64,000 nucleotides of DNA from Acidobacteriota bacterium (lineage in GTDB: Bacteria > Acidobacteriota > Thermoanaerobaculia > Gp7-AA8): positions 186,001 to 250,000 of the forward strand of contig QHVT01000008.1 of assembly GCA_003223645.1 (NCBI GenBank). The letters are read 5' to 3'. The notes beneath the pieces were generated by a model. It was not told the origin of the DNA. It ran no database searches and saw only the letters and a program-made list of their open reading frames with translations. Made by a program: the position numbers and the translations under genes. Of this stretch, positions 1 to 64,000 are shown in pieces (the stretch's first letter is position 1; the number at the start of each line of letters is the position of its first letter).

Positions 1-579
1 CGAGGCGCGGACGGACGGCAGCTGCGCGACGCGTGCGTCGACGTCGCGGCGCGTGCGAACGAGCTGCAGCGCGAGCGTGTAGAAGGATTCGCTCAGCGCA
101 TCGCGTGGAGTGGTGCGCGCCTCCGGCGCGCCCCCGCCCGAAAGCGCGCCGGAGGCGCGCACCACGCGACGCGCTTGTGCCATCTCCGCGACGAGCGGCG
201 AGTCGAATTGCAATCGCTCGGAGAAGGAGATCGCGCCCGCGCGGTCGGGGTCATCGAGCAGTTCCGCACTGCGTGTGACGGTCGCGCGGAACGCGTCTTC
301 AACGAATCCGCGCTCGAAGAAGACGCAGAACGTTTCTACCGGCTGCAGAGCGTCGACGGTGATCGAATACTCCTCGCCGTCGTTCAGCAGCAGCACACAG
401 CCTGGCGTCAGTTCGTAGCGTCCGTCGCGCGTTTCCCACGCCGCGCTGCCGCGCACCACCGATTTCAGCGAGAGCGGACCGGCGAATCCGCGCTCGTGAT
501 GGCGCGTGCCGCGCGCGTTCAGGATCGCGTTGACGCGCCCGAATCGATGCGCAGGCGGGTTGATCGCGACTTCAGCCAT
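1..579 (-). CDS. AraC-family transcriptional regulator, N-terminal part (cut by window edge)
   Basis: The frame opens at the ATG at 579-577 and stays open for 193 codons to the window edge, so the C-terminal part is missing. The visible part looks like the cupin-like sensor domain of AraC regulators: a PLSLKSVVRG strand, then the PGCVLLLNDGEEY segment typical of the ligand pocket (about residues 60-72), then a CVFFERGF strand. The helix-turn-helix pair would lie outside the window, so the family call rests on this domain alone. Oddity: residues about 139-158 are encoded by a perfect 22-bp-stem palindrome (107-165) lying in frame in the protein, giving an Ala/Gly/Arg-rich insert. Confidence 0.65.
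   Translation of the reverse strand, partial: MAEVAINPPAHRFGRVNAILNARGTRHHERGFAGPLSLKSVVRGSAAWETRDGRYELTPGCVLLLNDGEEYSITVDALQPVETFCVFFERGFVEDAFRATVTRSAELLDDPDRAGAISFSERLQFDSPLVAEMAQARRVVRASGALSGGGAPEARTTPRDALSESFYTLALQLVRTRRDVDARVAQLPSVRAS
107..165. repeat. Palindromic element, family A copy 1, inside a coding sequence
   Basis: Arms 110-131 and 144-165 are perfect 22-nt reverse complements around a 12-nt loop (132-143). A second copy lies at 34298-34359, also inside a gene. Here it is read in frame by the minus-strand AraC gene. Confidence 0.9.
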
Positions 580-663
580 GAGCGTGTCGATTCTACGTCC
601 GTTAGCAAAACGACGAGCTCGGGTCGCGCACCCGTACGCTTATGCCACGCACAGGCACGAATC

Positions 664-858
664 ATGTTCTCCCCATCCAACGTGGAACGAACGCAAAAGC
701 GGTGCGAGCACTGCGGGCACTCCCGCGCGGCGCATGTCGACGGCCTGCGCTGTGCGTTGTGCGGGTGTGTCCCAGGGCGGCGGACGTTCGTGCAGGAGTC
801 GTTCGGGTTCCGGCGCGCGTTACAACGCCCGGTGACGCGCAGCACACGGAAACGGTAG
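664..858 (+). CDS. Small zinc-ribbon-like protein, 64 aa
   Basis: This short protein has two Cys pairs, CEHCGH near residue 14 and CALCGC near residue 33, separated by a SRAAHVDGLR spacer. That is the pattern of a small treble-clef or zinc-ribbon fold binding one metal ion. The ATG at 664 is the first start in the frame that keeps the Cys motifs central. No convincing Shine-Dalgarno sequence is visible, so the start is uncertain. It lies between the divergent AraC gene and a second small gene. The function is unknown; nucleic-acid or protein binding is the usual role of such folds. Confidence 0.5.
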   Translation: MFSPSNVERTQKRCEHCGHSRAAHVDGLRCALCGCVPGRRTFVQESFGFRRALQRPVTRSTRKR

Positions 859-893
859 GCTCATCCGTAGGATGATTTCGGCTCGCTGTTTCG

Positions 894-1127
894 TTGCCAT
901 TTTGTATGGACGAGAAGATCAAGAGAATGCCGAAGCTCATCTCCGTCTCCGAACGCAATCTTCAAAGCGCCGCCATCCGTCTCCTCCCGAAGCACAACAA
1001 GCTGGTTTCTTCGGAAGTCGACTATCTTCGCCGGGTCCTTGGCGACAAGGCGACGCAGGCGCAGATCGACGAGAAAGTACAGCTCGTTCGCCATCTGCCC
1101 TGGCGCGAAATCGTCGGCGAAGTATAG
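894..1127 (+). CDS. Small conserved-looking hypothetical protein, 77 aa (or 73 aa from 906)
   Basis: I do not recognise this family. The protein is charged and mostly helical, without a signal peptide or membrane segment: a lysine-rich N-terminus, then SERNLQSAAIRLLPKHNK and a DKATQAQIDEKVQLVRHLPW segment. Translation could begin at 894 or at the ATG at 906. It sits 80 bp upstream of the amine oxidase on the same strand and may share its transcript. Confidence 0.5.
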   Translation: MPFCMDEKIKRMPKLISVSERNLQSAAIRLLPKHNKLVSSEVDYLRRVLGDKATQAQIDEKVQLVRHLPWREIVGEV

Positions 1128-1207
1128 GCGGCACGGCCGCCTGCGTTGAATGCCCAGGGCTTCGGCATAATGGTCGCTCGTGGTAGCGATTCACGCGGAG
1201 CGCATGC

Positions 1208-2479
1208 GTGACGTTTGACGTCGCCGTCATCGGCGCAGGTGCCGCGGGTCTCGCGGCAGCACGCACGCTCTCGGGTGCGCGCAAGCGGGTCTGTCTCATC
1301 GAAGCACGCCAGCGCGCCGGCGGGCGCATCTCTACGCTGCACGTGCCCGATCTCCCCATTCCGATCGAGCTCGGCGCGGAGTTTCTGCATGGCGAAGCCG
1401 CGTCGACGTTCGCGATCGTCGACGCCGCCGCCCTTCCGGTGTACGAGCTGCGCACCGACTACTGGTATTCGCGCAACGGATCGTTCACGCACATCCGCGA
1501 TTTCTGGGGACTGATCAACCGCGTGCGCGCGCGCATCGGTCCGCTGAAGCAGGACGTCTCGTTCGCGGAATTCATGCGCACGCAGCGCGCGCTCTCGCCG
1601 CGTACGCGCCAGCTCGCGTGCAACTTCGTCGAGGGGTATCACGCGGCACACGCCGACCGCATCAGCGCGCTCGCGCTGCGGATGGCGGACGGCGAGCAGG
1701 AAGGGGAGCCGAAGCAGTACCGGCTCGCGAGCGGCTACGACTCCATCATCGAGTGGATGCGCGCGGGACTCGATCCGGAGCACGTCGATCTCCGGTTCGG
1801 CAGTGTCGTAAAACGTGTGCAGTGGTCGAAAGGCAACGTGGAGATCGACTGCGGCACGTTCACCGTTCGCGCGCGCGCGGCGATCATCACGATTCCGATC
1901 GGCGTGTGGAAAGCGCCGGCGGAGCAGGATGGCGCGATCGTTTTCGATCCGCCGTTGCGCGAAAAAGAAAAAGCGCTGGCCCGTCTCGAAGCGGGACACG
2001 TCGTGCGGATCACGTTTCGCTTCCGCGAGCGCTTCTGGGAAAAACATCGCGCGGTCTTCATTCAGACGCGCGACCGCTTCATGCCGACGTTCTGGACGAC
2101 CGCGCCGATGCGCGCACCGATTCTCATCGGATGGGCAGGCGGACACTGCGCCGATGCGCTGCTGGCCGAGCGTCCGTCGATCATCGATCGCGCGCTCGAC
2201 TCGATGTCGCGCGCGTTCGGCGTTCCGCGGCGCCGCCTCGACGCGCTCCTGGCGGGCACATGGATGCACGACTGGCAGAGCGATCCGTACAGTCGCGGAG
2301 CGTATTCGTACGCGGCGGTGGGCGGATCGGGAGCTCACGACCTACTCGCGAAACCGGTTAAAAACACGCTCTTCTTTGCCGGCGAGGCTACGAGCAGCAA
2401 CGAAACCGGAACTGTATCCGGAGCAATTGCAACAGGATACCGGGCTGCAGGTAAATTATTGAGAGGAGTATTGACCTGA
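1208..2479 (+). CDS. FAD-dependent amine oxidase (flavin monoamine oxidase family)
   Basis: This is a flavoprotein of the monoamine oxidase/polyamine oxidase superfamily, expected to oxidise an amine to an imine using FAD and O2. The N-terminus carries the Rossmann dinucleotide motif VIGAGAAGLAAA (residues about 7-18), an acidic end of beta-2 (CLIEAR) and the RAGGR motif. A family-typical IELGAEFLHG follows. The C-terminus has the FAD-contact block LFFAGEATSSNETGTVSGAI followed by a GYRAA helix. At 423 aa it is full length. The GTG at 1208 is used because the nearby ATG at 1204 runs into a stop after four codons. There is no signal peptide, so it is probably cytosolic. The substrate cannot be inferred. 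Confidence 0.88.
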   Translation: MTFDVAVIGAGAAGLAAARTLSGARKRVCLIEARQRAGGRISTLHVPDLPIPIELGAEFLHGEAASTFAIVDAAALPVYELRTDYWYSRNGSFTHIRDFWGLINRVRARIGPLKQDVSFAEFMRTQRALSPRTRQLACNFVEGYHAAHADRISALALRMADGEQEGEPKQYRLASGYDSIIEWMRAGLDPEHVDLRFGSVVKRVQWSKGNVEIDCGTFTVRARAAIITIPIGVWKAPAEQDGAIVFDPPLREKEKALARLEAGHVVRITFRFRERFWEKHRAVFIQTRDRFMPTFWTTAPMRAPILIGWAGGHCADALLAERPSIIDRALDSMSRAFGVPRRRLDALLAGTWMHDWQSDPYSRGAYSYAAVGGSGAHDLLAKPVKNTLFFAGEATSSNETGTVSGAIATGYRAAGKLLRGVLT

Positions 2480-2500
2480 TATGACGTAACAGCATACATT
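2471..2500 (+). promoter_or_regulatory. Candidate sigma-70 type promoter for the 2527 gene
   Basis: TTGACC (2471-2476) and TACATT (2495-2500) are separated by 18 bp, overlapping the stop of the amine oxidase gene. A near-perfect AAGGAGGT Shine-Dalgarno (2511-2518) follows, 8 bp before the ATG at 2527. The promoter is only a pattern match. Confidence 0.4.
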
Positions 2501-2526
2501 TATTTGCAACAAGGAGGTCCCCCATC

Positions 2527-5346
2527 ATGAATCGCCGGCTCCTCGTTGCACCGCTGTGCCTGCTCGTCCTCGCCATCCCCGCCACCGCCCGCGTCCTTTC
2601 GTACTCGCCGTACTCCAATCGACTCTCACTCCCCTCGATCCACGCCCGCAGCGGACGCTGGTTCGCGCTCATTGAAGCGCTGCCGGGACAGTTCCCGTTC
2701 AGCCGCGGACAGGTCGTGCTGTACGACACGACCGGCCGCGAAGAGCCGCGCGTGATCTATCCATCCGATCCATCGAAGGACGCGGCGATGGCGTTCCTCG
2801 CTCTGTACGAGCGCAACGACGAAGGCCGCAGCGGCGAGCTCACGATTCTCATCGCCGAGATCCTCGGCGATCGGATCAATCAGCATCGCGAGTACTTCAT
2901 CAGCAACAACTCCGGCGCGTCGTGGAAACACGTCGACGGCCTCGACGCGCAGCGCGTGCCACACGTCTATCAATACACGTATGACTTCGGCGGTCCGTTC
3001 TCGCGCGGGCTCTCGCCGCAGGTGAGCGTCGGCGGCACGCTGCCGTTTGTCATCGCGACGATCGAAGGGCGCGTGTTCGGCATCACGCTCGACGGCAAGT
3101 CGCGGCTGCTCTTCGAGGGACCGAACGACAACACGATGATCGGACGCGATCGCGAAGGATCGAAATTCATCGTCCGCACCGGCAGCACTTCTAAAAACGG
3201 CTCGAACACGATCGGCGTGATTGGTACGCAGGCCTCATCGACGCCGGCGCCGCTCGGCGTGATTCCGGACGGACCGGCAACCGGCTGGATCACGCCGGGC
3301 GGCTGCGCTTACGTGCAGGTGCTGACGAGCGGCGGGCGCATTCTCTATTCGTTCTGCGACGGCAAGCGCGAAGAGATCGCGCGTCCGTATCTGCCGGTGC
3401 CGGTCTCCCCGGCGATTCAATCCGCGAACGATCTCGCGTTCTTCGCCGTGCCGACGACGAACTACGACGGCGCGTGGATGATGCAGCGCATGCCCGGAAA
3501 GCCGACGACGCTCTCGCGTCACTTCATCGGCGGCGGCACGCAAACGTTCTGGAGCGATCCGTCGCAGCCGCAGGTCGAGGCTCTGCACACCGGAACGGAT
3601 CCCGACCGGCTGCTCATTCAAGTGCATCGCGGAAGCGCGCAGCAGGAGCGCTCGTTCCTCGATCCCGCGCTCGCGGCGTGGCGCGTTGGCGAGTCCGCTC
3701 CCGCGGAGTATCACGAGCTCTTTCTCCATGAGAACGCGCCGAAAGGTCTGCTGCACGTCGACGTCGATCACATCGCCGACGGCGCACCGTTCGTCTTCGA
3801 CTCCGGCGTCGCGAACGCCGCGTACTCGTCGAGAACGCCGATGGAGACGGAAGCGGGCGGCGGCGCCGACGTCGGCCAGGAGTGGGGCGTCGTACGCGCA
3901 TCGTTCCGCCAGCGCCTGGTCGTTCCCGGCGTCGCGCGGCAGGAAGGGGCGTTCGGCTCGCGCTGGCAGACCGACGTCGTGCTGCACAATCCGCTCGACA
4001 CGCCGCAAACGATCACGCTGCGTCTCGTGCCGATCGCGAACGAACTGCTGAGCGAGCTGCGGCAGATCGGCTGTCACGCGCGCCAACCGGAAAATGCCCC
4101 CGAAGTCGTGGCGCCGCAGTTGAAACTCGAGGCGCACGAGATTCGTGTCATCGGGGACGTCGTGAAGTCGATGTTTGACATCGAGAGCGGCGGCGGCACG
4201 CTCTTCATCGACCCGGAATCGGAAGTGAACGCGACGTCGCGCACGTACACGCGAGCGGCGAACAACGGCACGTTCGGACTCGGCATGCCGGCGATCGATT
4301 TCTACAACACCGCCAGCCCACGCTTCCCCGCGCTGTTCGCGGGAGCGTTTGCCGGCGCGAACTTCCGCACGAACGTGATCCTCACCGACACCGGCCGAGG
4401 AACGGCCGTGCATCTCATCGCGCACGGAGGCAACGGCGTCGCCGCGCGGAGCGATCTCTCATTCGGCGGCGCGGCCGCGAGCAGCGTGCTGCAGCTGACC
4501 GGAATCTCGTCGACGCTCGACGCGGTCGAAGGCGGACTCGAAGTGCGGCCCGAGCGCGGCTTCGTGATTCCGACGGTCGTCGCCATCGACAACCGCACGA
4601 ACGATCCGACGTGGTTCCCGCCCGACCTTCCCGCGTTCACCGTACGCACGATTCCGATGCTCGTGCACGCGACGTCGACGAGCGGCGCGCAGCTGCGCAC
4701 CGATCTCTTTCTCATGAATCCCGCGACGTACGACAACACCGTCAACTTCGAGTTCAAGCCGTGGTTTTCGAACGAGGCGCCGCGCCACTCGCGACTTCTT
4801 CTCGCCGCGGGACAGACGCTCATCATTCGCGATGCGCTCTCGTACTTCGGCTTTACCGGATTCGTGCGCATGCGCTACAGCTCCGGCATCGTCAGCGATC
4901 CCGGCGTGCGGATCACGTCGCGCGCGTACGCGGAGACCGCGGACGGCGGAACGTACGGCAGCGTCGTGCCGCCGCTGAACAGTTTTCAAAGCGCGGTCGC
5001 CGGCGAGTCTCTCGAGATCCTCGGCGTCACCGGCGAGTCCGGCTTCCGCACCAACGTCGGCCTCGTGGATTTGAACGCGATGAACGACGGAAAGCGCGCC
5101 GAAGCGAAGATCCGCATCTTCAACGAGCGCGGCACGGAGATCGACGCGTTCGACGTCTCCTTCCCGATCGCCGGCGGGATGCAGATCGACGATCTGTTCA
5201 AGAGCCGCAACCTCGCCGCGCCGAAGGCCGCGCTGATCCGAGTCGACGTAAAGAGCGGATTCGTCGCCGCGTTCGCGACGCTCACCGACAACGTCACGAA
5301 CGACGCGACTTACCTCGCCGCCAACCTCGGCGCAAAGGCAAAATAA
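2527..5346 (+). CDS. Large secreted repeat protein, paralogue 1, 939 aa
   Basis: An N-terminal signal peptide (MNRRLLVAPLCLLVLAIPATA) marks export. Residues about 22-450 form a beta-rich region with short recurring motifs resembling a propeller. Residues about 470-939 hold roughly four related beta-sandwich-like modules, each beginning with a strand such as WQTDVVLHNP, FRTNVILTD, LRTDLFLMNP or FRTNVGLVD and ending with a phrase like SRTYTRAANNGTFG. The Shine-Dalgarno AAGGAGGT lies 8 bp before the start. The next gene is a full-length paralogue with visible similarity throughout. I do not know a function; a cell-surface or extracellular structural or adhesive role is a guess from the modular architecture. 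Confidence 0.8.
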   Translation: MNRRLLVAPLCLLVLAIPATARVLSYSPYSNRLSLPSIHARSGRWFALIEALPGQFPFSRGQVVLYDTTGREEPRVIYPSDPSKDAAMAFLALYERNDEGRSGELTILIAEILGDRINQHREYFISNNSGASWKHVDGLDAQRVPHVYQYTYDFGGPFSRGLSPQVSVGGTLPFVIATIEGRVFGITLDGKSRLLFEGPNDNTMIGRDREGSKFIVRTGSTSKNGSNTIGVIGTQASSTPAPLGVIPDGPATGWITPGGCAYVQVLTSGGRILYSFCDGKREEIARPYLPVPVSPAIQSANDLAFFAVPTTNYDGAWMMQRMPGKPTTLSRHFIGGGTQTFWSDPSQPQVEALHTGTDPDRLLIQVHRGSAQQERSFLDPALAAWRVGESAPAEYHELFLHENAPKGLLHVDVDHIADGAPFVFDSGVANAAYSSRTPMETEAGGGADVGQEWGVVRASFRQRLVVPGVARQEGAFGSRWQTDVVLHNPLDTPQTITLRLVPIANELLSELRQIGCHARQPENAPEVVAPQLKLEAHEIRVIGDVVKSMFDIESGGGTLFIDPESEVNATSRTYTRAANNGTFGLGMPAIDFYNTASPRFPALFAGAFAGANFRTNVILTDTGRGTAVHLIAHGGNGVAARSDLSFGGAAASSVLQLTGISSTLDAVEGGLEVRPERGFVIPTVVAIDNRTNDPTWFPPDLPAFTVRTIPMLVHATSTSGAQLRTDLFLMNPATYDNTVNFEFKPWFSNEAPRHSRLLLAAGQTLIIRDALSYFGFTGFVRMRYSSGIVSDPGVRITSRAYAETADGGTYGSVVPPLNSFQSAVAGESLEILGVTGESGFRTNVGLVDLNAMNDGKRAEAKIRIFNERGTEIDAFDVSFPIAGGMQIDDLFKSRNLAAPKAALIRVDVKSGFVAAFATLTDNVTNDATYLAANLGAKAK

Positions 5347-5388
5347 TCTTGGACTCCCAGCGTTAAAAATATTATCTTGGAGTTAATC

Positions 5389-5482
5389 CGTCATCCTGAG
5401 TCGGCGCAGCGCGACGAAGGATCTCAACCTGCGATGTCTGCAATCTCGAGATCCTTCGCCGTCTCCGCGGCTCAGGATGACG
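5389..5482. repeat. Inverted-repeat element, family B copy 1 (GTCATCCTGAG type)
   Basis: Ends CGTCATCCTGAG and CTCAGGATGACG are reverse complements, with inner matching blocks GAAGGATCTCA and GAGATCCTTCG. A second copy is at 28993-29083. It ends 20 bp before the 5503 start codon, upstream of that gene's Shine-Dalgarno. Confidence 0.85.
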
Positions 5483-5502
5483 TTACGAGGAGGCTCTTCG
5501 AA

Positions 5503-8232
5503 ATGACCGGTCGCGCGCGCGTGCTCCTGCTGTGCATCCTCGCTCTCACTTCACCGCTGTTCGCACGAGTTTTGTCGTACGCGCCGTACACGAATCGCAC
5601 CGCGATTCCGTCGCTGAACCATCGGAGCTCCCGCTGGTTCGCGCTGACCGAGCGGACGCTGAGCAGTCAGGTGACACAGGTCGTGCTGTACGACGCGCTC
5701 GGGTTCGAAGAGCCGCGCGTGATTTACGACACGTCCAACGTCACTGCCGCCGTGGTCTTCGTCGCGGTGTACGAGAATCGATTCCTGCTCTCCGGTCCCG
5801 GACCGGCGACTGCCTCGATTCTCATCGGCTCGCAGCAATTCGCCGGACAGAACTGGAAGTACGTCTATGACCTCAGCGTCGACGGCGGACGAACGTTCAA
5901 GCACCTCGACGTGCTCGACGGGGCGCCGAGCAACGCGTACGTAGGGGACGTCGATTACGGCGGACCGTATTCACACGGGCTGTCTGCGACCGCGGGAGTG
6001 ATCGTCGGCGACTTCTATCCATTCATCGTCTCGACCACGCAGGGCATTTACACGATCGACTACGCCGGCCACGTGAAGCTGTTGATTCGCGACTGGACGA
6101 TGATCGGCCGCAATCGCGACGGATCGCGCGTCCTCGTGCACAACGGACAGAAGGTCGCGATCGTCGACATGAACGGCGTGCTCACGGAGATCGGCGCCGT
6201 TCCGCCGGGAACGGTCATGAACGGCTGGATCACGGACCAGGAGACCGCGTACGTGCAGCCGTTCGTGAACGGCTGGGGCGTGTATCGATATCTCTACTTC
6301 TACAGCGGCGGACAAAAGTCTCTCGTCGGCGCGCCGTACGACAGCTCGACCGCGACGTCCGATCTCACGTTCTTCGCCGTCCCGACGAGCGACTACAACG
6401 GCGCGTGGATGATCCAGCGCCAGTCCGGCAAGCCGACGAAGCTGTCGCGGCACACGCTCGCTGCCGGCACGGAAGTCCTGTGGACCGATGTCTCCGGTCC
6501 GGAAGTCGAAGCGCTGCACACCGCGGGATCGCCCGACAAGTTGCTGATCCAGGTGCATCGCCGCCGCGCGCAGGTCTTCATCGATCCGGCGCTGGCGCTG
6601 TGGCGCGTGGGTGAGCCCGCGCCCACTGCATACGACGAGTTGTTCCTCAACGAGAGCGTGTCGAAAGGATTCGTGCACGTCGACGTCGACAATCTCGCGA
6701 GCGGCGCGCCGTTCGCGTTCGACTCCGGCGTCGCATTCCCGAGCATCATTCTCAGCGGCGGCGGTGGCGGCGCGGGTGGTGGCGGCGGCGACGTCGTGCA
6801 GGAGTGGGGCGTCGTGCGCGGCTCGCTCAAACAGCGTCTCGTGCTGCCGGGCATCGCGCGGCAGGCCGGCGCCTTCGGCTCGTACTGGCTCACCGACGTC
6901 GTCGTGCAGAATCCGCTCGACGAGCCGCAGAACGTCGACTTCCGATTCGCACCGACCGGCGCGCTGACGGAAACGGCGGCGCTCACGATCGCGAAGACCG
7001 TCACGCTCGCGCCGAAGCAGATCGCCGTCTACAACGACGTGATGAAGTCGCTGTTCGACATCAACAGCGGCGGCGGCGTGCTGATCATCGAGCCGAAAGT
7101 GTCGGTGACGGCGACGGCGCGGACGTACACGCGCGCGGCGAACGGCGGCGCGTTCGGCTTCGGCATGCAGGCGATCGATTTTCTCAACGCCGCGAGTCCG
7201 CGTTTCCCCGTCACGTTCTCCGGCGCATTTCCGGGCGCCGAGTTCCGCACGAACATGCTGCTGACCGACACGTCGGGACGCGGCACCGAGGCGCGATTGA
7301 GGGCGAATGGATTCTCGGGATTCATCGGCGTGGACGACGTCATGTTCGGCGCGCCCGCGAACGGCGTGCAGCAGATGAACGGCATCGGCGGCTCGCTGGG
7401 CCTTACACAAAACGACAGCGGCGGCCTGACCGTACAGCCCGCGCGCGGCTCGATGATCGTCACGGTCGTGGCGATGGACAACCGCACCAACGATCCGACG
7501 TTCTTCCCGCCCGATCTCCCCGCGTCCGTGACGCGCACGATTCCGGCGATCGGTCACGTCGACGGCGCGAACGGCTCGAAGTTCCGCAGCGATCTCTATC
7601 TTCTGAATCCGGCATCGACGCAGCGCCAGGTCTTCCTCGAGGCGAAGCGCTGGGACACGACCGAAGCGGCGCTGCGCGCGTCGTTCACACTGCAGCCCGG
7701 CGAGGCGCGCGTATATCGCGACGTGCTGCCGACGCTCTTCGGCGTCACCGGCATCGCGCGGCTGCGCGTCACCGCGCCGGGCGAAGACGGCGTGCGCGTG
7801 ACGTCGCGCACGTACAACATCAACGAAGACGGCGGCACGTTCGGCAGTCTCGTCCCGCCGCTCAATTCGTTCCAAAGCGCGGGCGCCGGCGAGAAGCTCG
7901 AGATCCTCGGCATCACCGCCGACTCCGGCTCGCGCACGAACCTCGGCCTCGTCGAGATGCAGGCCAACGCGAACGGACAGACGTCCGAGGCGCGCGTGCA
8001 CATCGTCGATCACACCGGCAAAGAGCTCGACGCATTCACCGTCACGCTGCCGATCGCCGGCGGAACGCAGATCAACAATTTGTTCGAGACGCGCGGCATC
8101 GCGCAGCCGCAGGCGGCGATCGTGTACGTCGAAGTGGTGCGCGGCTGGATCGGCGCGTATGCCACGCTGACCGACAACATCACGAACGACACGACGTACC
8201 TCGGCGCGAGTCTCAGCGCGCGGGCGAATTAG
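5503..8232 (+). CDS. Large secreted repeat protein, paralogue 2, 909 aa
   Basis: Tandem paralogue of the preceding gene. The start at 5503 is chosen because it follows GAGGAGG (5486-5492) and begins a signal peptide (MTGRARVLLLCILALTSPLFA). The frame is open to 5377, but that upstream part only translates repeat element family B. As in the neighbour, a beta-rich N-terminal half is followed by repeated modules opening with WLTDVVVQNP, FRTNMLLTD, FRSDLYLLNP and SRTNLGLVE and closing with RTYTRAANGGAFG-like strands. A Gly-rich linker near residues 418-430 replaces a Glu/Gly stretch in paralogue 1. Function unknown; probably exported to the surface. Confidence 0.8.
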   Translation: MTGRARVLLLCILALTSPLFARVLSYAPYTNRTAIPSLNHRSSRWFALTERTLSSQVTQVVLYDALGFEEPRVIYDTSNVTAAVVFVAVYENRFLLSGPGPATASILIGSQQFAGQNWKYVYDLSVDGGRTFKHLDVLDGAPSNAYVGDVDYGGPYSHGLSATAGVIVGDFYPFIVSTTQGIYTIDYAGHVKLLIRDWTMIGRNRDGSRVLVHNGQKVAIVDMNGVLTEIGAVPPGTVMNGWITDQETAYVQPFVNGWGVYRYLYFYSGGQKSLVGAPYDSSTATSDLTFFAVPTSDYNGAWMIQRQSGKPTKLSRHTLAAGTEVLWTDVSGPEVEALHTAGSPDKLLIQVHRRRAQVFIDPALALWRVGEPAPTAYDELFLNESVSKGFVHVDVDNLASGAPFAFDSGVAFPSIILSGGGGGAGGGGGDVVQEWGVVRGSLKQRLVLPGIARQAGAFGSYWLTDVVVQNPLDEPQNVDFRFAPTGALTETAALTIAKTVTLAPKQIAVYNDVMKSLFDINSGGGVLIIEPKVSVTATARTYTRAANGGAFGFGMQAIDFLNAASPRFPVTFSGAFPGAEFRTNMLLTDTSGRGTEARLRANGFSGFIGVDDVMFGAPANGVQQMNGIGGSLGLTQNDSGGLTVQPARGSMIVTVVAMDNRTNDPTFFPPDLPASVTRTIPAIGHVDGANGSKFRSDLYLLNPASTQRQVFLEAKRWDTTEAALRASFTLQPGEARVYRDVLPTLFGVTGIARLRVTAPGEDGVRVTSRTYNINEDGGTFGSLVPPLNSFQSAGAGEKLEILGITADSGSRTNLGLVEMQANANGQTSEARVHIVDHTGKELDAFTVTLPIAGGTQINNLFETRGIAQPQAAIVYVEVVRGWIGAYATLTDNITNDTTYLGASLSARAN

Positions 8233-8237
8233 CAATT

Positions 8238-8317
8238 CGGTTGCGCGGTTGCACAGTCACGCGGTTGCGCGGTATTTACCGGCTGCGCAACCGAGTCACC
8301 GCGCAACCGCGCAACCG
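8238..8317. repeat. Inverted array, family C copy 1 (8-bp unit GGTTGCGC)
   Basis: Units of GGTTGCGC and variants at an 8-bp period form the left arm; their reverse complement GCGCAACC forms the right arm. The element ends 5 bp before the tag start codon. Other copies: 28084-28154 and 35610-35680. Confidence 0.88.
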
Positions 8318-8322
8318 AAAAC

Positions 8323-8862
8323 ATGAGCTATTGCGACATCGCGCCCGGACATCCCTTTCACGGCCCGTATCACGACACCGAGTACGGCTTCCCGATCCGC
8401 GAGGACGATCGCCTCTTCGAGCGACTCGTCCTGGAGATCAACCAGGCCGGATTGTCGTGGCTGACGATCCTCCGCAAACGCGAGGCATTCAGCAAAGCAT
8501 TCGACGCCTTCAAGCTCGAGCGTGTGGCGCGCTACGACGCGCGCCGCCGCACGCGCCTCCTCAACGACGAAGGAATCATCCGCAACCGCTTGAAGGTCGA
8601 CGCCGCGATCGAGAACGCGAAGCGCATCCTCGCGCTCCGTAAAACGGATGGATCATTCGCGGCGTGGCTCGACGCCCATCACCCGATGACGAAGGACGAA
8701 TGGGTGAAGCTGTTCAAGAAGACCTTCGTCTTCACCGGCGGCGAGATCACCGGCGAGTTCCTGCTCAGCACCGGGTATTTGCCGGGCGCGCATGAGGAGA
8801 AGTGTCCGGTGTACCGGCGCGTCGTGGCCGCGCGGCCGCCGTGGGTCAACCGCGATAAGTGA
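8323..8862 (+). CDS. tag: DNA-3-methyladenine glycosylase I
   Basis: Base-excision repair enzyme that removes 3-methyladenine from alkylated DNA. The N-terminus MSYCDIAP...YHDTEYG matches the family pattern, with Cys4 and the His of YHD as two expected zinc ligands and HEEKCPVYR near the C-terminus giving the other two. The LEINQAGLSWLTILRKRE block is the family core. The 179 aa length is normal. The start codon follows repeat family C by only 5 bp, so any ribosome binding must use bases within the element's right arm (CGCAACCGAAAAC). It ends 17 bp inside the convergent DUF6232-like gene. Confidence 0.93.
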   Translation: MSYCDIAPGHPFHGPYHDTEYGFPIREDDRLFERLVLEINQAGLSWLTILRKREAFSKAFDAFKLERVARYDARRRTRLLNDEGIIRNRLKVDAAIENAKRILALRKTDGSFAAWLDAHHPMTKDEWVKLFKKTFVFTGGEITGEFLLSTGYLPGAHEEKCPVYRRVVAARPPWVNRDK

Positions 8863-9253
8863 TCGCGTCATTGATCGCATTCGTCACACGATCGACAAGC
8901 GCTTCATCTTTCGAGGTGAGGCTCTGCCGCTCCGCCGATGCCGATGCGAGAAAGACGTGAAACGTCGGCCTGAGCGAACGAAGCCACAAGATGCCGGCGC
9001 CGATGGTTACGACCGCGAAGAACAGCATCCCGATGGCCGATCCTTTGTCGGATGACGTGAACATCGCCAGCGCGAACAGGAAGGTGACACCACCAGCAAT
9101 CACGAGCAGCGTCGCGCACCCGGTACTGGCAGGCGTGAAGCGCTTCGCCACGGACGTGATGTTTGCGGTGGCGTAAGTCGTCCCAAAAAGGATGACTCTC
9201 GTATTCGACACGTAAATGCCCGGGTCGTTGATGAAGACGCGTTCTTCCGCCAT
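8846..9253 (-). CDS. DUF6232-like small membrane protein, 135 aa
   Basis: Starting at the ATG at 9253, the protein begins MAEERVFINDPGIYVSNTRVILFGTTYATANITSV, described here in two parts: a short beta-rich segment (to about residue 35) characteristic of DUF6232 proteins, then two hydrophobic helices (about residues 47-65 and 75-92), then a soluble tail with an Arg/Ser-rich SAERQSL motif. A GAGGGAGCG Shine-Dalgarno-like stretch lies just upstream of 9253, favouring this start over the ATG at 9286. It lies downstream of, and is co-oriented with, the Rieske and permease genes. Biological role unknown. Confidence 0.7.
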   Translation of the reverse strand: MAEERVFINDPGIYVSNTRVILFGTTYATANITSVAKRFTPASTGCATLLVIAGGVTFLFALAMFTSSDKGSAIGMLFFAVVTIGAGILWLRSLRPTFHVFLASASAERQSLTSKDEALVDRVTNAINDAITYRG

Positions 9254-9313
9254 CGTCGCTCCCTCTGATAGGAGAAACACGGGCAAGTTGCTTTGGAGGG
9301 GTTTTGAAACTGC

Positions 9314-9386
9314 AGTCGCTTCGCTCGCCCGCCCCGGGAGCGGGAGCGGGCGCGGGCACGGGCGCGGGCGCGGGCGCGGGCGCGGG
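9314..9386. repeat. G-rich 6-bp array, family D copy 1 (GGGCGC unit)
   Basis: CCCGCCCCGGGAGCGGGAG followed by repeated GGGCGC units, ending exactly at the stop codon of the Rieske gene (9387). Other copies at 19000-19132, 42475-42550 and 54451-54540 share the flanking TCGCTTCGCT word. Confidence 0.8.
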
Positions 9387-10453
<1,067 letters not shown>

Positions 10454-10457
<4 letters not shown>

Positions 10458-11782
10458 TTTCTGCGGATCACCAGATACACCGGAATCGAGAGAAAGAGAA
10501 GTCCCAGCGACCAGGCGCTGCTCACGAGATCGGAGAGCACGGCGCCGATGAGGAACCCGACCGACGCGAGGATCGCGAGGCCGGTCGTGACCGGATGTCC
10601 CCACGCGCGATATGGACGCGGCGTGTCGGGCTCGCGGCGCCGCAGGACGAACAGCGTGATGAACGACAGCGTGTAGTTCGCGACGAAGAAGAACGCGAGC
10701 TTGGCGATGACGGTCTCGAACGTGCCGCTGGCGATGAATGCGGCGGCGAGGAGGCTGCTGATGAGGAGCGCGATGTCGGGAGTGCCGCCGCGATTCACTT
10801 CCGTCGCGCCGCGCCAGAACAATCCGTCGCGTGACATCGCGAACAGCACGCGCGGCGCCATCAGCACGTTCGAGCTGACGGCGCTGAGCAGCATCACGAT
10901 GACGAGGAGACGCAGCACCGTTTGTCCGCTCAGTCCGAAGAGATGTTCAACGACCGCACCGGCGGCGAAGTTGTGTCCCGCGATCGTCGGCAGCGAAACG
11001 ACGCGCAAGAACGCGATGTTCACCAGCAGATAAATCGCCGCGATCGACACGACGCTGCTCAGCATCGCCCGCGGAATATTTTTCGCGTGGTCTTTCACTT
11101 CCTCGGAGAAGTAGATGACGGCCGACCAGCCGTCGTACGTGTAGATCACCGACTGCAGCGCGAGGATGAACGCGACGAGCAGTGATCCCTCGTGCTCCGC
11201 GATCACCGCGGTCGACGCCCACGGCACGCGCGAGCCGAGCCAGAAGCAGACGACGATGAACAGCAGGAGCGCGAGCGCTTTCAACAGGCTCGTGACGTTC
11301 TGCACCGCGCCGGCGGAGCGCACGCCGAGCCACTGCACGACCGTGAGGATCGCGACGACCGCGAGCGCGACGACCTGCTGCGTGCGCGCGGCCGGCCACA
11401 ACTCGACGGTGTACTCGCCGACGACGATCGCGACCGCGGCGGTCGTGCCGCACGTCGAGATCCAATCGCTCCAGCCGACGACGAAGCCCGCGTAGTCGCC
11501 GAGTCCGTGGCGCACGAAGACGTACTGGCCGCCGGAGCGCGGCACGAGCGTGCCGAGCTCCGCGAGCGCGTTCGCGCCGAGGAGCGCGTAGATCGCGCCG
11601 GCGACCCAGGCGGCCATGAAGAGACCGAAGGTTTGGAGATGCGCCGCGATCGTGCCGGGCGTGCGCAGGATTCCCGCGCCGATGGTGTTGCCGATGGTGA
11701 CGGCGATTCCGAATCCGACGCCGAGCGCGACGAGCAGGTGCCCGCGGGAAAGGCGAGATTGTGCGGCGACGGATTCCGTCAT
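10454..11782 (-). CDS. APC-superfamily amino acid/amine permease
   Basis: Integral inner-membrane transporter of 442 aa with about twelve hydrophobic helices. The first helix carries the IGNTIGAGIL motif, the substrate-binding unwound segment of APC permeases; helix 2-3 contains ELGTLVPRSGGQYVFVR, also family typical. It is translationally coupled (ATGA overlap) to the Rieske oxygenase, so it probably imports the amine or amino acid that the oxygenase attacks. That link is inference. A 128-bp palindrome (11789-11916) lies immediately upstream of the start codon. Confidence 0.9.
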
Positions 11783-11788
11783 CCTTGC

Positions 11789-11916
11789 AGTTTATCCCGC
11801 GCGAGAGACGCGGGATCTCGGGTTACACCGCGATGCGGTGGCCCATGCAAGGCTGCGTGGGCACTGCATCGCGCTGTATCACCAGAGATCCCGCGTCTCT
11901 CGCGCGGGATAAACTG
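11789..11916. repeat. Long inverted repeat, 32-bp perfect arms, family M
   Basis: Arms 11789-11820 and 11885-11916 are perfect 32-nt reverse complements (CAGTTTATCCCGCGCGAGAG...), around a 64-nt centre that is itself imperfectly palindromic. It occupies the gap between the permease start and the end of the next minus-strand gene. No transposase or flanking target duplication is seen. Confidence 0.9.
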
Positions 11917-11930
11917 AGAAGAACGAACGA

Positions 11931-12788
11931 TCAATCTTCGCGGATCGTCACCGGCCCGTTCACGGTGGAGATGTGCACGTTCTCCGGTCCACTTCCGAGC
12001 TCGATGCGGCGGGGGCGATCGTTGTCGTCCCACCAGTCGCTGTTGCTGCGCGCTTTGCCGCAGCCTTCGGCGTGGCAGGAGATCGGACCGCGTCCGCTCG
12101 TTTCGACGATCACGCCGCTGTTGAATCCGCGCGGCACTTTCACCGACAAGGGTCCGTTCTGCGTCGTCGCGTCGAGCGTGCCATTGAAGCTGTTGCCGTC
12201 GAAACGCACGGACAGCGGTCCATTGTTCGCGCGCACTTTGATGTTGCCCGACCCACCCTGAATGCTGATCGGACCGTTCTTCGCCGTGACGTCGACCTGG
12301 CCGTCGACGTTTTCGAGCGACACCGGCCCGTTCGCCACCGACGCGTTGACGGTGCCGTTCAGATCGCGGAAGCAGATCGGACCGTTGCGCGTCTCGATGT
12401 CGAGGTTCGCGCGATCCGGCGCGAGGATGCGGTACGAGACGACCCAGTCGTTGCCCGACGGTCCGTCCGAGCGAAGCTCGCCGCCGGAGACGCTGACGTG
12501 AATCTTGTCGAGGTCTTCCGCGAATTCCGCGGCCTTGCAGACGAGGATCGTGTAGCCGCCGCGATTGCCGCCGACGACTTTCACCGGCGAGTTCTCAGTC
12601 GACACCTTGAGCGACGCGAGATTGCCGGCCTCGATCGTCTCTTCCGAGACGTACGCGCGGCGGCTGCTGAAGCGGAAATGGCGGCCGTCGCATTCGTCGG
12701 CGTCGCCGACGTTGCTGAAGGTGTGGTCACCGGCGAATGCCGCGCCGGCAGTCAGAGTGAGGGCGAACGCGATGAGGAGTCGTCGCAT
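11931..12788 (-). CDS. Secreted beta-helix-like protein (adhesin-like / DUF4097-type)
   Basis: Begins with a clear signal peptide (MRRLLIAFALTLTAGAAFA) after AAGGAGAT, fixing the start at 12788. The body is built of short repeated beta strands with a recurring NGP signature (RNGPICF, ANGPVSL, KNGPISI, NNGPLSV, QNGPLSV, VNGPVTI) at about 20-residue spacing, giving a single-stranded beta-solenoid like the putative adhesin/DUF4097 family. About 286 aa; four Cys in the N- and C-terminal thirds may form disulfides. Probably periplasmic or surface exposed. Function unknown. Divergent from the VOC gene at 12855. Confidence 0.75.
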   Translation of the reverse strand: MRRLLIAFALTLTAGAAFAGDHTFSNVGDADECDGRHFRFSSRRAYVSEETIEAGNLASLKVSTENSPVKVVGGNRGGYTILVCKAAEFAEDLDKIHVSVSGGELRSDGPSGNDWVVSYRILAPDRANLDIETRNGPICFRDLNGTVNASVANGPVSLENVDGQVDVTAKNGPISIQGGSGNIKVRANNGPLSVRFDGNSFNGTLDATTQNGPLSVKVPRGFNSGVIVETSGRGPISCHAEGCGKARSNSDWWDDNDRPRRIELGSGPENVHISTVNGPVTIRED

Positions 12789-12854
12789 GAAAATCTCCTT
12801 TTCCTGGGCTGATAGACGACGGTGGCGTGGAAAGGTTAGGAGAGAATTGCCGCC

Positions 12855-13232
12855 ATGAGCATCCCCGTCCGCGGCCTCATCCCGCTTCTCACCGTGAAGA
12901 GCGTTCCCGCCTCGATCGCGTTCTACGAGCGCCTCGGCTTCGCAACGCACAGAACGCACACGCCGGAAGGCGATGACGCGCCGGTGTGGGCGTGGCTGAC
13001 CGGCGACGACTGCAGCCTCATGGTAGGCGAGTCGGACGAGCCGCCACCGGAGAAGAAGCAGGGGCTGATCATTTACATGTACGTCGACGACGTTGCAGCA
13101 AAGCATGCGGAACTGAAAGCCGCAGGCGTCGACGTGAGCGAGATCTCGTATCCGTTCTGGAGCAAGCGCGGAGAGTTCGGAATGAAGGATTCCGATGGCT
13201 ACGCCATCATGATCTCGCACACGGGACGCTGA
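12855..13232 (+). CDS. VOC-family (glyoxalase/bleomycin-resistance fold) protein
   Basis: A 125 aa single-domain protein with paired beta-alpha-beta-beta-beta modules: VRGLIPLLTVKSVPASIAFYERLGF opens the first, and IIYMYVDDVAAKHAELKAAGVDV opens the second, ending in a metal-site-type strand DSDGYAIMIS. Typical members are small metalloenzymes or antibiotic-binding proteins; the specific role cannot be read from sequence. No signal peptide. Confidence 0.85.
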   Translation: MSIPVRGLIPLLTVKSVPASIAFYERLGFATHRTHTPEGDDAPVWAWLTGDDCSLMVGESDEPPPEKKQGLIIYMYVDDVAAKHAELKAAGVDVSEISYPFWSKRGEFGMKDSDGYAIMISHTGR

Positions 13233-13290
13233 CACGTCTGAAACGTTTGACGCCTCCGGCTCACTATCCAAGTGCAGCAAGGAGGTCCCA

Positions 13291-13953
13291 ATGTTTCGTC
13301 GCTCGCTGTTCTTGATCCTCGCCGCTTTCTCGACGTTCTTCACGCATCCGATCCGTTCGGAACCGCTGGTGCCATGTCAGTTGGAGTGCACGCTGCCTCC
13401 AAGCGGCCCGAATGACGTCTTCCGGTACTACTCCGTAACGGTCTATGTTTCGAAGAATTCGCGGCGCTTTTGGGAGCGCGCGCCGGATTGCACATTGACG
13501 TGCCCGGAAACGGAGCCGGAGGAGCCGTTGAAATCGGGCAGCGTCATCGTCCTCACGGACTGTAGCCGGCCGATCCCGCCACCGTCGATCACCGAGGCAA
13601 ACATCGTGGTGAGAATGTGTACGAGTGCGCCACCGCTTCGCGACGGCATTCCCGATCTCAGCGCCACGACGGCCACTTGTTCGCCAAATGTTCTCGTGCG
13701 TGTCAGCAATCTAGGCTCGGGCGCTTCTCCCGCGAGTGTGACGAAGATCGTCATCGCATCGACGGAGGCGATCACGCGAGAGGTGAACACGCCAGCCCTT
13801 GCCGCGGGCGAATCCACGCTCGTGGATGCCGGACCTCTACCGTCCTTTTGCAGTGTGGCGTGCGTGATCCGCGTCGTTGCCGATGCGAGCGAGATCGTCG
13901 CCGAGCAGGACAAGTCGAACAACGCCTCTTCGAGAACCTGTGGCGGTGGTTAG
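13291..13953 (+). CDS. Secreted CARDB-domain protein, 220 aa
   Basis: A signal peptide (MFRRSLFLILAAFSTFF...) follows AAGGAGGTCCC, an arrangement almost identical to that before the 2527 gene. The C-terminal part (about residues 120-215) reads as a CARDB/Ig-like beta-sandwich: PDLSATTATCSPNVLVRVSN opens it and DASEIVAEQDKSNNASSRT closes it, a typical CARDB ending. The N-terminal part is Cys rich (CQLECTLPP, CTLTCPE), suggesting disulfides and an extracytoplasmic location. Function unknown. It ends 4 bp before the convergent livF. Confidence 0.7.
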   Translation: MFRRSLFLILAAFSTFFTHPIRSEPLVPCQLECTLPPSGPNDVFRYYSVTVYVSKNSRRFWERAPDCTLTCPETEPEEPLKSGSVIVLTDCSRPIPPPSITEANIVVRMCTSAPPLRDGIPDLSATTATCSPNVLVRVSNLGSGASPASVTKIVIASTEAITREVNTPALAAGESTLVDAGPLPSFCSVACVIRVVADASEIVAEQDKSNNASSRTCGGG

Positions 13954-13956
13954 ACG

Positions 13957-14667
13957 CTAACCGCCGAGGTACGCCTTCTTCACGCGATCGCTCGCGAGGA
14001 GCGCCTTCGTGTCGTCCGCCAGCACGATTTTCCCCGTCTCCATCACGTAGCCGCGGTGCGCGGTGACGAGCGCCATGTGCGCGTTTTGTTCGACGAGGAG
14101 GATGGTCGTTCCTTCGGCGTTGATCTCGCGGATGACGCGGAAGATGGTCTGCACCATTTGCGGGGCGAGTCCGAGGGAGGGCTCGTCGAGAAGGAGCACC
14201 TGCGGCTTGCCCATCAGCGCGCGCGAGATGGCGAGCATTTGCTGTTCGCCGCCCGAGAGCGTGCCCGCGTTTTGTTTGATGCGTTCTTTCAGAACGGGGA
14301 AGAGCAAGAAGATGCGGTCGTACTCTTTCTGCGTGACTTTGTCTTTGCGCAGGTACGCGCCGAGCTCGAGGTTGTCCGCAACGGTGAGGTTCGCGAAGAT
14401 GCCGCGCCCCTCGGGAACATGCGAGATGCCGCGCGCGGTGATGATGTGCGGCTTTACGCCGGTGATGTTCTGGTCGCGGAACTTCACTTCGCCGCGGCGC
14501 GGCTTCAGCAATCCGGAGATGGTGCGCAGCGTCGTGGTTTTTCCCGCGCCGTTCGCGCCGATGAGCGTGACGATCTTTCCCTGCTCGACTTCGAGGTCGA
14601 TGCCGTTCAGCGCCGGAATCGTGCCGTACGAGACTTCGAGATCGTGCACCGACAGGAGCGCGCTCAT
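13957..14667 (-). CDS. livF: Branched-chain amino acid ABC transporter ATP-binding protein LivF
   Basis: One of two cytosolic ATPases of the hydrophobic amino acid transporter. Walker A is GANGAGKTT (about residue 36), signature LSGGEQQ, Walker B LLLDEPSLGL, and switch His in VEQNAHMAL. The 236 aa length and the SLGLAP phrase are typical of LivF rather than LivG. Its ATG overlaps the stop of livG by four bases, implying coupled translation at the end of the livJHMGF run. Confidence 0.93.
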   Translation of the reverse strand: MSALLSVHDLEVSYGTIPALNGIDLEVEQGKIVTLIGANGAGKTTTLRTISGLLKPRRGEVKFRDQNITGVKPHIITARGISHVPEGRGIFANLTVADNLELGAYLRKDKVTQKEYDRIFLLFPVLKERIKQNAGTLSGGEQQMLAISRALMGKPQVLLLDEPSLGLAPQMVQTIFRVIREINAEGTTILLVEQNAHMALVTAHRGYVMETGKIVLADDTKALLASDRVKKAYLGG

Positions 14668-15452
14668 AGTCCCGCCGCCTCCGCCGGCTCGCCGAGGTAG
14701 GCCTCGACCACGCGCTTGTCCGCGCGCACCTGATCGGGCGTTCCTTCCGCGATCGTCTTACCGAAGTTGATCACGATGATGCGCTTGCAGATGCCCATCA
14801 CCAGTTCCATGTTGTGCTCGATGAGCAGGATCGCGAGATCGAACTTCTCGCGGATCTCGCGGATCTTCTCCATGAGACGCAGCGTCTCGCCGGTGTTGAG
14901 TCCCGCCGCCGGCTCGTCGAGCAACAGCAGTTTCGGACGCGCGGCCAACGCGCGCGCGATCTCCAGTCGACGCTGATCGCCGTACGGAAGGTTCTTCGCC
15001 AGGCCCTGCGCGCGCGACGCGAGTCCGAACAGCTCGAGGAGCGCCATCGCCTCCTCTTCCGCTTCGTCTTCGATGAGGCGGAAGTGGTTCGTGTGCAGCA
15101 CCGCGGAAGTGCCGGCGTATTTGTAGTGGATGTGGCCGCCGATTTTGACGTTGTCGAGAACGGTCAACTCCTTGAAGAGGCGGATGTTCTGAAACGTGCG
15201 CGCGATGCCAAGGCTCGTGATCTGGTACGGCTTCATCTCCCGCGTCGGCGTGCCGCCGATGGTGATGTCGCCCTCGGTCGGCTTGTACACGCCGGTCAGC
15301 ATGTTGAAGATGGTCGTCTTCCCCGCACCATTCGGGCCGATCAGTCCGACCAGCTCGTGCGGACCAATGGCGAGATTGAAATCGGAGACGGCCGTCAGTC
15401 CGCCGAAGCGGATGGTGACGTGATGCGCCTCGAGTAGCGTGCCGTTTGCCAT
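14664..15452 (-). CDS. livG: Branched-chain amino acid ABC transporter ATP-binding protein LivG
   Basis: Second ATPase of the transporter. Walker A GPNGAGKTT, a LivG-type extended segment between Walker A and the signature (FRLIEDEAEEEAMALLELFGL), signature-region NLPYGDQRR and Walker B LLLDEPAAGLN are visible. 262 aa is normal. It starts 3 bp after the livM stop and overlaps livF, so these genes are tightly co-translated. Confidence 0.93.
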   Translation of the reverse strand: MANGTLLEAHHVTIRFGGLTAVSDFNLAIGPHELVGLIGPNGAGKTTIFNMLTGVYKPTEGDITIGGTPTREMKPYQITSLGIARTFQNIRLFKELTVLDNVKIGGHIHYKYAGTSAVLHTNHFRLIEDEAEEEAMALLELFGLASRAQGLAKNLPYGDQRRLEIARALAARPKLLLLDEPAAGLNTGETLRLMEKIREIREKFDLAILLIEHNMELVMGICKRIIVINFGKTIAEGTPDQVRADKRVVEAYLGEPAEAAGL

Positions 15453-15455
15453 CGC

Positions 15456-16547
<1,092 letters not shown>

Positions 16548-16566
16548 CAGGCCCTCCCACCCGCAT

Positions 16567-16665
16567 AAAGGCAGAAGGCAGAAGGCAGAAGGCAGAAGTG
16601 AGAAAGGGTCGTGGCGACGAGACCACTTTTGCCTTCTGCCTTCTGCCTTCTGCCTTCTGCCTTCA
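16567..16665. repeat. Inverted heptamer array, family E copy 1 (GGCAGAA unit)
   Basis: The left arm has about four GGCAGAA units, the right arm about five TTCTGCC units, separated by a roughly 30-nt centre. It runs exactly from the livH stop codon (16666) to 20 bp before the livM start. A second copy is at 38901-39000. Confidence 0.92.
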
Positions 16666-17580
16666 TCAGACCTTCTCTGGCTGGTACTTCCCAAACAGTC
16701 CCGAGGGCCGGAACAACAGGATCACGATCAGGATCACGAACGCGATCGCGTCGCGATAGTTCGAGAATCGCGATCCGCCGACGAACGCCTCGATCACTCC
16801 GATGAGCAGTCCGCCCACCACCGCGCCCGGCACGTTGCCGATGCCGCCGAGGACCGCGGCAACGAAGGCCTTGAGTCCGGGCATCACGCCCATCAGCGGA
16901 TCGATCTTCGGATACGAAAGGCCGAAGAGGATTCCGGCGACGGCGGCGAGCATCGAGCCGATGACGAACGTCGTCGAGATCACGCGATCGGTGGGGATGC
17001 CCATCAGCGACGCGGTCTCGAAGTTGAACGAGACGGCCCGCATGGCGCGGCCGAATTTCGTTCCGTAGACGATGTACTGAAGGATCGCCATGAACACGAC
17101 GGCGACGGCGAGAACGATCAACTGATAGTTCGTCGTCACGACGCCGCCGATCTTGATGATGTGCTTCTCGATCAGCGTCGGGAAGAATTTCGGATCGGGA
17201 CCGAACACGAACTGGCCGCCGTACTCGAGGAGGAACGAAACGCCGATCGCGGTGATGAGCGACGCGATGCGCGGCGCGTTGCGCAGCGGACGGTACGCGA
17301 CGCGCTCATTGATGTAGCCGAGCGCGCCGCAGACGATCATCGACAGCAGCAAAATCACGGCGGCACTCGCCGGCGACGACGAGCCTGGCTGGTTGTGCAG
17401 ATGTTTCGCGAACCATCCGCCCGCGTAGAAGCCGACGAACGAGCCGATCATGAACACGTCGCCGTGCGCGAAGTTGATCAGCTTCAGGATGCCGTACACC
17501 ATCGTGTAGCCGAGCGCGATCAACGCGTAGATCGAGCCCGCGGCGATCCCGTTCAGGAGATTCTGTAGAAACTCTTGCAT
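16666..17580 (-). CDS. livH: Branched-chain amino acid ABC transporter permease LivH
   Basis: The other inner-membrane permease of the system; 304 aa with about eight helices. The N-terminus LLNGIAAGSIYALIALGYTMVYGILKLINFAHGD contains the family hallmark, quoted here as ALIALGYTMVYG and LINFAHGD. It is transcribed after livJ and before livM; its stop codon abuts the heptamer array that separates it from livM. Confidence 0.93.
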   Translation of the reverse strand: MQEFLQNLLNGIAAGSIYALIALGYTMVYGILKLINFAHGDVFMIGSFVGFYAGGWFAKHLHNQPGSSSPASAAVILLLSMIVCGALGYINERVAYRPLRNAPRIASLITAIGVSFLLEYGGQFVFGPDPKFFPTLIEKHIIKIGGVVTTNYQLIVLAVAVVFMAILQYIVYGTKFGRAMRAVSFNFETASLMGIPTDRVISTTFVIGSMLAAVAGILFGLSYPKIDPLMGVMPGLKAFVAAVLGGIGNVPGAVVGGLLIGVIEAFVGGSRFSNYRDAIAFVILIVILLFRPSGLFGKYQPEKV

Positions 17581-17621
17581 GGTGCCGAAAAGCGGCGAGA
17601 TTCTATGTCAGATCGAAGTGG

Positions 17622-17682
17622 AGGACAGGCAATCCTGCCTGTCCTCGAAGTCGAGGAAGGACAGGCAGGATTGCCTGTCCCC
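17622..17682. repeat. Palindrome pair GGACAGGCAATCCTGCCTGTCC, family K-related
   Basis: Two copies of a self-palindromic word (GGACAGGCA...TGCCTGTCC) lie in inverted arrangement around TCGAAGTCGAGGA. It sits in the 111-bp gap between livJ and livH. It resembles in design the GGCAGGC elements at 32472 and 60902. Confidence 0.85.
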
Positions 17683-17691
17683 CACTTGATG

Positions 17692-18888
17692 TCAGTGCGT
17701 TCCCGTCGCGGGTGCGGCGCCGGCCGGTTCGACCTTCGCCTTCAGCGCGAGCGCAAGGTTCTTCACTTCGACGATGACGAGCGTCTTCCCTTCGGGATTG
17801 CGATCCGGTCCGAGATTGATCGTGCCGGTCACACCTTTGAAGCCTTTCGTCTGTGCGATCGCGTCGCGCAGCGCAGGACCGTCGGTCTTGCCCGCGCGCT
17901 TGATCGCCTCGGCCAGCACGCGCGCCGCGTCATACGCGAGCGCCGCGAGCGCATCGGGTGTGGCGCCGTAGCGCTGTTTGTACTTCTCGACGAAATCGCG
18001 CACCGCGGGATCGGGATCGCCGGGGAAGTAGTGGTTCGAATAGAAGCAGCCTTCGAGCGCCTTGCCGCCGATCTCGATGAGCTTCGGCGACTCCCATCCG
18101 TCGCCGCCGGCCAGCGGCATGTTCATGCCGAGGTCGCGCGCCTGGATGGCGATCTGGCCGACGTCGTTGTAGTACGCGGGGATGTAGATCAGCTGCGGGT
18201 TGGTTGTGCGGATCGCGGTGAGCTGCGCGCGGAAATCGGCGTCGCCGCTGGTGAAGCTCTGCGTCGCCACGATCTGTCCGCCGATCGACGTGAAGGCTTC
18301 CGTGAAGTATTTCGCGAGGCCCGTCGAGTAGTCGCTCTTGTTGTCGATCAGCACCGCGACCTTGTTGAGGCCGAGGGTGTTATGGATGTAGCGCGCCATC
18401 GCCGCGCCCTGGTAGTCGTCGAGGAAGCACATCCGGAAGATGTAGTCGCCTTTTTGCGTGACCGACGGATTGGTCGACGACGGCGTGATCATCGGAACTT
18501 TGTTGGCCTGGCAGATCGGCGCCGCGGCGAGCGAATTCGAAGAGGCGACTTCACCGAGAACCGCAACCACGCGGTCCTGCGAGATCAGCTTGGTCACCGT
18601 GTTCGCCGCTTCTTCCGCCTTCGACTGATCGTCCTCGGTCTGGATGCGGATCTTGCGTCCGTTCACTCCGCCGGCGGCGTTGATGCCGTCGACCGCGAGC
18701 ATGATCGCGGTGTGCGTCGAATTGCCGAACGTCGCCTGGCCGCCGGTGAGCGAGCCGTACTCGCCGACGAGGATCTCGCCCTCGGCGCCGCTGCTGGTGG
18801 TCGTTCCCGTGCTCTCGGTTTTCGGCGGGCATCCGAGGAATGCAAGCGCGAGTGCGCACGTCAGAGCTACCAGTAAGTTCCGTTTCAT
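17692..18888 (-). CDS. livJ: Branched-chain amino acid ABC transporter substrate-binding lipoprotein
   Basis: Periplasmic type-1 binding protein that delivers Leu/Ile/Val-like amino acids to LivHM. The start at 18888 gives a lipoprotein signal, MKRNLLVALTCALALAFLGC, with Cys at the lipobox, so the mature protein is membrane anchored. The mature part opens with ILVGEYGSLTGGQATFGN and continues with the GRKIRIQTEDDQS segment typical of the family; 398 aa is normal. It heads the transporter gene run, with an AGGGAGAATTCG ribosome-binding-like stretch before the start. Confidence 0.92.
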   Translation of the reverse strand: MKRNLLVALTCALALAFLGCPPKTESTGTTTSSGAEGEILVGEYGSLTGGQATFGNSTHTAIMLAVDGINAAGGVNGRKIRIQTEDDQSKAEEAANTVTKLISQDRVVAVLGEVASSNSLAAAPICQANKVPMITPSSTNPSVTQKGDYIFRMCFLDDYQGAAMARYIHNTLGLNKVAVLIDNKSDYSTGLAKYFTEAFTSIGGQIVATQSFTSGDADFRAQLTAIRTTNPQLIYIPAYYNDVGQIAIQARDLGMNMPLAGGDGWESPKLIEIGGKALEGCFYSNHYFPGDPDPAVRDFVEKYKQRYGATPDALAALAYDAARVLAEAIKRAGKTDGPALRDAIAQTKGFKGVTGTINLGPDRNPEGKTLVIVEVKNLALALKAKVEPAGAAPATGTH

Positions 18889-18999
18889 CGAATTCTCCCT
18901 AACGGTCTGAATCGGCGCGGATTCTACACGAGCGCACGCGCAAGCTGTGCCACAGGTCGGTTTCTTTGCCTTGAGCGGTATTTTTCGCGCATCCAACGG

Positions 19000-19132
19000 C
19001 CCTTTCCCGAGCCCGCGCCCGAGCCCGCGCCCGCTTCCGCGCCCGGGGCGGGTGGGGCCACGTTTCAATCGCTTCGCTCAGCCGCCCACCCCGGGCGCGG
19101 AAGCGGGCACGGGCGCGGGCGCGGGCGCGGGA
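19000..19132. repeat. G/C-rich inverted array, family D copy 2
   Basis: Left arm of CCCGCGCCCGAG units with CGCTTCCGCGCCCGGGGCGGG, right arm CCCCGGGCGCGGAAGCGGGC followed by GGGCGC units. It contains the TCGCTTCGCT word shared with the other copies. It fills much of the intergenic gap between divergent livJ and the 19177 gene. Confidence 0.88.
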
Positions 19133-19176
19133 AGACCGATAGCGACAACCGTGGCACCACTTCCGTATCAGCGGTC

Positions 19177-21294
19177 ATGGTGCCCCGGTTTCCTCGGTCC
19201 CTCGGATTTCTCCTTCTGACCCTTCCCCTCCTCGCGTCCATTCACAGCACTCCCGAACGAGAGCTGACTCCGCGGCAGATCGATCTCGCCGCATCGGATC
19301 AAAGCAGCGCCCGCATCGCAACGAACGGCGATTCGTTTCTCACCGTCTGGTCCGACGACCTCGGCAGGAGCATTCTCGCCGCGCGACTCGCGCCGGACGG
19401 AACGCTGATCGACACGACGCCGCTCACGATCACAACCGGCAGCAACAAGACGCGGCCCGCGATCGCGTGGGGCATCGATCGCTATCTCGTCGCGTGGCTG
19501 GAAGACAACGCGCAGGTGCGCGCGCGGCTCATCGCACCCGACGGCGCGATGTCCGACATCATCGACCTCGGCGCGCGCACGCCCGAAATCACGCCGGGCG
19601 ACACGCTGGTCGCGTTCAACGGGCGCGTGTTTCTCGTCATCGCCAACGCCAACAAACGCGCCGTGATCGTCGATCCGCAGGGGCGCGTTCTCGCATCGCA
19701 CACGATCTTCGCCAGCACCGACTTCAGCGGCGGCAACCGCGATCTCGTCGCGCTGCACGGAACGTTCTACTTCGTCTACGCGGGACTGGCAGACATCTTC
19801 GCGCTGCCGGTCGATGAGAACGCGATCGAAGGCACGCCGCGGGCGATCGCGCACACGGACCGCGTGTACGGCCTGCACGCGGCGGCGCGCAACGACGACT
19901 TTCTCGTCGGCTGGTTCAGCCTGAAGCAGACGACGGAGATCGGTTTCGTGCGCGTGACCGCGGACAGCGCTGGCGCGGTCGAGACGATGACGGAAGGATT
20001 CACGTCGCTGCAGGACGTGGTCGCGGATCGCAGCGGATATCTGCTGCTGTACGGCGACGACGCGAAGGTGCGCGCGCGGCGCATCGACGGCGTGACGCCG
20101 TTCGACGTGCGCGTGCCGCGCGGCGACATCACGCACGCCGAAGACTCCGCGAGCAACGGAACGCGGACGATCGCTGTGATCAGGCGCAGCGATCACGGCG
20201 GCGATCTCTTCGCCTCGATCCTCAGTGACGACACGCTCATCCCGATCGCGCTCGCGCCGCGCAGCCAGGAGAGCCCCGACGTCGCGGCGGCCGGCGATGT
20301 GAAGCTCGCCATTTGGCTCGAGCGGGCAACGTCGGAGGACGCAATCGCAGTGATGGCGATGCGCATCGGCGTCGATCAAGCGCCGATCCGTGTCGCCACG
20401 ATCAACATCCCCACCGTTCGCGTGGCGTCGAACGGAACCGACTGGCTGATCCTCTGGCAGCTCCTTGGAAAGTTGTATGGCGCGCGCGTGCGTCACGACG
20501 GCACGCTCCTCGATCCGGCGCCGCTCGTGCTCGCGGAGATCGCGACGCCGCTCAGCGACTCGATCGCCGTCGCGTGGGACGGCACGAGCTACGTCGCCGT
20601 CTACGCGAGCGGCGGCACGGTGCGGCAGGGAATCATCACCGCGCTGTACGCGCTGCGCATTCCGGCGAGCGGCACTCCGCCGATCGTCAATCCCGCGACC
20701 GCGATTCCGATCGCGCCGGCCGCGCTTTACAACTGGTATCCCTCGATCGCGTCCGGTCCGAACGGCTCGCTGATCGTGTGGAGCCAGTACGACCAACTGC
20801 GCGGCGTGCTGCTGTCGCGCACCAACACCGTGACGCCTGTCAATTTCCTGACAGGCAACTACGCGCGGCGTCCGGTCGTCGCGTGGAACGGCGACACGTT
20901 CCTCGTGGCGATGGGGACGTGGCAGCGCGAGCTTCGCCTCGCGCGCGTCGACGCGAACGGAAACGCGACCGAGTCGCCCGCGCGCATCCCGATCGCCGGC
21001 GAGGCCTATTCGGCGTACATGACGATCGACGTCGAGCCGTTCGCCGACGACTTCCTCGTTTACTTCGCCGACCGCGAGCTGATGGCGGCAGTAATCAATC
21101 GCGACGGTTTTCTCGTCGATGGTCCGGCCGCGGTCGGAAAAACCCTCGGCGGATCCGCGTGGTCGTTCGGTGCCGCCGGCACGCAGTTCGTCACGCAGCA
21201 CGCGATCGAACATTCGACGCTGACGTTCCGCATCTTCACGCAGTCGGTGACGAGAACACCCGACGCGACGATCAAGAGGAGAGCAGTGCGATGA
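19177..21294 (+). CDS. Secreted repeat (propeller-like) protein, paralogue 1, 705 aa
   Basis: A hydrophobic N-terminal signal (SLGFLLLTLPLLASIHS) is followed by many short beta repeats with the motif F-L-x-V/A-W plus D-G-T-x-x-D (for example DSFLTVWSDD, RYLVAWLED, DWLILWQLL, SLIVWSQYD). Such repeats form beta-propellers in many secreted proteins of soil bacteria. No catalytic motif is seen. The last base pairs overlap (ATGA) the start of a close paralogue, so the two are co-translated. The opening STPERELTPRQIDLA is nearly repeated in the paralogue (TSERELLPRQLDLA). Function unknown. Confidence 0.78.
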   Translation: MVPRFPRSLGFLLLTLPLLASIHSTPERELTPRQIDLAASDQSSARIATNGDSFLTVWSDDLGRSILAARLAPDGTLIDTTPLTITTGSNKTRPAIAWGIDRYLVAWLEDNAQVRARLIAPDGAMSDIIDLGARTPEITPGDTLVAFNGRVFLVIANANKRAVIVDPQGRVLASHTIFASTDFSGGNRDLVALHGTFYFVYAGLADIFALPVDENAIEGTPRAIAHTDRVYGLHAAARNDDFLVGWFSLKQTTEIGFVRVTADSAGAVETMTEGFTSLQDVVADRSGYLLLYGDDAKVRARRIDGVTPFDVRVPRGDITHAEDSASNGTRTIAVIRRSDHGGDLFASILSDDTLIPIALAPRSQESPDVAAAGDVKLAIWLERATSEDAIAVMAMRIGVDQAPIRVATINIPTVRVASNGTDWLILWQLLGKLYGARVRHDGTLLDPAPLVLAEIATPLSDSIAVAWDGTSYVAVYASGGTVRQGIITALYALRIPASGTPPIVNPATAIPIAPAALYNWYPSIASGPNGSLIVWSQYDQLRGVLLSRTNTVTPVNFLTGNYARRPVVAWNGDTFLVAMGTWQRELRLARVDANGNATESPARIPIAGEAYSAYMTIDVEPFADDFLVYFADRELMAAVINRDGFLVDGPAAVGKTLGGSAWSFGAAGTQFVTQHAIEHSTLTFRIFTQSVTRTPDATIKRRAVR

Positions 21295-23420
21295 GAATCG
21301 CTCGCGTCCTCACATTGATTCTTCTCGCCACGCCGGCATTCGCGATTCTTCGCGGCACGTCGGAGCGCGAGCTGCTGCCGCGGCAGCTCGATCTCGCGGA
21401 GTCCAGCCAGATGTCCGGCCGCATTGCCAGCGACGGCACGTCCTTCCTCGCAGTCTGGAACGATGCGCACAACCGGGACGGCGACATCCTCGGCGCACGG
21501 CTCGCGCAGGATGGCACGGTCGTCGACTCCGTGCCGCTCGTCGTCGCGAACACGCCGTCGAACGAGACCGAGCCCGCCGTCGCGTGGGGACGCGATCGCT
21601 ATCTCGTGGCGTGGGCCACCGAGAACGAGCCGGTGCGCGGCCGCTTCGTCACCAGCGTCGGCACGATGTCCGGCACGATTCAGATCGGGACACGCGCGGC
21701 AGCCAGCGGCTATCCGTGGGTGAGAATGGCGTTCAACGGAAGCCGGTTTCTCGTCGCTTGGTTCGAGTCCGACCAGCTCGGGTCGAGCATTCAGGGCGCG
21801 ACCGTCGATCTCGACGGTCACGTGGTCCAGCGCGAGCTCCTGCGGCCGGCAACGTTCGGATTCGAGCTCGCCGCACTGGCCGGAACGTTCTATCTCGTGC
21901 GCGTCGACGACCGTCGCGTGGTCGCCATCCCGCTCGATGACGCCATGAATCCCGGCGCCACGGTTCTCCTCGACGACTCGCCCCATCCGGTGTTGAACGT
22001 TCATGTCGCGGCGCGCGGCGATGACCTGCTGATCGCATGGACGGGCAGCTCGTCCGCAAAATACATCCAGACCGTGCGTCTCACGGCGGGCGGCGAGCAG
22101 GAACGGTGGGCGTTCGACAGCGAGCCGTCCACATTGTGGGAAGTCGTCACGGACGGCAACGGGTATCTGCTGCTCTACGGAGACTTCAGCAGCGTGCGCG
22201 CGCGGCGGCCGGGCAGCGGCGGCGAGACGATGGTCGCGATTCCTCCGCTTCCGGCGACCGTCGACAACGCCGCGAGCAACGGCTCGCGCACGATCGCGCT
22301 GATCCGTACCACCGAGTCGCTGGAGAGCAACGGAGATCTCTCGGTGTCGGTGATCGGCGAGGATCACGTCACGCCGCTCGTCGTCGCGCCACGTCATGAA
22401 ACCGATCCCGAAGTCGCGACGGCGGGCGATCGGAAACTCGCGGTCTGGACGGAATTTCTCACGGCGGAGAATCGCCTCATGGTCGCCGCCGCACGCTTCG
22501 ACGCGAACGGATCGCCGCTCGACACGCAGCCGATGGAGATCGGCTCGCTCACGACACGCGAGGGCCGTCGCCCGCGCGTCGCCAGCGACGGCAGCGGCTG
22601 GCTCGTGATCTGGGAGTACAACAGCCGCGTCCTCGGCCGCCGCATCCGCCGCAACGGCGCGTTCCTCGACGCGACTCCTCTCGACCTCGGCAGCTCCGCG
22701 AACGCAATCAGCGGCGGCCACACCGCCGTCGCCTGGGACGGCATGAGCTACCTCGTCGCGTTCACCAGCGGCACCATCGGCCGCTTCGTCTTCGTGCGAA
22801 CGTTCATCACGCGCGTTCCCTCGACCGGCAATCCGTCGCCGGCGTTTCCCATCAACGAATCCGGCAGCAACTTCTACCCCGCCATCGCCGCCGGTCCCGA
22901 CGCGGCGCTCATCGTCTGGACGACCAACGATCGACTGCGCGGCATGCTCCTTTCGCACAACGATGCGATGACGCCGGTGACGTTCTCCGTCGGGCCGGGC
23001 TATGCGCCGTCTGTGGCATGGAACCGCGACGCATTTCTCGTCGCCATCGACTCCGTTCCCTACAGCCCGGCTCGCGAGCTTCGCTGGGCGCGCGTCGACG
23101 CCTTCGGCAACGCGCTGGAGTCGTTCTCCACCATCAACGTCGGCCCCGCGTTCACACCGCCGCGCGTCCTCCCCTTCGGCGACCACTTCCTGCTGCTGTG
23201 GGCTCAGCAACATCTGTTCGGCGCGATCCTCGACCGCAACGCCAATCTCATCGAGGGCCCGGCGTTGATTGCCGAGAACGTGCAAGCCGTCGGCGCGGAC
23301 GCGGGACAGATCGTCACGTCGAAAGTCGTCGAGCACCCCACGCGCCCGTCCCGAATTTTTCTGCAGAGCGTCGAGTGGATTCCGGAGAACGTGCCGCGAC
23401 GGCGGGTGGTCCGGCATTAA
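21291..23420 (+). CDS. Secreted repeat (propeller-like) protein, paralogue 2, 709 aa
   Basis: The start at 21291 overlaps the upstream stop as ATGA, preceded by AAGAGGAGAG. It begins with a signal peptide (MRIARVLTLILLATPAFA) and has the same repeat plan as its neighbour: TSFLAVWNDAHN, RYLVAWATEN, RFLVAWFESD, GWLVIWEYN, ALIVWTTND. A longer open frame exists upstream but is only the neighbour read in another frame. Probably exported; function unknown. The tandem arrangement shows a gene duplication. Confidence 0.78.
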   Translation: MRIARVLTLILLATPAFAILRGTSERELLPRQLDLAESSQMSGRIASDGTSFLAVWNDAHNRDGDILGARLAQDGTVVDSVPLVVANTPSNETEPAVAWGRDRYLVAWATENEPVRGRFVTSVGTMSGTIQIGTRAAASGYPWVRMAFNGSRFLVAWFESDQLGSSIQGATVDLDGHVVQRELLRPATFGFELAALAGTFYLVRVDDRRVVAIPLDDAMNPGATVLLDDSPHPVLNVHVAARGDDLLIAWTGSSSAKYIQTVRLTAGGEQERWAFDSEPSTLWEVVTDGNGYLLLYGDFSSVRARRPGSGGETMVAIPPLPATVDNAASNGSRTIALIRTTESLESNGDLSVSVIGEDHVTPLVVAPRHETDPEVATAGDRKLAVWTEFLTAENRLMVAAARFDANGSPLDTQPMEIGSLTTREGRRPRVASDGSGWLVIWEYNSRVLGRRIRRNGAFLDATPLDLGSSANAISGGHTAVAWDGMSYLVAFTSGTIGRFVFVRTFITRVPSTGNPSPAFPINESGSNFYPAIAAGPDAALIVWTTNDRLRGMLLSHNDAMTPVTFSVGPGYAPSVAWNRDAFLVAIDSVPYSPARELRWARVDAFGNALESFSTINVGPAFTPPRVLPFGDHFLLLWAQQHLFGAILDRNANLIEGPALIAENVQAVGADAGQIVTSKVVEHPTRPSRIFLQSVEWIPENVPRRRVVRH

Positions 23421-23475
23421 GTTCGGGTAGGGAAAAAACTGCGGCGAGTCCCTCCGTGATGAACGGAGACGATGG

Positions 23476-24405
23476 ATGAAACGCTGGATCATGGTTCTGG
23501 TTGCGCTGCTGCTCCTCACCGCGTGCGGCACGACGACGAAACCGTGCGCGCTGATTCGCGAACATGGAGGAGTCCATGACCGCGTGCCCGTCTCGAGTCT
23601 GCCGCAACGGCCAGGGAATCCCGATCTGCAGTACCTGCAGACCGCGGCTGCCCTCTCCGCGGCGGTGTACGTCGACGTGAAGCACGAGATCAAATTGGCG
23701 GACGTCGATCCGGCGACGCTCGCGAAACCGGAGCAGAGCAAAAATCTCGCGCTGCTGCCGGCGAGCGGATGGGAAGAGCGCACCGACATCCCGCGAACCC
23801 AAATTCCCGGCAAACGCCAGACGCCCGATCTCACGTATCGCTTGTGGGTCAGCACGGATACGACCAAACCGCGCGTCGCGATGTGGGTCTTTCGCGGAAC
23901 GCACATCCCGCAGGACTACATCTCGAATCTGCGCTGGCTCACGTTCTGGCTCGGCTATGAAGACCATTACCAGCAGACCACGCGGATTACCGAAGAAATG
24001 GTGAAGTGGATTCACCGCGAATACGGCGACGACACCGTCATCTTCACGGCCGGCCACTCCCTCGGCGGCGGGCTCGCGCAGACCGCGGCGTACAAGGCAT
24101 GCGGCCAGATCCGAACGGTCTTCGCATTCGACCCGACGCCCGTCACGCACCACACCGCGAGGAACGGATGCCCATCGTCACCGAAAAACTTCTATCGCGT
24201 CTTCGAGCAGAGCGAGATCCTGTCGTACCTCCGCTTCCTCTTCCGCAAAGTGCTCGGACTGAAGGCACACGACCCGCACATCATGGAAGTGAAGGTCCAT
24301 CTCTTCAACGGCATCTTCGTCAAGGGCCACAGCATGCAGCAGCTCGCGTCGGAGCTCGCGAAGGGACTGAACAGCACGGAGCCGGTGACGTGCTCTAAAG
24401 ATTGA
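23476..24405 (+). CDS. Class 3-type lipase lipoprotein
   Basis: The N-terminus MKRWIMVLVALLLLTAC is a lipoprotein signal with an LTAC lipobox. The alpha/beta hydrolase nucleophile elbow appears as TAGHSLGGGLAQ (about residue 193), the GHSLGG form typical of fungal-type class 3 lipases, preceded by an MWVFRGTH strand likely to supply the oxyanion region. Candidate acid is FAFDPTPV, and the C-terminal histidine could be in KGHSMQQL. 309 aa. Expected to be a membrane-anchored periplasmic or outer-membrane esterase or lipase. Its last 11 bp overlap the convergent aldehyde dehydrogenase. Confidence 0.82.
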   Translation: MKRWIMVLVALLLLTACGTTTKPCALIREHGGVHDRVPVSSLPQRPGNPDLQYLQTAAALSAAVYVDVKHEIKLADVDPATLAKPEQSKNLALLPASGWEERTDIPRTQIPGKRQTPDLTYRLWVSTDTTKPRVAMWVFRGTHIPQDYISNLRWLTFWLGYEDHYQQTTRITEEMVKWIHREYGDDTVIFTAGHSLGGGLAQTAAYKACGQIRTVFAFDPTPVTHHTARNGCPSSPKNFYRVFEQSEILSYLRFLFRKVLGLKAHDPHIMEVKVHLFNGIFVKGHSMQQLASELAKGLNSTEPVTCSKD

Positions 24406-25843
24406 CCCACACGCTCTTCGTCTGCGTGTATTTCTCCAGCGCGTCTTTCCCCTGGTCGCGGCCGAAGCCCGACTCTTTGAAGCCGCCGAACGGCAGCGCG
24501 GGATCGTAGAGGTTGTACGTGTTCACCCACACCGTCCCCGCTTTGATCGCGCGGGCGATGCGGTGCGCTTTCGAGACGTCGCGCGTCCAGACGGCGGCGG
24601 CGAGTCCGTAGACGGTGGCGTTGCCTTTGGCGATCGCGTCTTCGGCGTCTTTGAAGCGGATGGTCGCGAGGACGGGGCCGAAGATTTCTTCGCGCGAGAT
24701 TTTCATGTCCGGATCGACGTCATCGAAGATCGTCGGCTGGACGAAGTAGCCCTTGCCGGTTCCGATGTCGGCGCGCTGTCCGCCGGCGACGAGTTTTGCG
24801 CCTTCGCTCTTGCCGGCTTCGATGTACGAGAGCACGGTGTCCATCTGGTCCTTCGACACGATGGCGCCGAGGCGCGTTTTCGGATGGAGAGGATCCCCGG
24901 CGGTCATTTTCGCCGCGCGCTCGGTGACCTTCGCCATCAGTTCGTCATGCGCGCCTTCTTCCACGAGAAGACGCGAGCCGGCCGCGCAGACTTCGCCTTT
25001 GCCGTAGAAGATCGCGTTGAGCGCGCCGCGCGCGGCGGCGTCGAGATCGGCGTCGGCGAAGACGATATTCGGCGATTTTCCGCCGAGCTCCAGCGACACT
25101 TTCTTCAGCGTCTTCGCCGCACGCGCCATCAGCTGCCGGCCGACTTCGGTCGAGCCGGTGAATGCGATCGCGTCGATGCCGGGATGATCGACCATCGCGT
25201 TGCCGACGACGCTGCCGCGTCCGGGAATCACGTTCAGCACCCCGGCGGGCAGTCCGCACTCCTTCGCGTACTCCGCGAATTTCAAAAGCGACAGCGACGT
25301 GTTCGATGCCGGCTTGATCACGACGGTGTTGCCGCACGCGAGCGCGGGCGCGATCTTCCACACCGCGAGCATGAGCGGAAAGTTCCACGGCGTGATCGCG
25401 CCGACGACGCCGACCGGTTCGCGCAGCGTGTACGTGAACGCGTTGTCGGCGACCGGCAGCGTCTCGCCCGTCACCTTGCCCGACCATCCCGCGAAGTAGT
25501 ACAGGCACTCCGCGGCCGCGGGCGTGTCGACGAACTGCGACTCGAAAATCGGCTTGCCGTTGTCGATCGTCTCGATGCGTCCGATCTCCTCCGCACGCGC
25601 CGAGAGCATGTCGGCGATGCGCCACATCACTTTGCCGCGATCGCGCGGCTTCATCTTCTGCCAGTCGGAGCCCGGCTCGAGCTGCGCGCGCGCGGCCTTT
25701 ACCGCCGCATCGACGTCGTCGACGCCGGCCGATGCAACGTCCGTGATTTTTTCTTCCGTCGCCGGATTGATCGTCGCGAATGTCTCACCCGACTTCGCGT
25801 CGGTGAACTCGCCGTTGATGAAGAGCTGGTTCGGGGTGCTCAT
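24395..25843 (-). CDS. NAD(P)+-dependent aldehyde dehydrogenase
   Basis: A 482 aa enzyme oxidising an aldehyde to the acid. All hallmarks are present: TPWNFPL (cofactor and oxyanion Asn), FTGSTEVGR, the general base in LELGGKSPN, the nucleophile Cys in GEVCAAGSR, and EEIFGPV. The overall sequence resembles betaine-aldehyde/phenylacetaldehyde-type dehydrogenases, but the substrate is not settled. Cytosolic. Upstream (25844-26048) lie two repeat elements and no other gene. Confidence 0.93.
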   Translation of the reverse strand: MSTPNQLFINGEFTDAKSGETFATINPATEEKITDVASAGVDDVDAAVKAARAQLEPGSDWQKMKPRDRGKVMWRIADMLSARAEEIGRIETIDNGKPIFESQFVDTPAAAECLYYFAGWSGKVTGETLPVADNAFTYTLREPVGVVGAITPWNFPLMLAVWKIAPALACGNTVVIKPASNTSLSLLKFAEYAKECGLPAGVLNVIPGRGSVVGNAMVDHPGIDAIAFTGSTEVGRQLMARAAKTLKKVSLELGGKSPNIVFADADLDAAARGALNAIFYGKGEVCAAGSRLLVEEGAHDELMAKVTERAAKMTAGDPLHPKTRLGAIVSKDQMDTVLSYIEAGKSEGAKLVAGGQRADIGTGKGYFVQPTIFDDVDPDMKISREEIFGPVLATIRFKDAEDAIAKGNATVYGLAAAVWTRDVSKAHRIARAIKAGTVWVNTYNLYDPALPFGGFKESGFGRDQGKDALEKYTQTKSVWVNL

Positions 25844-25877
25844 GCGGCGCGAAGTCTATCGTCAATCGTTGCACTGT

Positions 25878-25904
25878 GTGGCGACCGCTGCCCTCAGCGG
25901 TCGC
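25878..25904. repeat. Short palindrome, family L copy 1 (GACCGCTGCCCTCAGCGGTC)
   Basis: GCGACCGCTG and CAGCGGTCGC flank CCCT. A longer multi-copy version lies at 59212-59316. It sits 35 bp upstream of the aldehyde dehydrogenase start. Confidence 0.8.
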
Positions 25905-25950
25905 GCAAGTCGGAAACGATCAGGACGGGCGCGACGGCGTAAGGATTCAT

Positions 25951-26042
25951 CGTAGGACGTGTAGGACGAATAGGACAGATAGGACTTTCTAGGACGTCCT
26001 ATAAAGTCGTATGTGTCCTATTGGTCCTATTGGTCCTATTAA
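25951..26042. repeat. Inverted 9-bp array, family G copy 1 (TAGGACNNN unit)
   Basis: Five TAGGAC words at about 9-bp spacing on the left, then GTCCTAT words on the right. It ends 7 bp before the stop of the secreted protein gene at 26049. A second copy is at 42376-42460. Confidence 0.9.
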
Positions 26043-26048
26043 CCTCCC

Positions 26049-26906
26049 CTACTTGCCGCTCGACGACACCGTGACCGTCGCCGAGGCACCCGCCGTCGAT
26101 GCCGGATGACTGCTCGAAGTCACCGCACCCGCCGGCAATGCGACCGAGAACGTACCGGGCGAGCTGCCGCGAATCACGACGTCGACGGTGCATCGGCCGT
26201 TCGCGGGGATCGAGCCGCCGCTGAAGGCGAGCGTTCGCGAGCCGGGCTTCGCCGCCACCGTTCCTCCGCAGCTCGAGCTTCCGCCGTCGGGCGTGTTGAT
26301 GAGCGCGGACGGGTACTCCGTCGCGAAGGCGACGCCGGTCATCGCCGACGCGTTCGCATTCGTCAGCACGATCGAGAGCGTGGTCGTCTTGCCGGAGTGA
26401 ATGGCCGCCGGCGCGAACGACATCGACACTCCCGGACCGCTCGCGGGAGGCGGACCGCCGTTGACGATAAGAAGAGCGGTCGAGAAAAACGCGTTGGCTG
26501 GAACACTGCTGCTGGTCACGCTGCCGGGATCGAGCGCGTTGACCCAGAGGCCCTGCGCAGCGTTTACGGTGATCGCGAGTGCGCAGGTGGAATGCGCGGC
26601 GAGCGAGCCGCCGCTGAACGAGAACGAGTTGCTGCCCGCGGGCGCGTTGATGCTTCCGCCGCAAGTGGTGGTCGCAGGCGTGGCGCTGTTGAAGATTCCG
26701 CCCGGGTAGAGGTCCGCTGCCGCGAGTGCCGCCGCGGTGACGTCGTTCGGATTCGTGATCTCCACCGTCATCACCGACGTGCCGCCGACCGGGATCGTCA
26801 TCGGCTGAAACGACAGTCCCGCCTCGAGCGGAACCGCGGCGAATGCGAGGGCAGGAGTCAGGACGAGGACAGCGATCATTAACGCCCGACGGAAGTTCAT
26901 GCGCAC
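26049..26906 (-). CDS. Secreted DUF11/DUF7933-like repeat protein, 285 aa
   Basis: Signal peptide at the N-terminus (MNFRRALMIAVLVLTPALAFA; the start could be the ATG at 26906 or two codons later). The mature protein is two similar beta-sandwich domains of about 120 residues, each with the pattern TTTCGGSI/SSCGGTV, then a FSFSGGSLAAHSTCA/LAFSGGSIPANGRCT strand pair and a closing VTSSS. The repeated Cys pair per domain suggests one disulfide each. Such domains usually occur in large surface proteins; here they stand alone. Function unknown. Confidence 0.75.
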   Translation of the reverse strand: MRMNFRRALMIAVLVLTPALAFAAVPLEAGLSFQPMTIPVGGTSVMTVEITNPNDVTAAALAAADLYPGGIFNSATPATTTCGGSINAPAGSNSFSFSGGSLAAHSTCALAITVNAAQGLWVNALDPGSVTSSSVPANAFFSTALLIVNGGPPPASGPGVSMSFAPAAIHSGKTTTLSIVLTNANASAMTGVAFATEYPSALINTPDGGSSSCGGTVAAKPGSRTLAFSGGSIPANGRCTVDVVIRGSSPGTFSVALPAGAVTSSSHPASTAGASATVTVSSSGK

Positions 26907-26960
26907 CTCATCTCCATGCGAACTTACGGTCTCGCCTTATGAATGGATGTGCGCAGTGTA

Positions 26961-28076
26961 CTACTGGGTCGCGGCCGCAACTTCTTCGACATACGGCGTG
27001 ATCTCGAAGTTGCGCAGATACATCTGATAAATCGCTTCCATCTCCTCATCGCTGAGCGCGGGATGGTTCGAGGCGGTGGCGAATTCTTTCAGCTGCATCT
27101 CGTCGTAGATGTTCGGCAGCGCCGACACGATCGACGGGTGCGCATACAGCCAGAGCAACGCGAGCTGGCCGATCGTGATGTTGCGCGCGTCGCAGAACGG
27201 CTGCAGGCGCTCGACTTTCTGCAGGCCTTCGACCAGCCAGGAGCGCGGGCGGTGGGAGCGGTGGTCGCTCTCGTCGAATTTCGTGTCGATCGTGTACTTC
27301 CCTTCGAGCATGCCCGATGAGTGCGTGACGCGGATGAGGAACTGCGGATCCATCTCCGCCTTCCACGCGCGGAACGACGGGTCGAAGCTCGACGTCGGCT
27401 CGCACACCTTCTTCCCGGTCTCCCCCTTCATCGCCTCGGCCGCGCCCGCGTACGACGGCCCGCGCTCGGCGGCGAGCATGAACTCGCGTCCCGGATCCTG
27501 TTCGAGCACGTTGTAGATCATCTGCGTGACCGGCGCGCGGCGGACGGCATTCGCGTAGATGCCTTCGTCGCGCCAGCCGATCGCCGGCCCGAGCGAGGGA
27601 CCGTACGTCGAGATCTTTCCTTCATCTTTCAGGCGCTCGAGCGTTTCCCAATGCTCGTCCAGCATCAGCACGTTCACGCGCGGGTTGTGCGGCTGATAGA
27701 TGGCGATGTGATCGACGCCGAGTCGCGCCAGCGATTGCTCGCACGCGAAGCGGACGAACTCCGGCGACATGTTCTGCGGCAGCTCGCGCTGTCCCCGCGG
27801 ACGCTCGGGATTGTTGTAGAAGTCGTAGCCGAACTTCGTGCCGACGATGAGATCGGGATGATCCTTCAGGATCGGCTGGAGCACCGTCTCGCCGCGTCCA
27901 TTGCCGTACGCGTCGGCGGTGTCGATGTAGTTGATGCCGCGATCGATTGCCGCGCGAATGATCCGCTGCGCGTCATCGTCGCTGTACGTTCCCCACCACC
28001 CCGTCGTCACCGTCCACGTGCCGAAGCCGAGCTCCGACAGCTGAAGGTGTGTTCCGTGCAGATTTCGGTATCGCAT
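26961..28076 (-). CDS. Aldo/keto reductase
   Basis: NADPH-dependent TIM-barrel oxidoreductase of 371 aa. The catalytic tetrad is visible: Asp and Tyr in DTADAYGNG, Lys in VGTKFGYD and His in IYQPHNP. The N-terminal HLQLSELGFGTWTV and late GQLALLWLYAHPSI blocks are family typical. An internal stretch (about residues 195-240) is longer than in many members. Substrate unknown. Its start codon follows a family C repeat by 7 bp. Confidence 0.88.
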   Translation of the reverse strand: MRYRNLHGTHLQLSELGFGTWTVTTGWWGTYSDDDAQRIIRAAIDRGINYIDTADAYGNGRGETVLQPILKDHPDLIVGTKFGYDFYNNPERPRGQRELPQNMSPEFVRFACEQSLARLGVDHIAIYQPHNPRVNVLMLDEHWETLERLKDEGKISTYGPSLGPAIGWRDEGIYANAVRRAPVTQMIYNVLEQDPGREFMLAAERGPSYAGAAEAMKGETGKKVCEPTSSFDPSFRAWKAEMDPQFLIRVTHSSGMLEGKYTIDTKFDESDHRSHRPRSWLVEGLQKVERLQPFCDARNITIGQLALLWLYAHPSIVSALPNIYDEMQLKEFATASNHPALSDEEMEAIYQMYLRNFEITPYVEEVAAATQ

Positions 28077-28083
28077 GGTTCCT

Positions 28084-28154
28084 CGGTTGCGCAGTTACGC
28101 GGTCACGCGGTTGCGCGGCGTTGAGTACCGCGTAACCGCGCGACTGCGCAACCG
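28084..28154. repeat. Inverted 8-bp array, family C copy 2
   Basis: GGTTGCGC-type units and their reverse complement fill the gap from the end of the enoyl-CoA hydratase (28158) to 7 bp before the aldo/keto reductase start (28076). Confidence 0.88.
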
Positions 28155-28157
28155 CTC

Positions 28158-28949
28158 TCAGCGGCCCGTAAACGCGGGCTTCCGCCGTTGGTTATACGCC
28201 CCCAGCCCTTCCGCCGCATCCTCGCTCTGAAACAGTTGCTGCTGCAGCTCGCGCTCGAGCGCCAGCGCGGACTCGAGCGGCACTTCCCATCCCGTCTGCA
28301 CCGCGCGCTTGATCCGCCCGACCGCTTTCGACGCTTTGTTCGGCGGACAGAAGCTCTGCGCGTACTCCATCACGCGGTCCCACCATTTCTTTTCCTCGTC
28401 GTCGGGCCAGACGTAATTCACGACGCCGAGCTCCTGCGCCGATTCGAATTCGTGCAGTCCGCCTTCGATCATCAGCTCGATCGACTTCGTCTTGCCGACG
28501 AGCCGCGAGAGCCGCTGTGTTCCGCCCGTGCCCGGAAGGACGCCGAGGTTGATCTCCGGAAGGCCCCACTTGCCGCCGCCCTTGCGCGCGATGCGGATAT
28601 CGGCGGCCATCGCGATCTCGAGACCGCCGCCGACGGCGTGGCCGTTCAGCGCGGCGATGACGAGCTTCGGCGTCTGTTCGAGGCGCAGCAGCGTTTCATT
28701 CGCATGGATGCAGAAGTAGTACTTGAACTGCGGCGTGACCTCATTGAGCATCTTGATGTTCGCGCCGGCGGAGAAAAACTTCTCGCCCGCGCCGCGCAGC
28801 ACGATCACGTGCACGCTGTCATCCATCCGCGCGCGCAGGATGCAGTCATCCAGCTCGCGATTCATCTCATAGGTGTAGGTGTTCGCCGGCGGATCGTTCA
28901 GTTCAAAAATCGCGACGCCGTTTTCGACTCGATATTCAACAAGGGCCAT
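28158..28949 (-). CDS. Enoyl-CoA hydratase/isomerase family protein
   Basis: Crotonase-fold enzyme of 263 aa acting on CoA thioesters. The oxyanion-hole segments are SAGANIKML (about residue 63) and HAVGGGLEIAMAADIRIA (about residue 107); the LPEINLGVLPGTGGTQRL block carries the Glu usually involved in hydration. It lies between pfkA and the aldo/keto reductase on the same strand, with repeat elements on both sides. The precise substrate is not resolvable. Confidence 0.9.
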   Translation of the reverse strand: MALVEYRVENGVAIFELNDPPANTYTYEMNRELDDCILRARMDDSVHVIVLRGAGEKFFSAGANIKMLNEVTPQFKYYFCIHANETLLRLEQTPKLVIAALNGHAVGGGLEIAMAADIRIARKGGGKWGLPEINLGVLPGTGGTQRLSRLVGKTKSIELMIEGGLHEFESAQELGVVNYVWPDDEEKKWWDRVMEYAQSFCPPNKASKAVGRIKRAVQTGWEVPLESALALERELQQQLFQSEDAAEGLGAYNQRRKPAFTGR

Positions 28950-28968
28950 ATTCGGATTAGATCAGAAA

Positions 28969-29131
28969 TCAAAAAGCAGAAAGCAGAAATGCCGTCATCC
29001 TGAGCCGCATAGACGGCGAAGGATCTCAGAAGGCGACGTACGAAGTTTGAGATCCTTCGGCGTCTTCGCGCCTCATGATGACGCATCAACTCGACCTCTG
29101 CTTTTGCCTTCTGCTTTCTGCTTTTTGCTTT
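28969..29131. repeat. Nested element: AGCAGAA heptamer arms around a family B palindrome
   Basis: Outer arms of AAGCAGAA-type units (28969-28990) and TTCTGCT-type units (29097-29131) enclose a family B GTCATCCTGAG palindrome (28993-29083). It fills the interval from the pfkA stop to 20 bp before the enoyl-CoA hydratase start. Confidence 0.88.
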
Positions 29132-30194
29132 ATCTCCCGTCGCCGAACGAAATGCCGAGGCTTCGCGCCGTCGCGACGAGATTCCCGTCGGGGTCGACAT
29201 ACTTCGGACGCGACACCGCGTCTCGAATCGGAACGGACACGATGTCGTCGCCGCGCACGGCGACCATCTCGCCGAATTTTTTCTGGGCGACGAGATCGGC
29301 GGCGGCTTTCCCGAAGCGGCTCGCGAGGATGCGGTCGAACGCGATCGGGGATCCGCCGCGCTGGACGTGGCCGAGGACCGTGACGCGGATCTCGAGATCG
29401 ATCTGTTCGGCGATGTCGGCGGCGACTTGATACGCGATACCGCCGAGGCGGCGCGTCGCTTTGTCGAGATACGCCTCCTGGCCGCCCACGCGCTTCGCTC
29501 CTTCCGCAACGACGATGATGTCGAAGTTCGCGCCTTCGCGCTCGCGGCCCTGCACCATCTTCACGATGTTCTCCGGCTGATACGGAATCTCCGGAATCAG
29601 GATGATGTCCGCGCCCCCGGCGATGCCGGCGTACAGCGCGATCCAGCCAGCGTTGCGTCCCATCACCTCGAGGATCATCACGCGGTCGTGGCTCGCGGCG
29701 GTCGTGTGCAGTCGATCGACGGCCTCCGTCGCTACGGCGACCGCGGTGTGAAAGCCGAACGTGTAGTCCGTCGCGGCGAGATCGTTGTCGATCGTCTTCG
29801 GCACCGCGACCATCGGGATGCCCATGTCGCACAAGCGCTGCGCGATCTTCAGTGTGCCATCGCCGCCGATGGCGATGACGCCGTCGATTCCGAGCTCATG
29901 AATGTTGTCGATGAGGGTCGACGAGCGATCCTCGCAGCGTCCGTCGCCGACCGGGAACTCGAACGGATTGCCGCGATTCGTCGTGCGCAGCAGCGTCCCA
30001 CCTTTCGGCAGAATGCCGCGGATCGATTCGAGCGTCAGCGCCACACAGGACTTCGTCAGCAGCCCTTCGAAGCCGAGCTGAATGCCGACCACATCGATGT
30101 CGTAGTCGCGGATGAGCGTGCGCGCGGCCGCCCGGATGACCGCGTTGAGTCCGGGACAATCGCCGCCCCCGGTTAGGATGCCGATTCGTTGCAC
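29130..30194 (-). CDS. pfkA: 6-phosphofructokinase, mixed-substrate (group III) type
   Basis: Glycolytic kinase converting fructose 6-phosphate to the 1,6-bisphosphate. It starts with ILTGGGDCPGLNAVIRA and carries TDYTFGFHTAVAVATEAVDR and EVMGRNAGWIALYAG, features of the actinobacterial-like group III enzymes. The catalytic loop is PKTIDND. At the phosphoryl-donor positions it has Gly in GGDGT and Lys in PKTIDND: the first is the ATP-type residue and the second is the one seen in PPi-type enzymes, so donor preference needs assay; ATP is likelier because of the Gly. 354 aa. Confidence 0.92.
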   Translation of the reverse strand: MQRIGILTGGGDCPGLNAVIRAAARTLIRDYDIDVVGIQLGFEGLLTKSCVALTLESIRGILPKGGTLLRTTNRGNPFEFPVGDGRCEDRSSTLIDNIHELGIDGVIAIGGDGTLKIAQRLCDMGIPMVAVPKTIDNDLAATDYTFGFHTAVAVATEAVDRLHTTAASHDRVMILEVMGRNAGWIALYAGIAGGADIILIPEIPYQPENIVKMVQGREREGANFDIIVVAEGAKRVGGQEAYLDKATRRLGGIAYQVAADIAEQIDLEIRVTVLGHVQRGGSPIAFDRILASRFGKAAADLVAQKKFGEMVAVRGDDIVSVPIRDAVSRPKYVDPDGNLVATARSLGISFGDGR

Positions 30195-30243
30195 GGGGAG
30201 GAACTATACAAAAGCAACGCCGCCGCCTGCCGCGCCGCGTCAT

Positions 30244-30340
30244 TGAATTGAGAATTGTGAATTGGGAATTGTGAATGCAGAGCTGAGGCCGCCAAAGGCG
30301 CTCTCAATCCACAATTCCCAATTCACAATTCTCAATTCCC
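30244..30340. repeat. Inverted heptamer array, family I (GAATTGK unit)
   Basis: Left arm GAATTGT/GAATTGG units at a 7-bp period, right arm CAATTCCCAATTCACAATTC. The AT-rich composition contrasts with the surrounding GC-rich DNA. Located between divergent pfkA and the GlsB-like gene. Confidence 0.9.
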
Positions 30341-30433
30341 GGCGTGGGGCTGGCGCACTCTGGCACGGCCCCTGCTCATCCATAACTCCGTCCGGGCTGT
30401 TCGCAACCGGACCGATCTTGGAGGAAAAAGCGC

Positions 30434-30688
30434 ATGAACATTCTTGGATGGATTCTTTTTGGTCTGGTCGTCGGCGCGATCGCAAAGTTCCTCATGCCGG
30501 GACGCGATCCGGGCGGATGGATTGTCACGATTCTTCTGGGTATCGCCGGCTCGTTCGTCGGCGGCTTCCTCGCCTCGACGCTGATGGGACGGCAGGAACA
30601 GACAGCGGGGTGGATCGGGTCGATCATCGGCGCGATCGCACTGCTGTTCATCTATCGCCTCATCGTCGGCAGGCGCGCGGTCGTCTGA
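30434..30688 (+). CDS. GlsB/YeaQ/YmgE-family small membrane protein
   Basis: 84 aa, three hydrophobic helices, with the family opening MNILGWILFGLVVGAIAKFLMPG and the GGWIVTILLGIAGSFVGGFLA core rich in small residues; quoted separately here as GAIAKFLMPG and GIAGSFVGGF. Members are stress-associated inner-membrane proteins of unknown biochemical activity. A TTGGAGGAAAAAG ribosome-binding region precedes the start. A rho-independent terminator follows at 30722. Confidence 0.9.
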   Translation: MNILGWILFGLVVGAIAKFLMPGRDPGGWIVTILLGIAGSFVGGFLASTLMGRQEQTAGWIGSIIGAIALLFIYRLIVGRRAVV

Positions 30689-30721
30689 CCGCGTTTCCTT
30701 CTCCTGGTGTTTTGGTGGCCC

Positions 30722-30749
30722 GGGCCTCGCGCGTAGCGAGGCCCTTTTT
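30722..30749 (+). terminator. Rho-independent terminator after the GlsB-like gene
   Basis: GGGCCTCGC and GCGAGGCCC form a 9-bp stem around GCGTA, followed by TTTTT. Confidence 0.85.
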
Positions 30750-30885
30750 CGTTTGATAATTCGTAACCACACACAACCGGAACATTTCTCCATGCTGCAC
30801 GTCTGAAACCTACGACGGGAATGGGAGCCTCAGTTCCCGCGCTTACCTTTTCGTCATGAATCCCAGGAGGAGTTGAATAAAACTT

Positions 30886-32442
30886 ATGAATCAGTCCACC
30901 AAGCGCATTCTCTCGACGATCGCCATCGTCATCGCGTCGGTGGCGTTCGGCATTCTCATCAGCGCCGACCTCGGGTTGATGAGACAGTCGAAAGCGCAGT
31001 CGTCGGCAATGCAAACTCAGAGCGGCGCCATCCCGGCGTCCGTCACGATCCCGTCGTTTGCAGACGTCGCCGCGCGCGTCATGCCTGCCGTCGTGTCCAT
31101 CCGTTCCACCGAAGTCGTCAAGATGTCCGACCAGCAAAAGCGTTTCGGCGGCATCGACCCCTTCGAATTTTTCTTCCCCGATCCCAACGACTCGCGCCGT
31201 CCGCGCCGGCAGTCGCCGACGCCGGATGACGACGACGAGCAGCAGCAGGTCAGCGGCGGCTCCGGCTTCATCATCTCGCCCGACGGCTACATCCTCACGA
31301 ACAATCACGTCGTCGAAGGCGCGAGCAAGATCAACGTCCATTACGGCGCCGACGAGAACGGCAACGGCGGCCACAACGTGACGGCGAAAGTCGTCGGCAC
31401 CGATCCGGCCACCGATCTGGCGCTGCTGAAGATCGACATCGATCAGCAGATGCCGTTCATCCGCCTCGGCGACTCCGACCGCATCCGCAAGGGTGACTGG
31501 GCGATCGCCGTCGGCCATCCGTTCCAGTTCGAGAACACGCTGACCGTCGGCGTCATCTCGGCGAAGGGACGCTCGGGCCTCGTGCTCTCCGAGGAGACGC
31601 GCTCGTTCGAGAACTTCATCCAGACCGACGCCGCGATCAACTTCGGCAACTCCGGCGGACCGCTGATGAACATCGCCGGCGAAGTCGTCGGCATCAACAC
31701 CGCAATCCGCGGCGGCGGCGCGCAGGGCATCGGCTTCGCCACTCCGATCAACACGGCAAAGACGCTGCTCCCGCAGCTCAAGCAGGGCAAGGTCACGCGC
31801 GGCTACCTCGGCATGCAGATCCAGGACGTCACCGACGACATCCGCGAGGCCTTCCGCCTGCCGGAAGCGCGCGGCGCGCTGGTGCAGGAAGTCGATGAAG
31901 GCAAGCCCGCCGACAAGGCCGGCATCAAGCACGGCGACGTCGTGATGGACGTCGACGGCAAGCCGATCCGCAACAACCGCGAGCTGATCGACTACATCTC
32001 GTACCTGCCGGTGGGCAGCGAAGTGAAGATCGGCCTCATTCGCAACGGCCAGCGCCTGAACGTCACCGCGCGCACCGCGGAGCGTCCGTCGGAAGTCGCG
32101 CAAACTGAAAGCGAGAGCGGCACGAGTCCGGCCGAACCGGTGCGCAACAAGCTCGGCATGTCGGTGCAGAACCTCACGCCCGAGCTGCGCCGGATGTACA
32201 ACCTTCCGGCGAACGTGAACGGCGTCGTCGTGGTGAACGTGAAGAACGTTTCCCCCGCTGGCGACGCGAACCTGACGGAAGGCGACGTGATCAGCGAAGT
32301 GCAGGGGCAGCCCGTCAACAACGTCGACGAGTTCCGCAACCTGCTCGACAAAGTGAAGAGCGGCCAGCGCGTGCGCTTCTACGTCACGACGCAGACCCGC
32401 CAGGGCGCGATCTCGACGTACCGCATTCTGCAGGCACCGTAA
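30886..32442 (+). CDS. degP: Do-family periplasmic serine endoprotease (DegP/HtrA type)
   Basis: Envelope quality-control protease and chaperone. An N-terminal hydrophobic segment (about residues 8-25) acts as signal or anchor. The trypsin-like domain carries His141 (NNHVV), Asp177 (TDLALL) and Ser256 (GNSGGPL). An acidic DDDDEQQQ loop at about 113-121 lies before the catalytic domain. Two PDZ domains follow (about 295-385 and 415-515), the first with GYLGMQIQDVT, the second with LGMSVQNLTPE. 518 aa is slightly long for the family. Expected substrate: unfolded outer-membrane and periplasmic proteins, fitting the many exported proteins here. Confidence 0.94.
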   Translation: MNQSTKRILSTIAIVIASVAFGILISADLGLMRQSKAQSSAMQTQSGAIPASVTIPSFADVAARVMPAVVSIRSTEVVKMSDQQKRFGGIDPFEFFFPDPNDSRRPRRQSPTPDDDDEQQQVSGGSGFIISPDGYILTNNHVVEGASKINVHYGADENGNGGHNVTAKVVGTDPATDLALLKIDIDQQMPFIRLGDSDRIRKGDWAIAVGHPFQFENTLTVGVISAKGRSGLVLSEETRSFENFIQTDAAINFGNSGGPLMNIAGEVVGINTAIRGGGAQGIGFATPINTAKTLLPQLKQGKVTRGYLGMQIQDVTDDIREAFRLPEARGALVQEVDEGKPADKAGIKHGDVVMDVDGKPIRNNRELIDYISYLPVGSEVKIGLIRNGQRLNVTARTAERPSEVAQTESESGTSPAEPVRNKLGMSVQNLTPELRRMYNLPANVNGVVVVNVKNVSPAGDANLTEGDVISEVQGQPVNNVDEFRNLLDKVKSGQRVRFYVTTQTRQGAISTYRILQAP

Positions 32443-32471
32443 ACAGCGCACAGTTCATTCTGAGCCCTCGT

Positions 32472-32528
32472 GTGGGGCAGGCTTTCCAGCCTGCCTCCCG
32501 GGGGCGCAGGCTGGAAAGCCTGCGCTAC
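32472..32528. repeat. Palindromic element, family K copy 1 (GGCAGGCTTTCCAGCCTGCC)
   Basis: GGGGCAGGCTTTCCAGCCTGCC is followed by CCGGGGGC and GCAGGCTGGAAAGCCTGC. It is in the 110-bp gap before ribD, 24 bp upstream of its start. A second copy is at 60902-60958. Confidence 0.88.
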
Positions 32529-32552
32529 ACCGGTCTACTACAATCGCGCCGC

Positions 32553-33608
32553 ATGAACGATGAAGAGTTCATGCGGCGCGCGTTGTTTTTGGCGGAGCGC
32601 GGCCGCTACTCGGTGAGCCCGAATCCGATGGTCGGCGCGGTGATCGTCCGCGACGGCAACGTGATCTCCGAAGGCTTCCACGCGCGCGCGGGCGAGCCGC
32701 ATGCGGAGATCGTGGCGCTTCGCGAATGCGACGATCCGCGCGGCGCGACGCTGTACACGAACCTCGAGCCGTGCAGCCATCAAGGACGCACCGGCCCGTG
32801 TGCGGAGGCGATCATTCGCGCGGGAATCGCGCGCGTCGTCGTCGCGATGACGGATCCGAACGAGCTCGTCGACGGACGCGGCATCGCAATGCTGCGCGCG
32901 GCCGGAATCGAAGTGACGACCGGCATGCTCGAAGCGGACGCGCGAAGGCTCAATGAAAAATTCGTCTGGTCGGTGACGCAGCAGCTGCCGTTCGTGCTGC
33001 TGAAAGCGGGGATGACGCTCGACGGGAAACTGGCGACCGTCGCGCGCGAGTCGCAGTGGATCACCTCCGAAGACGCGCGGCAGAAGAGTCTCGCGCTACG
33101 GGAAGAATTCGACGCGATTCTCGTCGGCAGCGGCACGGTCAAAGCCGACAACCCGCGCCTCACGCGCCGCCTCGGCCTCGCGAGCGGCATCACCCCGTGG
33201 ACGCGCGTCGTCCTCGACGGCAACGGCGACGTGCCGCCGCACGCGCAGCTCCTCACCGACGGCGGCCGCACGATTCTGTTCACGAGCAATGCCGCGCAAC
33301 ACACAGGCGCGGAGATCGTTCCGATTCAGGGGCGCGCCGATCTCGTGTACGTGTTGCGCGAGCTGCACACGCGCGGGATTCGATCCGTCCTCGTCGAAGG
33401 AGGATCGCTGCTGCACACGGAGTTCATCCGCGGCGGACTCTGGCAGAAGATGATCGCGTTCGTTGCGCCGCTCATCGTCGGAGGCGCCGAGGCGCCGGCG
33501 ATTTTGCAAGGAGAGGGCGTCAGCCGGTTGACGGAGGGGTATCGGTTCCGGTTTGACCGCGTCGAGTTCGTCGGAAATGATCTGATGATCACCGCCTATC
33601 CGAACTGA
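32553..33608 (+). CDS. ribD: Bifunctional riboflavin biosynthesis deaminase/reductase RibD
   Basis: Carries out the second and third steps after GTP cyclohydrolase II in riboflavin synthesis. The N-terminal deaminase domain has zinc ligands in PHAEIVAL and PCSHQGRTGPC; the C-terminal reductase begins near residue 146 (LKAGMTLDGKLA) and includes SGTVKADNPRLT and VLVEGGS. 351 aa. The ATG at 32553 is used because further upstream the frame translates the palindrome. ribE follows after 2 bp. No FMN-riboswitch consensus is seen upstream. Confidence 0.94.
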   Translation: MNDEEFMRRALFLAERGRYSVSPNPMVGAVIVRDGNVISEGFHARAGEPHAEIVALRECDDPRGATLYTNLEPCSHQGRTGPCAEAIIRAGIARVVVAMTDPNELVDGRGIAMLRAAGIEVTTGMLEADARRLNEKFVWSVTQQLPFVLLKAGMTLDGKLATVARESQWITSEDARQKSLALREEFDAILVGSGTVKADNPRLTRRLGLASGITPWTRVVLDGNGDVPPHAQLLTDGGRTILFTSNAAQHTGAEIVPIQGRADLVYVLRELHTRGIRSVLVEGGSLLHTEFIRGGLWQKMIAFVAPLIVGGAEAPAILQGEGVSRLTEGYRFRFDRVEFVGNDLMITAYPN

Positions 33609-33610
33609 TC

Positions 33611-34204
33611 ATGTTCACCGGCATCATTCTTCATCACGGATTGATCGAGCACTTCGAGCGACTCGGCAGCGGCGCGCGCATGCGCATTCGCACGACCGAT
33701 CCCGATCCGTTCACGCGCGGCGAGAGTCTCGCCGTCAACGGCGTGTGTCTCACCGTGCTGCCGGACGGCGACGCGCTCGTCGCCGACATCTCCGACGAGA
33801 CGCTCGCGCGCACCACCCTCGACTCGCTCGCCGGCGGCGCAACCGTGAACGTCGAGCGCGCACTCGCGATCGGCGACCGCCTCGGCGGCCACATGGTGCA
33901 GGGACACGTCGACACGACCGGCGCGCTGGCGTCGATCACGAGCGAAGGGGAGTTCGCGGTGTATCGCTGGAGTTATCCGCGGGAATTCGCGGAGCTGGTC
34001 GTGAGCAAGGGGTCGATCGCCGTCGACGGCGTGTCGCTCACGATCGTCGAGCCCGATGCGACGAGCTTCGGCGCCGCACTGATTCCCGAAACCTTGCGCC
34101 GCACGAACCTCGGCGCGGCGCACGTCGGCGACGCGGTGAACCTCGAGTTCGACATGATCGCGAAGTACGTGCGCAGCCTCGTCGCGCCTTACCTGCCGAA
34201 GTGA
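33611..34204 (+). CDS. ribE: Riboflavin synthase, alpha subunit
   Basis: Dismutates two lumazine molecules to riboflavin. The family N-terminus MFTGII is present, followed by two similar lumazine-binding barrels, marked by VNGVCLTV and VDGVSLTIV, each followed by a G-D-x-V/L-N motif (GATVNVERA, GDAVNLEFD). 197 aa. Starts 2 bp after ribD; its stop overlaps the next GTG start (GTGA). ribA/ribB and ribH are not in the window. Confidence 0.94.
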   Translation: MFTGIILHHGLIEHFERLGSGARMRIRTTDPDPFTRGESLAVNGVCLTVLPDGDALVADISDETLARTTLDSLAGGATVNVERALAIGDRLGGHMVQGHVDTTGALASITSEGEFAVYRWSYPREFAELVVSKGSIAVDGVSLTIVEPDATSFGAALIPETLRRTNLGAAHVGDAVNLEFDMIAKYVRSLVAPYLPK

Positions 34205-35274
34205 TCCTCTATCGCAAAGCAGCGCCGCTCCGCATCCGCCGCGCCGCCGCGCCGGAGCCGCCATTCTGGTGCGCGACGTCGATTGAACCGTATTCGAGGA
34301 GTGGTGCGCGCCTGTGGCGCGCCTCCGCCGAAAGGCGCGCCGGAGGCGCGCACCACTCCATCGCGATCGACTATCTCGCGTCGCGCGCCACGGCGGCGGA
34401 TCGCGTCGAAGTGACGGTCACGGAAAACGTGCGCACGGAGCTGGAACGCGCACGTATCGATGCGCCGGTGCTGATCGATGCGACGGAGGCCCCGGAAGTC
34501 GTCTTCCGCCGCGGCGAGGAGGTGCTGAGGTTCTGCGACGAAGAACGAATCAATGCACTTTTTTTGACATCGACGCGCGGCGCCCTGCCTTCTTTGGACT
34601 GCGGCAGCTACGCTGCCGCTTTCACCATCGCAGCATGGCCGCCCGATCAGACAGCCATCTTCGAACAAGCGCACGGAACAACCTGGGGCGTCGTGATTCC
34701 CGTGATCTATCCGATCACGACCGATCTCGATGCGTTGAACACACTCGCGGAAAATGCGCGCGCGAACGGCGCGTCATTCTTCGCCGCGATGCCGGTCGAT
34801 GTCGACGCAACGGCGAAGCAGGCCATCGCGAACGAGCTGCAACTCGCCGCCGACGATGACCGCTACGCGATGCTCTTCCACGCCGACGCCGCGCCGATCC
34901 ACCTCGCCACCGAGCGCCACATCGCTGCGCTCGCGGCGTCGCACGGCATGCGCGACTTCGTCGCGCCGCCGCGATGGGAAGAGCGCACGAACTGGAACGC
35001 GGCCGTGCTACTCACGCTCACGGCGTCGCGCATGATCGCGATGGAGCTCGATCTCGATCTCGCCGGACTGATTGCTCGCTCGGCACGCGCGGTCGCGGAG
35101 CTCGACAAACCATTGGTGCGCGTCGCGGAAGCGGCAAGCCTGTCGATCATCGAAGTGCTCGACGACGTGAGCCGCGACATTTTGCAGGAGTGGCTCGAAG
35201 GCGCCGAGCCGTCGTTCGTCGAATACGTCAACGAGCAGTGGAGACTCAGCCGCTCTTCCGGTGCTCCACTTTGA
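34201..35274 (+). CDS. Uncharacterised protein coupled to ribE, with an in-frame palindromic insert
   Basis: 357 aa from a GTG at 34201 that overlaps the ribE stop as GTGA, so it is read on the same message. I do not recognise the family. No signal peptide or membrane helix is evident; it has an alternating alpha/beta look ([52 protein letters not shown]) and ends in helices with acidic residues. Residues about 33-53 are encoded by family A palindrome (34298-34359), giving an Arg/Ala-rich insert that is unlikely to be ancestral. Its 29-bp 3' end overlaps convergent queF. The coupling suggests a role tied to flavin supply, but that is inference. Confidence 0.6.
34298..34359. repeat. Palindromic element, family A copy 2, inside a coding sequence
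   Basis: GGAGTGGTGCGCGCC... and ...GGCGCGCACCACTCC are the outer arms. Related to 107-165. Here it is read on the plus strand in a different codon phase than copy 1. Confidence 0.88.
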
Positions 35275-35605
35275 CCTTCGTGCTGATCCCTCCGCGCACG
35301 TAAAAGTCACCCTCAACGAACAAATAGCGCGGTTCAAGCACGCGAATCAGATCGTCGGCGATGCGGTTCGTCACCGCTTCGTGAAACGCGCCTTCATCGC
35401 GATACGACCAGAGATACAACTTGAGCGACTTCAGCTCGACGCACTTTTCGTCCGGCACGTAGCGAATGCGGATCGTCGCGAAGTCGGGCTGGCCGGTCAT
35501 CGGACAGAGGCAGGTGAACTCCGGCGCCTCGAACGCGATCTCGTAGTCGCGCTGAGGATTGGGATTGGCGAAGGTCCCGAGTTGTTTGGAGGGCTTCGTG
35601 CTCAT
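35246..35605 (-). CDS. queF: NADPH-dependent 7-cyano-7-deazaguanine reductase QueF
   Basis: Reduces preQ0 to preQ1 in queuosine biosynthesis. Catalytic Cys is in [14 protein letters not shown], with the family [20 protein letters not shown] motif at about residues 57-76 binding NADPH and substrate. 119 aa is the short, type-I QueF length. Its start codon is 4 bp from a family C repeat, leaving no room for a normal Shine-Dalgarno outside the element. Other queuosine genes are not in this window. Confidence 0.94.
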
Positions 35606-35609
35606 CTTT

Positions 35610-35680
35610 CGGTTGCGCGGTTACGCGGTTGCTCGGTTGTGCGGCTCTGCGTAACCGAGTGACTGTGCAACCGCGTAACC
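35610..35680. repeat. Inverted 8-bp array, family C copy 3
   Basis: CGGTTGCGCGGTTACGCGG with its partner CCGCGTAACC; fills the gap between pilT stop (35682) and queF start (35605). Confidence 0.88.
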
Positions 35681-35681
35681 A

Positions 35682-37139
35682 TCATCGCGTGCGCGCGGGA
35701 TTCGCCGCCATCAACTTCTGATTCAGCTCCTTGATGCGCTCCTGGAGCTGGGTGATCTTGGCCTGCGCGTCGGCGCGGAGGCGCTCGGCTTCGGCACGCA
35801 GGCGCGCGATCTCTTCGTCCTTTCCTTTGTCGCCGCCCTGCTGCTGCGCCATCTGGCCGCGCAGGTACTCGAGATCGTGCTGCATCCCTTCCATCTGCTC
35901 GTCCTTTTCGAAGAGACGCTGCCGCCACTGCACGTCCTGCTCCTCGTAGAGGCGCTTGATGTCCATCAGCTCGGTGATCTGCGAGAAATCGGAATAGCTC
36001 GGGGCCATGTCTCCTCCCTGGCGGACGCGCTCTTCGATCTGCGGGAAGAGCTTGCGGATTTTGAGCGAGAGATCGTCCGGATCGCTGGTCAGCGCGAGCG
36101 CGTCCTGGTACGAGATCTTCTGATGGACGAGCAGCGCGATGAGCGACTGATTCATCGACTGCATGCGATAGAGGCCGACCGACGATTCCATCTCTTCGAG
36201 GATGTCCTTCGTGAGACCGTCTTCGATCAGCTTGGCGATGCGCGGCGAGTTCTTCATTACCTCGACGCCTGCCGTCATCGTGCCGTCGACGGTCTTGATC
36301 AGCTTGAGCGAGACGATGCCGCGCAGGACGAGCGACAGTTGCGCGCGGATCTGTTTGTGCTGATCGACGGGAAAGGCGTCGATGATGCGGTCGAGCGTTT
36401 GCGCGGCGTTGTTCGTGTGCAGCGTCGAGAGCACGAGGTGGCCCGTCTCCGCGGCCGTGAGCACGGTCTGCATCGTATCGACGTCGCGCATCTCGCCGAC
36501 CATGATCACGTCCGGATCCTGGCGCATCGAGTTGCGCAGCGCTTCCTTGAACGTCGGCGTGTCCGTGCCGACCTCGCGCTGCGAGATCGCCGCGGTCTTG
36601 TCCTGGAAGAGAAACTCGATCGGGTCTTCGATCGTGACGATGTGCACCGGCTCGCGCTCCGAGAGCTCGACGATCATCGCCGCGAGAGTCGTTGACTTGC
36701 CCGAGCCGGTCGGCCCCGTGACGATCACGAGCCCGTCCGGACTCCGCGTCAGCTCCCGCACCGCGATCGGCAGCTGCAGCGAGTCGATCGACTGGATCTG
36801 GATCGGAATGCGCCGGAACACCGCGCCGACCGTCCCACGCTGCAGGTAAAGGTTCGCGCGGAACCGCGCCACGCCCGGAACGCCGTACCCGAAGTCGACC
36901 GACTGCTGCGCGTCGAACTTCTCCTTCTGCGCGCGATTCAAGAGCGGCAACAACATCCGCTCCAGATCGGCCGGCTTCAGCGGATCCGTCTTGATCGGAA
37001 TCAGCTTCCCCCGCACGCGCACCAGCGGCGGCCGCATCGGCTTCAGATGAAGGTCCGACGCCTCCTGCTTCGCCATGTAGACGAGCAGGTCGTTCAGCGA
37101 GAACGCGGGGGCTTGTTGTTCCGGCGAGACCGCGGTCAT
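35682..37139 (-). CDS. pilT: Type IV pilus retraction ATPase (PilT/PilU family) with C-terminal coiled coil
   Basis: Secretion-superfamily hexameric ATPase that powers pilus retraction. The N-terminal domain has SDLHLKPMRPP; Walker A is GPTGSGKST (142-150), Walker B region VIMVGEMRD, and the His box HLVLSTLHTN. Typical PilT proteins are about 345-380 aa; this one is 485 aa, because a C-terminal tail from about 375 contains long charged heptads (about 395-480), predicted coiled coil with a Gln-rich break. The tail may mediate partner binding or regulation. Lies downstream of a receiver-domain gene and a heptamer array. Confidence 0.9.
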   Translation of the reverse strand: MTAVSPEQQAPAFSLNDLLVYMAKQEASDLHLKPMRPPLVRVRGKLIPIKTDPLKPADLERMLLPLLNRAQKEKFDAQQSVDFGYGVPGVARFRANLYLQRGTVGAVFRRIPIQIQSIDSLQLPIAVRELTRSPDGLVIVTGPTGSGKSTTLAAMIVELSEREPVHIVTIEDPIEFLFQDKTAAISQREVGTDTPTFKEALRNSMRQDPDVIMVGEMRDVDTMQTVLTAAETGHLVLSTLHTNNAAQTLDRIIDAFPVDQHKQIRAQLSLVLRGIVSLKLIKTVDGTMTAGVEVMKNSPRIAKLIEDGLTKDILEEMESSVGLYRMQSMNQSLIALLVHQKISYQDALALTSDPDDLSLKIRKLFPQIEERVRQGGDMAPSYSDFSQITELMDIKRLYEEQDVQWRQRLFEKDEQMEGMQHDLEYLRGQMAQQQGGDKGKDEEIARLRAEAERLRADAQAKITQLQERIKELNQKLMAANPARTR

Positions 37140-37154
37140 TCGCGGCGATTATAA

Positions 37155-37242
37155 GTGCTGCGTGCTGTGTGCTGGGTGCTGCGTGCTGCGTGCTGAGTTG
37201 CTCCGCCTCTAACGCAGCACCCGGCACCCAGCACCCAGCACC
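37155..37242. repeat. Inverted heptamer array, family J (GTGCTGC unit)
   Basis: Left arm of GTGCTGC/GTGCTGG units, right arm of CAGCACC units with GGCACCC. It runs from the receiver-gene stop codon (37243) to 15 bp before pilT. A single-arm relative lies inside mutL at 49711-49742. Confidence 0.9.
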
Positions 37243-37632
37243 TCACCGCCGCATGACCGAATCCAAAATCATGAGAAACGCTTCCTGCTGCTTCGCCTCG
37301 GTCTTATTGATGACCGCGATCGTCTCTCCGATCCGAAATCGCTGGTGCAATTCATCCGCTGAGTGCGACGAGGTGACGACGATGCGGCGAGGCGAGACGC
37401 CTTTCTGCCGCGCGTAGTCGACAAACTTTTTCCCGTCCATGCCCGGCATTTCGAGATCGACGATGAGGAGGTCGATCGAGTCGTCGATCTTCGGCAGCGC
37501 GTCGTAGGGATGGCTGTAGGTCTCGACCTTCGCGACGTCGGGGTAGCGCTCGAGCATGAAGTTCGACCAGAGGTCGCAATACGACGGCGAGTCATCGACG
37601 ATGACGACGCGTTTGTTTTTTTCGTCGCTCAT
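37243..37632 (-). CDS. Single-domain response regulator (receiver only)
   Basis: 129 aa CheY-like protein with no output domain. Acidic pair DD in VVIVDDSPSY, phospho-acceptor Asp59 in LIVDLEMPGMDG, Thr/Ser in VVTSSHS and Lys in VINKTEAK are all in place. The ATG at 37632 overlaps the pyrC stop as ATGA, so the two are translationally coupled. It lies immediately upstream of pilT, suggesting control of pilus retraction or motility; pairing with pyrC is probably just transcriptional. Confidence 0.88.
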   Translation of the reverse strand: MSDEKNKRVVIVDDSPSYCDLWSNFMLERYPDVAKVETYSHPYDALPKIDDSIDLLIVDLEMPGMDGKKFVDYARQKGVSPRRIVVTSSHSADELHQRFRIGETIAVINKTEAKQQEAFLMILDSVMRR

Positions 37633-38897
37633 TGCCCGTGCTTGATCTCTCCGGCCACGATCGTTGCAACGATCCGGCCGCGCAGCGTCTGTCCGATGAA
37701 GGGAGAGTTCGCCGCCTTCGAATAAAACTCGCGCGGCACTTCGACCTTCGCGTCGGGATCGATGAGCGTGACGTCGCCCAGCGCGCCGGCGCGCAGCGTG
37801 CCGCCGGGAAGATTGAACACGCGCGCGGGACCGCACGAGAGCATCTCGATGAGGCGCGGCAGCTTGATGACTTTCGCGCGCACGAGGTGCTCGTTGCAGA
37901 CGGCGAACGCGGTCTCGAGCCCGATGATGCCGAACGGCGCGAGATCGAACTCGACGTTCTTCTCGTCGAAGTGATGCGGCGCGTGATCGGTGGCGATCGC
38001 GTCGATCGTGCCGTCGGCGATGCCTTCGAGGATCGCCTTCCGATGCGCTTCGCCGCGCAGCGGCGGATTCATTTTCAGATTCGTCGAAAACGACTGCAAG
38101 GCGTCGTCGCCCAAAGCGATGTGATGCGGCGTGACTTCGCACGTGACCTTCACGCCGTCCTGCCGCGCGCGGCGGACGGCATCGACCGCGCCGGCGGTGG
38201 AGAGATGCGCGATGTGGACGTGCGCGTTCGTCAGCTTCGCCAGGATCACGTCGCGCGCGACGAGCGTTTCCTCGGAGGCGGCGGGAATGCCGCGCATGCC
38301 GAGGAGCGTGGAGAAAAAGCCCTCGTGCATCACGCCGCCTTCGTTGAGATTCGCGTCTTCCTCGTGCGCGATGACCGGCATGTTCAACATCGAGCAGTAT
38401 TCCAGCGCGCGGCGCATCAGCTGCGCGTTGTAGACCGGCTTGCCGTCATCGCTGACCGCGACGCAGCCGGCCGCATGCAAGTCGGCGAGCTCCGCGAGCT
38501 CTTCGCCTTTCAGCCCCTTGCTCACGGCGCCGACCGGATACACCCGGCACCAGCCGTTGCGCGCTGCTTCCGCGAGCACCATCTCCGTCACCGCACGCTC
38601 ATCGTTCGGCGGAACGGTGTTCGCCATCGCGCAGACCGCTGTGTAGCCGCCGGCGACCGCGGCCCGCGTGCCGGTGGCGATCGTCTCTTTGTGTTCCTGT
38701 CCCGGCTCGCGGAGATGCGTGTGCAGATCGATGAAGCCGGGCGCGACGACGAGACCCTTCGCGTCGATTTTCTCGACGGTAGATTTGATCCTTTTGTCGA
38801 CACGGGAGATGGTGCCGTCCTCGATGAGGAGATCAAGCGTGGCGTCGAGATCCTGAGAGGGATCGATGACGCGGCCGTTGGTGATGAGGAGGTTCAT
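37629..38897 (-). CDS. pyrC: Dihydroorotase
   Basis: Third enzyme of UMP synthesis, cyclising carbamoyl aspartate. The amidohydrolase metal motif is DLHTHLREPGQ, and the last metal Asp is in ATDHAPHH. 422 aa is the type-I long bacterial form. Upstream the frame is separated from pyrB by an array of GGCAGAA units (38901-39000). Downstream it overlaps a receiver gene by 4 bp. Confidence 0.95.
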   Translation of the reverse strand: MNLLITNGRVIDPSQDLDATLDLLIEDGTISRVDKRIKSTVEKIDAKGLVVAPGFIDLHTHLREPGQEHKETIATGTRAAVAGGYTAVCAMANTVPPNDERAVTEMVLAEAARNGWCRVYPVGAVSKGLKGEELAELADLHAAGCVAVSDDGKPVYNAQLMRRALEYCSMLNMPVIAHEEDANLNEGGVMHEGFFSTLLGMRGIPAASEETLVARDVILAKLTNAHVHIAHLSTAGAVDAVRRARQDGVKVTCEVTPHHIALGDDALQSFSTNLKMNPPLRGEAHRKAILEGIADGTIDAIATDHAPHHFDEKNVEFDLAPFGIIGLETAFAVCNEHLVRAKVIKLPRLIEMLSCGPARVFNLPGGTLRAGALGDVTLIDPDAKVEVPREFYSKAANSPFIGQTLRGRIVATIVAGEIKHGQ

Positions 38898-38900
38898 GAA

Positions 38901-39000
38901 TATGAAGGCAGAAGGCAGAAGGCAGAAGGCAGAAGTAAGAAGTGAACGCGGCCACGGGCCGTTCTAACTTCTGCCTTCTGCCTTCTGCCTTCTGCCTTCA
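38901..39000. repeat. Inverted heptamer array, family E copy 2 (GGCAGAA unit)
   Basis: About four GGCAGAA units on the left and five TTCTGCC units on the right. It spans from the pyrB stop to 3 bp before the pyrC start, leaving no separate ribosome-binding stretch; GAAGG in the array may serve. Confidence 0.92.
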
Positions 39001-39954
39001 TTCGCTTCCTCCCGCGTGCGCCCCACCCAACAAATACAGCACCGCCATCCGCACCGCCACCCCATTCGTCACCTGATCGAGGATCACCGACACCTTCGGA
39101 TCATCCGCGACATCGGACGCGATCTCGACGCCGCGATTCATCGGTCCGGGATGCATCACCAGCACGCCTGCTTTCGCGCGGCGCACGCGCTCGCGCGTGA
39201 GACCGAACGTGTTGTAGTACTCGCGCAGCGACGGGAAGCTGAGCTTCCCCTGCCGCTCGAGTTGGATGCGCAGCATCATGATGACGTCCGCGCCTTCGAT
39301 CGCCTCGTCGAGCGAATGCACGACGCGCACGCCCATCTGCTCGATCTCCGCCGGCATCAGCGTCGGCGGCGCGGCGAGCGTGACGTTCGCCTTCATCTTC
39401 GTCAGCAGGTGAATGTTCGAGCGGACGACGCGCGAGTACTTGATGTCGCCGATGATCGAGACGTTCACGCCCTGCAGCCGCCCGAGGCGCTCGCGAATCG
39501 TGAACGCGTCGAGGAGTGCCTGCGTCGGATGTTCGTGCGCGCCGTCGCCGGCGTTGATGATCGAGATGTTCTCGAATCGATCGGCGAGCATCCGCGGCGA
39601 GCCGGGATGTTTGTGGCGGATGACGATCATGTTCGGATGCATCGCCACGAGGTTCTCGGCCGTGTCGATCAGCGTCTCCCCTTTTTCGACCGCCGATCCC
39701 GATGCCGCGAAGTTGAGCGTGTCGGCGGAGAGGCGCTTCTCCGCAATCTCGAACGACACGCGCGTGCGCGTCGACGCTTCCATGAAGAGATTGATGATGA
39801 GCTGCCCGCGCAACGCCGGCACTTTCTTCACCGGCCGCTCGCTCACTTCCTTGAACCCTTCCGCGGTATCAAGAATGAGAGTGATTTCTTCGGGAGTGAG
39901 AAGCTCGATGCCGAGGAGGTCTTTGGATTTCAGTGCTGAGCTGGCGGTGCGCAT
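38998..39954 (-). CDS. pyrB: Aspartate carbamoyltransferase catalytic subunit
   Basis: Second step of pyrimidine synthesis, joining carbamoyl phosphate and aspartate. Carbamoyl-phosphate motif [10 protein letters not shown] (about residue 60), HPTQALLD (about residue 142) and HPGPMNRG with the closing ITNGV-like VTNGVAVR are family typical. 318 aa. No pyrI gene is adjacent. Its start lies 5 bp from a family H repeat. Confidence 0.95.
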
Positions 39955-39959
39955 GCGTG

Positions 39960-40035
39960 CAGGCTCAGAGGCTCACAGGCTCAGAGGCTCACAGGGTTCT
40001 CCTATGAGCCTATGCGCCCATGAGCCTATGCGCCT
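39960..40035. repeat. Inverted 8-bp array, family H copy 1 (AGGCTCAC unit)
   Basis: AGGCTCAG/AGGCTCAC units at an 8-bp period, then GAGCCTAT units. It occupies the full gap from the pyrR stop codon to 5 bp upstream of the pyrB start. A second copy at 40595-40674 precedes pyrR. Confidence 0.9.
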
Positions 40036-40571
40036 CATTTCTCCATGATCAGGACTTCATCCTCGCCATCGGTCTCGGTGAGCTTCACCTTGATCACTTC
40101 GTTCGCGTCGGTGGGGACGGTCTTGCCGATGACGTCGGCGTGGATCGGAAGCTCGCGATGGCCGCGGTCGATGAGGACCGCGAGCATGACTTGGCGCGGC
40201 CGTCCGAAGTCGATGAGCGCGTCGAGCGCGCTGCGGACCGTGCGGCCGGTGTAGAGCACATCGTCAACGAGCACGATCACTTTGTCGTCGATCGGCTCCG
40301 GCAATTTTGTCGGCTTCACGACCGGCTGCGGCGCGACGAGCGTGAGATCGTCGCGATAGAGCGTGATGTCGAGGATGCCGAACGAGACCGGTGTCCCTTC
40401 CATCTCCTCGATCTCTTTCGCCATCCGCTCGCCGATCGGCACGCCGCGGCTGCGGATGCCGACGATCATCAGATCGTCGAGCCCGCGATTGCGCTCGACG
40501 ACTTCGATGGCCATGCGTTTGATCGCGCGATTCATGCGCGGACCGTCGAGGAGACGTTTTTTTACATTCAT
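40035..40571 (-). CDS. pyrR: Pyrimidine operon regulator / uracil phosphoribosyltransferase PyrR
   Basis: RNA-binding attenuator protein and phosphoribosyltransferase. The PRPP motif is IVLVDDVLYTGRTVRSALDAL, quoted as VDDVLYTGRTV; the flexible loop and GIRSRGVPIGERMA segment are family typical. 178 aa. As first gene of the pyrRBC run it likely senses UMP/UTP and controls the downstream pyr genes, although I could not identify a classical PyrR-binding leader; a repeat (40595-40674) lies in the leader. Confidence 0.93.
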   Translation of the reverse strand: MNVKKRLLDGPRMNRAIKRMAIEVVERNRGLDDLMIVGIRSRGVPIGERMAKEIEEMEGTPVSFGILDITLYRDDLTLVAPQPVVKPTKLPEPIDDKVIVLVDDVLYTGRTVRSALDALIDFGRPRQVMLAVLIDRGHRELPIHADVIGKTVPTDANEVIKVKLTETDGEDEVLIMEK

Positions 40572-40594
40572 ACGAATCGGCCCGGGAGAATACC

Positions 40595-40674
40595 AGAGTC
40601 AGAGGCTCATGGGCGCACAGGCGCAGAGGCTCATAGAACTATGAGCCCAGGAGCCTCTGAGCCTATGCGCCTGG
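40595..40674. repeat. Inverted 8-bp array, family H copy 2
   Basis: CAGAGGCTCAT and GGCTCATAGAACTATGAGCC with GAGCCTATGCGCCT on the right. It lies between divergent pyrR and the 40712 receiver gene. Confidence 0.85.
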
Positions 40675-40711
40675 ACCGATTGGCTCTGATCCTGCAGCTT
40701 TCGCGAGATCG

Positions 40712-41074
40712 ATGGCCCTGCGGACGAAAGTGCTTTTGGTGGAAGACAATGCGGACGTCCGCCGTCTCTATGCGATCGGGCTGAACCAGCGCGGGTTCGA
40801 GGTCAAGCTCGCTTCGAACGGCGCGGAGGCGGTCGATCGCGTGGCCACGGAGCGGCCCGATTACATCCTCCTCGACTGGCTGATGCCGCTGATGGACGGA
40901 CACGAAGTGATCGAGCGGCTGGAGACGCAACAGAGCGCCGACGACGTCGAGATCATCGTCATCAGCGGGCAGCCCGCGCCTCCGGAGATGCCGCCGCGCG
41001 TTCGCTCGTGGCTGACGAAGCCGTTATCGGTCGATGAGCTCGTGTCGGAGATCAACCGGCCGCGACTAAGTTAG
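40712..41074 (+). CDS. Single-domain response regulator
   Basis: 120 aa receiver protein: acidic ED in LLVEDNADVRR, phospho-acceptor Asp55 in ILLDWLMPLMDG, Ser in IIVISGQP and Lys in WLTKPLS. No output domain. Followed 12 bp later by an FHA gene on the same strand, suggesting a phospho-signalling operon. The kinase partner is not visible here. Confidence 0.88.
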   Translation: MALRTKVLLVEDNADVRRLYAIGLNQRGFEVKLASNGAEAVDRVATERPDYILLDWLMPLMDGHEVIERLETQQSADDVEIIVISGQPAPPEMPPRVRSWLTKPLSVDELVSEINRPRLS

Positions 41075-41086
41075 AATCGCGCCCGA

Positions 41087-41554
41087 ATGGCCAAGATCTT
41101 CTTCGTCGGCCTCGACGGGACGGAGAAAAGTTACCGTCTGCAGACGCACCGGCCGTTCACGGTCGGACGCGATCCCGGAAACGACATCATCCTCCGCGAC
41201 CCGAAAGTGTCGCGGCATCATGGGGAGATCGTGTTCGAGCGCGGCTTCTTCGTGCTGCACGATCTCGCCAGCGCGAACGGGACGTACGTGAACGGCAAGC
41301 GCGTGCGCGTCGCGCCGCTCACGCACGGCGCGCGGCTGCGCATGGGCAACACGTACGGACGATTCTCCGAGGAGCTGCCGACCGAGTCGGAAGCATCGCC
41401 GATCGCGGCGGCGGAGCCGTTCGATCAAGCGATCGCGCCGCCGACGGAAGACCTCAGCAATCTCGAGATCATGCCGACGTCGGCGATCGAGCGCCTGCCG
41501 GTGGAAACATTGCCGCATGACAAGCTCGCGCCCGCGGATGTAAAAAAAAAATAG
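41087..41554 (+). CDS. FHA-domain protein ending at an A10 slippery run
   Basis: Phosphothreonine-binding protein: the FHA core includes FTVGRDPGNDIIL, VSRHHGEIVF and SANGTYVNGKRV (residues about 21-70), followed by an acidic linker. The zero frame stops at once after a run of ten A (41542-41551): GTA AAA AAA AAA TAG. In the minus-one frame the sequence remains open through a Pro-rich linker into the membrane-protein gene at 41665-42354. Thus this may be the N-terminal half of a longer product made by transcriptional or ribosomal slippage. Neighbouring receiver gene suggests a signalling role. Confidence 0.82.
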   Translation: MAKIFFVGLDGTEKSYRLQTHRPFTVGRDPGNDIILRDPKVSRHHGEIVFERGFFVLHDLASANGTYVNGKRVRVAPLTHGARLRMGNTYGRFSEELPTESEASPIAAAEPFDQAIAPPTEDLSNLEIMPTSAIERLPVETLPHDKLAPADVKKK

Positions 41555-41664
41555 AAGAGGCGGCGGAAGAAGGAGGCGAGGGACCAACCGAGCCGCTCAC
41601 GCCGTACGCCCAACCCATCCCCACTCCCCCTCCGCCCTCGCCACCGCCTCCACCGCCCGTCCCC

Positions 41665-42354
41665 GTGCCCGCCGGCCCCTTCTCGCAAACGCGCTATCGC
41701 TTCACCCCCGGCCTGCGCAGCGGTGAGACCGCGCACATTCGCGATGACGGCGGCAAAGTCCTGCTCAGCTATCGCTCATTCGCGAGCGTGATCGGCGTGA
41801 TCGCGACGCTGATCACCGGCGTCGTCCTCATCGCCGGCATCGCCGGCACGCTGTTTCTCATTCACGAGAAATCACCGCTGCGCGCGATCGTCGCGCTCGC
41901 GCTGACGCTCGCGTTCGCGCTGCTCATCCGGTATCTCGTGCCGCGCACGAACACGACGCTCTTCGACGACGGCACTCCCGCGCTCATCATCACGCAGCGC
42001 GCCGCCGCCACCTACGTGGTCTCCGCACCCAACGGCACCATCCTCGGCCAGCTCCGCAAGTCCCCCTTCTCGTTTCTCGGCCGCACGCGCTGGACCGTCA
42101 CGCACAACGGCCGCGTCCTCGCGGAGGCGATCGACGAATCGTTCGGACGCGCGATCCTCCGCAAGCTCTACGGAAAATTCAGCCGCCGATTCGAGACGAA
42201 CCTGTTCATCCGCCTGCCCGGCATCGAGATGGGAAAAATCATCCGCCGCACGAACGGAACGGGCGAAGCCGATGTTTTAGAGCTGACAGGCGATGCGCTC
42301 GACCGGCGCGTGGCCGTCGCGCTGGCGACGGTCGTGTTCGGGCGCGAGCCGTGA
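41665..42354 (+). CDS. Membrane protein, possible C-terminal half of an FHA fusion
   Basis: Listed from the GTG at 41665, but the frame is open back to the A-run at 41551 and no ATG or Shine-Dalgarno supports independent initiation. Residues after the start have two adjacent hydrophobic helices (SVIGVIATLITGVVLIAGI and a second at SPLRAIVALALTLAFALL), then a beta-rich domain (ALIITQRAAATYVVSAP, RTRWTVTHNGRVLAEA) reminiscent of scramblase/LURP-one-like folds, a weak call. The upstream segment 41551-41664 encodes an acidic then Pro-rich linker. Most simply it is fused to FHA by a minus-one shift; otherwise a sequencing error or a pseudogene junction. Confidence 0.6.
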   Translation: MPAGPFSQTRYRFTPGLRSGETAHIRDDGGKVLLSYRSFASVIGVIATLITGVVLIAGIAGTLFLIHEKSPLRAIVALALTLAFALLIRYLVPRTNTTLFDDGTPALIITQRAAATYVVSAPNGTILGQLRKSPFSFLGRTRWTVTHNGRVLAEAIDESFGRAILRKLYGKFSRRFETNLFIRLPGIEMGKIIRRTNGTGEADVLELTGDALDRRVAVALATVVFGREP

Positions 42355-42375
42355 GGTTCGAGCGAACAATGGAGC

Positions 42376-42460
42376 CGTAGGACATCTAGGACTCATAGGA
42401 CATTTAGGACCTCCTACGACGTCCTAGAAAGTCCTACGACGTCCTAAAACGTCCTACCGC
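42376..42460. repeat. Inverted 9-bp array, family G copy 2 (TAGGAC)
   Basis: TAGGACATCTAGGACTCA units on the left; GTCCTA words on the right. Immediately followed by family D copy 3. Confidence 0.88.
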
Positions 42461-42474
42461 ATCTACCCCTTAGT

Positions 42475-42550
42475 TTCCCGCGCCCGCTCCCGCGCCCGCG
42501 CCCGGGGCGGGGGCCAAACGCAGTCGCTTCACTCCCCACCCGGGCGCGGT
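42475..42550. repeat. G/C-rich array, family D copy 3
   Basis: CCCGCGCCCGCTCCCGCGCC, GGGGCGGGGG and CCGGGCGCGG blocks around CAGTCGCTTCACT. It lies between the convergent 42354 and 42564 ends, next to family G. Confidence 0.85.
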
Positions 42551-42563
42551 GAAGTCCAAGGTC

Positions 42564-44762
42564 CTACCGCATCTTCTGGATCTCCACGCCCGTGTAGTAG
42601 TTCCTCAGAATCCGGTCGAACGTCCACCCCCGGAAGGCCATGCCGTACGCGCCGACCTGGCACATGCCGACGCCGTGTCCCCATCCCTTTCCGTAAAACG
42701 TGTAGCGGTCGACGCCGTCGGGATCTTTCGTCTTCTCGTACACGAACAGGTTGTCCGGCACCTGCAGCGACCAGCGCACCGGCAATCCTTTCAGCACGAA
42801 CTTGCGTCCCCCTTCGGCCGTCACTTCCATTTCCGCGATGCGCTTCGATGCGTCAATGACGAGCGGCTTGATGTCGACGAGCTGCGTGATCGGATTGCGG
42901 CGGTTGATCGACGGCACGAGCTCGTCGGCGCGATAGCTGCGCGTCCAGTTGGAGAAGCTCGACGTGCGGTCGAACGCGGCGCCGTCGTAGTTCGCCTGCA
43001 CGATCATTGCGACGACGGTCTTGTCCGGCGCGAGCATCACCGTCGCGCGGTCGCCGACCATCACCGGCACGCTTGCGTACTCCTGGTAGCGGTCGCCGAG
43101 CTTGCGGAAGATCGGGATGCCGGCCGGCAGCGTGTACTGCGTCGTCTCGCCTTTGTTCTTGAGCGAGATCGCGCGGCCGGCGAGCCGCGCGATTTTTCCT
43201 TCGGCGTCGCGGAGGATCGTGTGCTCGCGGACCCATGCGCCGAGGAGGGCGTAGAGCTCTTCGCGCGGCATCGGCTGCGCGAGGCTGACGCGGTCGATGA
43301 ACTGCGACGGATTGATGCCGTACTTGATGAGAAACGCCGACGCGAGATATTGCGGCTGTTCCGGGTTTGCGGTCTGCGGGAAAAAGTACTTGCGATCTTC
43401 AGGCAGCGTGACGACGCGCGCCTTCGACGCGAGTCCCATCATCACGTCGAGATACGCGAGCACGTCGCCGCGACGGCTCGACGCCGGCAGCGGCTGCAGC
43501 AGCTCGCGATATCCCGCGAGTTGCATCGCCGCGACGACCGCCTGCGACACCTCGCGCGCGCTCCATGCCGCGGAGGTCTCCGGCACGTGCGCGAGCGCGG
43601 CGAAGAGGCGCGCGTTCACTTGCAGTTCGCTCAGGATTCCGCTGTCGGCGCGGCCGGCGACCGTCAGCATCTCCAGTTCCACGCAGTGCGCGCGTTTCAG
43701 ATACGGCTCGTTGCGGCCGGGGAACATCGTGCCGACGTCGCTCGTCTCACCGCCGCACGTCGCCGTGTACAGCGCATCGATCGGTTGTCCGTTGTACGTG
43801 AGGATCAGCCCTGCGGTCTCGCGGACCGCGCGCGTCGAGAGGTCCGCTTCGCCGCCGAATCCGTTGTAGGCCTGACACGCCGGCCCCGGGCAAATGTCGT
43901 AGCCCTCGCTGCCGTATTGCCCGAGGTTGCGGACGGCGTAGGTGCGCGCGGCGACGGCTTGCGCCTTCAACGCTTCCACCTCGTCGTAAATCGTCGGTCC
44001 CATTTCCGCGGGGACGACGCCGAACAGATAGTCCTCGAGATTCAGCTCGTTGATGACGTTGAGGAGACCGCGCGTGTTGACGAAGAGCCGCGCCGACGTA
44101 CGGTACGGTTTCTTGTCGATCGCGATCGTGTCGACGGTGACCGGAAAAATATCCAACACGTCGCCGGCGATCGTGTAGCGGTCTCCTTCGTCGTCAACGA
44201 TCTCGATTTTTTTCTCGAAAGGCTCGTCGGACGGACGCCGCACGATCATCATGTCCTTGCCGTAGCCGCGATCGGTCAGCTGCGTGCGCAGCGGCAGCGC
44301 CGCGTCATTCGACTCGAAGTCGCCGGCGAGAATGTGGTACGCGCCGCCGGCCGGATCGAACACCGTTTCGACGCGCACGTTCATCTCGCTTTTCAACTTC
44401 TCGACGAACTGCTCCGCGCTTTCTTTGTCCGAGATCGCGCTGGCCTGCACCGCGTAACGCACGACCGCATTCGCCTTCGGCGCCGTCGCCGTGAAGCCGC
44501 GCTTCAGGATCGACGGACCGTTCGCCGCGACGAGGTAGTAGCCGTCGCTCGTCCGCGGAAAGACGACCGTCGCCTGATCGCTCAACAGGCCGACGCGGAT
44601 CTTCGGCTCGGCGATCGCGCGCGGCATGGTTGCGATCGGCGTGAGCGCATTCGGTGAGCGCGCGGGCGCGGGCGGTCGGGGGGCGGGGGTCGGGGGGCGT
44701 GGTGTGGGCGCGGTGGTGGCGCAGGCGGTGAGCACGATCGAGATGAAGAGAAGACGGCGCAT
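42564..44762 (-). CDS. SpoIID/LytB-domain lipoprotein
   Basis: The start at 44762 gives a lipoprotein signal (MRRLLFISIVLTAC) with a Pro-rich linker after it. A SPOR-like region (about residues 120-180: VRYAVQASAISDKESAEQF) is followed by the SpoIID domain, marked by NLEDYLFGVVPAEMG, EALKAQAVAARTYA and CGGETSDVG. In Bacillus SpoIID is a lytic transglycosylase acting on denuded peptidoglycan; related proteins occur in non-sporulating Gram-negatives. The C-terminal GWGHGVGMCQVGAYGMA block is the family's second hallmark. 732 aa is long for the family. Likely a periplasmic peptidoglycan hydrolase. Confidence 0.87.
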   Translation of the reverse strand: MRRLLFISIVLTACATTAPTPRPPTPAPRPPAPARSPNALTPIATMPRAIAEPKIRVGLLSDQATVVFPRTSDGYYLVAANGPSILKRGFTATAPKANAVVRYAVQASAISDKESAEQFVEKLKSEMNVRVETVFDPAGGAYHILAGDFESNDAALPLRTQLTDRGYGKDMMIVRRPSDEPFEKKIEIVDDEGDRYTIAGDVLDIFPVTVDTIAIDKKPYRTSARLFVNTRGLLNVINELNLEDYLFGVVPAEMGPTIYDEVEALKAQAVAARTYAVRNLGQYGSEGYDICPGPACQAYNGFGGEADLSTRAVRETAGLILTYNGQPIDALYTATCGGETSDVGTMFPGRNEPYLKRAHCVELEMLTVAGRADSGILSELQVNARLFAALAHVPETSAAWSAREVSQAVVAAMQLAGYRELLQPLPASSRRGDVLAYLDVMMGLASKARVVTLPEDRKYFFPQTANPEQPQYLASAFLIKYGINPSQFIDRVSLAQPMPREELYALLGAWVREHTILRDAEGKIARLAGRAISLKNKGETTQYTLPAGIPIFRKLGDRYQEYASVPVMVGDRATVMLAPDKTVVAMIVQANYDGAAFDRTSSFSNWTRSYRADELVPSINRRNPITQLVDIKPLVIDASKRIAEMEVTAEGGRKFVLKGLPVRWSLQVPDNLFVYEKTKDPDGVDRYTFYGKGWGHGVGMCQVGAYGMAFRGWTFDRILRNYYTGVEIQKMR

Positions 44763-44781
44763 GAGCCTCTCGCACAGCAAG

Positions 44782-44814
44782 AAAAAAGCCCCCGCGGTTT
44801 TCGCCGCGGGGGCT
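44782..44814 (-). terminator. Rho-independent terminator for the OmpA-family gene
   Basis: On the minus strand GAGCCCCCGCGG pairs with CCGCGGGGGCT around CGAAAA, followed by TTTTTT. It lies directly after the OmpA stop codon. Confidence 0.9.
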
Positions 44815-44839
44815 CGTGGTTAGACGATGGTCGACAACG

Positions 44840-46279
44840 TTACGGCAGGATGAGGCGGATCACGACGCGACGGTTGCGCAGACGGCCTTCCGCGGTCGTG
44901 TTGTCGCCGACCGGTTCCTGCGTTCCGCGTCCTTCGATCGTGATGCGCGACGGATCGATGCCGTGCCGCGTGACGAGGTAATCCCTCACCGCCTCGGCGC
45001 GACGACGATCGAGATCGGCGTTCGGTCCGGTGTTCTCGCGATCATCCGTGTAGCCGATCACGAGTGCGGTCGACGACGGCTCCTGCTTCATGCGCAACGC
45101 GACTTCGTCGAGGATCGCCTTGGCGATGTTCGTGAGGCGCGCCGAGCCCGGCTCGAAGTGAATCTCGTCGGTGCGCAGTTCCTGCGGCTGCGCCGGAGGA
45201 ACGACCGGAGGCGCAGGCGGCGGAACCGGAGCAGGCGGTGGCGCTTCGACCGGCGGAGGCACCGGAGTCGGTGCCGGCGGCGGCGCGGTCGGCGTCGTGA
45301 AGTGCAGCGGCGCGAACGTCAGGCCGACGAGACCCGACAGTCCGCAGTCATCGAGCTCCGTGAAGCGGCACTCGTCGTTGTTGTTGAAGAACTTCGTGGC
45401 GTTCCAGCGTGCGGCCGCGCTGAGCGCCCATCCGCTGGTGCCGAACCAGTGGCGCAGACCGCTGAGCAGGAACACCGGCGCGTCAGGCTCTCTGTCGCCG
45501 CCCGTGTACCAGGTGGTGTTGATTTCGCTGATCCAGTTTGTCGTGCCGAAGAGACCCGTCGGCCAGTTGATGCCGGCGTCGAGATGAAACTCGTCCGACG
45601 GATCGAGCGGCGAGGCACCGGTGACGGTGCTGTTGTCGTTGTCGTAGTCGCCCCGCAGCTTGTAGATGAGGTCCGCGGAGAAGACGCCGTGCGTCACCGC
45701 GCCGCCGATGCCGTAGTCGGTACCGCCGCCGGTGATCTCGTTGTCGCCGGTCGGAAGATCGAGGAAGCCGAGGAGCGAGAAACGCGTCGGGCTGTCGAGC
45801 GGCGAGAGCATCAGCTTCGTCGCGAGGTGGACGTTGCCGAGTCCACTTTCCTCGAACTCGCCGCGATAGAGGTTGCCGTTGATGTAGCCCACGCGGTCAC
45901 CGCCGTTGGAGGTAAGCCGGTCGTAGGGCAGCATCGCGCTGACTTCCCAGCGGTCCGTCAGGCCGACGCCGATCGAGGCGCTGAGCCGATACAGATCGTA
46001 GGACAGGTCCTCGGGGTCGCGCGCCGACAGCGGCGCGAGCTCCGGTGCGGGACCCGCCAGCAGGTCGTAGTCGTTGTAATAAACGCCGAACGCCCATTCG
46101 CCGCGACGCAGCGTGTCAGCGGAAAGCGTCTCGAACAATCCCAACTGCCCGCTCACAGTTGGCGCGAAGAATCGAAGCTGATCGTCGCGCGTGATGTTGA
46201 CGGACGTCGCATCCTGCGCCAGCAACGGCGGTACGGCCATCAACAGGATTACCAGGGGGAATAGCAGCCGATGCTTCAA
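44840..46279 (-). CDS. OmpA-family outer-membrane protein
   Basis: Signal peptide MKHRLLFPLVILLMAVPPLLA, then a beta-barrel of about 290 residues, a Pro-rich linker (PTAPPPAPTPVPPPVEAP...), and a C-terminal OmpA peptidoglycan-binding domain with VIGYTDDRENTGPNADLDRRRAEAVRDYL, quoted as GYTDDR and RRAEAVRDYL, including the Asp and Arg that grip diaminopimelate. 479 aa. Anchors the outer membrane to the wall. Divergent from the 46462 barrel protein. Confidence 0.9.
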   Translation of the reverse strand: MKHRLLFPLVILLMAVPPLLAQDATSVNITRDDQLRFFAPTVSGQLGLFETLSADTLRRGEWAFGVYYNDYDLLAGPAPELAPLSARDPEDLSYDLYRLSASIGVGLTDRWEVSAMLPYDRLTSNGGDRVGYINGNLYRGEFEESGLGNVHLATKLMLSPLDSPTRFSLLGFLDLPTGDNEITGGGTDYGIGGAVTHGVFSADLIYKLRGDYDNDNSTVTGASPLDPSDEFHLDAGINWPTGLFGTTNWISEINTTWYTGGDREPDAPVFLLSGLRHWFGTSGWALSAAARWNATKFFNNNDECRFTELDDCGLSGLVGLTFAPLHFTTPTAPPPAPTPVPPPVEAPPPAPVPPPAPPVVPPAQPQELRTDEIHFEPGSARLTNIAKAILDEVALRMKQEPSSTALVIGYTDDRENTGPNADLDRRRAEAVRDYLVTRHGIDPSRITIEGRGTQEPVGDNTTAEGRLRNRRVVIRLILP

Positions 46280-46399
46280 GTCACACCTCCATAAACAGCT
46301 CGCACGCTCTTGGTCCGCGAATACAATGCTCGCGCACCGTACAAAACATATGCCAGAGCGATCGACAGTCTTTCCCGTAAAGACTTCAAGTGCTTAGTT

Positions 46400-46429
46400 T
46401 TACCATAGGTTGAGTTGGGCGGTATAAAT
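46400..46429 (+). promoter_or_regulatory. Candidate promoter for the 46462 gene
   Basis: TTTACC (46400-46405) and TATAAA (46424-46429) with 18 bp spacing in an AT-rich stretch unusual for this region, 33 bp upstream of the start codon. Pattern match only. Confidence 0.4.
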
Positions 46430-46461
46430 TCGCAGGCGACAAGAAGGAGCGGCGCGGACAG

Positions 46462-47874
46462 ATGAAAACACTCCTGGCGGCGGTTCTGACGGCAATTCTT
46501 ACTTCCGCAGCGCTCGCACAAACTCCTGAACAAACGCCTCCACCGCCACCGCCCGCCGACGAAACGCAGACGCAAAAACCGCCCGAGAACCCGCCCGCGA
46601 ATCCACCCGCCGAGACTCCGCAGCCGCAACCGGCGCCCGAGCAACAACCGCCGCAACCCGCGCCTCCGCCGCCGCCTCCCGCGCCCGCACAAACACAATC
46701 GCCGACGGTGCTTTCCGATGCGGCGAGCGGCACGTACGAGCGGCGCGATCAATCGCTGCCGTCGATCAACTTGTACTTACCCGAGGGACAGGCCAGCGTG
46801 CGGCTCCGCAAGTTGATCAAGAACGTGCTCTTCGAGAGTCAGATCGACTACGAGTTCGTCAACGGCGACATCTCGACGTTCCTTCGCTACAAGTACTACG
46901 CGCGCAACTTCACGTACCGCCTCAGCGTCTTCGACTCGATCGATTTCCCCGACATCACCTCCTCTGACAGCACGCGCGAATTCGAGCGCGTGCGCGGCGG
47001 CCTTCTCCTCCTCGGCTTTCCGCGCGACTACAACAACCGCTGGTTCTTTCTCCTGCAGGACGACAGCCTCTCGTTCGGCGACGTGAATCGTCCCGACAAT
47101 CGGAAGAACAACCTCTATACGAAGGTCGGCTATCAATACGGCACGCAGTTCGATGAGCGCATGAACGCGATCGTCGGCGAGCAGCGAGGACGCATCACGC
47201 CGGTGCTGACCGCGTTCCGCGAGATCGGTCCGCAGAAAACCGGCATCGCCGCGGCGGTCACCCAAAGCGCGGGAACGTTGGGCGGCGATTACACGTACAC
47301 GAGGTTCGAAGCAGAAGGACTGCGGCGCTTCGATCTGACGTCGACGTCATTCGTGTTCTCGCGTCTCCACGTCGGCTCGTTCCTCGCGCGCGATGAGATC
47401 AATCCTCCGCCCGCGCCGCGCGATCGCAACGGCGACGGCAAGATCGACGAAACCGACGTCACGCCTCAATGGGAGTTTTTCGACATCCCGCAGTCCGAGT
47501 TCTTCCGCCTCGGCGGACGCGAAGCGCTGAAGTCGATCAAGACCAACGACGACTCGATCGGCACTCACGAAGTGCACCTCACGAACGAATTGTTCTTCCC
47601 GATCTTCCGCAATCGCGACTACCGCGTCGGCCCGCTCTACTGGAACACGCTCTACGGCATCGGCTACGTCGGCGCCGGAACGGTGGGATTCAAAGTGAAC
47701 GAGCTCGTGAAAACGAGCCGTCTCGTAGTCGACGCGGGAATCGGAACGGAGTCGGCGATCACCTTCCGCGACTACGACATCTACTTCAGCGTGATCTACG
47801 CGAGAGCGCTGCGGAAGCCGGACGGGATTGATGAGGGGAATGGATTCAGGTTCTCGATTCGGACGGTGAGATAA
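46462..47874 (+). CDS. Outer-membrane beta-barrel (surface antigen-like) protein
   Basis: Signal peptide MKTLLAAVLTAILTSAALA, then a strongly Pro-rich segment (residues about 22-78), then a barrel-like domain of alternating strands (FEGQID-like FESQIDYEFVNGDISTF, NFTYRLSVFDS, DYTYTRFEAEGLRRFDL). Shows a D15/surface-antigen-like ending (GNGFRFSIRTVR). The RDRNGDGKIDETDV segment at about 316-328 is an EF-hand-like Ca-binding loop. 470 aa. Probably outer membrane; no known function. Confidence 0.78.
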   Translation: MKTLLAAVLTAILTSAALAQTPEQTPPPPPPADETQTQKPPENPPANPPAETPQPQPAPEQQPPQPAPPPPPPAPAQTQSPTVLSDAASGTYERRDQSLPSINLYLPEGQASVRLRKLIKNVLFESQIDYEFVNGDISTFLRYKYYARNFTYRLSVFDSIDFPDITSSDSTREFERVRGGLLLLGFPRDYNNRWFFLLQDDSLSFGDVNRPDNRKNNLYTKVGYQYGTQFDERMNAIVGEQRGRITPVLTAFREIGPQKTGIAAAVTQSAGTLGGDYTYTRFEAEGLRRFDLTSTSFVFSRLHVGSFLARDEINPPPAPRDRNGDGKIDETDVTPQWEFFDIPQSEFFRLGGREALKSIKTNDDSIGTHEVHLTNELFFPIFRNRDYRVGPLYWNTLYGIGYVGAGTVGFKVNELVKTSRLVVDAGIGTESAITFRDYDIYFSVIYARALRKPDGIDEGNGFRFSIRTVR

Positions 47875-47908
47875 AAAAAACGCGGGCAGGAGCCCTGCTC
47901 CTGCCCGC
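47873..47908 (-). terminator. Rho-independent terminator after the BON-domain gene
   Basis: Hairpin GCGGGCAGGAGC / GCTCCTGCCCGC (47882-47908) followed, on the minus strand, by eight T. The A-run begins at the stop codon of the 46462 gene, so the site may end that transcript too. Confidence 0.85.
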
Positions 47909-47931
47909 TGCTCGCCCCATCACTTGCTGAG

Positions 47932-48408
47932 TTAGAACTTCACCAGCGCCAACTCTACGCGCTCCACTCCGCTGATGCCGCGCACCACCTGCATTGCGAC
48001 GTCTTTCTGCAACTCGTGTTGCACCTGTCCGCCCACGTGCACGACGCCCTGATCCGTACGGACCTGGAAGCGGCAGCCGTCGAGCGCGCGATGGATGCTC
48101 AACGCGACCTCGGCCTTACGCGTCAACTCGGCGTCGTTGTTCTGAAGGGTCTGGATGAGATTCGCCACGCGCGCGTATCCATGCGACTTCGCGAAATCGC
48201 TGAGAATCTCGGCCTGGGCTTTGTCGGCGGTGCCGCGAATGATCACGATTCCCGCGATCTGATAAACCTGAAGATGCTTCACCACGGCATTCGCGCCGCG
48301 GAACGTATCAGTGAGGTCGGTGACTTGAGGATTTTCCGCGAGCGCCGCCGGTACGATCACGGCGACGAACATCGCGATGAGAAGGGTCCGGGTCGTTTGG
48401 CGCTTCAT
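47932..48408 (-). CDS. BON-domain periplasmic protein
   Basis: 158 aa from the ATG at 48408 (MKRQTTRTLLIAMFVAVIVPAALA signal peptide). The mature region holds two BON-like modules, shown by VYQIAGIVIIRGTADKAQAEILSDFAKSHGYARVANLI, whose end is quoted as GYARVANLIQ, and QGVVHVGGQVQHELQKDVAM. BON domains bind phospholipid or lipopolysaccharide and often serve in osmotic-shock or envelope integrity roles. Terminator at 47873. Confidence 0.82.
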   Translation of the reverse strand: MKRQTTRTLLIAMFVAVIVPAALAENPQVTDLTDTFRGANAVVKHLQVYQIAGIVIIRGTADKAQAEILSDFAKSHGYARVANLIQTLQNNDAELTRKAEVALSIHRALDGCRFQVRTDQGVVHVGGQVQHELQKDVAMQVVRGISGVERVELALVKF

Positions 48409-48503
48409 GATTCCAGTGTCTCCTGGCACTGGATAGAGCACCGCGCGTGCCACATTGTCACTTCTTTGCAGGAAAAGAATTTAGCGCAGAGCGCGTGAAA
48501 TTT

Positions 48504-48656
48504 TTACGCCGCTCGCGACGGTAAGGAAACCGCGACGGGCTCATCCTGGCCGTACGGCTCCGCATTCAGGTGATGCACGTACACGCGCCACAGCAGCGTG
48601 ACCGCAAGCGCGAGGATCACGACGATCGTGACGGCGGCGAGAACGCGTCGAGTCAT
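48504..48656 (-). CDS. Possible 50-aa single-span membrane protein
   Basis: ATG at 48656 reads MTRRVLAAVTIVVILALAV as a hydrophobic helix followed by TLLWRVYVHHLNAEPYGQDE and a short tail, ending at TAA (48504-48506). The helix and basic N-terminus look like a real small membrane protein, in the gap between mutL and the BON gene and divergent from mutL. No homology can be assessed and no strong Shine-Dalgarno is present. Confidence 0.5.
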   Translation of the reverse strand: MTRRVLAAVTIVVILALAVTLLWRVYVHHLNAEPYGQDEPVAVSLPSRAA

Positions 48657-48703
48657 ATCGATATTGTGACTCAGCAACGGCGGTGCCCGTAAAATTCACG
48701 CAA

Positions 48704-50464
48704 ATGCCGCGCGTCCACATCCTCCCCTCCGATCTCGTGAACCAGATCGCGGCGGGAGAGGTCGTCGAGCGACCCGCGTCCGTCGTCAAGGAGCTGATCG
48801 AGAACGCGATCGATGCGGGCGCAACCGCCATCGACATCGTTCTTGAAAACGGAGGCAAGAAACTCATCGAGATCCGCGACAACGGCTGCGGCATGCCGGA
48901 GGAGGACGCGACGCTCGCCATCGAGCGCCACGCGACTTCGAAGATCCGGGACTTCGACGATCTCACGCGCGTCCGCACCCTCGGCTTCCGCGGTGAAGCC
49001 TTGCCGTCGATCGCCAGCGTCTCGCGGTTTACGCTGTTAACCTCCGACAACGAGCGCGGCGAAGCGACGGAGATCGACTGCGATCCCCTCACCGGCGCGC
49101 GCACCGCCCGCCCCGCCGCCCGCGACCGCGGCACCACCGTCTCCGTGCGCGAGCTGTTCGAGAATGTGCCGGCGCGACGCAAGTTCCTCCGCAGCGCCGA
49201 CGCCGAGTTCCGCTCCATCGTGACGGTCGTCTCGTCGTATGCGCTGCCGCTTCCGTCGCGCGCCTTCCGGCTCGAGCACAACGGCCGCGTCGTTCTCGAT
49301 CTCGCACCGGCAGCGAGCGATCGCGATCGCGTCATCCAAATCCTGGGCAGCGAGACCGACGAGCACCTCGCCGCGATCGACGGCACGATCGGCGACACGA
49401 ACGCGACCGGCTACGTGACGCGCGGACTTCGCTTCGGCAGCCGCCGCAACCAATTCTTCTTCGTGAACGGGCGCCTCGTAAAAGACCGCGTCCTCACCCA
49501 CGCGGCCAACCGCGCGGCCGATGCGTTCGACTTCGACGGCCATCCAGCGATCGTCCTCTTCCTCGACATCCCGCCCGAGCTCGTCGACGTCAACGTCCAT
49601 CCCGCAAAGACCGAAGTGCGCTTCCGCGACTCCTCGCAAATTCACGTCGCCGTCGAACAAGCGATCAAGAAGGCGATAGGCGGAGCCGAAGAAGGAGCCG
49701 CGCTTCTCCCCCAGCACCCAGCACCAGGCACCCAGCACTCACCCCTCTTCCCTCCCGAACGCTACGACGCGACCCCCAACTGGACGCCGCAATTCACGCC
49801 GTTGTTTCAGCGCACGCCCGTCGTACAGCCGCCCGTACGGGCGGCGGCAGCTGTTGAATTGGAAGAAGAAGCGCCGCCGCAGCTAGGCGACCTGCAGGGA
49901 CGCATCATCGGCCAATACCGATTGAGCTACATCCTGCTCGATACACCGGGTGGATTGCGGCTCGTTGACCAGCACGTCGCGCACGAGCGCGTTTTGTACG
50001 ACCGCTACCTCGCACGCGTCGAGGCGCGCGCACCCGTATCCCAACAACTCCTCACTCCGATCCTCTACGAGACCGGCGCAAACGAAAGTGCAGTGCTCGA
50101 GTCCCACATCGAAGAGTTGCGTGCCGTCGGCTTCGACGTCGAACGCTTCTCCGGCAACACCTTCGCGATCTCCGCCCTCCCGCCCGAGCTCGTACGCAAC
50201 GATGTCGAGACCTTCCTCGTGAAACTGATCGACGCTTCGCTTGAAGAAAAATCCTCGCACGTGAAGACCGTGCGCGAGCGCATCACCGCATCGCTTGCCT
50301 GTCAGGCAGCGATCAAAGTCCATCGCCCGCTCACCGGCGAAGAAATGGCGCGTGTCGTCGCCGAGCTCCTCCAATCCTCCAATCCCTTTGCCTGCCCCCA
50401 CGGCCGCCCGATCATCGTGGACATCCGCCACCTCGACATCGAGCGGCACTTCCACAGGAAGTAG
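48704..50464 (+). CDS. mutL: DNA mismatch repair protein MutL (endonuclease-type)
   Basis: Matchmaker and nicking enzyme of mismatch repair. N-terminal GHKL ATPase: IAAGEVVERPASVVKEL, DNGCGMP, TSKIRDFDDL and GFRGEALPSIASVS. The C-terminal domain keeps the endonuclease-type motifs DQHVAHERVLYD (about residue 421), SLACQAAIK and CPHGRP, so this MutL can probably nick DNA itself, as in bacteria without MutH; the last Glu of the usual DQHAAHERxxYE is Asp here. The start at 48704 is preferred to the longer frame by family N-terminus. Part of the linker (about residues 336-348) is encoded by a repeat. Confidence 0.95.
   Translation: MPRVHILPSDLVNQIAAGEVVERPASVVKELIENAIDAGATAIDIVLENGGKKLIEIRDNGCGMPEEDATLAIERHATSKIRDFDDLTRVRTLGFRGEALPSIASVSRFTLLTSDNERGEATEIDCDPLTGARTARPAARDRGTTVSVRELFENVPARRKFLRSADAEFRSIVTVVSSYALPLPSRAFRLEHNGRVVLDLAPAASDRDRVIQILGSETDEHLAAIDGTIGDTNATGYVTRGLRFGSRRNQFFFVNGRLVKDRVLTHAANRAADAFDFDGHPAIVLFLDIPPELVDVNVHPAKTEVRFRDSSQIHVAVEQAIKKAIGGAEEGAALLPQHPAPGTQHSPLFPPERYDATPNWTPQFTPLFQRTPVVQPPVRAAAAVELEEEAPPQLGDLQGRIIGQYRLSYILLDTPGGLRLVDQHVAHERVLYDRYLARVEARAPVSQQLLTPILYETGANESAVLESHIEELRAVGFDVERFSGNTFAISALPPELVRNDVETFLVKLIDASLEEKSSHVKTVRERITASLACQAAIKVHRPLTGEEMARVVAELLQSSNPFACPHGRPIIVDIRHLDIERHFHRK
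49711..49742. repeat. CAGCACC heptamer array inside the mutL linker
   Basis: CAGCACCCAGCACCAGGCAC followed by CCAGCAC, the same units as family J arm at 37215-37241, but single-arm and in frame, encoding QHPAPGTQHS in the flexible linker. Confidence 0.85.
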
Positions 50465-50497
50465 AAATTGACACCTCCGCCGCGCGGCTTCAACACT

Positions 50498-50537
50498 AAT
50501 GCGCATGAAACTTCCGAAATGCGCATGAAACTTCCGA
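50498..50537. repeat. 20-bp tandem duplication at the yraN start
   Basis: AATGCGCATGAAACTTCCGA occurs twice head-to-tail (50498-50517 and 50518-50537). The first copy provides an out-of-frame ATG that opens a 9-codon reading frame ending at TGA 50526-50528, overlapping a start codon of yraN. Confidence 0.95.
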
Positions 50538-50917
50538 CGAAGCTCCTCGGCAAATTCGGCGAATGGTGGGCGGAATGGTTCTATCGCCTCCGCGGCTACA
50601 TCGTCGTCGCGAAGAACGCGCGCAGCACGTACGGTGAGATCGACCTCGTCCTCCGCCGCGGCCGCACCCTCGTCATCGCGGAAGTGAAGACGCGCCAGAG
50701 CCGCACCGCCGGCGAAGGCGTCGATGCCGTCACCCGACACAAACGCGACCGCCTCATCCGACTCGGCCACCGCTTCGCCGCAAACCATCCCGACACCCAA
50801 CTCCGCTACGACATCATCTCCAACTTCTGGACCGGCTGGCGGTTCGTCGTGTCCCACTACGCCGATGCGTTCCAACCGCTGGTCGACGCGCAGCGGCCGT
50901 GGGTATTGCGGGGGTAA
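50519..50917 (+). CDS. yraN: UPF0102 (YraN) endonuclease-like protein
   Basis: Archaeal Holliday-junction-resolvase-like fold: LGKFGEWWAEWFYRLRGYIVVAKNARSTYGEIDLV, quoted as GEWWAEWFYRLRGY and YGEIDLV, then VIAEVKTRQS with the PD-(D/E)xK acid and Lys, and a closing RYDIIS strand. About 132 aa from 50519 or two codons later. Next to mutL, compatible with a DNA-processing role, but function is unproven in the family. Confidence 0.88.
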   Translation: MRMKLPTKLLGKFGEWWAEWFYRLRGYIVVAKNARSTYGEIDLVLRRGRTLVIAEVKTRQSRTAGEGVDAVTRHKRDRLIRLGHRFAANHPDTQLRYDIISNFWTGWRFVVSHYADAFQPLVDAQRPWVLRG

Positions 50918-50924
50918 AGACCGA

Positions 50925-51186
50925 ACGCAGAACGCAGAACGCAGAGCTGAGAAAGGGTTCGTCGTTCTGCCATCTGCCATCTGCCATCTGCCTTCTGCCA
51001 TCTGCTTTCTGCGTTCCGCGTTCCGCCTTCTGCCTTCCGCCTTCTGCGTTCTGCGTTCTGCCTTCTGCCATCTGCCTTCTGCTTTCTGCCTTCTGCCATC
51101 TGCCATCTGCCTTCTGCCTTCTGCTTTCTGCTTTCTGCTTTCTGCTTTCTGCCTTCTGCCTTCTGCTTTCTGCTTTCTGCTTTCCA
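50925..51186. repeat. Expanded heptamer array, families E/F (CTTCTGC and CATCTGC variants)
   Basis: Short left arm of GAACGCAGAACGCAGAA (50923-50946) and a very long right arm (about 50965-51184) of some 31 heptamers such as TTCTGCC, CATCTGC, GTTCTGC and TTTCTGC. The largest such array in the window, between yraN and the metzincin gene. Confidence 0.92.
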
Positions 51187-51237
51187 AAGGTAGGGAAACC
51201 CTCTCTCCGCGTCACTCCTTTACGAGAGAACCTCGCG

Positions 51238-51927
51238 ATGCCCACCGAACCGGAGCCGATCCGTTGTTGTGTCGACGTCTTCGACGCGCCCCCGCCCACC
51301 CGGGTCGCGGAGCGGATGGCGCTCATGAAGGACGAGACGTGGGGGTCGGGATTCAAGTTGCGGGTGCGGTTTCTGGAGGGCGAGAAGGCCGTTCAGGACA
51401 AGGTCAAAAAGGTTGCGCTGCAGTGGATGGACCATGCGAACATCAACATGGTGTTCGTGAAAGACGGCGACGCGGAAGTACGGGTCGCATTCCGGCCCGG
51501 CGGGTCTTGGTCAGAGGTGGGGAAGCGCTCCAAAAAGATCGAGCAGGCGAAGCCGTCGATGAATTTCGGGTGGCTCACTCCCGTCACCGCCGATGACGAG
51601 TATCAGCGCGTGGTGCTGCACGAGTTCGGACATGCGCTCGGATGCATTCACGAACATCAGCATCCCGCCGGCGGGATCCACTGGAACAAGCAGAAGGTGT
51701 ACGACTACTACAAGCGCACGAACGGGTGGGACCCGCCGCGCGTCGACACCAACATCTTTCAGGCGTATTCGGCGGATCTCATCAAAGGAACCGGCCAGGC
51801 CGATCCGAAGTCGATCATGATGTATCCGATTCCCGCGGCGTTGACCGAAGACGGATTCACCGTCGGATGGAATCGCGAGCTGTCGCTGACGGACAAGAAG
51901 TTCATCAAGACTCTCTACCCCTTCTGA
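51238..51927 (+). CDS. Metzincin-type zinc metalloprotease, apparently cytosolic, 229 aa
   Basis: The zinc motif HEFGHALGCIHE (His128, Glu129, His132, His138) and Met-turn SIMMYPI (192-198) define a metzincin of the astacin/serralysin (M12/M10) kind. A possible third feature is the QHPAGGIHWN stretch. No signal peptide precedes the start at 51238 (MPTEPEPIRCCVDVFD), unusual for this mainly secreted class. First gene of a cluster with a caspase-like protease 12 bp downstream, so a joint proteolytic role is inferred. Substrate unknown. Confidence 0.82.
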   Translation: MPTEPEPIRCCVDVFDAPPPTRVAERMALMKDETWGSGFKLRVRFLEGEKAVQDKVKKVALQWMDHANINMVFVKDGDAEVRVAFRPGGSWSEVGKRSKKIEQAKPSMNFGWLTPVTADDEYQRVVLHEFGHALGCIHEHQHPAGGIHWNKQKVYDYYKRTNGWDPPRVDTNIFQAYSADLIKGTGQADPKSIMMYPIPAALTEDGFTVGWNRELSLTDKKFIKTLYPF

Positions 51928-51939
51928 GGAGCGGCGTGA

Positions 51940-53001
51940 ATGGGCGCGAAGGATTACGCGATCGTCGTCGGGATCAGCAAGTACCCCGCCCTCGGCGATC
52001 TCGTCGGGCCGGAAGCCGACGCGCGCGACTTTCATGCGTGGCTCATCGATCCGCAGGGCGGCGCCGTGCCGGAGGCGAACGTCACGCTGCTGCTTTCTTC
52101 CAACTACCCCGTCGCGGCGCAGCTGAAGGCGAAGCCGCAGGTCGCGGACATCGAAGCGGTGTTCGACGACTTCTACGTGAAGGGACGCGAGGAGTCGGTC
52201 GTCGGCGATCGCCTGTATCTCTACTTCGCCGGTCACGGCTTCGCGCCTTCGCTCGAAGATGCCGCGCTGCTCATGGCCAACGCCGCGCGCGGGATGACCG
52301 GCTATCACATCCCCGGACGCAAGTACGCGAACTGGTTCCGGCAGGCCGCGTTCTTCAAGGAAGTCGTGCTCATCATGGACTGCTGCCGCGAGAACTATCA
52401 GCTCAGCGCCGTCCGCAACGTTCCGTACGAGCAGTTGAACGGCGATCCGCCGGCGACACCGTTCTTCGCGTTCGCAACGCAGTGGTCGCGCGCGGCGCGC
52501 GAGGGACCGTGGGGCGACGGCGGCGCGATGCGCGGCCTGTTCACGCTCGCGCTGCTGGCCGGACTGCGCGGCGGCGCGGCGCGCGACGCGAACGGACAAA
52601 TCGCCGGCGACGCGCTGGAGAGCTTCGTCTTCAACTTCGTGCGCAAGAGATTCACCGAAGGAGGCGATCAGGAAGAGCATCCCGATCCGGAATTCTCCTA
52701 CGACAAGATGAAGCCGCTCGTGTTCGGCGCGCCGGCCGCGGCTCCAGGCGCAGCCGTGCCGCTGGCGGCGGCCGACGCGTACATCGTGCGCATCGCCATC
52801 CAGAATGGCGATGCGGGAAAGAAGTTAACACTGTCAACCAACGGCAGGCCGGACATCGCGCCGGCGGTGCAGCAGCCGGACAAGTGGGAGTGGCATCTCG
52901 ACATGGCAGGCTTGTACAAAGTGACGCGCAGCGACGGGAAGTCGAAATTGTTCGAAGTGATCGGCGAGAAGAAGGAAGCGATCGATGTCAGCTTCGACTG
53001 A
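51940..53001 (+). CDS. Caspase-like cysteine peptidase, 353 aa
   Basis: Caspase/metacaspase fold (C14): strand AIVVGISKYPALGDL, then the catalytic dyad His99 in YFAGHGFAP and Cys149 in IMDCCREN. After about residue 240 a Pro/Ala-rich linker leads into a C-terminal beta-rich domain (IVRIAIQNGDAGKKLTL, DMAGLYKVTRS) that may bind a partner. No signal peptide. The next gene overlaps by 17 bp, so the two are co-translated and likely partners. Bacterial caspases often act in suicidal or signalling proteolysis; here the trigger is unknown. Confidence 0.85.
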   Translation: MGAKDYAIVVGISKYPALGDLVGPEADARDFHAWLIDPQGGAVPEANVTLLLSSNYPVAAQLKAKPQVADIEAVFDDFYVKGREESVVGDRLYLYFAGHGFAPSLEDAALLMANAARGMTGYHIPGRKYANWFRQAAFFKEVVLIMDCCRENYQLSAVRNVPYEQLNGDPPATPFFAFATQWSRAAREGPWGDGGAMRGLFTLALLAGLRGGAARDANGQIAGDALESFVFNFVRKRFTEGGDQEEHPDPEFSYDKMKPLVFGAPAAAPGAAVPLAAADAYIVRIAIQNGDAGKKLTLSTNGRPDIAPAVQQPDKWEWHLDMAGLYKVTRSDGKSKLFEVIGEKKEAIDVSFD

Positions 53002-54364
53002 GCAAACCATCACCGTCAACGCGCCGCGCGACGTCGAGACGATCATCATCGATCACGCGTTCAATCTCGTGCATCACGGCGTCGGCAGCTTCACGCATGC
53101 GCTCGCGCCGGGCCTGTACAAATTCAAATACCGCCGCGGACTTGCGATTCACGAGACGCTCGAGGAGATCGGCGACGCGCCGCGCACGATCGACGCGCCG
53201 GAGCTCGAGTTCAGCTCCTCCGTTCCTCTCAGCAGCACGCGCGGCGCCGAGGCGAAACATCTCGATGCGGCGCGAAAACTCAGTAACGAGACGCACGTCA
53301 GCGTCGGCTCCGGCAGCCGCATTTTCGCGTTCGCGCGGTGGCTCGCCGAAGACGCGCAGCACAGCCACGACATCGCGACGCGCGTGACGCTGCACAAGCT
53401 CGACGGCACGCTGCTCGTCGACCTCGAGCAGCACGCCGTCGTCGACGACCGGAACGCCACAACCTGCGCCGGCTGCAGCATCGAGCTCGATCCCGGCGCG
53501 TACCGCTTCCGCCTCACGCGCAGCGACGAGCCGCTCGAGCAGATCGTCGTCGCCTCTCCGGGGTGGCAAACGCTGGTCTTCCTGCTGCACGAGCCGTCGC
53601 CCGCGGGAGAAGTGCCGCCCGCTCCGCTCGCATCGGCGTCGATCCTGATGTCGCGCGGCGGCTTCGATCCCGAGAGCGAGATGCTCCGCATGGCCGACGC
53701 CGCGCGCATCGCGCTGCAGGAAAAGCGGACGACGATGCCGCGCGAGCTGCTCTCCGAATTGCTCGACGACAACTTCGCGAATCCGATGCTCGGCATCTAC
53801 GGAGGCTGCGCGCTCGCAACGCAGTCTCCCGACGCACTGCCGCGCGTGTTGTTCGCGCTCGATCGTCTCGTGCCGGGACATCCCGACGTCAACGCGCTCC
53901 ATCTTGCGGTCGGCGAGTCGAACGTCGTCGTGGACGTCCCGCCGATGCTGCGCGCGAGCTGGACCAGCGTCGTCAAAGCATCGGTCGACGGGCGCGCGTT
54001 CATGAATCCGGAATCGCTCGCCGCGCGGATGCCGGCCGCCCTCCTCGAAGGAACGCCGTGGCTGATCTGGTCGCCGAACGCGGTGCTGGACGATGACGAC
54101 GTCGTCGTGCGCGACGTTTCGAACGATCTGAGCGAGCTCGAATCCTGCGTCGGCAACTTCACCGACGGACCGCCCGTCGAGCTCTCCGGCGCGGAGGAAG
54201 AGTTGTTCTCCTATCTCACGCGCCGCGCGCGCATCAACAAGAAGACGACGAAGAGTCAACCGCTGCGCCTCGACGAGAAGATTCTCGCGAACACATTCGG
54301 AACCACGGTTGCGAACGTGCAGTCGATCATCAGCGGACTCGCGACAAAGTTGCGCGGGAACTGA
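52985..54364 (+). CDS. Uncharacterised partner of the caspase-like protease, 459 aa
   Basis: I do not recognise this family. It overlaps the caspase gene by 17 bp. The first 180 residues are beta-rich with regularly spaced strands (NAPRDVETIIIDHAF, GLYKFKYRRG, RVTLHKLDGTLLVDLEQHAVV, GAYRFRLTRSD) that look like a repeat of the beta domain ending the caspase protein. The middle is alpha-helical (residues about 215-280), and the end (residues about 400-459) is a basic helical segment ILANTFGTTVANVQSIISGL that could be a winged-helix or interaction domain. No catalytic motif stands out. A regulator, scaffold or substrate of the caspase is the best guess. Confidence 0.72.
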   Translation: MSASTEQTITVNAPRDVETIIIDHAFNLVHHGVGSFTHALAPGLYKFKYRRGLAIHETLEEIGDAPRTIDAPELEFSSSVPLSSTRGAEAKHLDAARKLSNETHVSVGSGSRIFAFARWLAEDAQHSHDIATRVTLHKLDGTLLVDLEQHAVVDDRNATTCAGCSIELDPGAYRFRLTRSDEPLEQIVVASPGWQTLVFLLHEPSPAGEVPPAPLASASILMSRGGFDPESEMLRMADAARIALQEKRTTMPRELLSELLDDNFANPMLGIYGGCALATQSPDALPRVLFALDRLVPGHPDVNALHLAVGESNVVVDVPPMLRASWTSVVKASVDGRAFMNPESLAARMPAALLEGTPWLIWSPNAVLDDDDVVVRDVSNDLSELESCVGNFTDGPPVELSGAEEELFSYLTRRARINKKTTKSQPLRLDEKILANTFGTTVANVQSIISGLATKLRGN

Positions 54365-54375
54365 GCGCAACCCAC

Positions 54376-54430
54376 GACCCCTCACCCGGCGCTTCGCGCC
54401 GCCCTCTCCCCGCCAGCGGGGCGAGGGGCC
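54376..54430. repeat. Palindromic element, family N copy 1 (CCCTCACCCGGCGCTTCGCGCC)
   Basis: CCCCTCACCCGGCG, GCGCC, CTCTCCCCGCCAGCGGGGCGAG make a stem-loop. A reversed relative is at 54547-54601, with family D copy 4 between them. Confidence 0.8.
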
Positions 54431-54450
54431 ACTTACATGAGCGTCGACTA

Positions 54451-54540
54451 GCCCGGGCTCGGGTTGGCGAGCGAAGCGTCTGCATCAGCCCCCGCCCCGG
54501 GCGCGGGAGCGGGAGCGGGAGCGGGCGCGGGCACGGGAAG
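54451..54540. repeat. G/C-rich array, family D copy 4
   Basis: CCCGGGCTCGGG, then CCCCGCCCCGGGCGCGGGAG and many GGGAGC/GGGCGC units, and the word GCGAAGCG shared with other copies. Confidence 0.85.
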
Positions 54541-54546
54541 GCTCGT

Positions 54547-54601
54547 GATTTGTTGCCCTTCGCCCGCTTGCGGGGAGGTGGCCGAACGCCGGATGAGGGG
54601 C
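54547..54601. repeat. Palindromic element, family N copy 2 (reversed)
   Basis: CCTTCGCCCGCTTGCGGGGAGGTGG...GCCGGATGAGGGG mirrors the 54376 element in the opposite direction; both flank family D copy 4, giving a composite between the convergent 54364 and 54608 ends. Confidence 0.75.
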
Positions 54602-54607
54602 ATGCGT

Positions 54608-56398
54608 TTAAGCGAGCTTCACCGACGCCTCGATGCGATGCCGTCCCTGCGGCCATGCTTTCAGGAACGCGCGCCACATCACTTTCGTGTCGATCTGCGT
54701 CGCCATGTCGAACTCCACCGCTTCCTGGCGATGCCGGCGCGCTTCGTCGTGACGCGGTGAATCGGGATAGCGCTCGAACCATTCGTCCCACGCCGCGACT
54801 GTTCCGGTCTCGAAGGCCGCGTTGAAATCGCCGTCCGCGATCGCGAGCCGCGCGATCGCGCGCCGCGCTTCCGCTGCCGACGCTCCGTCCGGCTTCGCCT
54901 TCAAGTACGCGTGCAGCGCTTCCGAAGTGCCCGCGCCTTTCGCCGCCTCCCACATCCGCGCGTCGTCGCCCGCATCGAGCACACTCAGTCGCTGCTTCGC
55001 ATCCTTCGCGAGGATCCCCTCCGGATACGCGCGCAGAAATTCTTCGAGTTTCGCGCGATCGCCTTTGCGCGCCTGATCGAAGGCCTGCGTCTCGCGCAGA
55101 TGATCTTCCGCATGCGCGGAGAGCGAGCTGTCGGGAAACTCTTCGAGAAACGCCGCCCACGCCCCCGCGTTCTTCGCCGCGAGCGCGACGCTGTACGCCG
55201 TCTCTTCGCGAATCTTCGCCGCCCCGAGCCGTTCGTTCGCCGCCACGGCGTGACGATCGTGTCCCCATCGCTCGAGGTAATCGCTCCACGCCGCCTCGGT
55301 GTCCATCGCCGAGGCGGTGTCGAACGCGAGCCGCTCCTCGATCGCGCGCTCCGCTTCGTCCGCGTGATCGTGCGGATACTTCGTGCGGTAGTCGCGGAAG
55401 GCGTTGTACGTATCCGCCGCGAGTGCCGCCGCCCACGCGACTTCGGCGCGCCGCAAGTCCTCCGTCGGCTCGTTCGCCTTCGCCAGCGTCCCCTCGGTGC
55501 GCGAGAACGTCGTCGGCATGTGCGACACGAACGGCGCGAGCGCCTCGGCGAAGACGCGCGCGCTCGGATAGCGCTTCGCGCGATCCTTCTCCAGCGCGCG
55601 CAAGACGACCGGCTCGAGGCCGAGAGGAAAATCGAGCTCCGGATTCGCCTCGTCGAACGACGGCGGCGGCTGCGTGAGATGTTTGACGATGTAGCCGTTC
55701 GGCGTGCGCGCGCTGAATGGCGGCACGCCCGTGACCATTTCGAAAAGCACGACGCCGAGGGAGTAGAGATCCGTGCGGCCGTCGAGCTCTTCGCCTTCCG
55801 GCAACTCGCCGAGCTGCTCCGGCGACATGTACTTCGGATTGCCCATGATCACGTCCTGCGTGATCTCCGCCTTCGACTTCACGTCCTTCGCGACGCCGAG
55901 GTCGATGATTTTTACGAGCAGGTGATCGTCGTGATCGAACGCCAGCATGATGTTGTCGGCGGAGACGTCGCGATGCAGCAGACCGCGCCGATGCACGTGA
56001 TCGAGTCCCGCCAGGACTTGCATCGCGATCTCCGTCGCGAGCGCGAGCGGAAGACGTCCGTTCTCCAGCTGCCACTGCCGCACGGTCGTGCCGTCGATGA
56101 ACTCCGCGACCATATAGCTCGTGCCGTCGGGGAGGATCGAGAAGTCGTGCATCACCGCGACGTTCGGATGATGGATCTGCGTCGCGAGCTGCGCTTCGCG
56201 CAGGAAGCGCTGACGATACGTTTCGTCGGCGAGCAGTGCCGCGCGCATCGTCTTCACCGAACGGAACGCGTCGAGATGGATGTGCCGCGCTTTGTACACC
56301 TCCCCCATCCCGCCCACCCCGAGCAGGCCGACGATCTCGTACTTGCCATCGAGCACGGTGCCCCGCGCAAGGACCGACGTGCTTTCCGTCATCTGCAC
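54608..56398 (-). CDS. Ser/Thr protein kinase with C-terminal caspase-type repeats
   Basis: Hanks-type kinase domain (residues about 20-285): glycine loop LLGVGGMGEVYKA, Lys49 in SVKTM, catalytic loop HRDVSADN (142-149; the Lys of HRDLKP is replaced by Ser as in many bacterial kinases), metal motif DLGVAK (166) and SPEQ. No transmembrane helix. The C-terminal 300 residues hold about seven repeats of the form W/Y-x-x-F/Y-L-x-x-x-P-x-(S/G)...A...L, for example AWAAFLEEFPDSSLSAHA and AWDEWFERYPDSPRHDEA. Similar repeats follow caspase domains in other bacteria. 596 aa. Adjacent to, and convergent with, the protease genes. Confidence 0.88.
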   Translation of the reverse strand: MQMTESTSVLARGTVLDGKYEIVGLLGVGGMGEVYKARHIHLDAFRSVKTMRAALLADETYRQRFLREAQLATQIHHPNVAVMHDFSILPDGTSYMVAEFIDGTTVRQWQLENGRLPLALATEIAMQVLAGLDHVHRRGLLHRDVSADNIMLAFDHDDHLLVKIIDLGVAKDVKSKAEITQDVIMGNPKYMSPEQLGELPEGEELDGRTDLYSLGVVLFEMVTGVPPFSARTPNGYIVKHLTQPPPSFDEANPELDFPLGLEPVVLRALEKDRAKRYPSARVFAEALAPFVSHMPTTFSRTEGTLAKANEPTEDLRRAEVAWAAALAADTYNAFRDYRTKYPHDHADEAERAIEERLAFDTASAMDTEAAWSDYLERWGHDRHAVAANERLGAAKIREETAYSVALAAKNAGAWAAFLEEFPDSSLSAHAEDHLRETQAFDQARKGDRAKLEEFLRAYPEGILAKDAKQRLSVLDAGDDARMWEAAKGAGTSEALHAYLKAKPDGASAAEARRAIARLAIADGDFNAAFETGTVAAWDEWFERYPDSPRHDEARRHRQEAVEFDMATQIDTKVMWRAFLKAWPQGRHRIEASVKLA

Positions 56399-56408
56399 AA
56401 CTGTAGCG

Positions 56409-56792
56409 CTATCGCGCCTTCAACGAGCGTGCGATCAATCCGATGCCGCCCATCAACAGCACCAGCATGAGCAGCGTGTTGAAGAGACTCGTCGGGCGAA
56501 AGTAGATGTCGAGATGCGAGAGGATCCCGATGAACAGGATCACCGCGCCGGCCAGCGTGAGCACCCAGCCGACGATTGACTTGCCGTCGAAAAACAGAAA
56601 CGCGATGCCGACGATGAACGGCAGCAGCGACAGCCCGAACGCGTTGTAGCCCCACAGCTGCCAGTAGCCGCTCGTGACCGTGACCTGGTTCGTGAGCAGC
56701 CACCCGCCCGCCACCGCCATCGCAAATCCGATGAAGAACGTAGCGATCCCGCCCTCGGTGCCACCCGCGCCGCGAATTTCGTGCATGGCCAA
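56409..56792 (-). CDS. Small multi-span membrane protein, 127 aa
   Basis: Four hydrophobic helices: GIATFFIGFAMAVAGGWLLT, GLSLLPFIVGIAFLFF, GWVLTLAGAVILFIGILSHL, and LLMLVLLMGGIGLIA. The N-terminus is cytosolic-like. Unknown family. It lies upstream of the kinase on the same strand, 10 bp away, and is divergent from the 57034 gene, so it is likely co-transcribed with the kinase and could be its membrane partner (inference). Confidence 0.65.
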   Translation of the reverse strand: MAMHEIRGAGGTEGGIATFFIGFAMAVAGGWLLTNQVTVTSGYWQLWGYNAFGLSLLPFIVGIAFLFFDGKSIVGWVLTLAGAVILFIGILSHLDIYFRPTSLFNTLLMLVLLMGGIGLIARSLKAR

Positions 56793-56845
56793 AGGATAGT
56801 CGAAGGCGGCTGCGCGGATGCCAGTGCGCGGCTACGCCGATGGCC

Positions 56846-56920
56846 ACATCCGCCATCTGCCATCCGCCATCTGCCATCTGCCATCTGCCATCCGCAAAGC
56901 CGCCATCAGCGAAGCCGCCA
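56846..56920. repeat. Heptamer array, family F (CATCTGC/CATCCGC)
   Basis: About nine CATCTGC/CATCCGC units plus GCCGCCATC words in the intergenic gap before the nucleoside phosphorylase-fold gene. Same units as at 60808-60991 and 50965-51184. Only one orientation is present. Confidence 0.82.
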
Positions 56921-57033
56921 TCGCGCGCAGCGCACGTTTCTGCCTTCTTTGCCGCACACCACTTTTCAGGTACATTGCTCGTCGTCCCCAATCCGCCGCC
57001 ACAACTCACTTCGTGCCGTCAATGGAGAGCGCC

Positions 57034-58155
57034 ATGGAAAAGAATCGCTTTACCGATACCTATCGGACGCAGAACACCGGCAAGCCGCTCCCGTTGCCGA
57101 TCATCGATTGGACGCGCATCGGCTACACCGCGCCGACGGTGATCAGCGGCGAATACGACGGCTCGAGCGCGCCGCTGCCGAAGGCGGACGTCGTCGTCAT
57201 CACGTGGACGTCCGCCGAGTGGAACGCGTTCGACCACGTCTTCGTCAACAGCGGCTCGACGCGTTATCCCGACGATCGAGACTGGGAGCATGCGTGGCAT
57301 ACGTACAGCCGCAATGTCCCGTCGAGTATGACGTCCGACAATACGACCGCGCCTTTGTGGGGTCTCTATCGCGTCATCGAAATGAAGGCGTCGAAGAAGA
57401 AAACAATTCGCGTGCTGCTCTTCAAATGCGACACGCACCTGGCGCACCCGCCATACGCCAGCGGCCTCGAACAAATTACGAATCAGTTGATCGATGAGAC
57501 GGGCTGCTCCTGGATCTGGTCGATCGGTACCGCCGGCGGCGCGAAAGAATCCGAAAACCTCGGCGACGTCGTCATTACGAACGCCGGACACATTCAATTG
57601 AAGCTTTCGGAAAATCTCTCGTCGGGCCTCAACAATAAAACCGTCAAAGGAACGGCGTTCCCGTCGACGAAACTCTTCAACACCGTGCAAAGGCACTTCT
57701 TCTTCGACATGGCCACTGTCGTCACATGGCCGGTACTGAGCTCGATGCTGGAAGAGCTGCAGCAGCAGGATTCCGGCGCGAAGTCGCTGACACTTTCCGA
57801 TCTCGTCAATCCGCCGCTCGATCCGAAAAATCTCAAGCAATCGAAAATCCTTCCGAAAGACGGACAGCCGCTCCTGACCACCGACTTCTACTACATCGCC
57901 TCGGGGGCCGAAGCCGCGAAATGGTCGGTGCTGGAGATGGACGACGCGGTGATCGGCTACGTCGCCCAGCAGAAGAAAACGAGCTTCTGCTTCTCGCGCA
58001 ATATTTCTGATCCCATCGTGCCGGCCAAGGCCAAGGGCAAAACAATCGACAATTCGATTCGCGGAGATTGGTCGAGCGCGGTCTACACCCGCTTCGGCTT
58101 CTACACGAGCTTCAATGGAGCGCTCGCGACGTGGGCGGCGCTAACGGCGATGTAA
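57034..58155 (+). CDS. Nucleoside phosphorylase/nucleosidase-fold protein, 373 aa
   Basis: PNP/UDP-phosphorylase superfamily fold. KADVVVITWTSAEWNAF is the opening strand/helix of this fold, quoted as VVVITWTSAEW; SIGTAGGAKE with LGDVVITNAG is the IGTxGG/LGDV phosphate and base-binding core. Residue spacing matches conflict-system nucleosidases that are longer than housekeeping PNPs. No signal peptide. GGAG (57024-57027) supports the ATG at 57034 (an ATG at 57022 is also in frame). The next gene, a DNase II homologue, begins 14 bp after its stop. Might cleave free nucleosides, NAD+ or modified nucleotides; the substrate is unknown. Confidence 0.75.
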   Translation: MEKNRFTDTYRTQNTGKPLPLPIIDWTRIGYTAPTVISGEYDGSSAPLPKADVVVITWTSAEWNAFDHVFVNSGSTRYPDDRDWEHAWHTYSRNVPSSMTSDNTTAPLWGLYRVIEMKASKKKTIRVLLFKCDTHLAHPPYASGLEQITNQLIDETGCSWIWSIGTAGGAKESENLGDVVITNAGHIQLKLSENLSSGLNNKTVKGTAFPSTKLFNTVQRHFFFDMATVVTWPVLSSMLEELQQQDSGAKSLTLSDLVNPPLDPKNLKQSKILPKDGQPLLTTDFYYIASGAEAAKWSVLEMDDAVIGYVAQQKKTSFCFSRNISDPIVPAKAKGKTIDNSIRGDWSSAVYTRFGFYTSFNGALATWAALTAM

Positions 58156-58168
58156 GCAAGGAGAATTC

Positions 58169-59209
58169 ATGTCCCTCAGCGCAATCGGAGACAGCGGCAA
58201 AGCGGTCGACTGGTGGTTCATCTACAAAGTTCCGAAGGATGCGAAAGCGGCCGACAAGAGCGGCAAGCCGGCGACCGGCTTCGAGTACGCCTATTTCGAT
58301 TCCGACAGCAAAGCGCTGGCCGGCTCGAAACATCTGCTCAATGACACGACCAATGCACTGCGCCTGACGCTGCAGCAGCTTCCCGTCAGCGGTCATCCCA
58401 CCGTCGGCGTCGTTTATTACAACGACGAATATCCGTCGAGTTTGCACAAGACCAACAACGACGACAAGGGCCACTGCAAAGGCGTGCTCGCGTTCGACAC
58501 GGCAGCCAACAGCGCGATCTGGCTCCTGCACTCGACGCCACGCTATGCGACGCCCGGCTCCTTCGATTTTCCGTCGGACGAGCTCGATTATGGGCAGACG
58601 TTTCTCTGCATCACGCTGAAGGACGTCAAGACCGCCGAGGCGATTGCGACACAGATGCTGTCCCAGCAGGGACCGCAGGCGTACGGGCCCACACTGCCGA
58701 AAGCCGCGGGCAGCGTGTGGAGCGACCTCACTGCCGGAAAATTCACACTGTCGAAAACGCCGAGCGACATCACGTTCACGTCGAAGGCGGGCAACAAGTT
58801 CCGCAGCATCGCTAAGAGCCGCTTGTGGGGACAGGACCTCTGGAGCGACGAAGTCGGCGACGACCTCGGCGTGAATCTCGACGTCGAGTCGTGGCGCCGC
58901 GGAACGACTCCCTCGACGACCGACAGCAACAAGACAGACGACATCGTCGACGTCGTCGACGTCGATTTCGGTCCGCTGCAATTTCCCTATGCCTGGCCGG
59001 AGACGAAAGACCACGCCAAATGGGCGCAGTCGATCGAAACAACAGGAAAACCGGCCGCCGATTGGGTCTGCATCGCGGACATCAATCGCCAAACGTCACA
59101 GTCGAAGCGCGGCGGCGGCTCGATCTGCTTCCAGCACCCCGCATTGTGGAAATGCCTCGCACAGATCGATCAGGTCACGCCGCCGGAGTTGAAGAAGAAA
59201 ACGAAGTGA
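58169..59209 (+). CDS. DNase II-family nuclease lacking a signal peptide, 346 aa
   Basis: Clearly related to acid DNase II, the lysosomal enzyme of animals. The order of motifs is the same: GDSGKAVDWWFIYKVP near the N-terminus, VVYYNDEYP, GHCKGVLAFD with the first catalytic His102 and Lys104, YGQTFLCI, and C-terminal DHAKWA with His282 and Lys284, followed by CIADINRQTSQSKRGGGSIC. The two HxK motifs together form the phospholipase-D-like active site. Unlike animal enzymes there is no signal peptide: the family core begins at residue 8, so it is probably cytosolic. Downstream of the PNP-fold gene by 14 bp with AAGGAGAATTC upstream. Expected activity: metal-independent DNA cleavage. Confidence 0.85.
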   Translation: MSLSAIGDSGKAVDWWFIYKVPKDAKAADKSGKPATGFEYAYFDSDSKALAGSKHLLNDTTNALRLTLQQLPVSGHPTVGVVYYNDEYPSSLHKTNNDDKGHCKGVLAFDTAANSAIWLLHSTPRYATPGSFDFPSDELDYGQTFLCITLKDVKTAEAIATQMLSQQGPQAYGPTLPKAAGSVWSDLTAGKFTLSKTPSDITFTSKAGNKFRSIAKSRLWGQDLWSDEVGDDLGVNLDVESWRRGTTPSTTDSNKTDDIVDVVDVDFGPLQFPYAWPETKDHAKWAQSIETTGKPAADWVCIADINRQTSQSKRGGGSICFQHPALWKCLAQIDQVTPPELKKKTK

Positions 59210-59211
59210 GG

Positions 59212-59316
59212 ATTGTGGTGACCGCTGAGGATTGTGGTGACCGCTGCCCTCAGCGGTCACAGCCCGCCTATGGCGGCGCCAAGCGGCGCGACCGCTGAGA
59301 GCAGCGGTCGCCACAA
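59212..59316. repeat. Palindromic element, family L copy 2, multi-unit (GACCGCTG)
   Basis: Repeated GTGGTGACCGCTG, CAGCGGTCAC and GCGACCGCTG...CAGCGGTCGCC words. It begins 3 bp after the DNase II stop and extends into the 3' end of the convergent 59268 gene, supplying that gene's last codons. Confidence 0.88.
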
Positions 59317-59927
59317 GTTCTGCGCCAGTCTTCATCGAAGTCGTCCGCGTCATTGGATTCGCCATGCGTCATGGATGGGAATCCCAGCTCGTTCGCTGTC
59401 GCAATCCACGACCGCTGAAAATCGTCGCGCTGATGATGCGGCAGCATCACGCCTCGCGAATACAAATAGATGTGCAGCATCTCGCCCGCCCACGCGGCCG
59501 CCATGAAATCCGCGGTCGACGACGGCTCGTGCGGCATCGGCTTCCAACCAACCGGAATCTGCCACGGCGTCGGATTGAGAATGAGCGTGTACTCCTTCTG
59601 TTTCGCGTGATCGGCCGATGCGAGCAGCGTGAGGATGCCGGGCTCCGGCGCGCGCCCGATGCCCGGCTCGTTCAAATCCTCCGTCACGATCACGCGATAT
59701 TCGGGCGTGCTGAAGTATCGAAAAAGCTCGTGCCCGCGCGACGTGGCGGCCCAGCGAACGAATCCGTCGCGCGTCGCCGCCGACGTGTTGCGAATCTGCC
59801 GCTCCGTGAATCGAATCACGCCGTAATCATCGCGACGGATCGCCTCGCCGGCGAGAATGATTCCGGACGATTGCGCGGCAACCGACCACGCAACGAGCAG
59901 CATCGCGGCGACGAGAAGGGATCGCAC
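59268..59927 (-). CDS. Small secreted protein of unknown function, 219 aa
   Basis: A GTG at 59927 gives a signal peptide (MRSLLVAAMLLVAWSVAA, GTG read as Met); an ATG at 59903 would give a truncated one. The body (DDYGVIRFTERQIRNTSAA, RYFSTPEYRVIVTEDLNEP, LNPTPWQIPVGWKPMPHEP, AAWAGEMLHIYLYSRG) is not a family I know. The last residues, GDRCSQRSRRLAPP, are encoded by the family L repeat, so the original C-terminus was probably different. Divergent from the LytTR regulator. Confidence 0.6.
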   Translation of the reverse strand: MRSLLVAAMLLVAWSVAAQSSGIILAGEAIRRDDYGVIRFTERQIRNTSAATRDGFVRWAATSRGHELFRYFSTPEYRVIVTEDLNEPGIGRAPEPGILTLLASADHAKQKEYTLILNPTPWQIPVGWKPMPHEPSSTADFMAAAWAGEMLHIYLYSRGVMLPHHQRDDFQRSWIATANELGFPSMTHGESNDADDFDEDWRRTCGDRCSQRSRRLAPP

Positions 59928-60065
59928 GAAAGTACTGTAGCGGATTCGCGGAGCAACGGTCTCGCAACGTTCCACCGAACTTTTCGAGACGGATCGGCGA
60001 ACGCCGCAAACCCCGGGGGGAGGCAATGAGTATTCTCCAACCGGGACCTGGAGATCTTCCGCAAA

Positions 60066-60806
60066 ATGCGCATCATCATCGTCGACGACGAACCGCTGGC
60101 GCGTGCGCGCATGCGCCAGGTGCTCGGAGACCTCGGCGCGCAGATCGCGGCCGAGTGCAGTGACGTGGCCGAGGCGCGCGCGGCGATCGAGGTGAGCAAC
60201 GCGGACGCGGTGTTCCTCGACATCGAGATGCCCGGCGCGAGCGGACTCGATCTCGCGCGCGAGCTCGAAGCGGCCGGACATCCGCTGGTCGTGTTCGTGA
60301 CCGCGCATCCGCAGTACGCCGTGAAGGCGTTCGACGTCGCGCCGGTCGACTACGTGCTCAAGCCCGCCGAGACCGTGCGCTGCCGCCGCGCGTTGAAGCG
60401 CATCGAGCGGATCCTCGAAGCGCGGCGAACGATGCCGGACAACGGAAGCGGCGGCGGAAAATATCTCGATCGCGTCTTCGTCAAGGAAGGCGACCGCCTC
60501 GTGCATCTGCCGACGAAAGACATCGAAGTGATCGAAGCGCTCGGCAATTACGTGAAGCTGCGCGCCCTGGGCCGCTCGTTCGTCGTGCGCGGCAGCTTGT
60601 CCGCACTCGAGGGGCGGCTCAATCCGACGCGTTTCGTGCGTACGCATCGCTCGTACATCGTCAATGTGTCGCGCGTGCGAGAGCTGCAACCGCTGTCGCA
60701 CGGCGACTACAACGTGCTCCTCGACAGCGGCCAGACGGCGCCGCTGAGCCGCGTCTATCGCGACCGCTTCCACATGTTCGTGCTGTCGAGCACGGACAAG
60801 CAATAG
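60066..60806 (+). CDS. LytTR-type response regulator
   Basis: Receiver domain (residues 1-118) with DD in IIIVDDEPLARARM, phospho-acceptor Asp52 in FLDIEMPG, and KP in VLKPAE; a LytTR DNA-binding domain follows (about residues 135-246), marked by RVFVKEGDRLVHLPTKDI, EALGNYVKLR and FVRTHRSYIVN. 246 aa. Partner of the histidine kinase that follows after repeat elements. Confidence 0.93.
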   Translation: MRIIIVDDEPLARARMRQVLGDLGAQIAAECSDVAEARAAIEVSNADAVFLDIEMPGASGLDLARELEAAGHPLVVFVTAHPQYAVKAFDVAPVDYVLKPAETVRCRRALKRIERILEARRTMPDNGSGGGKYLDRVFVKEGDRLVHLPTKDIEVIEALGNYVKLRALGRSFVVRGSLSALEGRLNPTRFVRTHRSYIVNVSRVRELQPLSHGDYNVLLDSGQTAPLSRVYRDRFHMFVLSSTDKQ

Positions 60807-60807
60807 A

Positions 60808-60991
60808 TGGCGGATGGCGGATGGCGGATGGCGGATGGCGGAGAATACTGCAAGCTTGCCTCGCCATCTGCCATCCGCCATCCGCCATCTGCCTGACGGT
60901 ATGGGGCAGGTTTTCCAACCTGCCCCCCGGGAGGCAGGCTGGAAAGCCTGCCCCACACCGCCATCTGCCATCCGCCCTCTGCCATCCGTCA
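60808..60991. repeat. Nested element: family F heptamer arms around a family K palindrome
   Basis: GGCGGAT units (60808-60840), then CATCTGCCATCCGC units, then GGGGCAGGTTTTCCAACCTGCC...GGCAGGCTGGAAAGCCTGCC (60902-60958), then CATCTGCCATCCGCC units again. It fills the gap between the response regulator and kinase genes. Confidence 0.85.
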
Positions 60992-61072
60992 ATCCGGCTC
61001 GTGTCGCCCGTGGACCGTCTCGACACCCACGGTGGACTTTCCGGCACGCAGCGGCACTATCGTACGCACGAA

Positions 61073-62836
61073 ATGAGCGATAGCGCGCCGATCCTGACGC
61101 CGCGCCAGCGGTGGTCGATCACCGGCGGCATTGTGCTTCTGGTGATGGCGGCACGCGTGGCGGTCATCATTACGGCCGCGCGATTTTTCGGACTCGACCT
61201 CAAGAACGAAGTCGCGTCCGTCCTCGGCGGCGCGGGACTGATCGCCGCATTGCCGCTCGGCATTGCAGTCGTCGAGCGAATGCTCGCGCACGAAAAGCGG
61301 CGGTGGTGGCTGGAGCCGCTGGTTCTCCTCGCATACGGCGCGTTCTCCGGTCTCCTCGGACTGCTGTCGTATTTCACGATCATTCCGATGCCCGACTGGG
61401 AATCGGTGGTCATGACGTTTCGCATTTCTTTTCCGTTGGTCGCAACGGCGAGCATGCTGCTGCTGTCGATCGCGATCGGTGTGATCAGTGCGATCCAGCG
61501 CTACAGGCTCGCGCTCGACGCGGACTTGCGACGACTGGAATTCGAGGCCGCGGCCGCACAGCGGACGCGCGAACTGATTGAACAGCGAATGCGTCCGTCG
61601 TTCGTCATCGGCACGCTCGAACGAATCGCATCGATGCTCGATTCCGGCGATCCCGGCGCCGAACCGCTGCTCCTCCGGCTCGCGCGCCACGAGCGGCGGC
61701 TATTACAGGACGTACCGGCGGAAACGGCTCCTTCCCCGACGGCACCGCAAGCCGAGACGCAATGGAGCGCGCCGATTACAGGCGCACTCGTTCTCTATTT
61801 CACGGTATCGATTTTCACCGACATGCAATTTATTGCCTGGCAGGGCACCTGGAATCTGCTGGTGATGACGTTGACGTCCGCCATGTTGTGGCTCGCGATT
61901 GGACCGCTTCTCAATGAGGTGATCGATCGTCTGGTTCGATTTCGCTTCATTGTAGCCATCGGATTCGCGGCGATTGCAGCGTTAACAGCAGCGGCCATGG
62001 TCACCGTGGGCAGCATTTCGACATTATGGAAAATACTGGACGCCGGCGAATTCGCCGAGGCGCCTATGTTTTTCTCATTCATTATGTGGCGGAATGCATT
62101 GACCGCCTGTGTCATTGCGGCGAGCAGTTTCGCGGCCGGATTCGCGCGCGTGATGTTCGAGGCACGGGCGGGAGCGGCGCGAGCGAGAGAACAGCTCTTT
62201 CACGCCGAGGCAAGGGAGCTGGAGGCGCGGTTCCACCCGCATTTTCTCTTCAATGCCCTCGGCTCGATTGCGGCGCTGATTCGCAGCGACGCGGCGGCGG
62301 CGGCGACCATGTGCCGCCGTCTGGCCGGCCTCGTCTCGAAGACGATCGCCTGCGCCGGAGCGGACCGCTGGCGGCTCGAGGAAGAGCTCGACCTCGTGTC
62401 CGACTACCTCTCGGTGCAGACCACGCGGTTCGGAGACCGGCTGCGGATCGTCAGCTGGAGCATCCACGGCGCGGCACGGCAGGAGGCGATTCCGCGGCTG
62501 ATCCTCCAGCCGCTGATTGAAAACATTTTCAAACATGCCGTCGCCGTGACGAACCATTCCATAGACGCCGGCGTAAGTGTCCGCAGGCGCCGCCAGCGTC
62601 TCGATATTCGTGTTTGGAACTCGACGAACGGCGTGAGTCCGCGATTGTCCCATGGACGCGGGTTGGCGTTCGTGTCGCGACGCGTCCGCGATGCCGGCGG
62701 CGAAATTACAATCGCCTTCGACAATGGACAATTCAATGTCCACTGTTCGATTCCGGTCATTCGTCCCACAATCGAACAGACTGCCCACACTACAATCCCG
62801 ATTCAGTCCGACTCACCACGTCCACAGTCCGTTTAG
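61073..62836 (+). CDS. LytS-like sensor histidine kinase with a degenerate second kinase segment, 587 aa
   Basis: Membrane sensor kinase paired with the LytTR regulator. Two similar halves: four hydrophobic helices (about residues 15-150) and an ELIEQRMRPSFVIGTLERIA segment (about 168-187), then another four hydrophobic helices (about 225-360) and EARFHPHFLFNALGSIA (His about 390). The second is a normal LytS-type phosphorylation site; the first has Arg-Pro-Ser where the His should be, so it cannot be phosphorylated there. The ATPase region follows (LQPLIENIFKHAV, GRGLAFVSRRV). Starts at 61073 with no clear Shine-Dalgarno. Probably relays to the LytTR regulator. Confidence 0.85.
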   Translation: MSDSAPILTPRQRWSITGGIVLLVMAARVAVIITAARFFGLDLKNEVASVLGGAGLIAALPLGIAVVERMLAHEKRRWWLEPLVLLAYGAFSGLLGLLSYFTIIPMPDWESVVMTFRISFPLVATASMLLLSIAIGVISAIQRYRLALDADLRRLEFEAAAAQRTRELIEQRMRPSFVIGTLERIASMLDSGDPGAEPLLLRLARHERRLLQDVPAETAPSPTAPQAETQWSAPITGALVLYFTVSIFTDMQFIAWQGTWNLLVMTLTSAMLWLAIGPLLNEVIDRLVRFRFIVAIGFAAIAALTAAAMVTVGSISTLWKILDAGEFAEAPMFFSFIMWRNALTACVIAASSFAAGFARVMFEARAGAARAREQLFHAEARELEARFHPHFLFNALGSIAALIRSDAAAAATMCRRLAGLVSKTIACAGADRWRLEEELDLVSDYLSVQTTRFGDRLRIVSWSIHGAARQEAIPRLILQPLIENIFKHAVAVTNHSIDAGVSVRRRRQRLDIRVWNSTNGVSPRLSHGRGLAFVSRRVRDAGGEITIAFDNGQFNVHCSIPVIRPTIEQTAHTTIPIQSDSPRPQSV

Positions 62837-62885
62837 CCACAATTCACATCCACTGACGATTGTGTCCGCGCACAATGCGCGCGTC

Positions 62886-63749
62886 ATGAGCTCGCTCCTC
62901 TACGAAAGCGACGACGTCGTCATCGAGTCCACCCACAGTGACGCCGGCGGACATCTGTCCGCTTCGCAGACGCTGCTGGCACACGCCTTCGTCTTTTCGC
63001 GCACGATTTCCAAGCTCGAAGATGGAGAAGGCCGCTCCATTACCGCCAACCCGGCCGCGGTCCTGATGCTCAATCAGAACCAGCGTTACACCACGCGACC
63101 GACCGGCGAGGTCGACTCGTCGGTCCGCTATCTGGTCAGCGACACCGTTTTGTTACAGCTCCTTACGCCGTTCGAGAAAAATGTGTCCCTTTACAGACCG
63201 TTTCGATTTCTCGAGGCCGCGCCGCCCGCGGCGACGCTGATCGAAGAGCGCGTGCTGGCCGAGGGGTTGGCGTCGGGCGATCAGCTCGACGTCGAGGAGG
63301 CGGTGTTTCGGATCCTGGCGTCGGTGATTCGCGCCGCTTATGGACAGAAGCGCGGCCGCATGTCGACGCGGCGCGAGATCGACGGCGTCGAGGCCGTACG
63401 CGAATGGATTGCGCGCAATCCCGAAGCAAATCCCTCGCTCCCGGATTTGAGCTCCATCGCCGGCCTGACGCCGATGAAACTCTGCCGCGCGTTCCGCCAG
63501 CGCACGGGGCTGACGCTGACACGGTTTCGTCACGTACTGCGCGGCTGCCTCGCGCTGGACCTGATGACGAGCGGCGCGAAAGACCTGCTGGAGATCTCGT
63601 TGTCGCTCGGATATTCGAGCCACAGTCACTTCACATACGTGTTTCGCCGGATTTTCGGTGAGGCGCCCTCGGCTGTACGTCGCCGCCTGACCGCGCCCAT
63701 CGAGGCCGCGACCGCCGCCGCCCGGTCAGCAGCACACGCGAGCCGGTAG
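62886..63749 (+). CDS. AraC-family transcriptional regulator, 287 aa
   Basis: The start at 62886 is favoured over a longer open frame that overlaps the kinase gene. N-terminal sensor region is divergent (LLAHAFVFSRTISKLEDG, AVLMLNQNQRYTT); C-terminal part has the AraC double helix-turn-helix: LPDLSSIAGLTPMKLCRAFRQRTGLTLTRFRHVLRGC, quoted as IAGLTPMKLCRAFRQRTGLT, then LLEISLSLGYSSHSHFTYVFRRIFGEAPS. Lies 49 bp after the histidine kinase, so may be part of the same control unit. Confidence 0.88.
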   Translation: MSSLLYESDDVVIESTHSDAGGHLSASQTLLAHAFVFSRTISKLEDGEGRSITANPAAVLMLNQNQRYTTRPTGEVDSSVRYLVSDTVLLQLLTPFEKNVSLYRPFRFLEAAPPAATLIEERVLAEGLASGDQLDVEEAVFRILASVIRAAYGQKRGRMSTRREIDGVEAVREWIARNPEANPSLPDLSSIAGLTPMKLCRAFRQRTGLTLTRFRHVLRGCLALDLMTSGAKDLLEISLSLGYSSHSHFTYVFRRIFGEAPSAVRRRLTAPIEAATAAARSAAHASR

Positions 63750-64000
63750 GTTCGTGTGCCGCGTACGGCGACGGCCGACAGCCATCACAGTTCATATTGA
63801 CGATGGAATTCGCGTTTGGTTATCACGAAATTCGCGCACTATCAGGATATTGCGGACAGTGTGCTGTCACGCTATTGCACCACGCTTCAATATCCCGCCC
63901 GCCTTTGTCCGACGCATTGAAAGCGCCGCGCGCGCTCAATCGCGCAACTCACACGAATTCCTACGCTTATACAAACAAACCGCATGGTGAATGCCGTGCA
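63750..64000. other. Intergenic 3' flank, AT-richer than average, no gene assigned
   Basis: About 250 bp after the AraC gene without a convincing coding frame. A possible plus-strand promoter, TTGACG (63797-63802) and TATCAC (63821-63826) with 18 bp spacing, may serve a gene beyond the window. Confidence 0.3.

What the first reader, a model, noticed from the sequence alone, without database searches (positions are those of the whole stretch)
51238..59209. Protease-kinase-nuclease cluster: metzincin, caspase-like protease, unknown partner, Ser/Thr kinase, nucleoside phosphorylase-fold protein, DNase II
Seen: two co-directional blocks, 51238-54364 (metzincin, caspase, overlapping partner) and 57034-59209 (PNP-fold protein and DNase II 14 bp apart), with a kinase and a small membrane gene between them on the other strand. 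None of the soluble products has a visible signal peptide. Known: bacterial caspases, PNP-fold nucleosidases and kinases recur in biological-conflict and programmed-death loci. Inference: the kinase may sense a trigger, the proteases may amplify it, and DNase II plus the PNP-fold protein may destroy DNA and nucleotides. I know of no described system with this combination.
Basis: partly seen in the sequence, partly recalled or inferred. Interest (0 to 1): 0.78.

Follow-up and report, generated by a model that had tools for sequence, protein, structure and literature searches.

The report
Caspase operon with swappable killer enzymes
Half of the reported cluster is a genuine, widely scattered three-gene unit (a caspase-like protease, a scaffold protein related to it, and an interchangeable destructive enzyme) that looks like an undescribed bacterial self-destruction or defence system; the other genes nearby are separate neighbours.

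Summary
Block 1 (metzincin 51238-51927, caspase 51940-53001, partner 52985-54364) is a conserved module. In 15 other loci (7 Acidobacteriota, 7 proteobacterial plasmids, 1 viral contig) the caspase is present in 15, the partner beside or fused to it in 14 (the 15th contig ends first), the window's PNP, DNase II and membrane protein in 0, a kinase in 2. The third enzyme is swapped: over 16 loci, metzincin 8, alpha/beta-hydrolase 6, subtilase 1, nuclease-trypsin 1; some partners carry a metzincin or a trypsin+nuclease as fusions. The window's partner hits nothing in Pfam, NCBIfam or PADLOC; its N-terminal domain is homologous to the caspase's tail domain. Reading: a caspase-adaptor core that unleashes an exchangeable hydrolase inside the cell, like Canu (CanABC) and the hydrolase-caspase pairs of Kaur et al. 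2020, but with a different effector and no recognised MoxR-vWA parts. Anatomy is well supported; activation and defence are inferred. Block 2 (PNP-fold 57034-58155, DNase II 58169-59209) is probably a second, separate pair, adjacent also on one Burkholderia plasmid.

The parts
51238..51927 (+). metzincin (astacin-like) protease, effector of the module; no visible leader; HExxHxxGxxH zinc site and Met-turn; N-terminal Cys
   Evidence: homologue directly before the caspase in L020, L022, L023, L030, L031, fused in L025 and L026
51940..53001 (+). caspase with His99-Cys149 dyad and a C-terminal beta-rich domain (about residues 268-353)
52985..54364 (+). partner/adaptor: two beta-rich domains (about 1-84 and 104-205), a helical part (about 230-355), a helical C-terminal end; overlaps the caspase gene by 17 bases
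57034..58155 (+). PNP/nucleosidase-fold protein (separate module 2)
58169..59209 (+). DNase II without visible leader, both HxK motifs (separate module 2)
54608..56398 (-). PknB-type Ser/Thr kinase; convergent neighbour, no evidence that it belongs to either module
56409..56792 (-). small membrane protein; neighbour of the kinase gene, no evidence of membership

Best explanation
Block 1 is a three-gene intracellular self-destruction (probably anti-phage or anti-plasmid) module. Its constant core is a caspase and a partner protein built partly from the same beta-domain as the caspase's own tail; the two form one complex. The third component is an interchangeable destructive hydrolase, here a metzincin protease without a visible secretion signal. 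A trigger sensed by the core activates the caspase, which cuts or otherwise releases the hydrolase; the hydrolase then damages the cell's own proteins (or lipids or nucleic acids, depending on the effector) and stops the invader with its host. Shown here: gene content, order, co-occurrence, domain homology, effector swapping and fusions. Inferred: complex formation, activation by cleavage, toxicity, defence role. The PNP-DNase II pair next door is probably a second, independent two-gene module, and the kinase and membrane gene are unrelated neighbours.
For: In 15 other loci the window's caspase matches 15, its partner 14, its metzincin 7, and the other four window proteins 2, 0, 0 and 0. Partner queries found 7 plasmid records (5, 6, union 7); the window's caspase at E<=1e-8 found exactly the same 7. 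A caspase-led scan of genomes gave 4 loci, 3 with the partner next door and 1 cut off at the contig end; a caspase-led scan of viral contigs gave 1 locus, with partner and hydrolase. Caspase and partner are one protein in L030 and L031. Distances on the caspase and partner trees of 14 loci correlate, r=0.863, 0 of 2000 permutations as high. Effector slot over 16 loci: metzincin 8, alpha/beta-hydrolase 6 (GHS[AT]G motif in 5 of 5 checked), subtilase 1, Endonuclease_NS+trypsin 1. Fusions: partner+metzincin (L025), phosphoesterase+metzincin (L026), partner+trypsin+PLD (L029), partner+trypsin+Endonuclease_NS (L032). Caspase tail versus partner N-domain: hhalign 96.7%, E 4e-10; four unrelated domain pairs under 2%. 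Patchy, mobile distribution: 5 of 396 Acidobacteriota genomes, the window's included and one false match dropped, 7 plasmids, and one cassette about 0.5 kb behind a phage-type integrase with YqaJ and RadC genes around. Precedents read in passages: Canu, where the CanA-CanB complex activates pro-nuclease CanC (PMC12799240), and caspase/hydrolase pairs (PMC7159879).
Against: No function was tested. No trigger or sensor domain was recognised in the partner; its model is poor (mean pLDDT 53). The N-terminal Cys that could keep the metzincin latent is in 8 of 8 module metzincins but also in at least 7 of 14 homologues outside the module (by eye), so it is not specific. No caspase cleavage site was identified. 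A partner query (L020's) found nothing in 50,697 phage records, and two further viral-contig scans found nothing. Both trees are weakly resolved (5 and 4 of 11 inner branches well supported), and the permutation test does not remove shared species history.
Confidence: 0.55

Rival explanations
1. All six genes form one programmed-death system: kinase senses, proteases amplify, DNase II and PNP destroy DNA and nucleotides.
For: They are neighbours in this genome; caspase, kinase and PNP domains occur in conflict systems (PMC7159879, PMC8195603, passages).
Against: Block 1 and block 2 occur apart in the other loci examined; kinase and membrane genes are on the other strand; kinase matches elsewhere are 2 of 15 and over the kinase domain only.
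Confidence: 0.04
2. The module is not for defence but a regulated proteolysis or antagonism system: the caspase processes the hydrolase, which acts on other cells or on the envelope after lysis or export.
For: Subtilase, metzincin, phosphoesterase and lipase-like enzymes are often secreted (general knowledge); a metzincin relative outside the module sits near two genes annotated as immunity proteins (L055).
Against: Module metzincins show no signal peptide by eye; nuclease effectors and the integrase-linked cassette fit intracellular use better. Secretion genes were not searched for systematically.
Confidence: 0.2
3. The partner is the sensor and the caspase itself is the executioner; the third gene is accessory, for example amplifying or cleaning up.
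For: Caspase and partner are the constant pair, the third gene varies; in L043 the genes before the caspase gave no clear enzyme match.
Against: All 15 loci that do not end within the module keep some hydrolase gene (in L043 a nuclease-trypsin behind the partner), and effector domains become fused to the partner.
Confidence: 0.18

Closest known systems
Canu (CanABC) caspase-nuclease defence system, PMC12799240 (passages read)
   Same: Three genes; a caspase whose best structural matches include MALT1 and which has an extra C-terminal domain; a second protein that travels with the caspase; a third, destructive enzyme.
   Different: The window has no MBL-fold nuclease; the third gene is a metzincin; the partner could not be compared with CanB because its sequence was not at hand.
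alpha/beta-hydrolase-caspase pairs of the MoxR-vWA (VMAP) ternary systems, Kaur et al. 2020, PMC7159879 (passages read)
   Same: A caspase and an alpha/beta-hydrolase encoded side by side; six of the 16 loci here have that pairing.
   Different: No vWA or MoxR domain was recognised among the neighbours scanned; a dedicated partner protein is constant, and a metzincin or other enzyme can replace the hydrolase.
Nuclease-trypsin pairs in Hachiman, AVAST, Lamassu and DRT systems (PMC12799240, passages read)
   Same: Trypsin-like protease next to or fused with a nuclease, as in L029, L032 and L043.
   Different: Here the pair is attached to a caspase-partner core, and the nucleases are PLD or Endonuclease_NS, not MBL-fold.
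DNase II and PNP/nucleosidase families (module 2)
   Same: Pfam DNase_II with two HxK motifs; Pfam PNP_UDP_1.
   Different: This DNase II has no visible leader; the two genes are neighbours, in Burkholderia with a long C-terminal extension on the PNP protein.

Membership tests
Caspase (Peptidase_C14) | caspase fold with His-Cys dyad | tested here: met
   PF00656 36.3 bits over cut-off 21.4; H99 and C149 invariant in 14 of 14; Foldseek hits MALT1, metacaspase, caspases; VIA-align Z 16.9, 3.5 A over 218 residues to MALT1
Canu (CanABC) | MALT1-like caspase with C-terminal Ig-like domain | tested here: inconclusive
   Caspase domain matches MALT1 caspase-Ig3 entries, but the VIA rows end at residue 270 or before, so the tail domain was not matched
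Canu (CanABC) | MBL-fold pro-nuclease as effector | tested here: not met
   No such Pfam domain in the seven proteins of the cluster
Canu (CanABC) | CanB subunit | not testable with these tools
   CanB sequence is not in the passages read
VMAP / MoxR-vWA ternary system | MoxR and vWA genes beside the effector genes | tested here: not met
   No such Pfam domain in 15 window proteins between 44.8 and 63.7 kb; at other loci eight neighbours and five had none, but not every neighbour was scanned
EACC1-associated caspase (NF047832) | score over NCBI cut-off 140 | tested here: not met
   48.4 bits for the window caspase; 64.8, 21.7 and 38.0 for three others
Metzincin / astacin-like | HExxHxxGxxH and Met-turn | tested here: met
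   HEFGHALGCIH and SIMMY; Pfam Astacin 26.4 bits over 22.5
DNase II | DNase_II domain with two HxK motifs | tested here: met
   262.4 bits; HCK at 102 and HAK at 282; that these are the catalytic motifs is recalled
PNP_UDP_1 superfamily | score over Pfam cut-off | tested here: met
   27.2 bits, cut-off 25.1, marginal
PD-T4-6 defence kinase | specific membership beyond a generic Ser/Thr kinase domain | tested here: inconclusive
   Many PADLOC kinase models match over the kinase domain; the general PknB model also matches
Any anti-phage system | protection against phage | not testable with these tools
   needs an experiment

The most novel reading that the evidence does not exclude
A previously undescribed family of bacterial suicide/defence operons: a caspase and an adaptor that shares its tail domain form an activation platform into which different killing enzymes are plugged, with a metzincin as a caspase-released executioner; a caspase-to-metzincin cascade of this kind was not in the papers listed by my searches.
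Probability: 0.4. Interest if true: 0.82.

Novelty: new variant of a known kind. Interest (0 to 1): 0.68.

Why it matters
It would show that the caspase-plus-effector logic reported for Canu is a general platform with swappable executioners: proteases, lipase-like enzymes, a phosphoesterase and nucleases. The window's partner has no entry in the libraries searched, so the family gives a new marker for finding such operons, and the fusions make the physical link between adaptor and effector directly testable. It also separates a real unit from accidental neighbours in the original finding.

Tried and rejected
Six-gene unit: rejected. Kinase as member: rejected for lack of linkage. Cysteine switch as a signature of caspase control: rejected as specific evidence, because at least 7 of 14 homologues outside the module have a comparable N-terminal Cys (judged by eye; two pairs among the 14 are near-identical). 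Partner in other proteins: two weak genome hits dropped as false, G361 (18.5 bits; it reads antisense to a 337-residue ORF) and G444 (20.1 bits in a 994-residue frame, not recovered by the better model). Partner fold: the model is poor (pLDDT 53); residues 3-77 gave tied beta-sandwich matches up to Z 8.6, which may mean only a common arrangement. No solved relative by sequence: caspase profile 0 hits at E<=0.01, partner profile only three at E 0.05-0.65. Known defence models: window partner and L020 partner none. Phage records: no match to L020's partner or to the window's DNase II. No RNA family; promoter and terminator scans at chance level. PNP-DNase II pairing was not seen at three Acidobacteriota PNP loci with wide flanks, nor at three other DNase II loci, two of which had only about 1.5 kb of flank. 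L056 (Bradyrhizobium, metzincin-caspase-trypsin) was not counted: its caspase matches only distantly (E 1e-6) and no partner was found. Caveats on counts: the 16 loci come from several searches made with the caspase or partner themselves, so effector proportions are not a census. In 147 class genomes the caspase model gave four strong matches (232-410 bits; three are rows of the model, the fourth is L023's genome) and nothing else above 69 bits, so this caspase branch is rare there. The literature search covers open-licence PMC papers only; three papers (PMC7159879, PMC8195603, PMC12799240) were read as passages, the rest seen as listings.
Full report
What is there. Block 1 is a tight, co-directional set: metzincin 51238-51927, caspase 51940-53001, partner 52985-54364. 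The metzincin ends 12 bases before the caspase, and caspase and partner overlap by 17 bases. Further on lie, on the other strand, a PknB-type kinase and a small membrane protein, then a PNP-fold gene and a DNase II gene 13 bases apart. The partner has no hit in Pfam, NCBIfam or PADLOC up to E=1. The genome also holds nine other caspase-domain hits; the window's caspase was not in that list although it passes the Pfam cut-off on its own, so the real number is at least ten.

Is it one cluster? No. The genome belongs to Acidobacteriota, class Thermoanaerobaculia, judging from record titles of contigs that match those of same-class genomes in length. Counts below include the window's own genome. 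In 148 genomes of the class, DNase II occurs in 2 and the partner in 3. In phylum samples the partner occurs in 5 of 396 genomes after dropping one false match, the PNP protein in 5 of 297, one of them weak, and DNase II in 3 of 297. Searching 15 other block-1 loci (7.6 to 21 kb each) with the seven window proteins at E<=1e-3 gave: caspase 15, partner 14, metzincin 7, kinase 2, membrane protein 0, PNP 0, DNase II 0. Of seven PNP or DNase II loci compared, none holds block 1, and only the Burkholderia one holds both PNP and DNase II.

Block 1 is a unit. The partner in the first two relatives (G008, G089) lies directly behind a caspase, and in G008 a metzincin lies directly before it. Regions around further hits gave metzincin-caspase-partner in L020, L022 and L026, metzincin-caspase up to the contig end in L023, caspase with a partner-metzincin fusion in L025, and alpha/beta-hydrolase-caspase-partner in L021 and L024; L022 and L021 are the G008 and G089 loci again. 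Plasmids added seven loci: L029, L030, L031, L032, L033, L043, L044. The caspase alone, searched in the plasmid collection, returned the same seven records and no others at E<=1e-8. A viral-contig scan with the caspase returned one locus, L066, again with hydrolase and partner. In all, 16 loci including the window; in the 15 that do not end within the module the partner is next to the caspase, fused with it in L030 and L031. Caspase and partner trees of 14 loci give correlated distances, r=0.863 with 0 of 2000 permutations as high; this does not exclude shared species history as the cause.

The third gene is exchangeable. Metzincin: window, L020, L022, L023, L030, L031, and as fusions L025 and L026 (8 of 16). 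Alpha/beta-hydrolase: L021, L024, L029, L032, L033, L066 (6 of 16), with a GHS[AT]G motif in the 5 checked. Subtilase: L044 (1). Endonuclease_NS plus trypsin: L043 (1). In these loci metzincin and this alpha/beta-hydrolase were not found together. Partners also carry fused effectors: trypsin plus PLD in L029 and trypsin plus Endonuclease_NS in L032; L026 fuses a PF04185 phosphoesterase to the metzincin. On both trees the four-state effector label changes at least five times (three is the least possible), though few inner branches are well supported (5 and 4 of 11). Variable effectors around a constant core are typical of conflict systems (PMC7159879, passages).

Domain anatomy. The caspase keeps His99 and Cys149 in 14 of 14 aligned sequences. 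Its model (mean pLDDT 72) matches MALT1, metacaspases and caspases (VIA-align Z 17.0, 3.7 A over 218 residues to metacaspase 4, and Z 16.9, 3.5 A over 218 to MALT1). Profile comparison shows that the caspase's C-terminal domain is homologous to the partner's N-terminal domain (96.7%, E 4e-10); that N-terminal domain is related to the partner's second domain (86.4%, E 5e-6), and the caspase tail to the second domain more weakly (57.4%); four comparisons between unrelated domains scored under 2%. The partner's remaining part is predicted helical, with conserved NPML...GHPDV...PPML.SW stretches and a helical C-terminal end. The partner model is too poor for fold claims.

Metzincins of the module show no signal peptide by eye, unlike relatives such as L053 and L057, which suggests action inside the cell. 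All eight have an N-terminal Cys that could act as a cysteine switch (idea recalled from matrix metalloproteases), but at least 7 of 14 metzincins outside the module have one too, so this is not evidence for caspase control.

Context. The core is rare and patchy (5 of 396 genomes), is on seven plasmids, and in L066 lies about 0.5 kb behind a phage-type integrase, among YqaJ, RadC, a recombination directionality factor and a DNA adenine methylase. Transposase genes lie within the fetched flanks of L029, L030, L043 and L044. This is the distribution of accessory, mobile, probably defensive cassettes, but it does not show defence. In the window itself the flanking genes scanned are ordinary: OmpA family, MutL, UPF0102, BON, a LytTR regulator with a histidine kinase, and an AraC-type regulator.

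Mechanism. The closest tested system is Canu: a MALT1-like caspase CanA with an Ig-like tail forms a complex with CanB and converts the pro-nuclease CanC into an active nuclease (PMC12799240, passages). Kaur et al. noted that caspases associated with VMAP components always have a neighbouring alpha/beta-hydrolase gene (PMC7159879, passages). By analogy I propose that the caspase-partner complex is activated by an unknown trigger and releases the hydrolase. The window differs from Canu by its effector (no MBL nuclease) and from VMAP systems by lacking MoxR and vWA domains among the proteins scanned.

Module 2. The window's PNP and DNase II each match one record among 72,556 plasmids at E<=1e-3, and it is the same one: Burkholderia pyrrocinia NZ_CP091309, DNase II (46%) followed 74 bases later by the PNP protein (42%) with a long C-terminal extension. 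DNase II there, in the window and in G084 shows no leader by eye, whereas two more distant Acidobacteriota DNase II proteins (G171, G370) have hydrophobic N-termini; all five keep at least two HxK motifs. So PNP-DNase II is probably a small module of its own, of unknown role, supported by only one other adjacent pair.

Literature. Searches for bacterial caspase with metalloprotease, astacin, antiphage and neighbourhood terms and for DNase II with nucleoside phosphorylase listed no paper whose title or abstract start describes this core or this pair; the library holds open-licence papers only and listings were capped at 10-15.

Noticed in passing
50912-51190, 56850-56900 and about 60814-60960: Arrays of a degenerate heptamer (CCATCTG/CCTTCTG type) between genes. 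A 22-base pattern with up to 2 mismatches occurs 472 times in this genome (244 forward, 228 reverse) and 0 times when read backwards as a control.
   Followed up: partly
L034, NZ_CP091309.1 282299-307297: Burkholderia pyrrocinia plasmid locus with DNase II and PNP genes followed by a metallophosphoesterase, a ferritin-like protein and RebB R-body genes, with a tyrosinase upstream.
   Followed up: no
L056, NZ_CP096257.1 71862-82461: Bradyrhizobium plasmid: metzincin, a distantly related caspase and a large trypsin-like protein side by side; possibly a parallel metzincin-caspase system without the partner.
   Followed up: partly
L062, NZ_CP020372.1 156202-166858: Thiodictyon plasmid: metzincin gene directly before a TIR-domain gene.
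   Followed up: no
L020 12641-13588 and L025 6177-6749: The gene after the partner in these two loci is weakly similar (27% identity, E about 1e-4); a possible fourth component.
   Followed up: no
56409-56792: The small membrane protein matches CyanoTRADDas_TM below the Pfam cut-off (15.9 against 24.3 bits).
   Followed up: no
L024 11741-14137: A Ser/Thr kinase with TPR repeats lies just upstream of, and co-directional with, the hydrolase-caspase-partner genes of G477.
   Followed up: no

What the first reader, a model, noticed from the sequence alone, without database searches (positions are those of the whole stretch)
58169..59209. Bacterial DNase II without a signal peptide
All signature blocks of animal DNase II are present in order, including both HxK active-site motifs, yet the protein starts at the family core and has no export signal. 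A metal-independent nuclease in the cytosol would attack the cell's own DNA unless controlled, which suits a suicide or defence role or release by lysis.
Basis: partly seen in the sequence, partly recalled or inferred. Interest (0 to 1): 0.7.

Follow-up and report, generated by a model that had tools for sequence, protein, structure and literature searches.

The report
Leaderless bacterial DNase II plus nucleosidase
A bacterial relative of the animal lysosomal enzyme that shreds DNA is made here without an export tag, as in all 71 intact relatives compared, and is read out together with a nucleoside-cutting type of enzyme, so this gene is a member of an already known bacterial group whose recurring gene partnerships look new.

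Summary
ORF 58169-59209(+) is a full-length DNase II (PF03265, 262 bits; 46% identical to the crystallised Burkholderia thailandensis enzyme) with both HxK motifs. There is no export signal: the in-frame DNA upstream holds only eight codons before a stop and no start codon. It is not unusual, however. All 71 full-length relatives fetched, from at least nine phyla, start without a signal peptide, and its absence in the B. pseudomallei enzyme was already published. Other leaderless DNase II genes are linked to leaderless phospholipase-C-like enzymes and to a UDG-fold protein, sometimes fused to it; several carry histone-H1-like tails. Best reading: a cytosolic, pH-latent DNA- and nucleoside-destroying unit, horizontally spread, probably used in cell death or conflict. 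Function is inferred. No known defence system, phage relative or immunity gene was found. Salvage and lysis-release or injection remain rivals. New member of a known kind.

The parts
58169..59209 (+). Leaderless DNase II (346 aa)
   Evidence: PF03265 262 bits; PDB 5i3e/5unb 268 bits; own genome has one copy
58472..58480 (+). First active-site motif HCK (residues 102-104)
   Evidence: H102 and K104 invariant in 71 of 71 sequences
59012..59020 (+). Second active-site motif HAK (residues 282-284)
   Evidence: H282 and K284 invariant in 71 of 71 sequences
58142..58168 (+). In-frame stretch upstream: stop TAA then eight codons with no start; contains the GGAGA ribosome-binding site at 58160-58164
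   Evidence: excludes a longer, exported form
57034..58155 (+). Partner gene: nucleoside phosphorylase/nucleosidase-fold protein (373 aa from ATG 57034; ATG 57022 also possible; mechanical ORF from 56818)
   Evidence: PF01048 27.2 bits, just above the cut-off of 25.1; predicted fold MTAN/PNP, best Z 11.9, rmsd 5.0, 188 aligned; conserved GTAGG, LEMDD and RNISD

Best explanation
The gene is a horizontally acquired, leaderless bacterial DNase II that stays in the cytosol as a metal-independent, acid-favouring endonuclease (HxK/HxK, phospholipase-D-like chemistry) and is close to silent at neutral pH. It is co-transcribed with a nucleosidase/phosphorylase-fold enzyme. When the cell acidifies, de-energises or is broken open, DNase II cuts DNA to 3'-phosphate fragments while the partner strips bases from nucleosides or nucleotides, so that genome and nucleotide pool are destroyed together. 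The most likely use is conflict: death of an infected or engulfed cell, or damage to whatever has taken it up. Shown: family, motifs, absence of leader, tight same-strand linkage, recurrence of the pair, predicted fold of the partner. Inferred: activity, pH latency of this protein, substrate of the partner, trigger and biological use.
For: Family and catalytic residues intact. No leader possible and none in the clade. Partner ends 13 bp upstream on the same strand; its homologues lie 6, 7, 28 and 74 bp downstream of DNase II in L064, L060, L065 and L004, and 1.5 kb away on the other strand in L044; these rows fall in four places of the DNase II tree, so the pairing, in both gene orders, is kept or regained. 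The partner is rare (3 strong carriers of 247 genomes of the phylum), so repeated adjacency is not chance. DNase II is absent from 17 other genomes of the family, including a congener, and the tree mixes phyla: horizontal spread. Related clusters add a calcineurin-type phosphoesterase, leaderless phospholipase-C-like enzymes, a UDG-fold protein adjacent or fused to DNase II, and kinase-AAA-GAF-GGDEF sensors; Lys/Ala-rich histone-H1-like tails in several members suggest binding to DNA inside the cell. PNPase-superfamily and calcineurin phosphoesterase domains are proposed nucleotide-directed effectors or signal makers in bacterial conflict systems (PMC7159879). Acid optimum and EDTA resistance of a family member: PMC4148230.
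Against: No PADLOC or PHROG match, no phage or IMG/VR relative, and the window around it is ordinary chromosome, so no defence-island signal. No immunity gene or dedicated sensor next to it here. Neighbours elsewhere include XDH-like, glutathione-synthesis, tyrosinase, ferritin-like and GMC enzymes that do not fit a pure DNA-destruction role. The partner's catalytic activity is unproven and its model is of middling confidence (pLDDT 63.6).
Confidence: 0.45

Rival explanations
1. Nucleic-acid salvage: DNase II, phosphoesterases and the nucleosidase break down DNA taken up or left in the cell, to recover phosphate, sugars and bases.
For: The partner is of the nucleoside phosphorylase superfamily; metallophosphoesterases, phosphatase/PLC-like enzymes and an XDH-like enzyme occur in related loci.
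Against: A secreted or periplasmic enzyme would be expected, and the secreted DNase II of the same phylum is a different subfamily with a signal peptide (L002, L003). Very sporadic distribution. Histone-like tails and UDG-fold fusions are odd for salvage.
Confidence: 0.25
2. Weapon released by lysis or injected: DNase II and its leaderless phospholipase-C-like neighbours are stored in the cytosol and act outside, for example in the acid phagosome of a grazing protist or as cargo of an extracellular contractile injection system (eCIS).
For: Acid optimum of a family member; neighbouring PLC-like and beta-repeat proteins also lack leaders; eCIS marker PF14065 in 16 of 51 carrier genomes including this one, against 13 of 199 genomes (including this one) in the window's phylum; within one genus (that of Mucilaginibacter locus L045) 11 of 13 carriers against 50 of 108 non-carriers, Fisher p 0.016.
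Against: 35 of 51 carrier genomes lack the eCIS marker; in this genome the eCIS lies on another contig; the protein has no N-terminal extension in front of the core that could serve as a packaging leader; genome size and kinship are uncontrolled in the association.
Confidence: 0.2
3. Relic or neutral passenger: an acquired DNase II without selected function here.
For: Isolated in its genus and family; long end branch in the tree (0.82).
Against: All catalytic residues, an intact reading frame, a ribosome-binding site and tight linkage with a recurrent partner.
Confidence: 0.08

Closest known systems
Burkholderia thailandensis DNase II (PDB 5i3e, 5unb) and B. pseudomallei DNase II (MacLea et al. 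2003, Gene 305:1, cited in PMC4148230 and PMC10249883)
   Same: Bacterial, full-length family, 46% identical, both HxK motifs, no signal peptide (for B. pseudomallei stated in PMC4148230)
   Different: The window protein sits on a long branch and has small insertions (about residues 177-185 and 291-297); here the partner gene lies upstream and ends with the phosphorylase domain, whereas in the related B. pyrrocinia plasmid the partner lies downstream and carries a C-terminal extension of about 580 residues
Animal DNase II (lysosomal acid DNase)
   Same: Pfam family and paired HxK motifs
   Different: Animal enzymes as a rule have a signal peptide and act in lysosomes; the bacterial clade has none
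MTAN / purine nucleoside phosphorylase / AMP nucleosidase superfamily (for the partner)
   Same: Predicted fold; GTAGG loop, EM(D/E) and R-N-I-S-D segments
   Different: Only 10-15% identical, with inserted regions and a 50-residue N-terminal extension; substrate unknown
PNPase-superfamily and calcineurin phosphoesterase effectors of bacterial conflict systems (PMC7159879)
   Same: The same domain classes recur beside leaderless DNase II
   Different: No MoxR, vWA, VMAP or GAP1-N component was noticed near the window gene; none was searched for systematically

Membership tests
DNase II family (PF03265) | Full-length match to the family profile | tested here: met
   262 bits against cut-off 23, positions 3-319 of 326
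DNase II family (PF03265) | Two HxK active-site motifs | tested here: met
   HCK 102-104 and HAK 282-284, H and K invariant in 71 sequences
DNase II family (PF03265) | Acid-favouring, metal-independent DNase activity | not testable with these tools
   Needs purified protein
Secreted or lysosomal DNase II (animal type) | N-terminal signal peptide | tested here: not met
   Only eight in-frame codons upstream and no start; hydropathy
Leaderless bacterial DNase II clade (B. thailandensis type) | Protein begins at the family core without leader, and groups with the clade | tested here: met
   the window falls with the 72 other leaderless rows, apart from the two secreted ones, although its exact place is uncertain because of its long branch
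Phosphorylase superfamily (PF01048), for the partner 57034-58155 | Profile match over cut-off and fold | tested here: met
   27.2 bits against 25.1; Z 11.9 to MTAN 4wkn. Weak by sequence, clearer by fold
Known anti-phage defence system | Match to a catalogued defence protein | tested here: not met
   No PADLOC match up to E 1
Toxin-antitoxin or effector-immunity pair | Adjacent inhibitor gene | tested here: inconclusive
   No recurrent small neighbour seen across the fetched loci; the nucleosidase-fold partner is not a typical inhibitor, but an inhibitory role was not tested
eCIS cargo | Host carries an eCIS, and the gene lies in or near it | tested here: not met
   35 of 51 carriers lack PF14065; in this genome the eCIS is on another contig (C5)
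Ternary or GTPase-centred conflict systems of PMC7159879 | MoxR/vWA/VMAP or GAP1-N with GTPase | not tested
   Only domain-class overlap noted; Pfam found no GTPase domain in the B. pyrrocinia protein annotated as GTPase

The most novel reading that the evidence does not exclude
Leaderless bacterial DNase II is the nuclease of a widespread, unrecognised cytoplasmic nucleic-acid-destruction module that has spread between phyla. In it a latent acid DNase, sometimes tethered to the chromosome by a histone-like tail, is combined with a nucleosidase, a UDG-fold protein or a leaderless phospholipase, and is set off by acidification or energy collapse: a bacterial counterpart of lysosomal DNase II in cell death.
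Probability: 0.25. Interest if true: 0.75.

Novelty: new member of a known kind. Interest (0 to 1): 0.42.

Why it matters
DNase II is treated as an animal lysosomal enzyme. A bacterial clade in at least nine phyla, uniformly without export signal and repeatedly joined with nucleosidase-, UDG-fold and phospholipase-type genes, gives direct, testable clues to what it does in bacteria, about which I found no paper in the library searched. If pH gating is confirmed, it would be a simple way to keep an enzyme that can cut the cell's own DNA harmless until the cell dies or is engulfed.

Tried and rejected
Upstream in-frame exported form: excluded. Phage or prophage origin: no match in INPHARED, PHROGs or IMG/VR. 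Defence island: no PADLOC match and an ordinary chromosomal neighbourhood. eCIS cargo: an association exists but most carriers lack an eCIS; kept only as part of a rival. Rest of the Burkholderia-type cluster elsewhere in this genome: the extended C-terminal part of the partner was not found; the second match was 37 residues. Relationship between the UDG-fold protein c5 and the C-terminal extension of the partner: hhalign gave none (probability 0.1); a stand-alone relative of the extension hit PF03167 below cut-off (15.1 bits, E 0.025), left as a lead. Pfam tally of 87 otherwise unclustered neighbours: no further strongly recurring family. Papers: the 2017 structure paper that I remember for 5i3e is not held, so nothing is taken from it.

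Full report
Observation. Both HxK motifs are at residues 102-104 and 282-284. In an alignment of 71 full-length sequences H102, K104, D281, H282 and K284, as well as N85-D86-E87, D304, R314 and several tryptophans, are invariant. The gene occurs once in its 6.38-Mb genome.

No leader. Reading upstream in frame from ATG 58169 there are eight codons, none a start, and then TAA at 58142. A GGAGA ribosome-binding site stands at 58160-58164. The lack of a leader is general: none of 71 full-length sequences, each taken from the first possible start codon, has a hydrophobic stretch of signal-peptide strength in its first 40 residues, while the two DNase II proteins of a different subfamily found in the same phylum do (L002, L003). 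So bacteria have two kinds of DNase II, one exported and one not. Absence of a signal peptide in B. pseudomallei DNase II was reported in PMC4148230, and bacterial DNase II itself in 2003 (MacLea et al., cited there and in PMC10249883).

Relatives and spread. A scan of one genome per species returned 80 loci from at least nine phyla. A tree with the two secreted proteins as outgroup puts the window protein with the leaderless clade on a long branch, so its exact neighbours are uncertain. In its own family 17 other genomes, including a congener, lack the gene, and in the phylum only two other genomes of 297 have any DNase II, both of the other subfamily. It was most likely acquired horizontally.

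Partner gene. It matches the phosphorylase superfamily just above cut-off (27.2 bits). Its predicted structure (pLDDT 63.6, pTM 0.71) matches MTAN and PNP enzymes (Foldseek E 2.5e-5; Z 11.9 to 4wkn with rmsd 5.0 over 188 residues). The loop GTAGG, the LEMDD stretch and RNISD, which correspond to conserved active-site segments of these enzymes (my knowledge of the superfamily), are invariant in six homologues. A homologue lies directly beside DNase II in B. pyrrocinia plasmid pBPJTT and in L060, L064, L065 and, on the other strand, L044. Gaps are 6 to 74 bp in four of these, and gene order differs between the window and the rest. These rows occupy four places in the DNase II tree. In the window's phylum only three of 247 genomes hold a strong homologue of the partner; the other two carry it without DNase II. 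Repeated tight linkage of two rare genes in both orders is the strongest functional clue obtained.

Other partners in the clade. Clustering of neighbours shows recurrent linkage with PF04185 phospholipase-C/phosphatase-like proteins, nearly all without leader (27 loci, 22 of them within about 1.2 kb), and with a roughly 430-residue protein, c5, that has no Pfam match but a confident predicted structure (pLDDT 83) in the uracil-DNA-glycosylase fold (Z 11.3 to 1l9g over 189 residues, rmsd 3.5). Foldseek alone was not significant (best E 0.019), and glycosylase activity is not implied. c5 is fused in front of DNase II in L074, L075 and L077. Kinase-AAA-GAF-GGDEF sensors, glutathione-synthesis enzymes, GMC oxidoreductases, an XDH-like enzyme, ferritin-like proteins and tyrosinase also occur. 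Several members end in Lys/Ala/Pro-rich tails; the one of L074 weakly matches a histone-H1-like family, and similar tails occur in Bacteroidota, Acidobacteriota and Pseudomonadota members. The window protein ends only in ELKKKTK.

How it probably works. Shown: intact catalytic residues, no N-terminal export signal, tight linkage with a nucleosidase-fold enzyme, and recurrence of that pair. Established for the family: acid optimum and EDTA resistance (a Trichinella member, PMC4148230). Whether this serves cell death in infection, defence against grazers or recycling of DNA is not decided by sequence. I favour conflict because of the sporadic distribution, the shuffling of partners, the DNA-binding tails and the overlap with domain classes of conflict systems (PMC7159879), with moderate confidence.

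eCIS lead. This genome and 15 of 50 other carriers have an eCIS marker, against 12 of 198 other genomes of the window's phylum; in one genus 11 of 13 carriers against 50 of 108 non-carriers. Kinship and genome size are not controlled, and most carriers lack the marker, so cargo status is not a general explanation.

Verdict. The recurrent, seemingly undescribed partnerships raise the interest to moderate.

Noticed in passing
L074:7468-10296, L075:8672-11275, L077:8624-11626: DNase II fused behind a UDG-fold domain (c5) and, in L074 and L077, followed by a long Lys/Ala/Pro-rich histone-H1-like tail.
   Followed up: partly
L057:13242-14549 and relatives (cluster c5): A protein family without Pfam match whose predicted structure has the uracil-DNA-glycosylase fold with an ACT-like N-terminal part; recurrent beside leaderless DNase II.
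   Followed up: partly
L026:11083-13260, L007:11323-12849 and 20 further loci: Phospholipase-C/acid-phosphatase-like proteins (PF04185) that, like the DNase II beside them, have no signal peptide.
   Followed up: partly
G000:C5:230035-234865 (own genome; L097): Two tandem contractile-sheath genes and a Pvc16_N gene: the genome carries an extracellular contractile injection system on another contig.
   Followed up: partly
G051:C19:50237-51268 and G063:C31:48100-49101 (L092, L093): Homologues of the nucleosidase-fold partner without DNase II in two genomes of the same phylum; both genomes also have the eCIS marker.
   Followed up: partly
L004:11131-14073, L060:11385-14285, L064:11072-13921: The partner's homologues carry a C-terminal region of about 550 residues with conserved cysteines; a stand-alone relative (L039) weakly hits the UDG superfamily (E 0.025). 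NCBI names the Burkholderia protein GTPase, but Pfam finds no GTPase domain.
   Followed up: partly
window 56840-56900, 60820-60900, 59210-59330: Short repeated spacer motifs between genes (GCCATCCGCCATCTGCCATC-like and ACCGCTG...CAGCGGTC-like) that mechanical ORF calling reads as long spurious ORFs.
   Followed up: no
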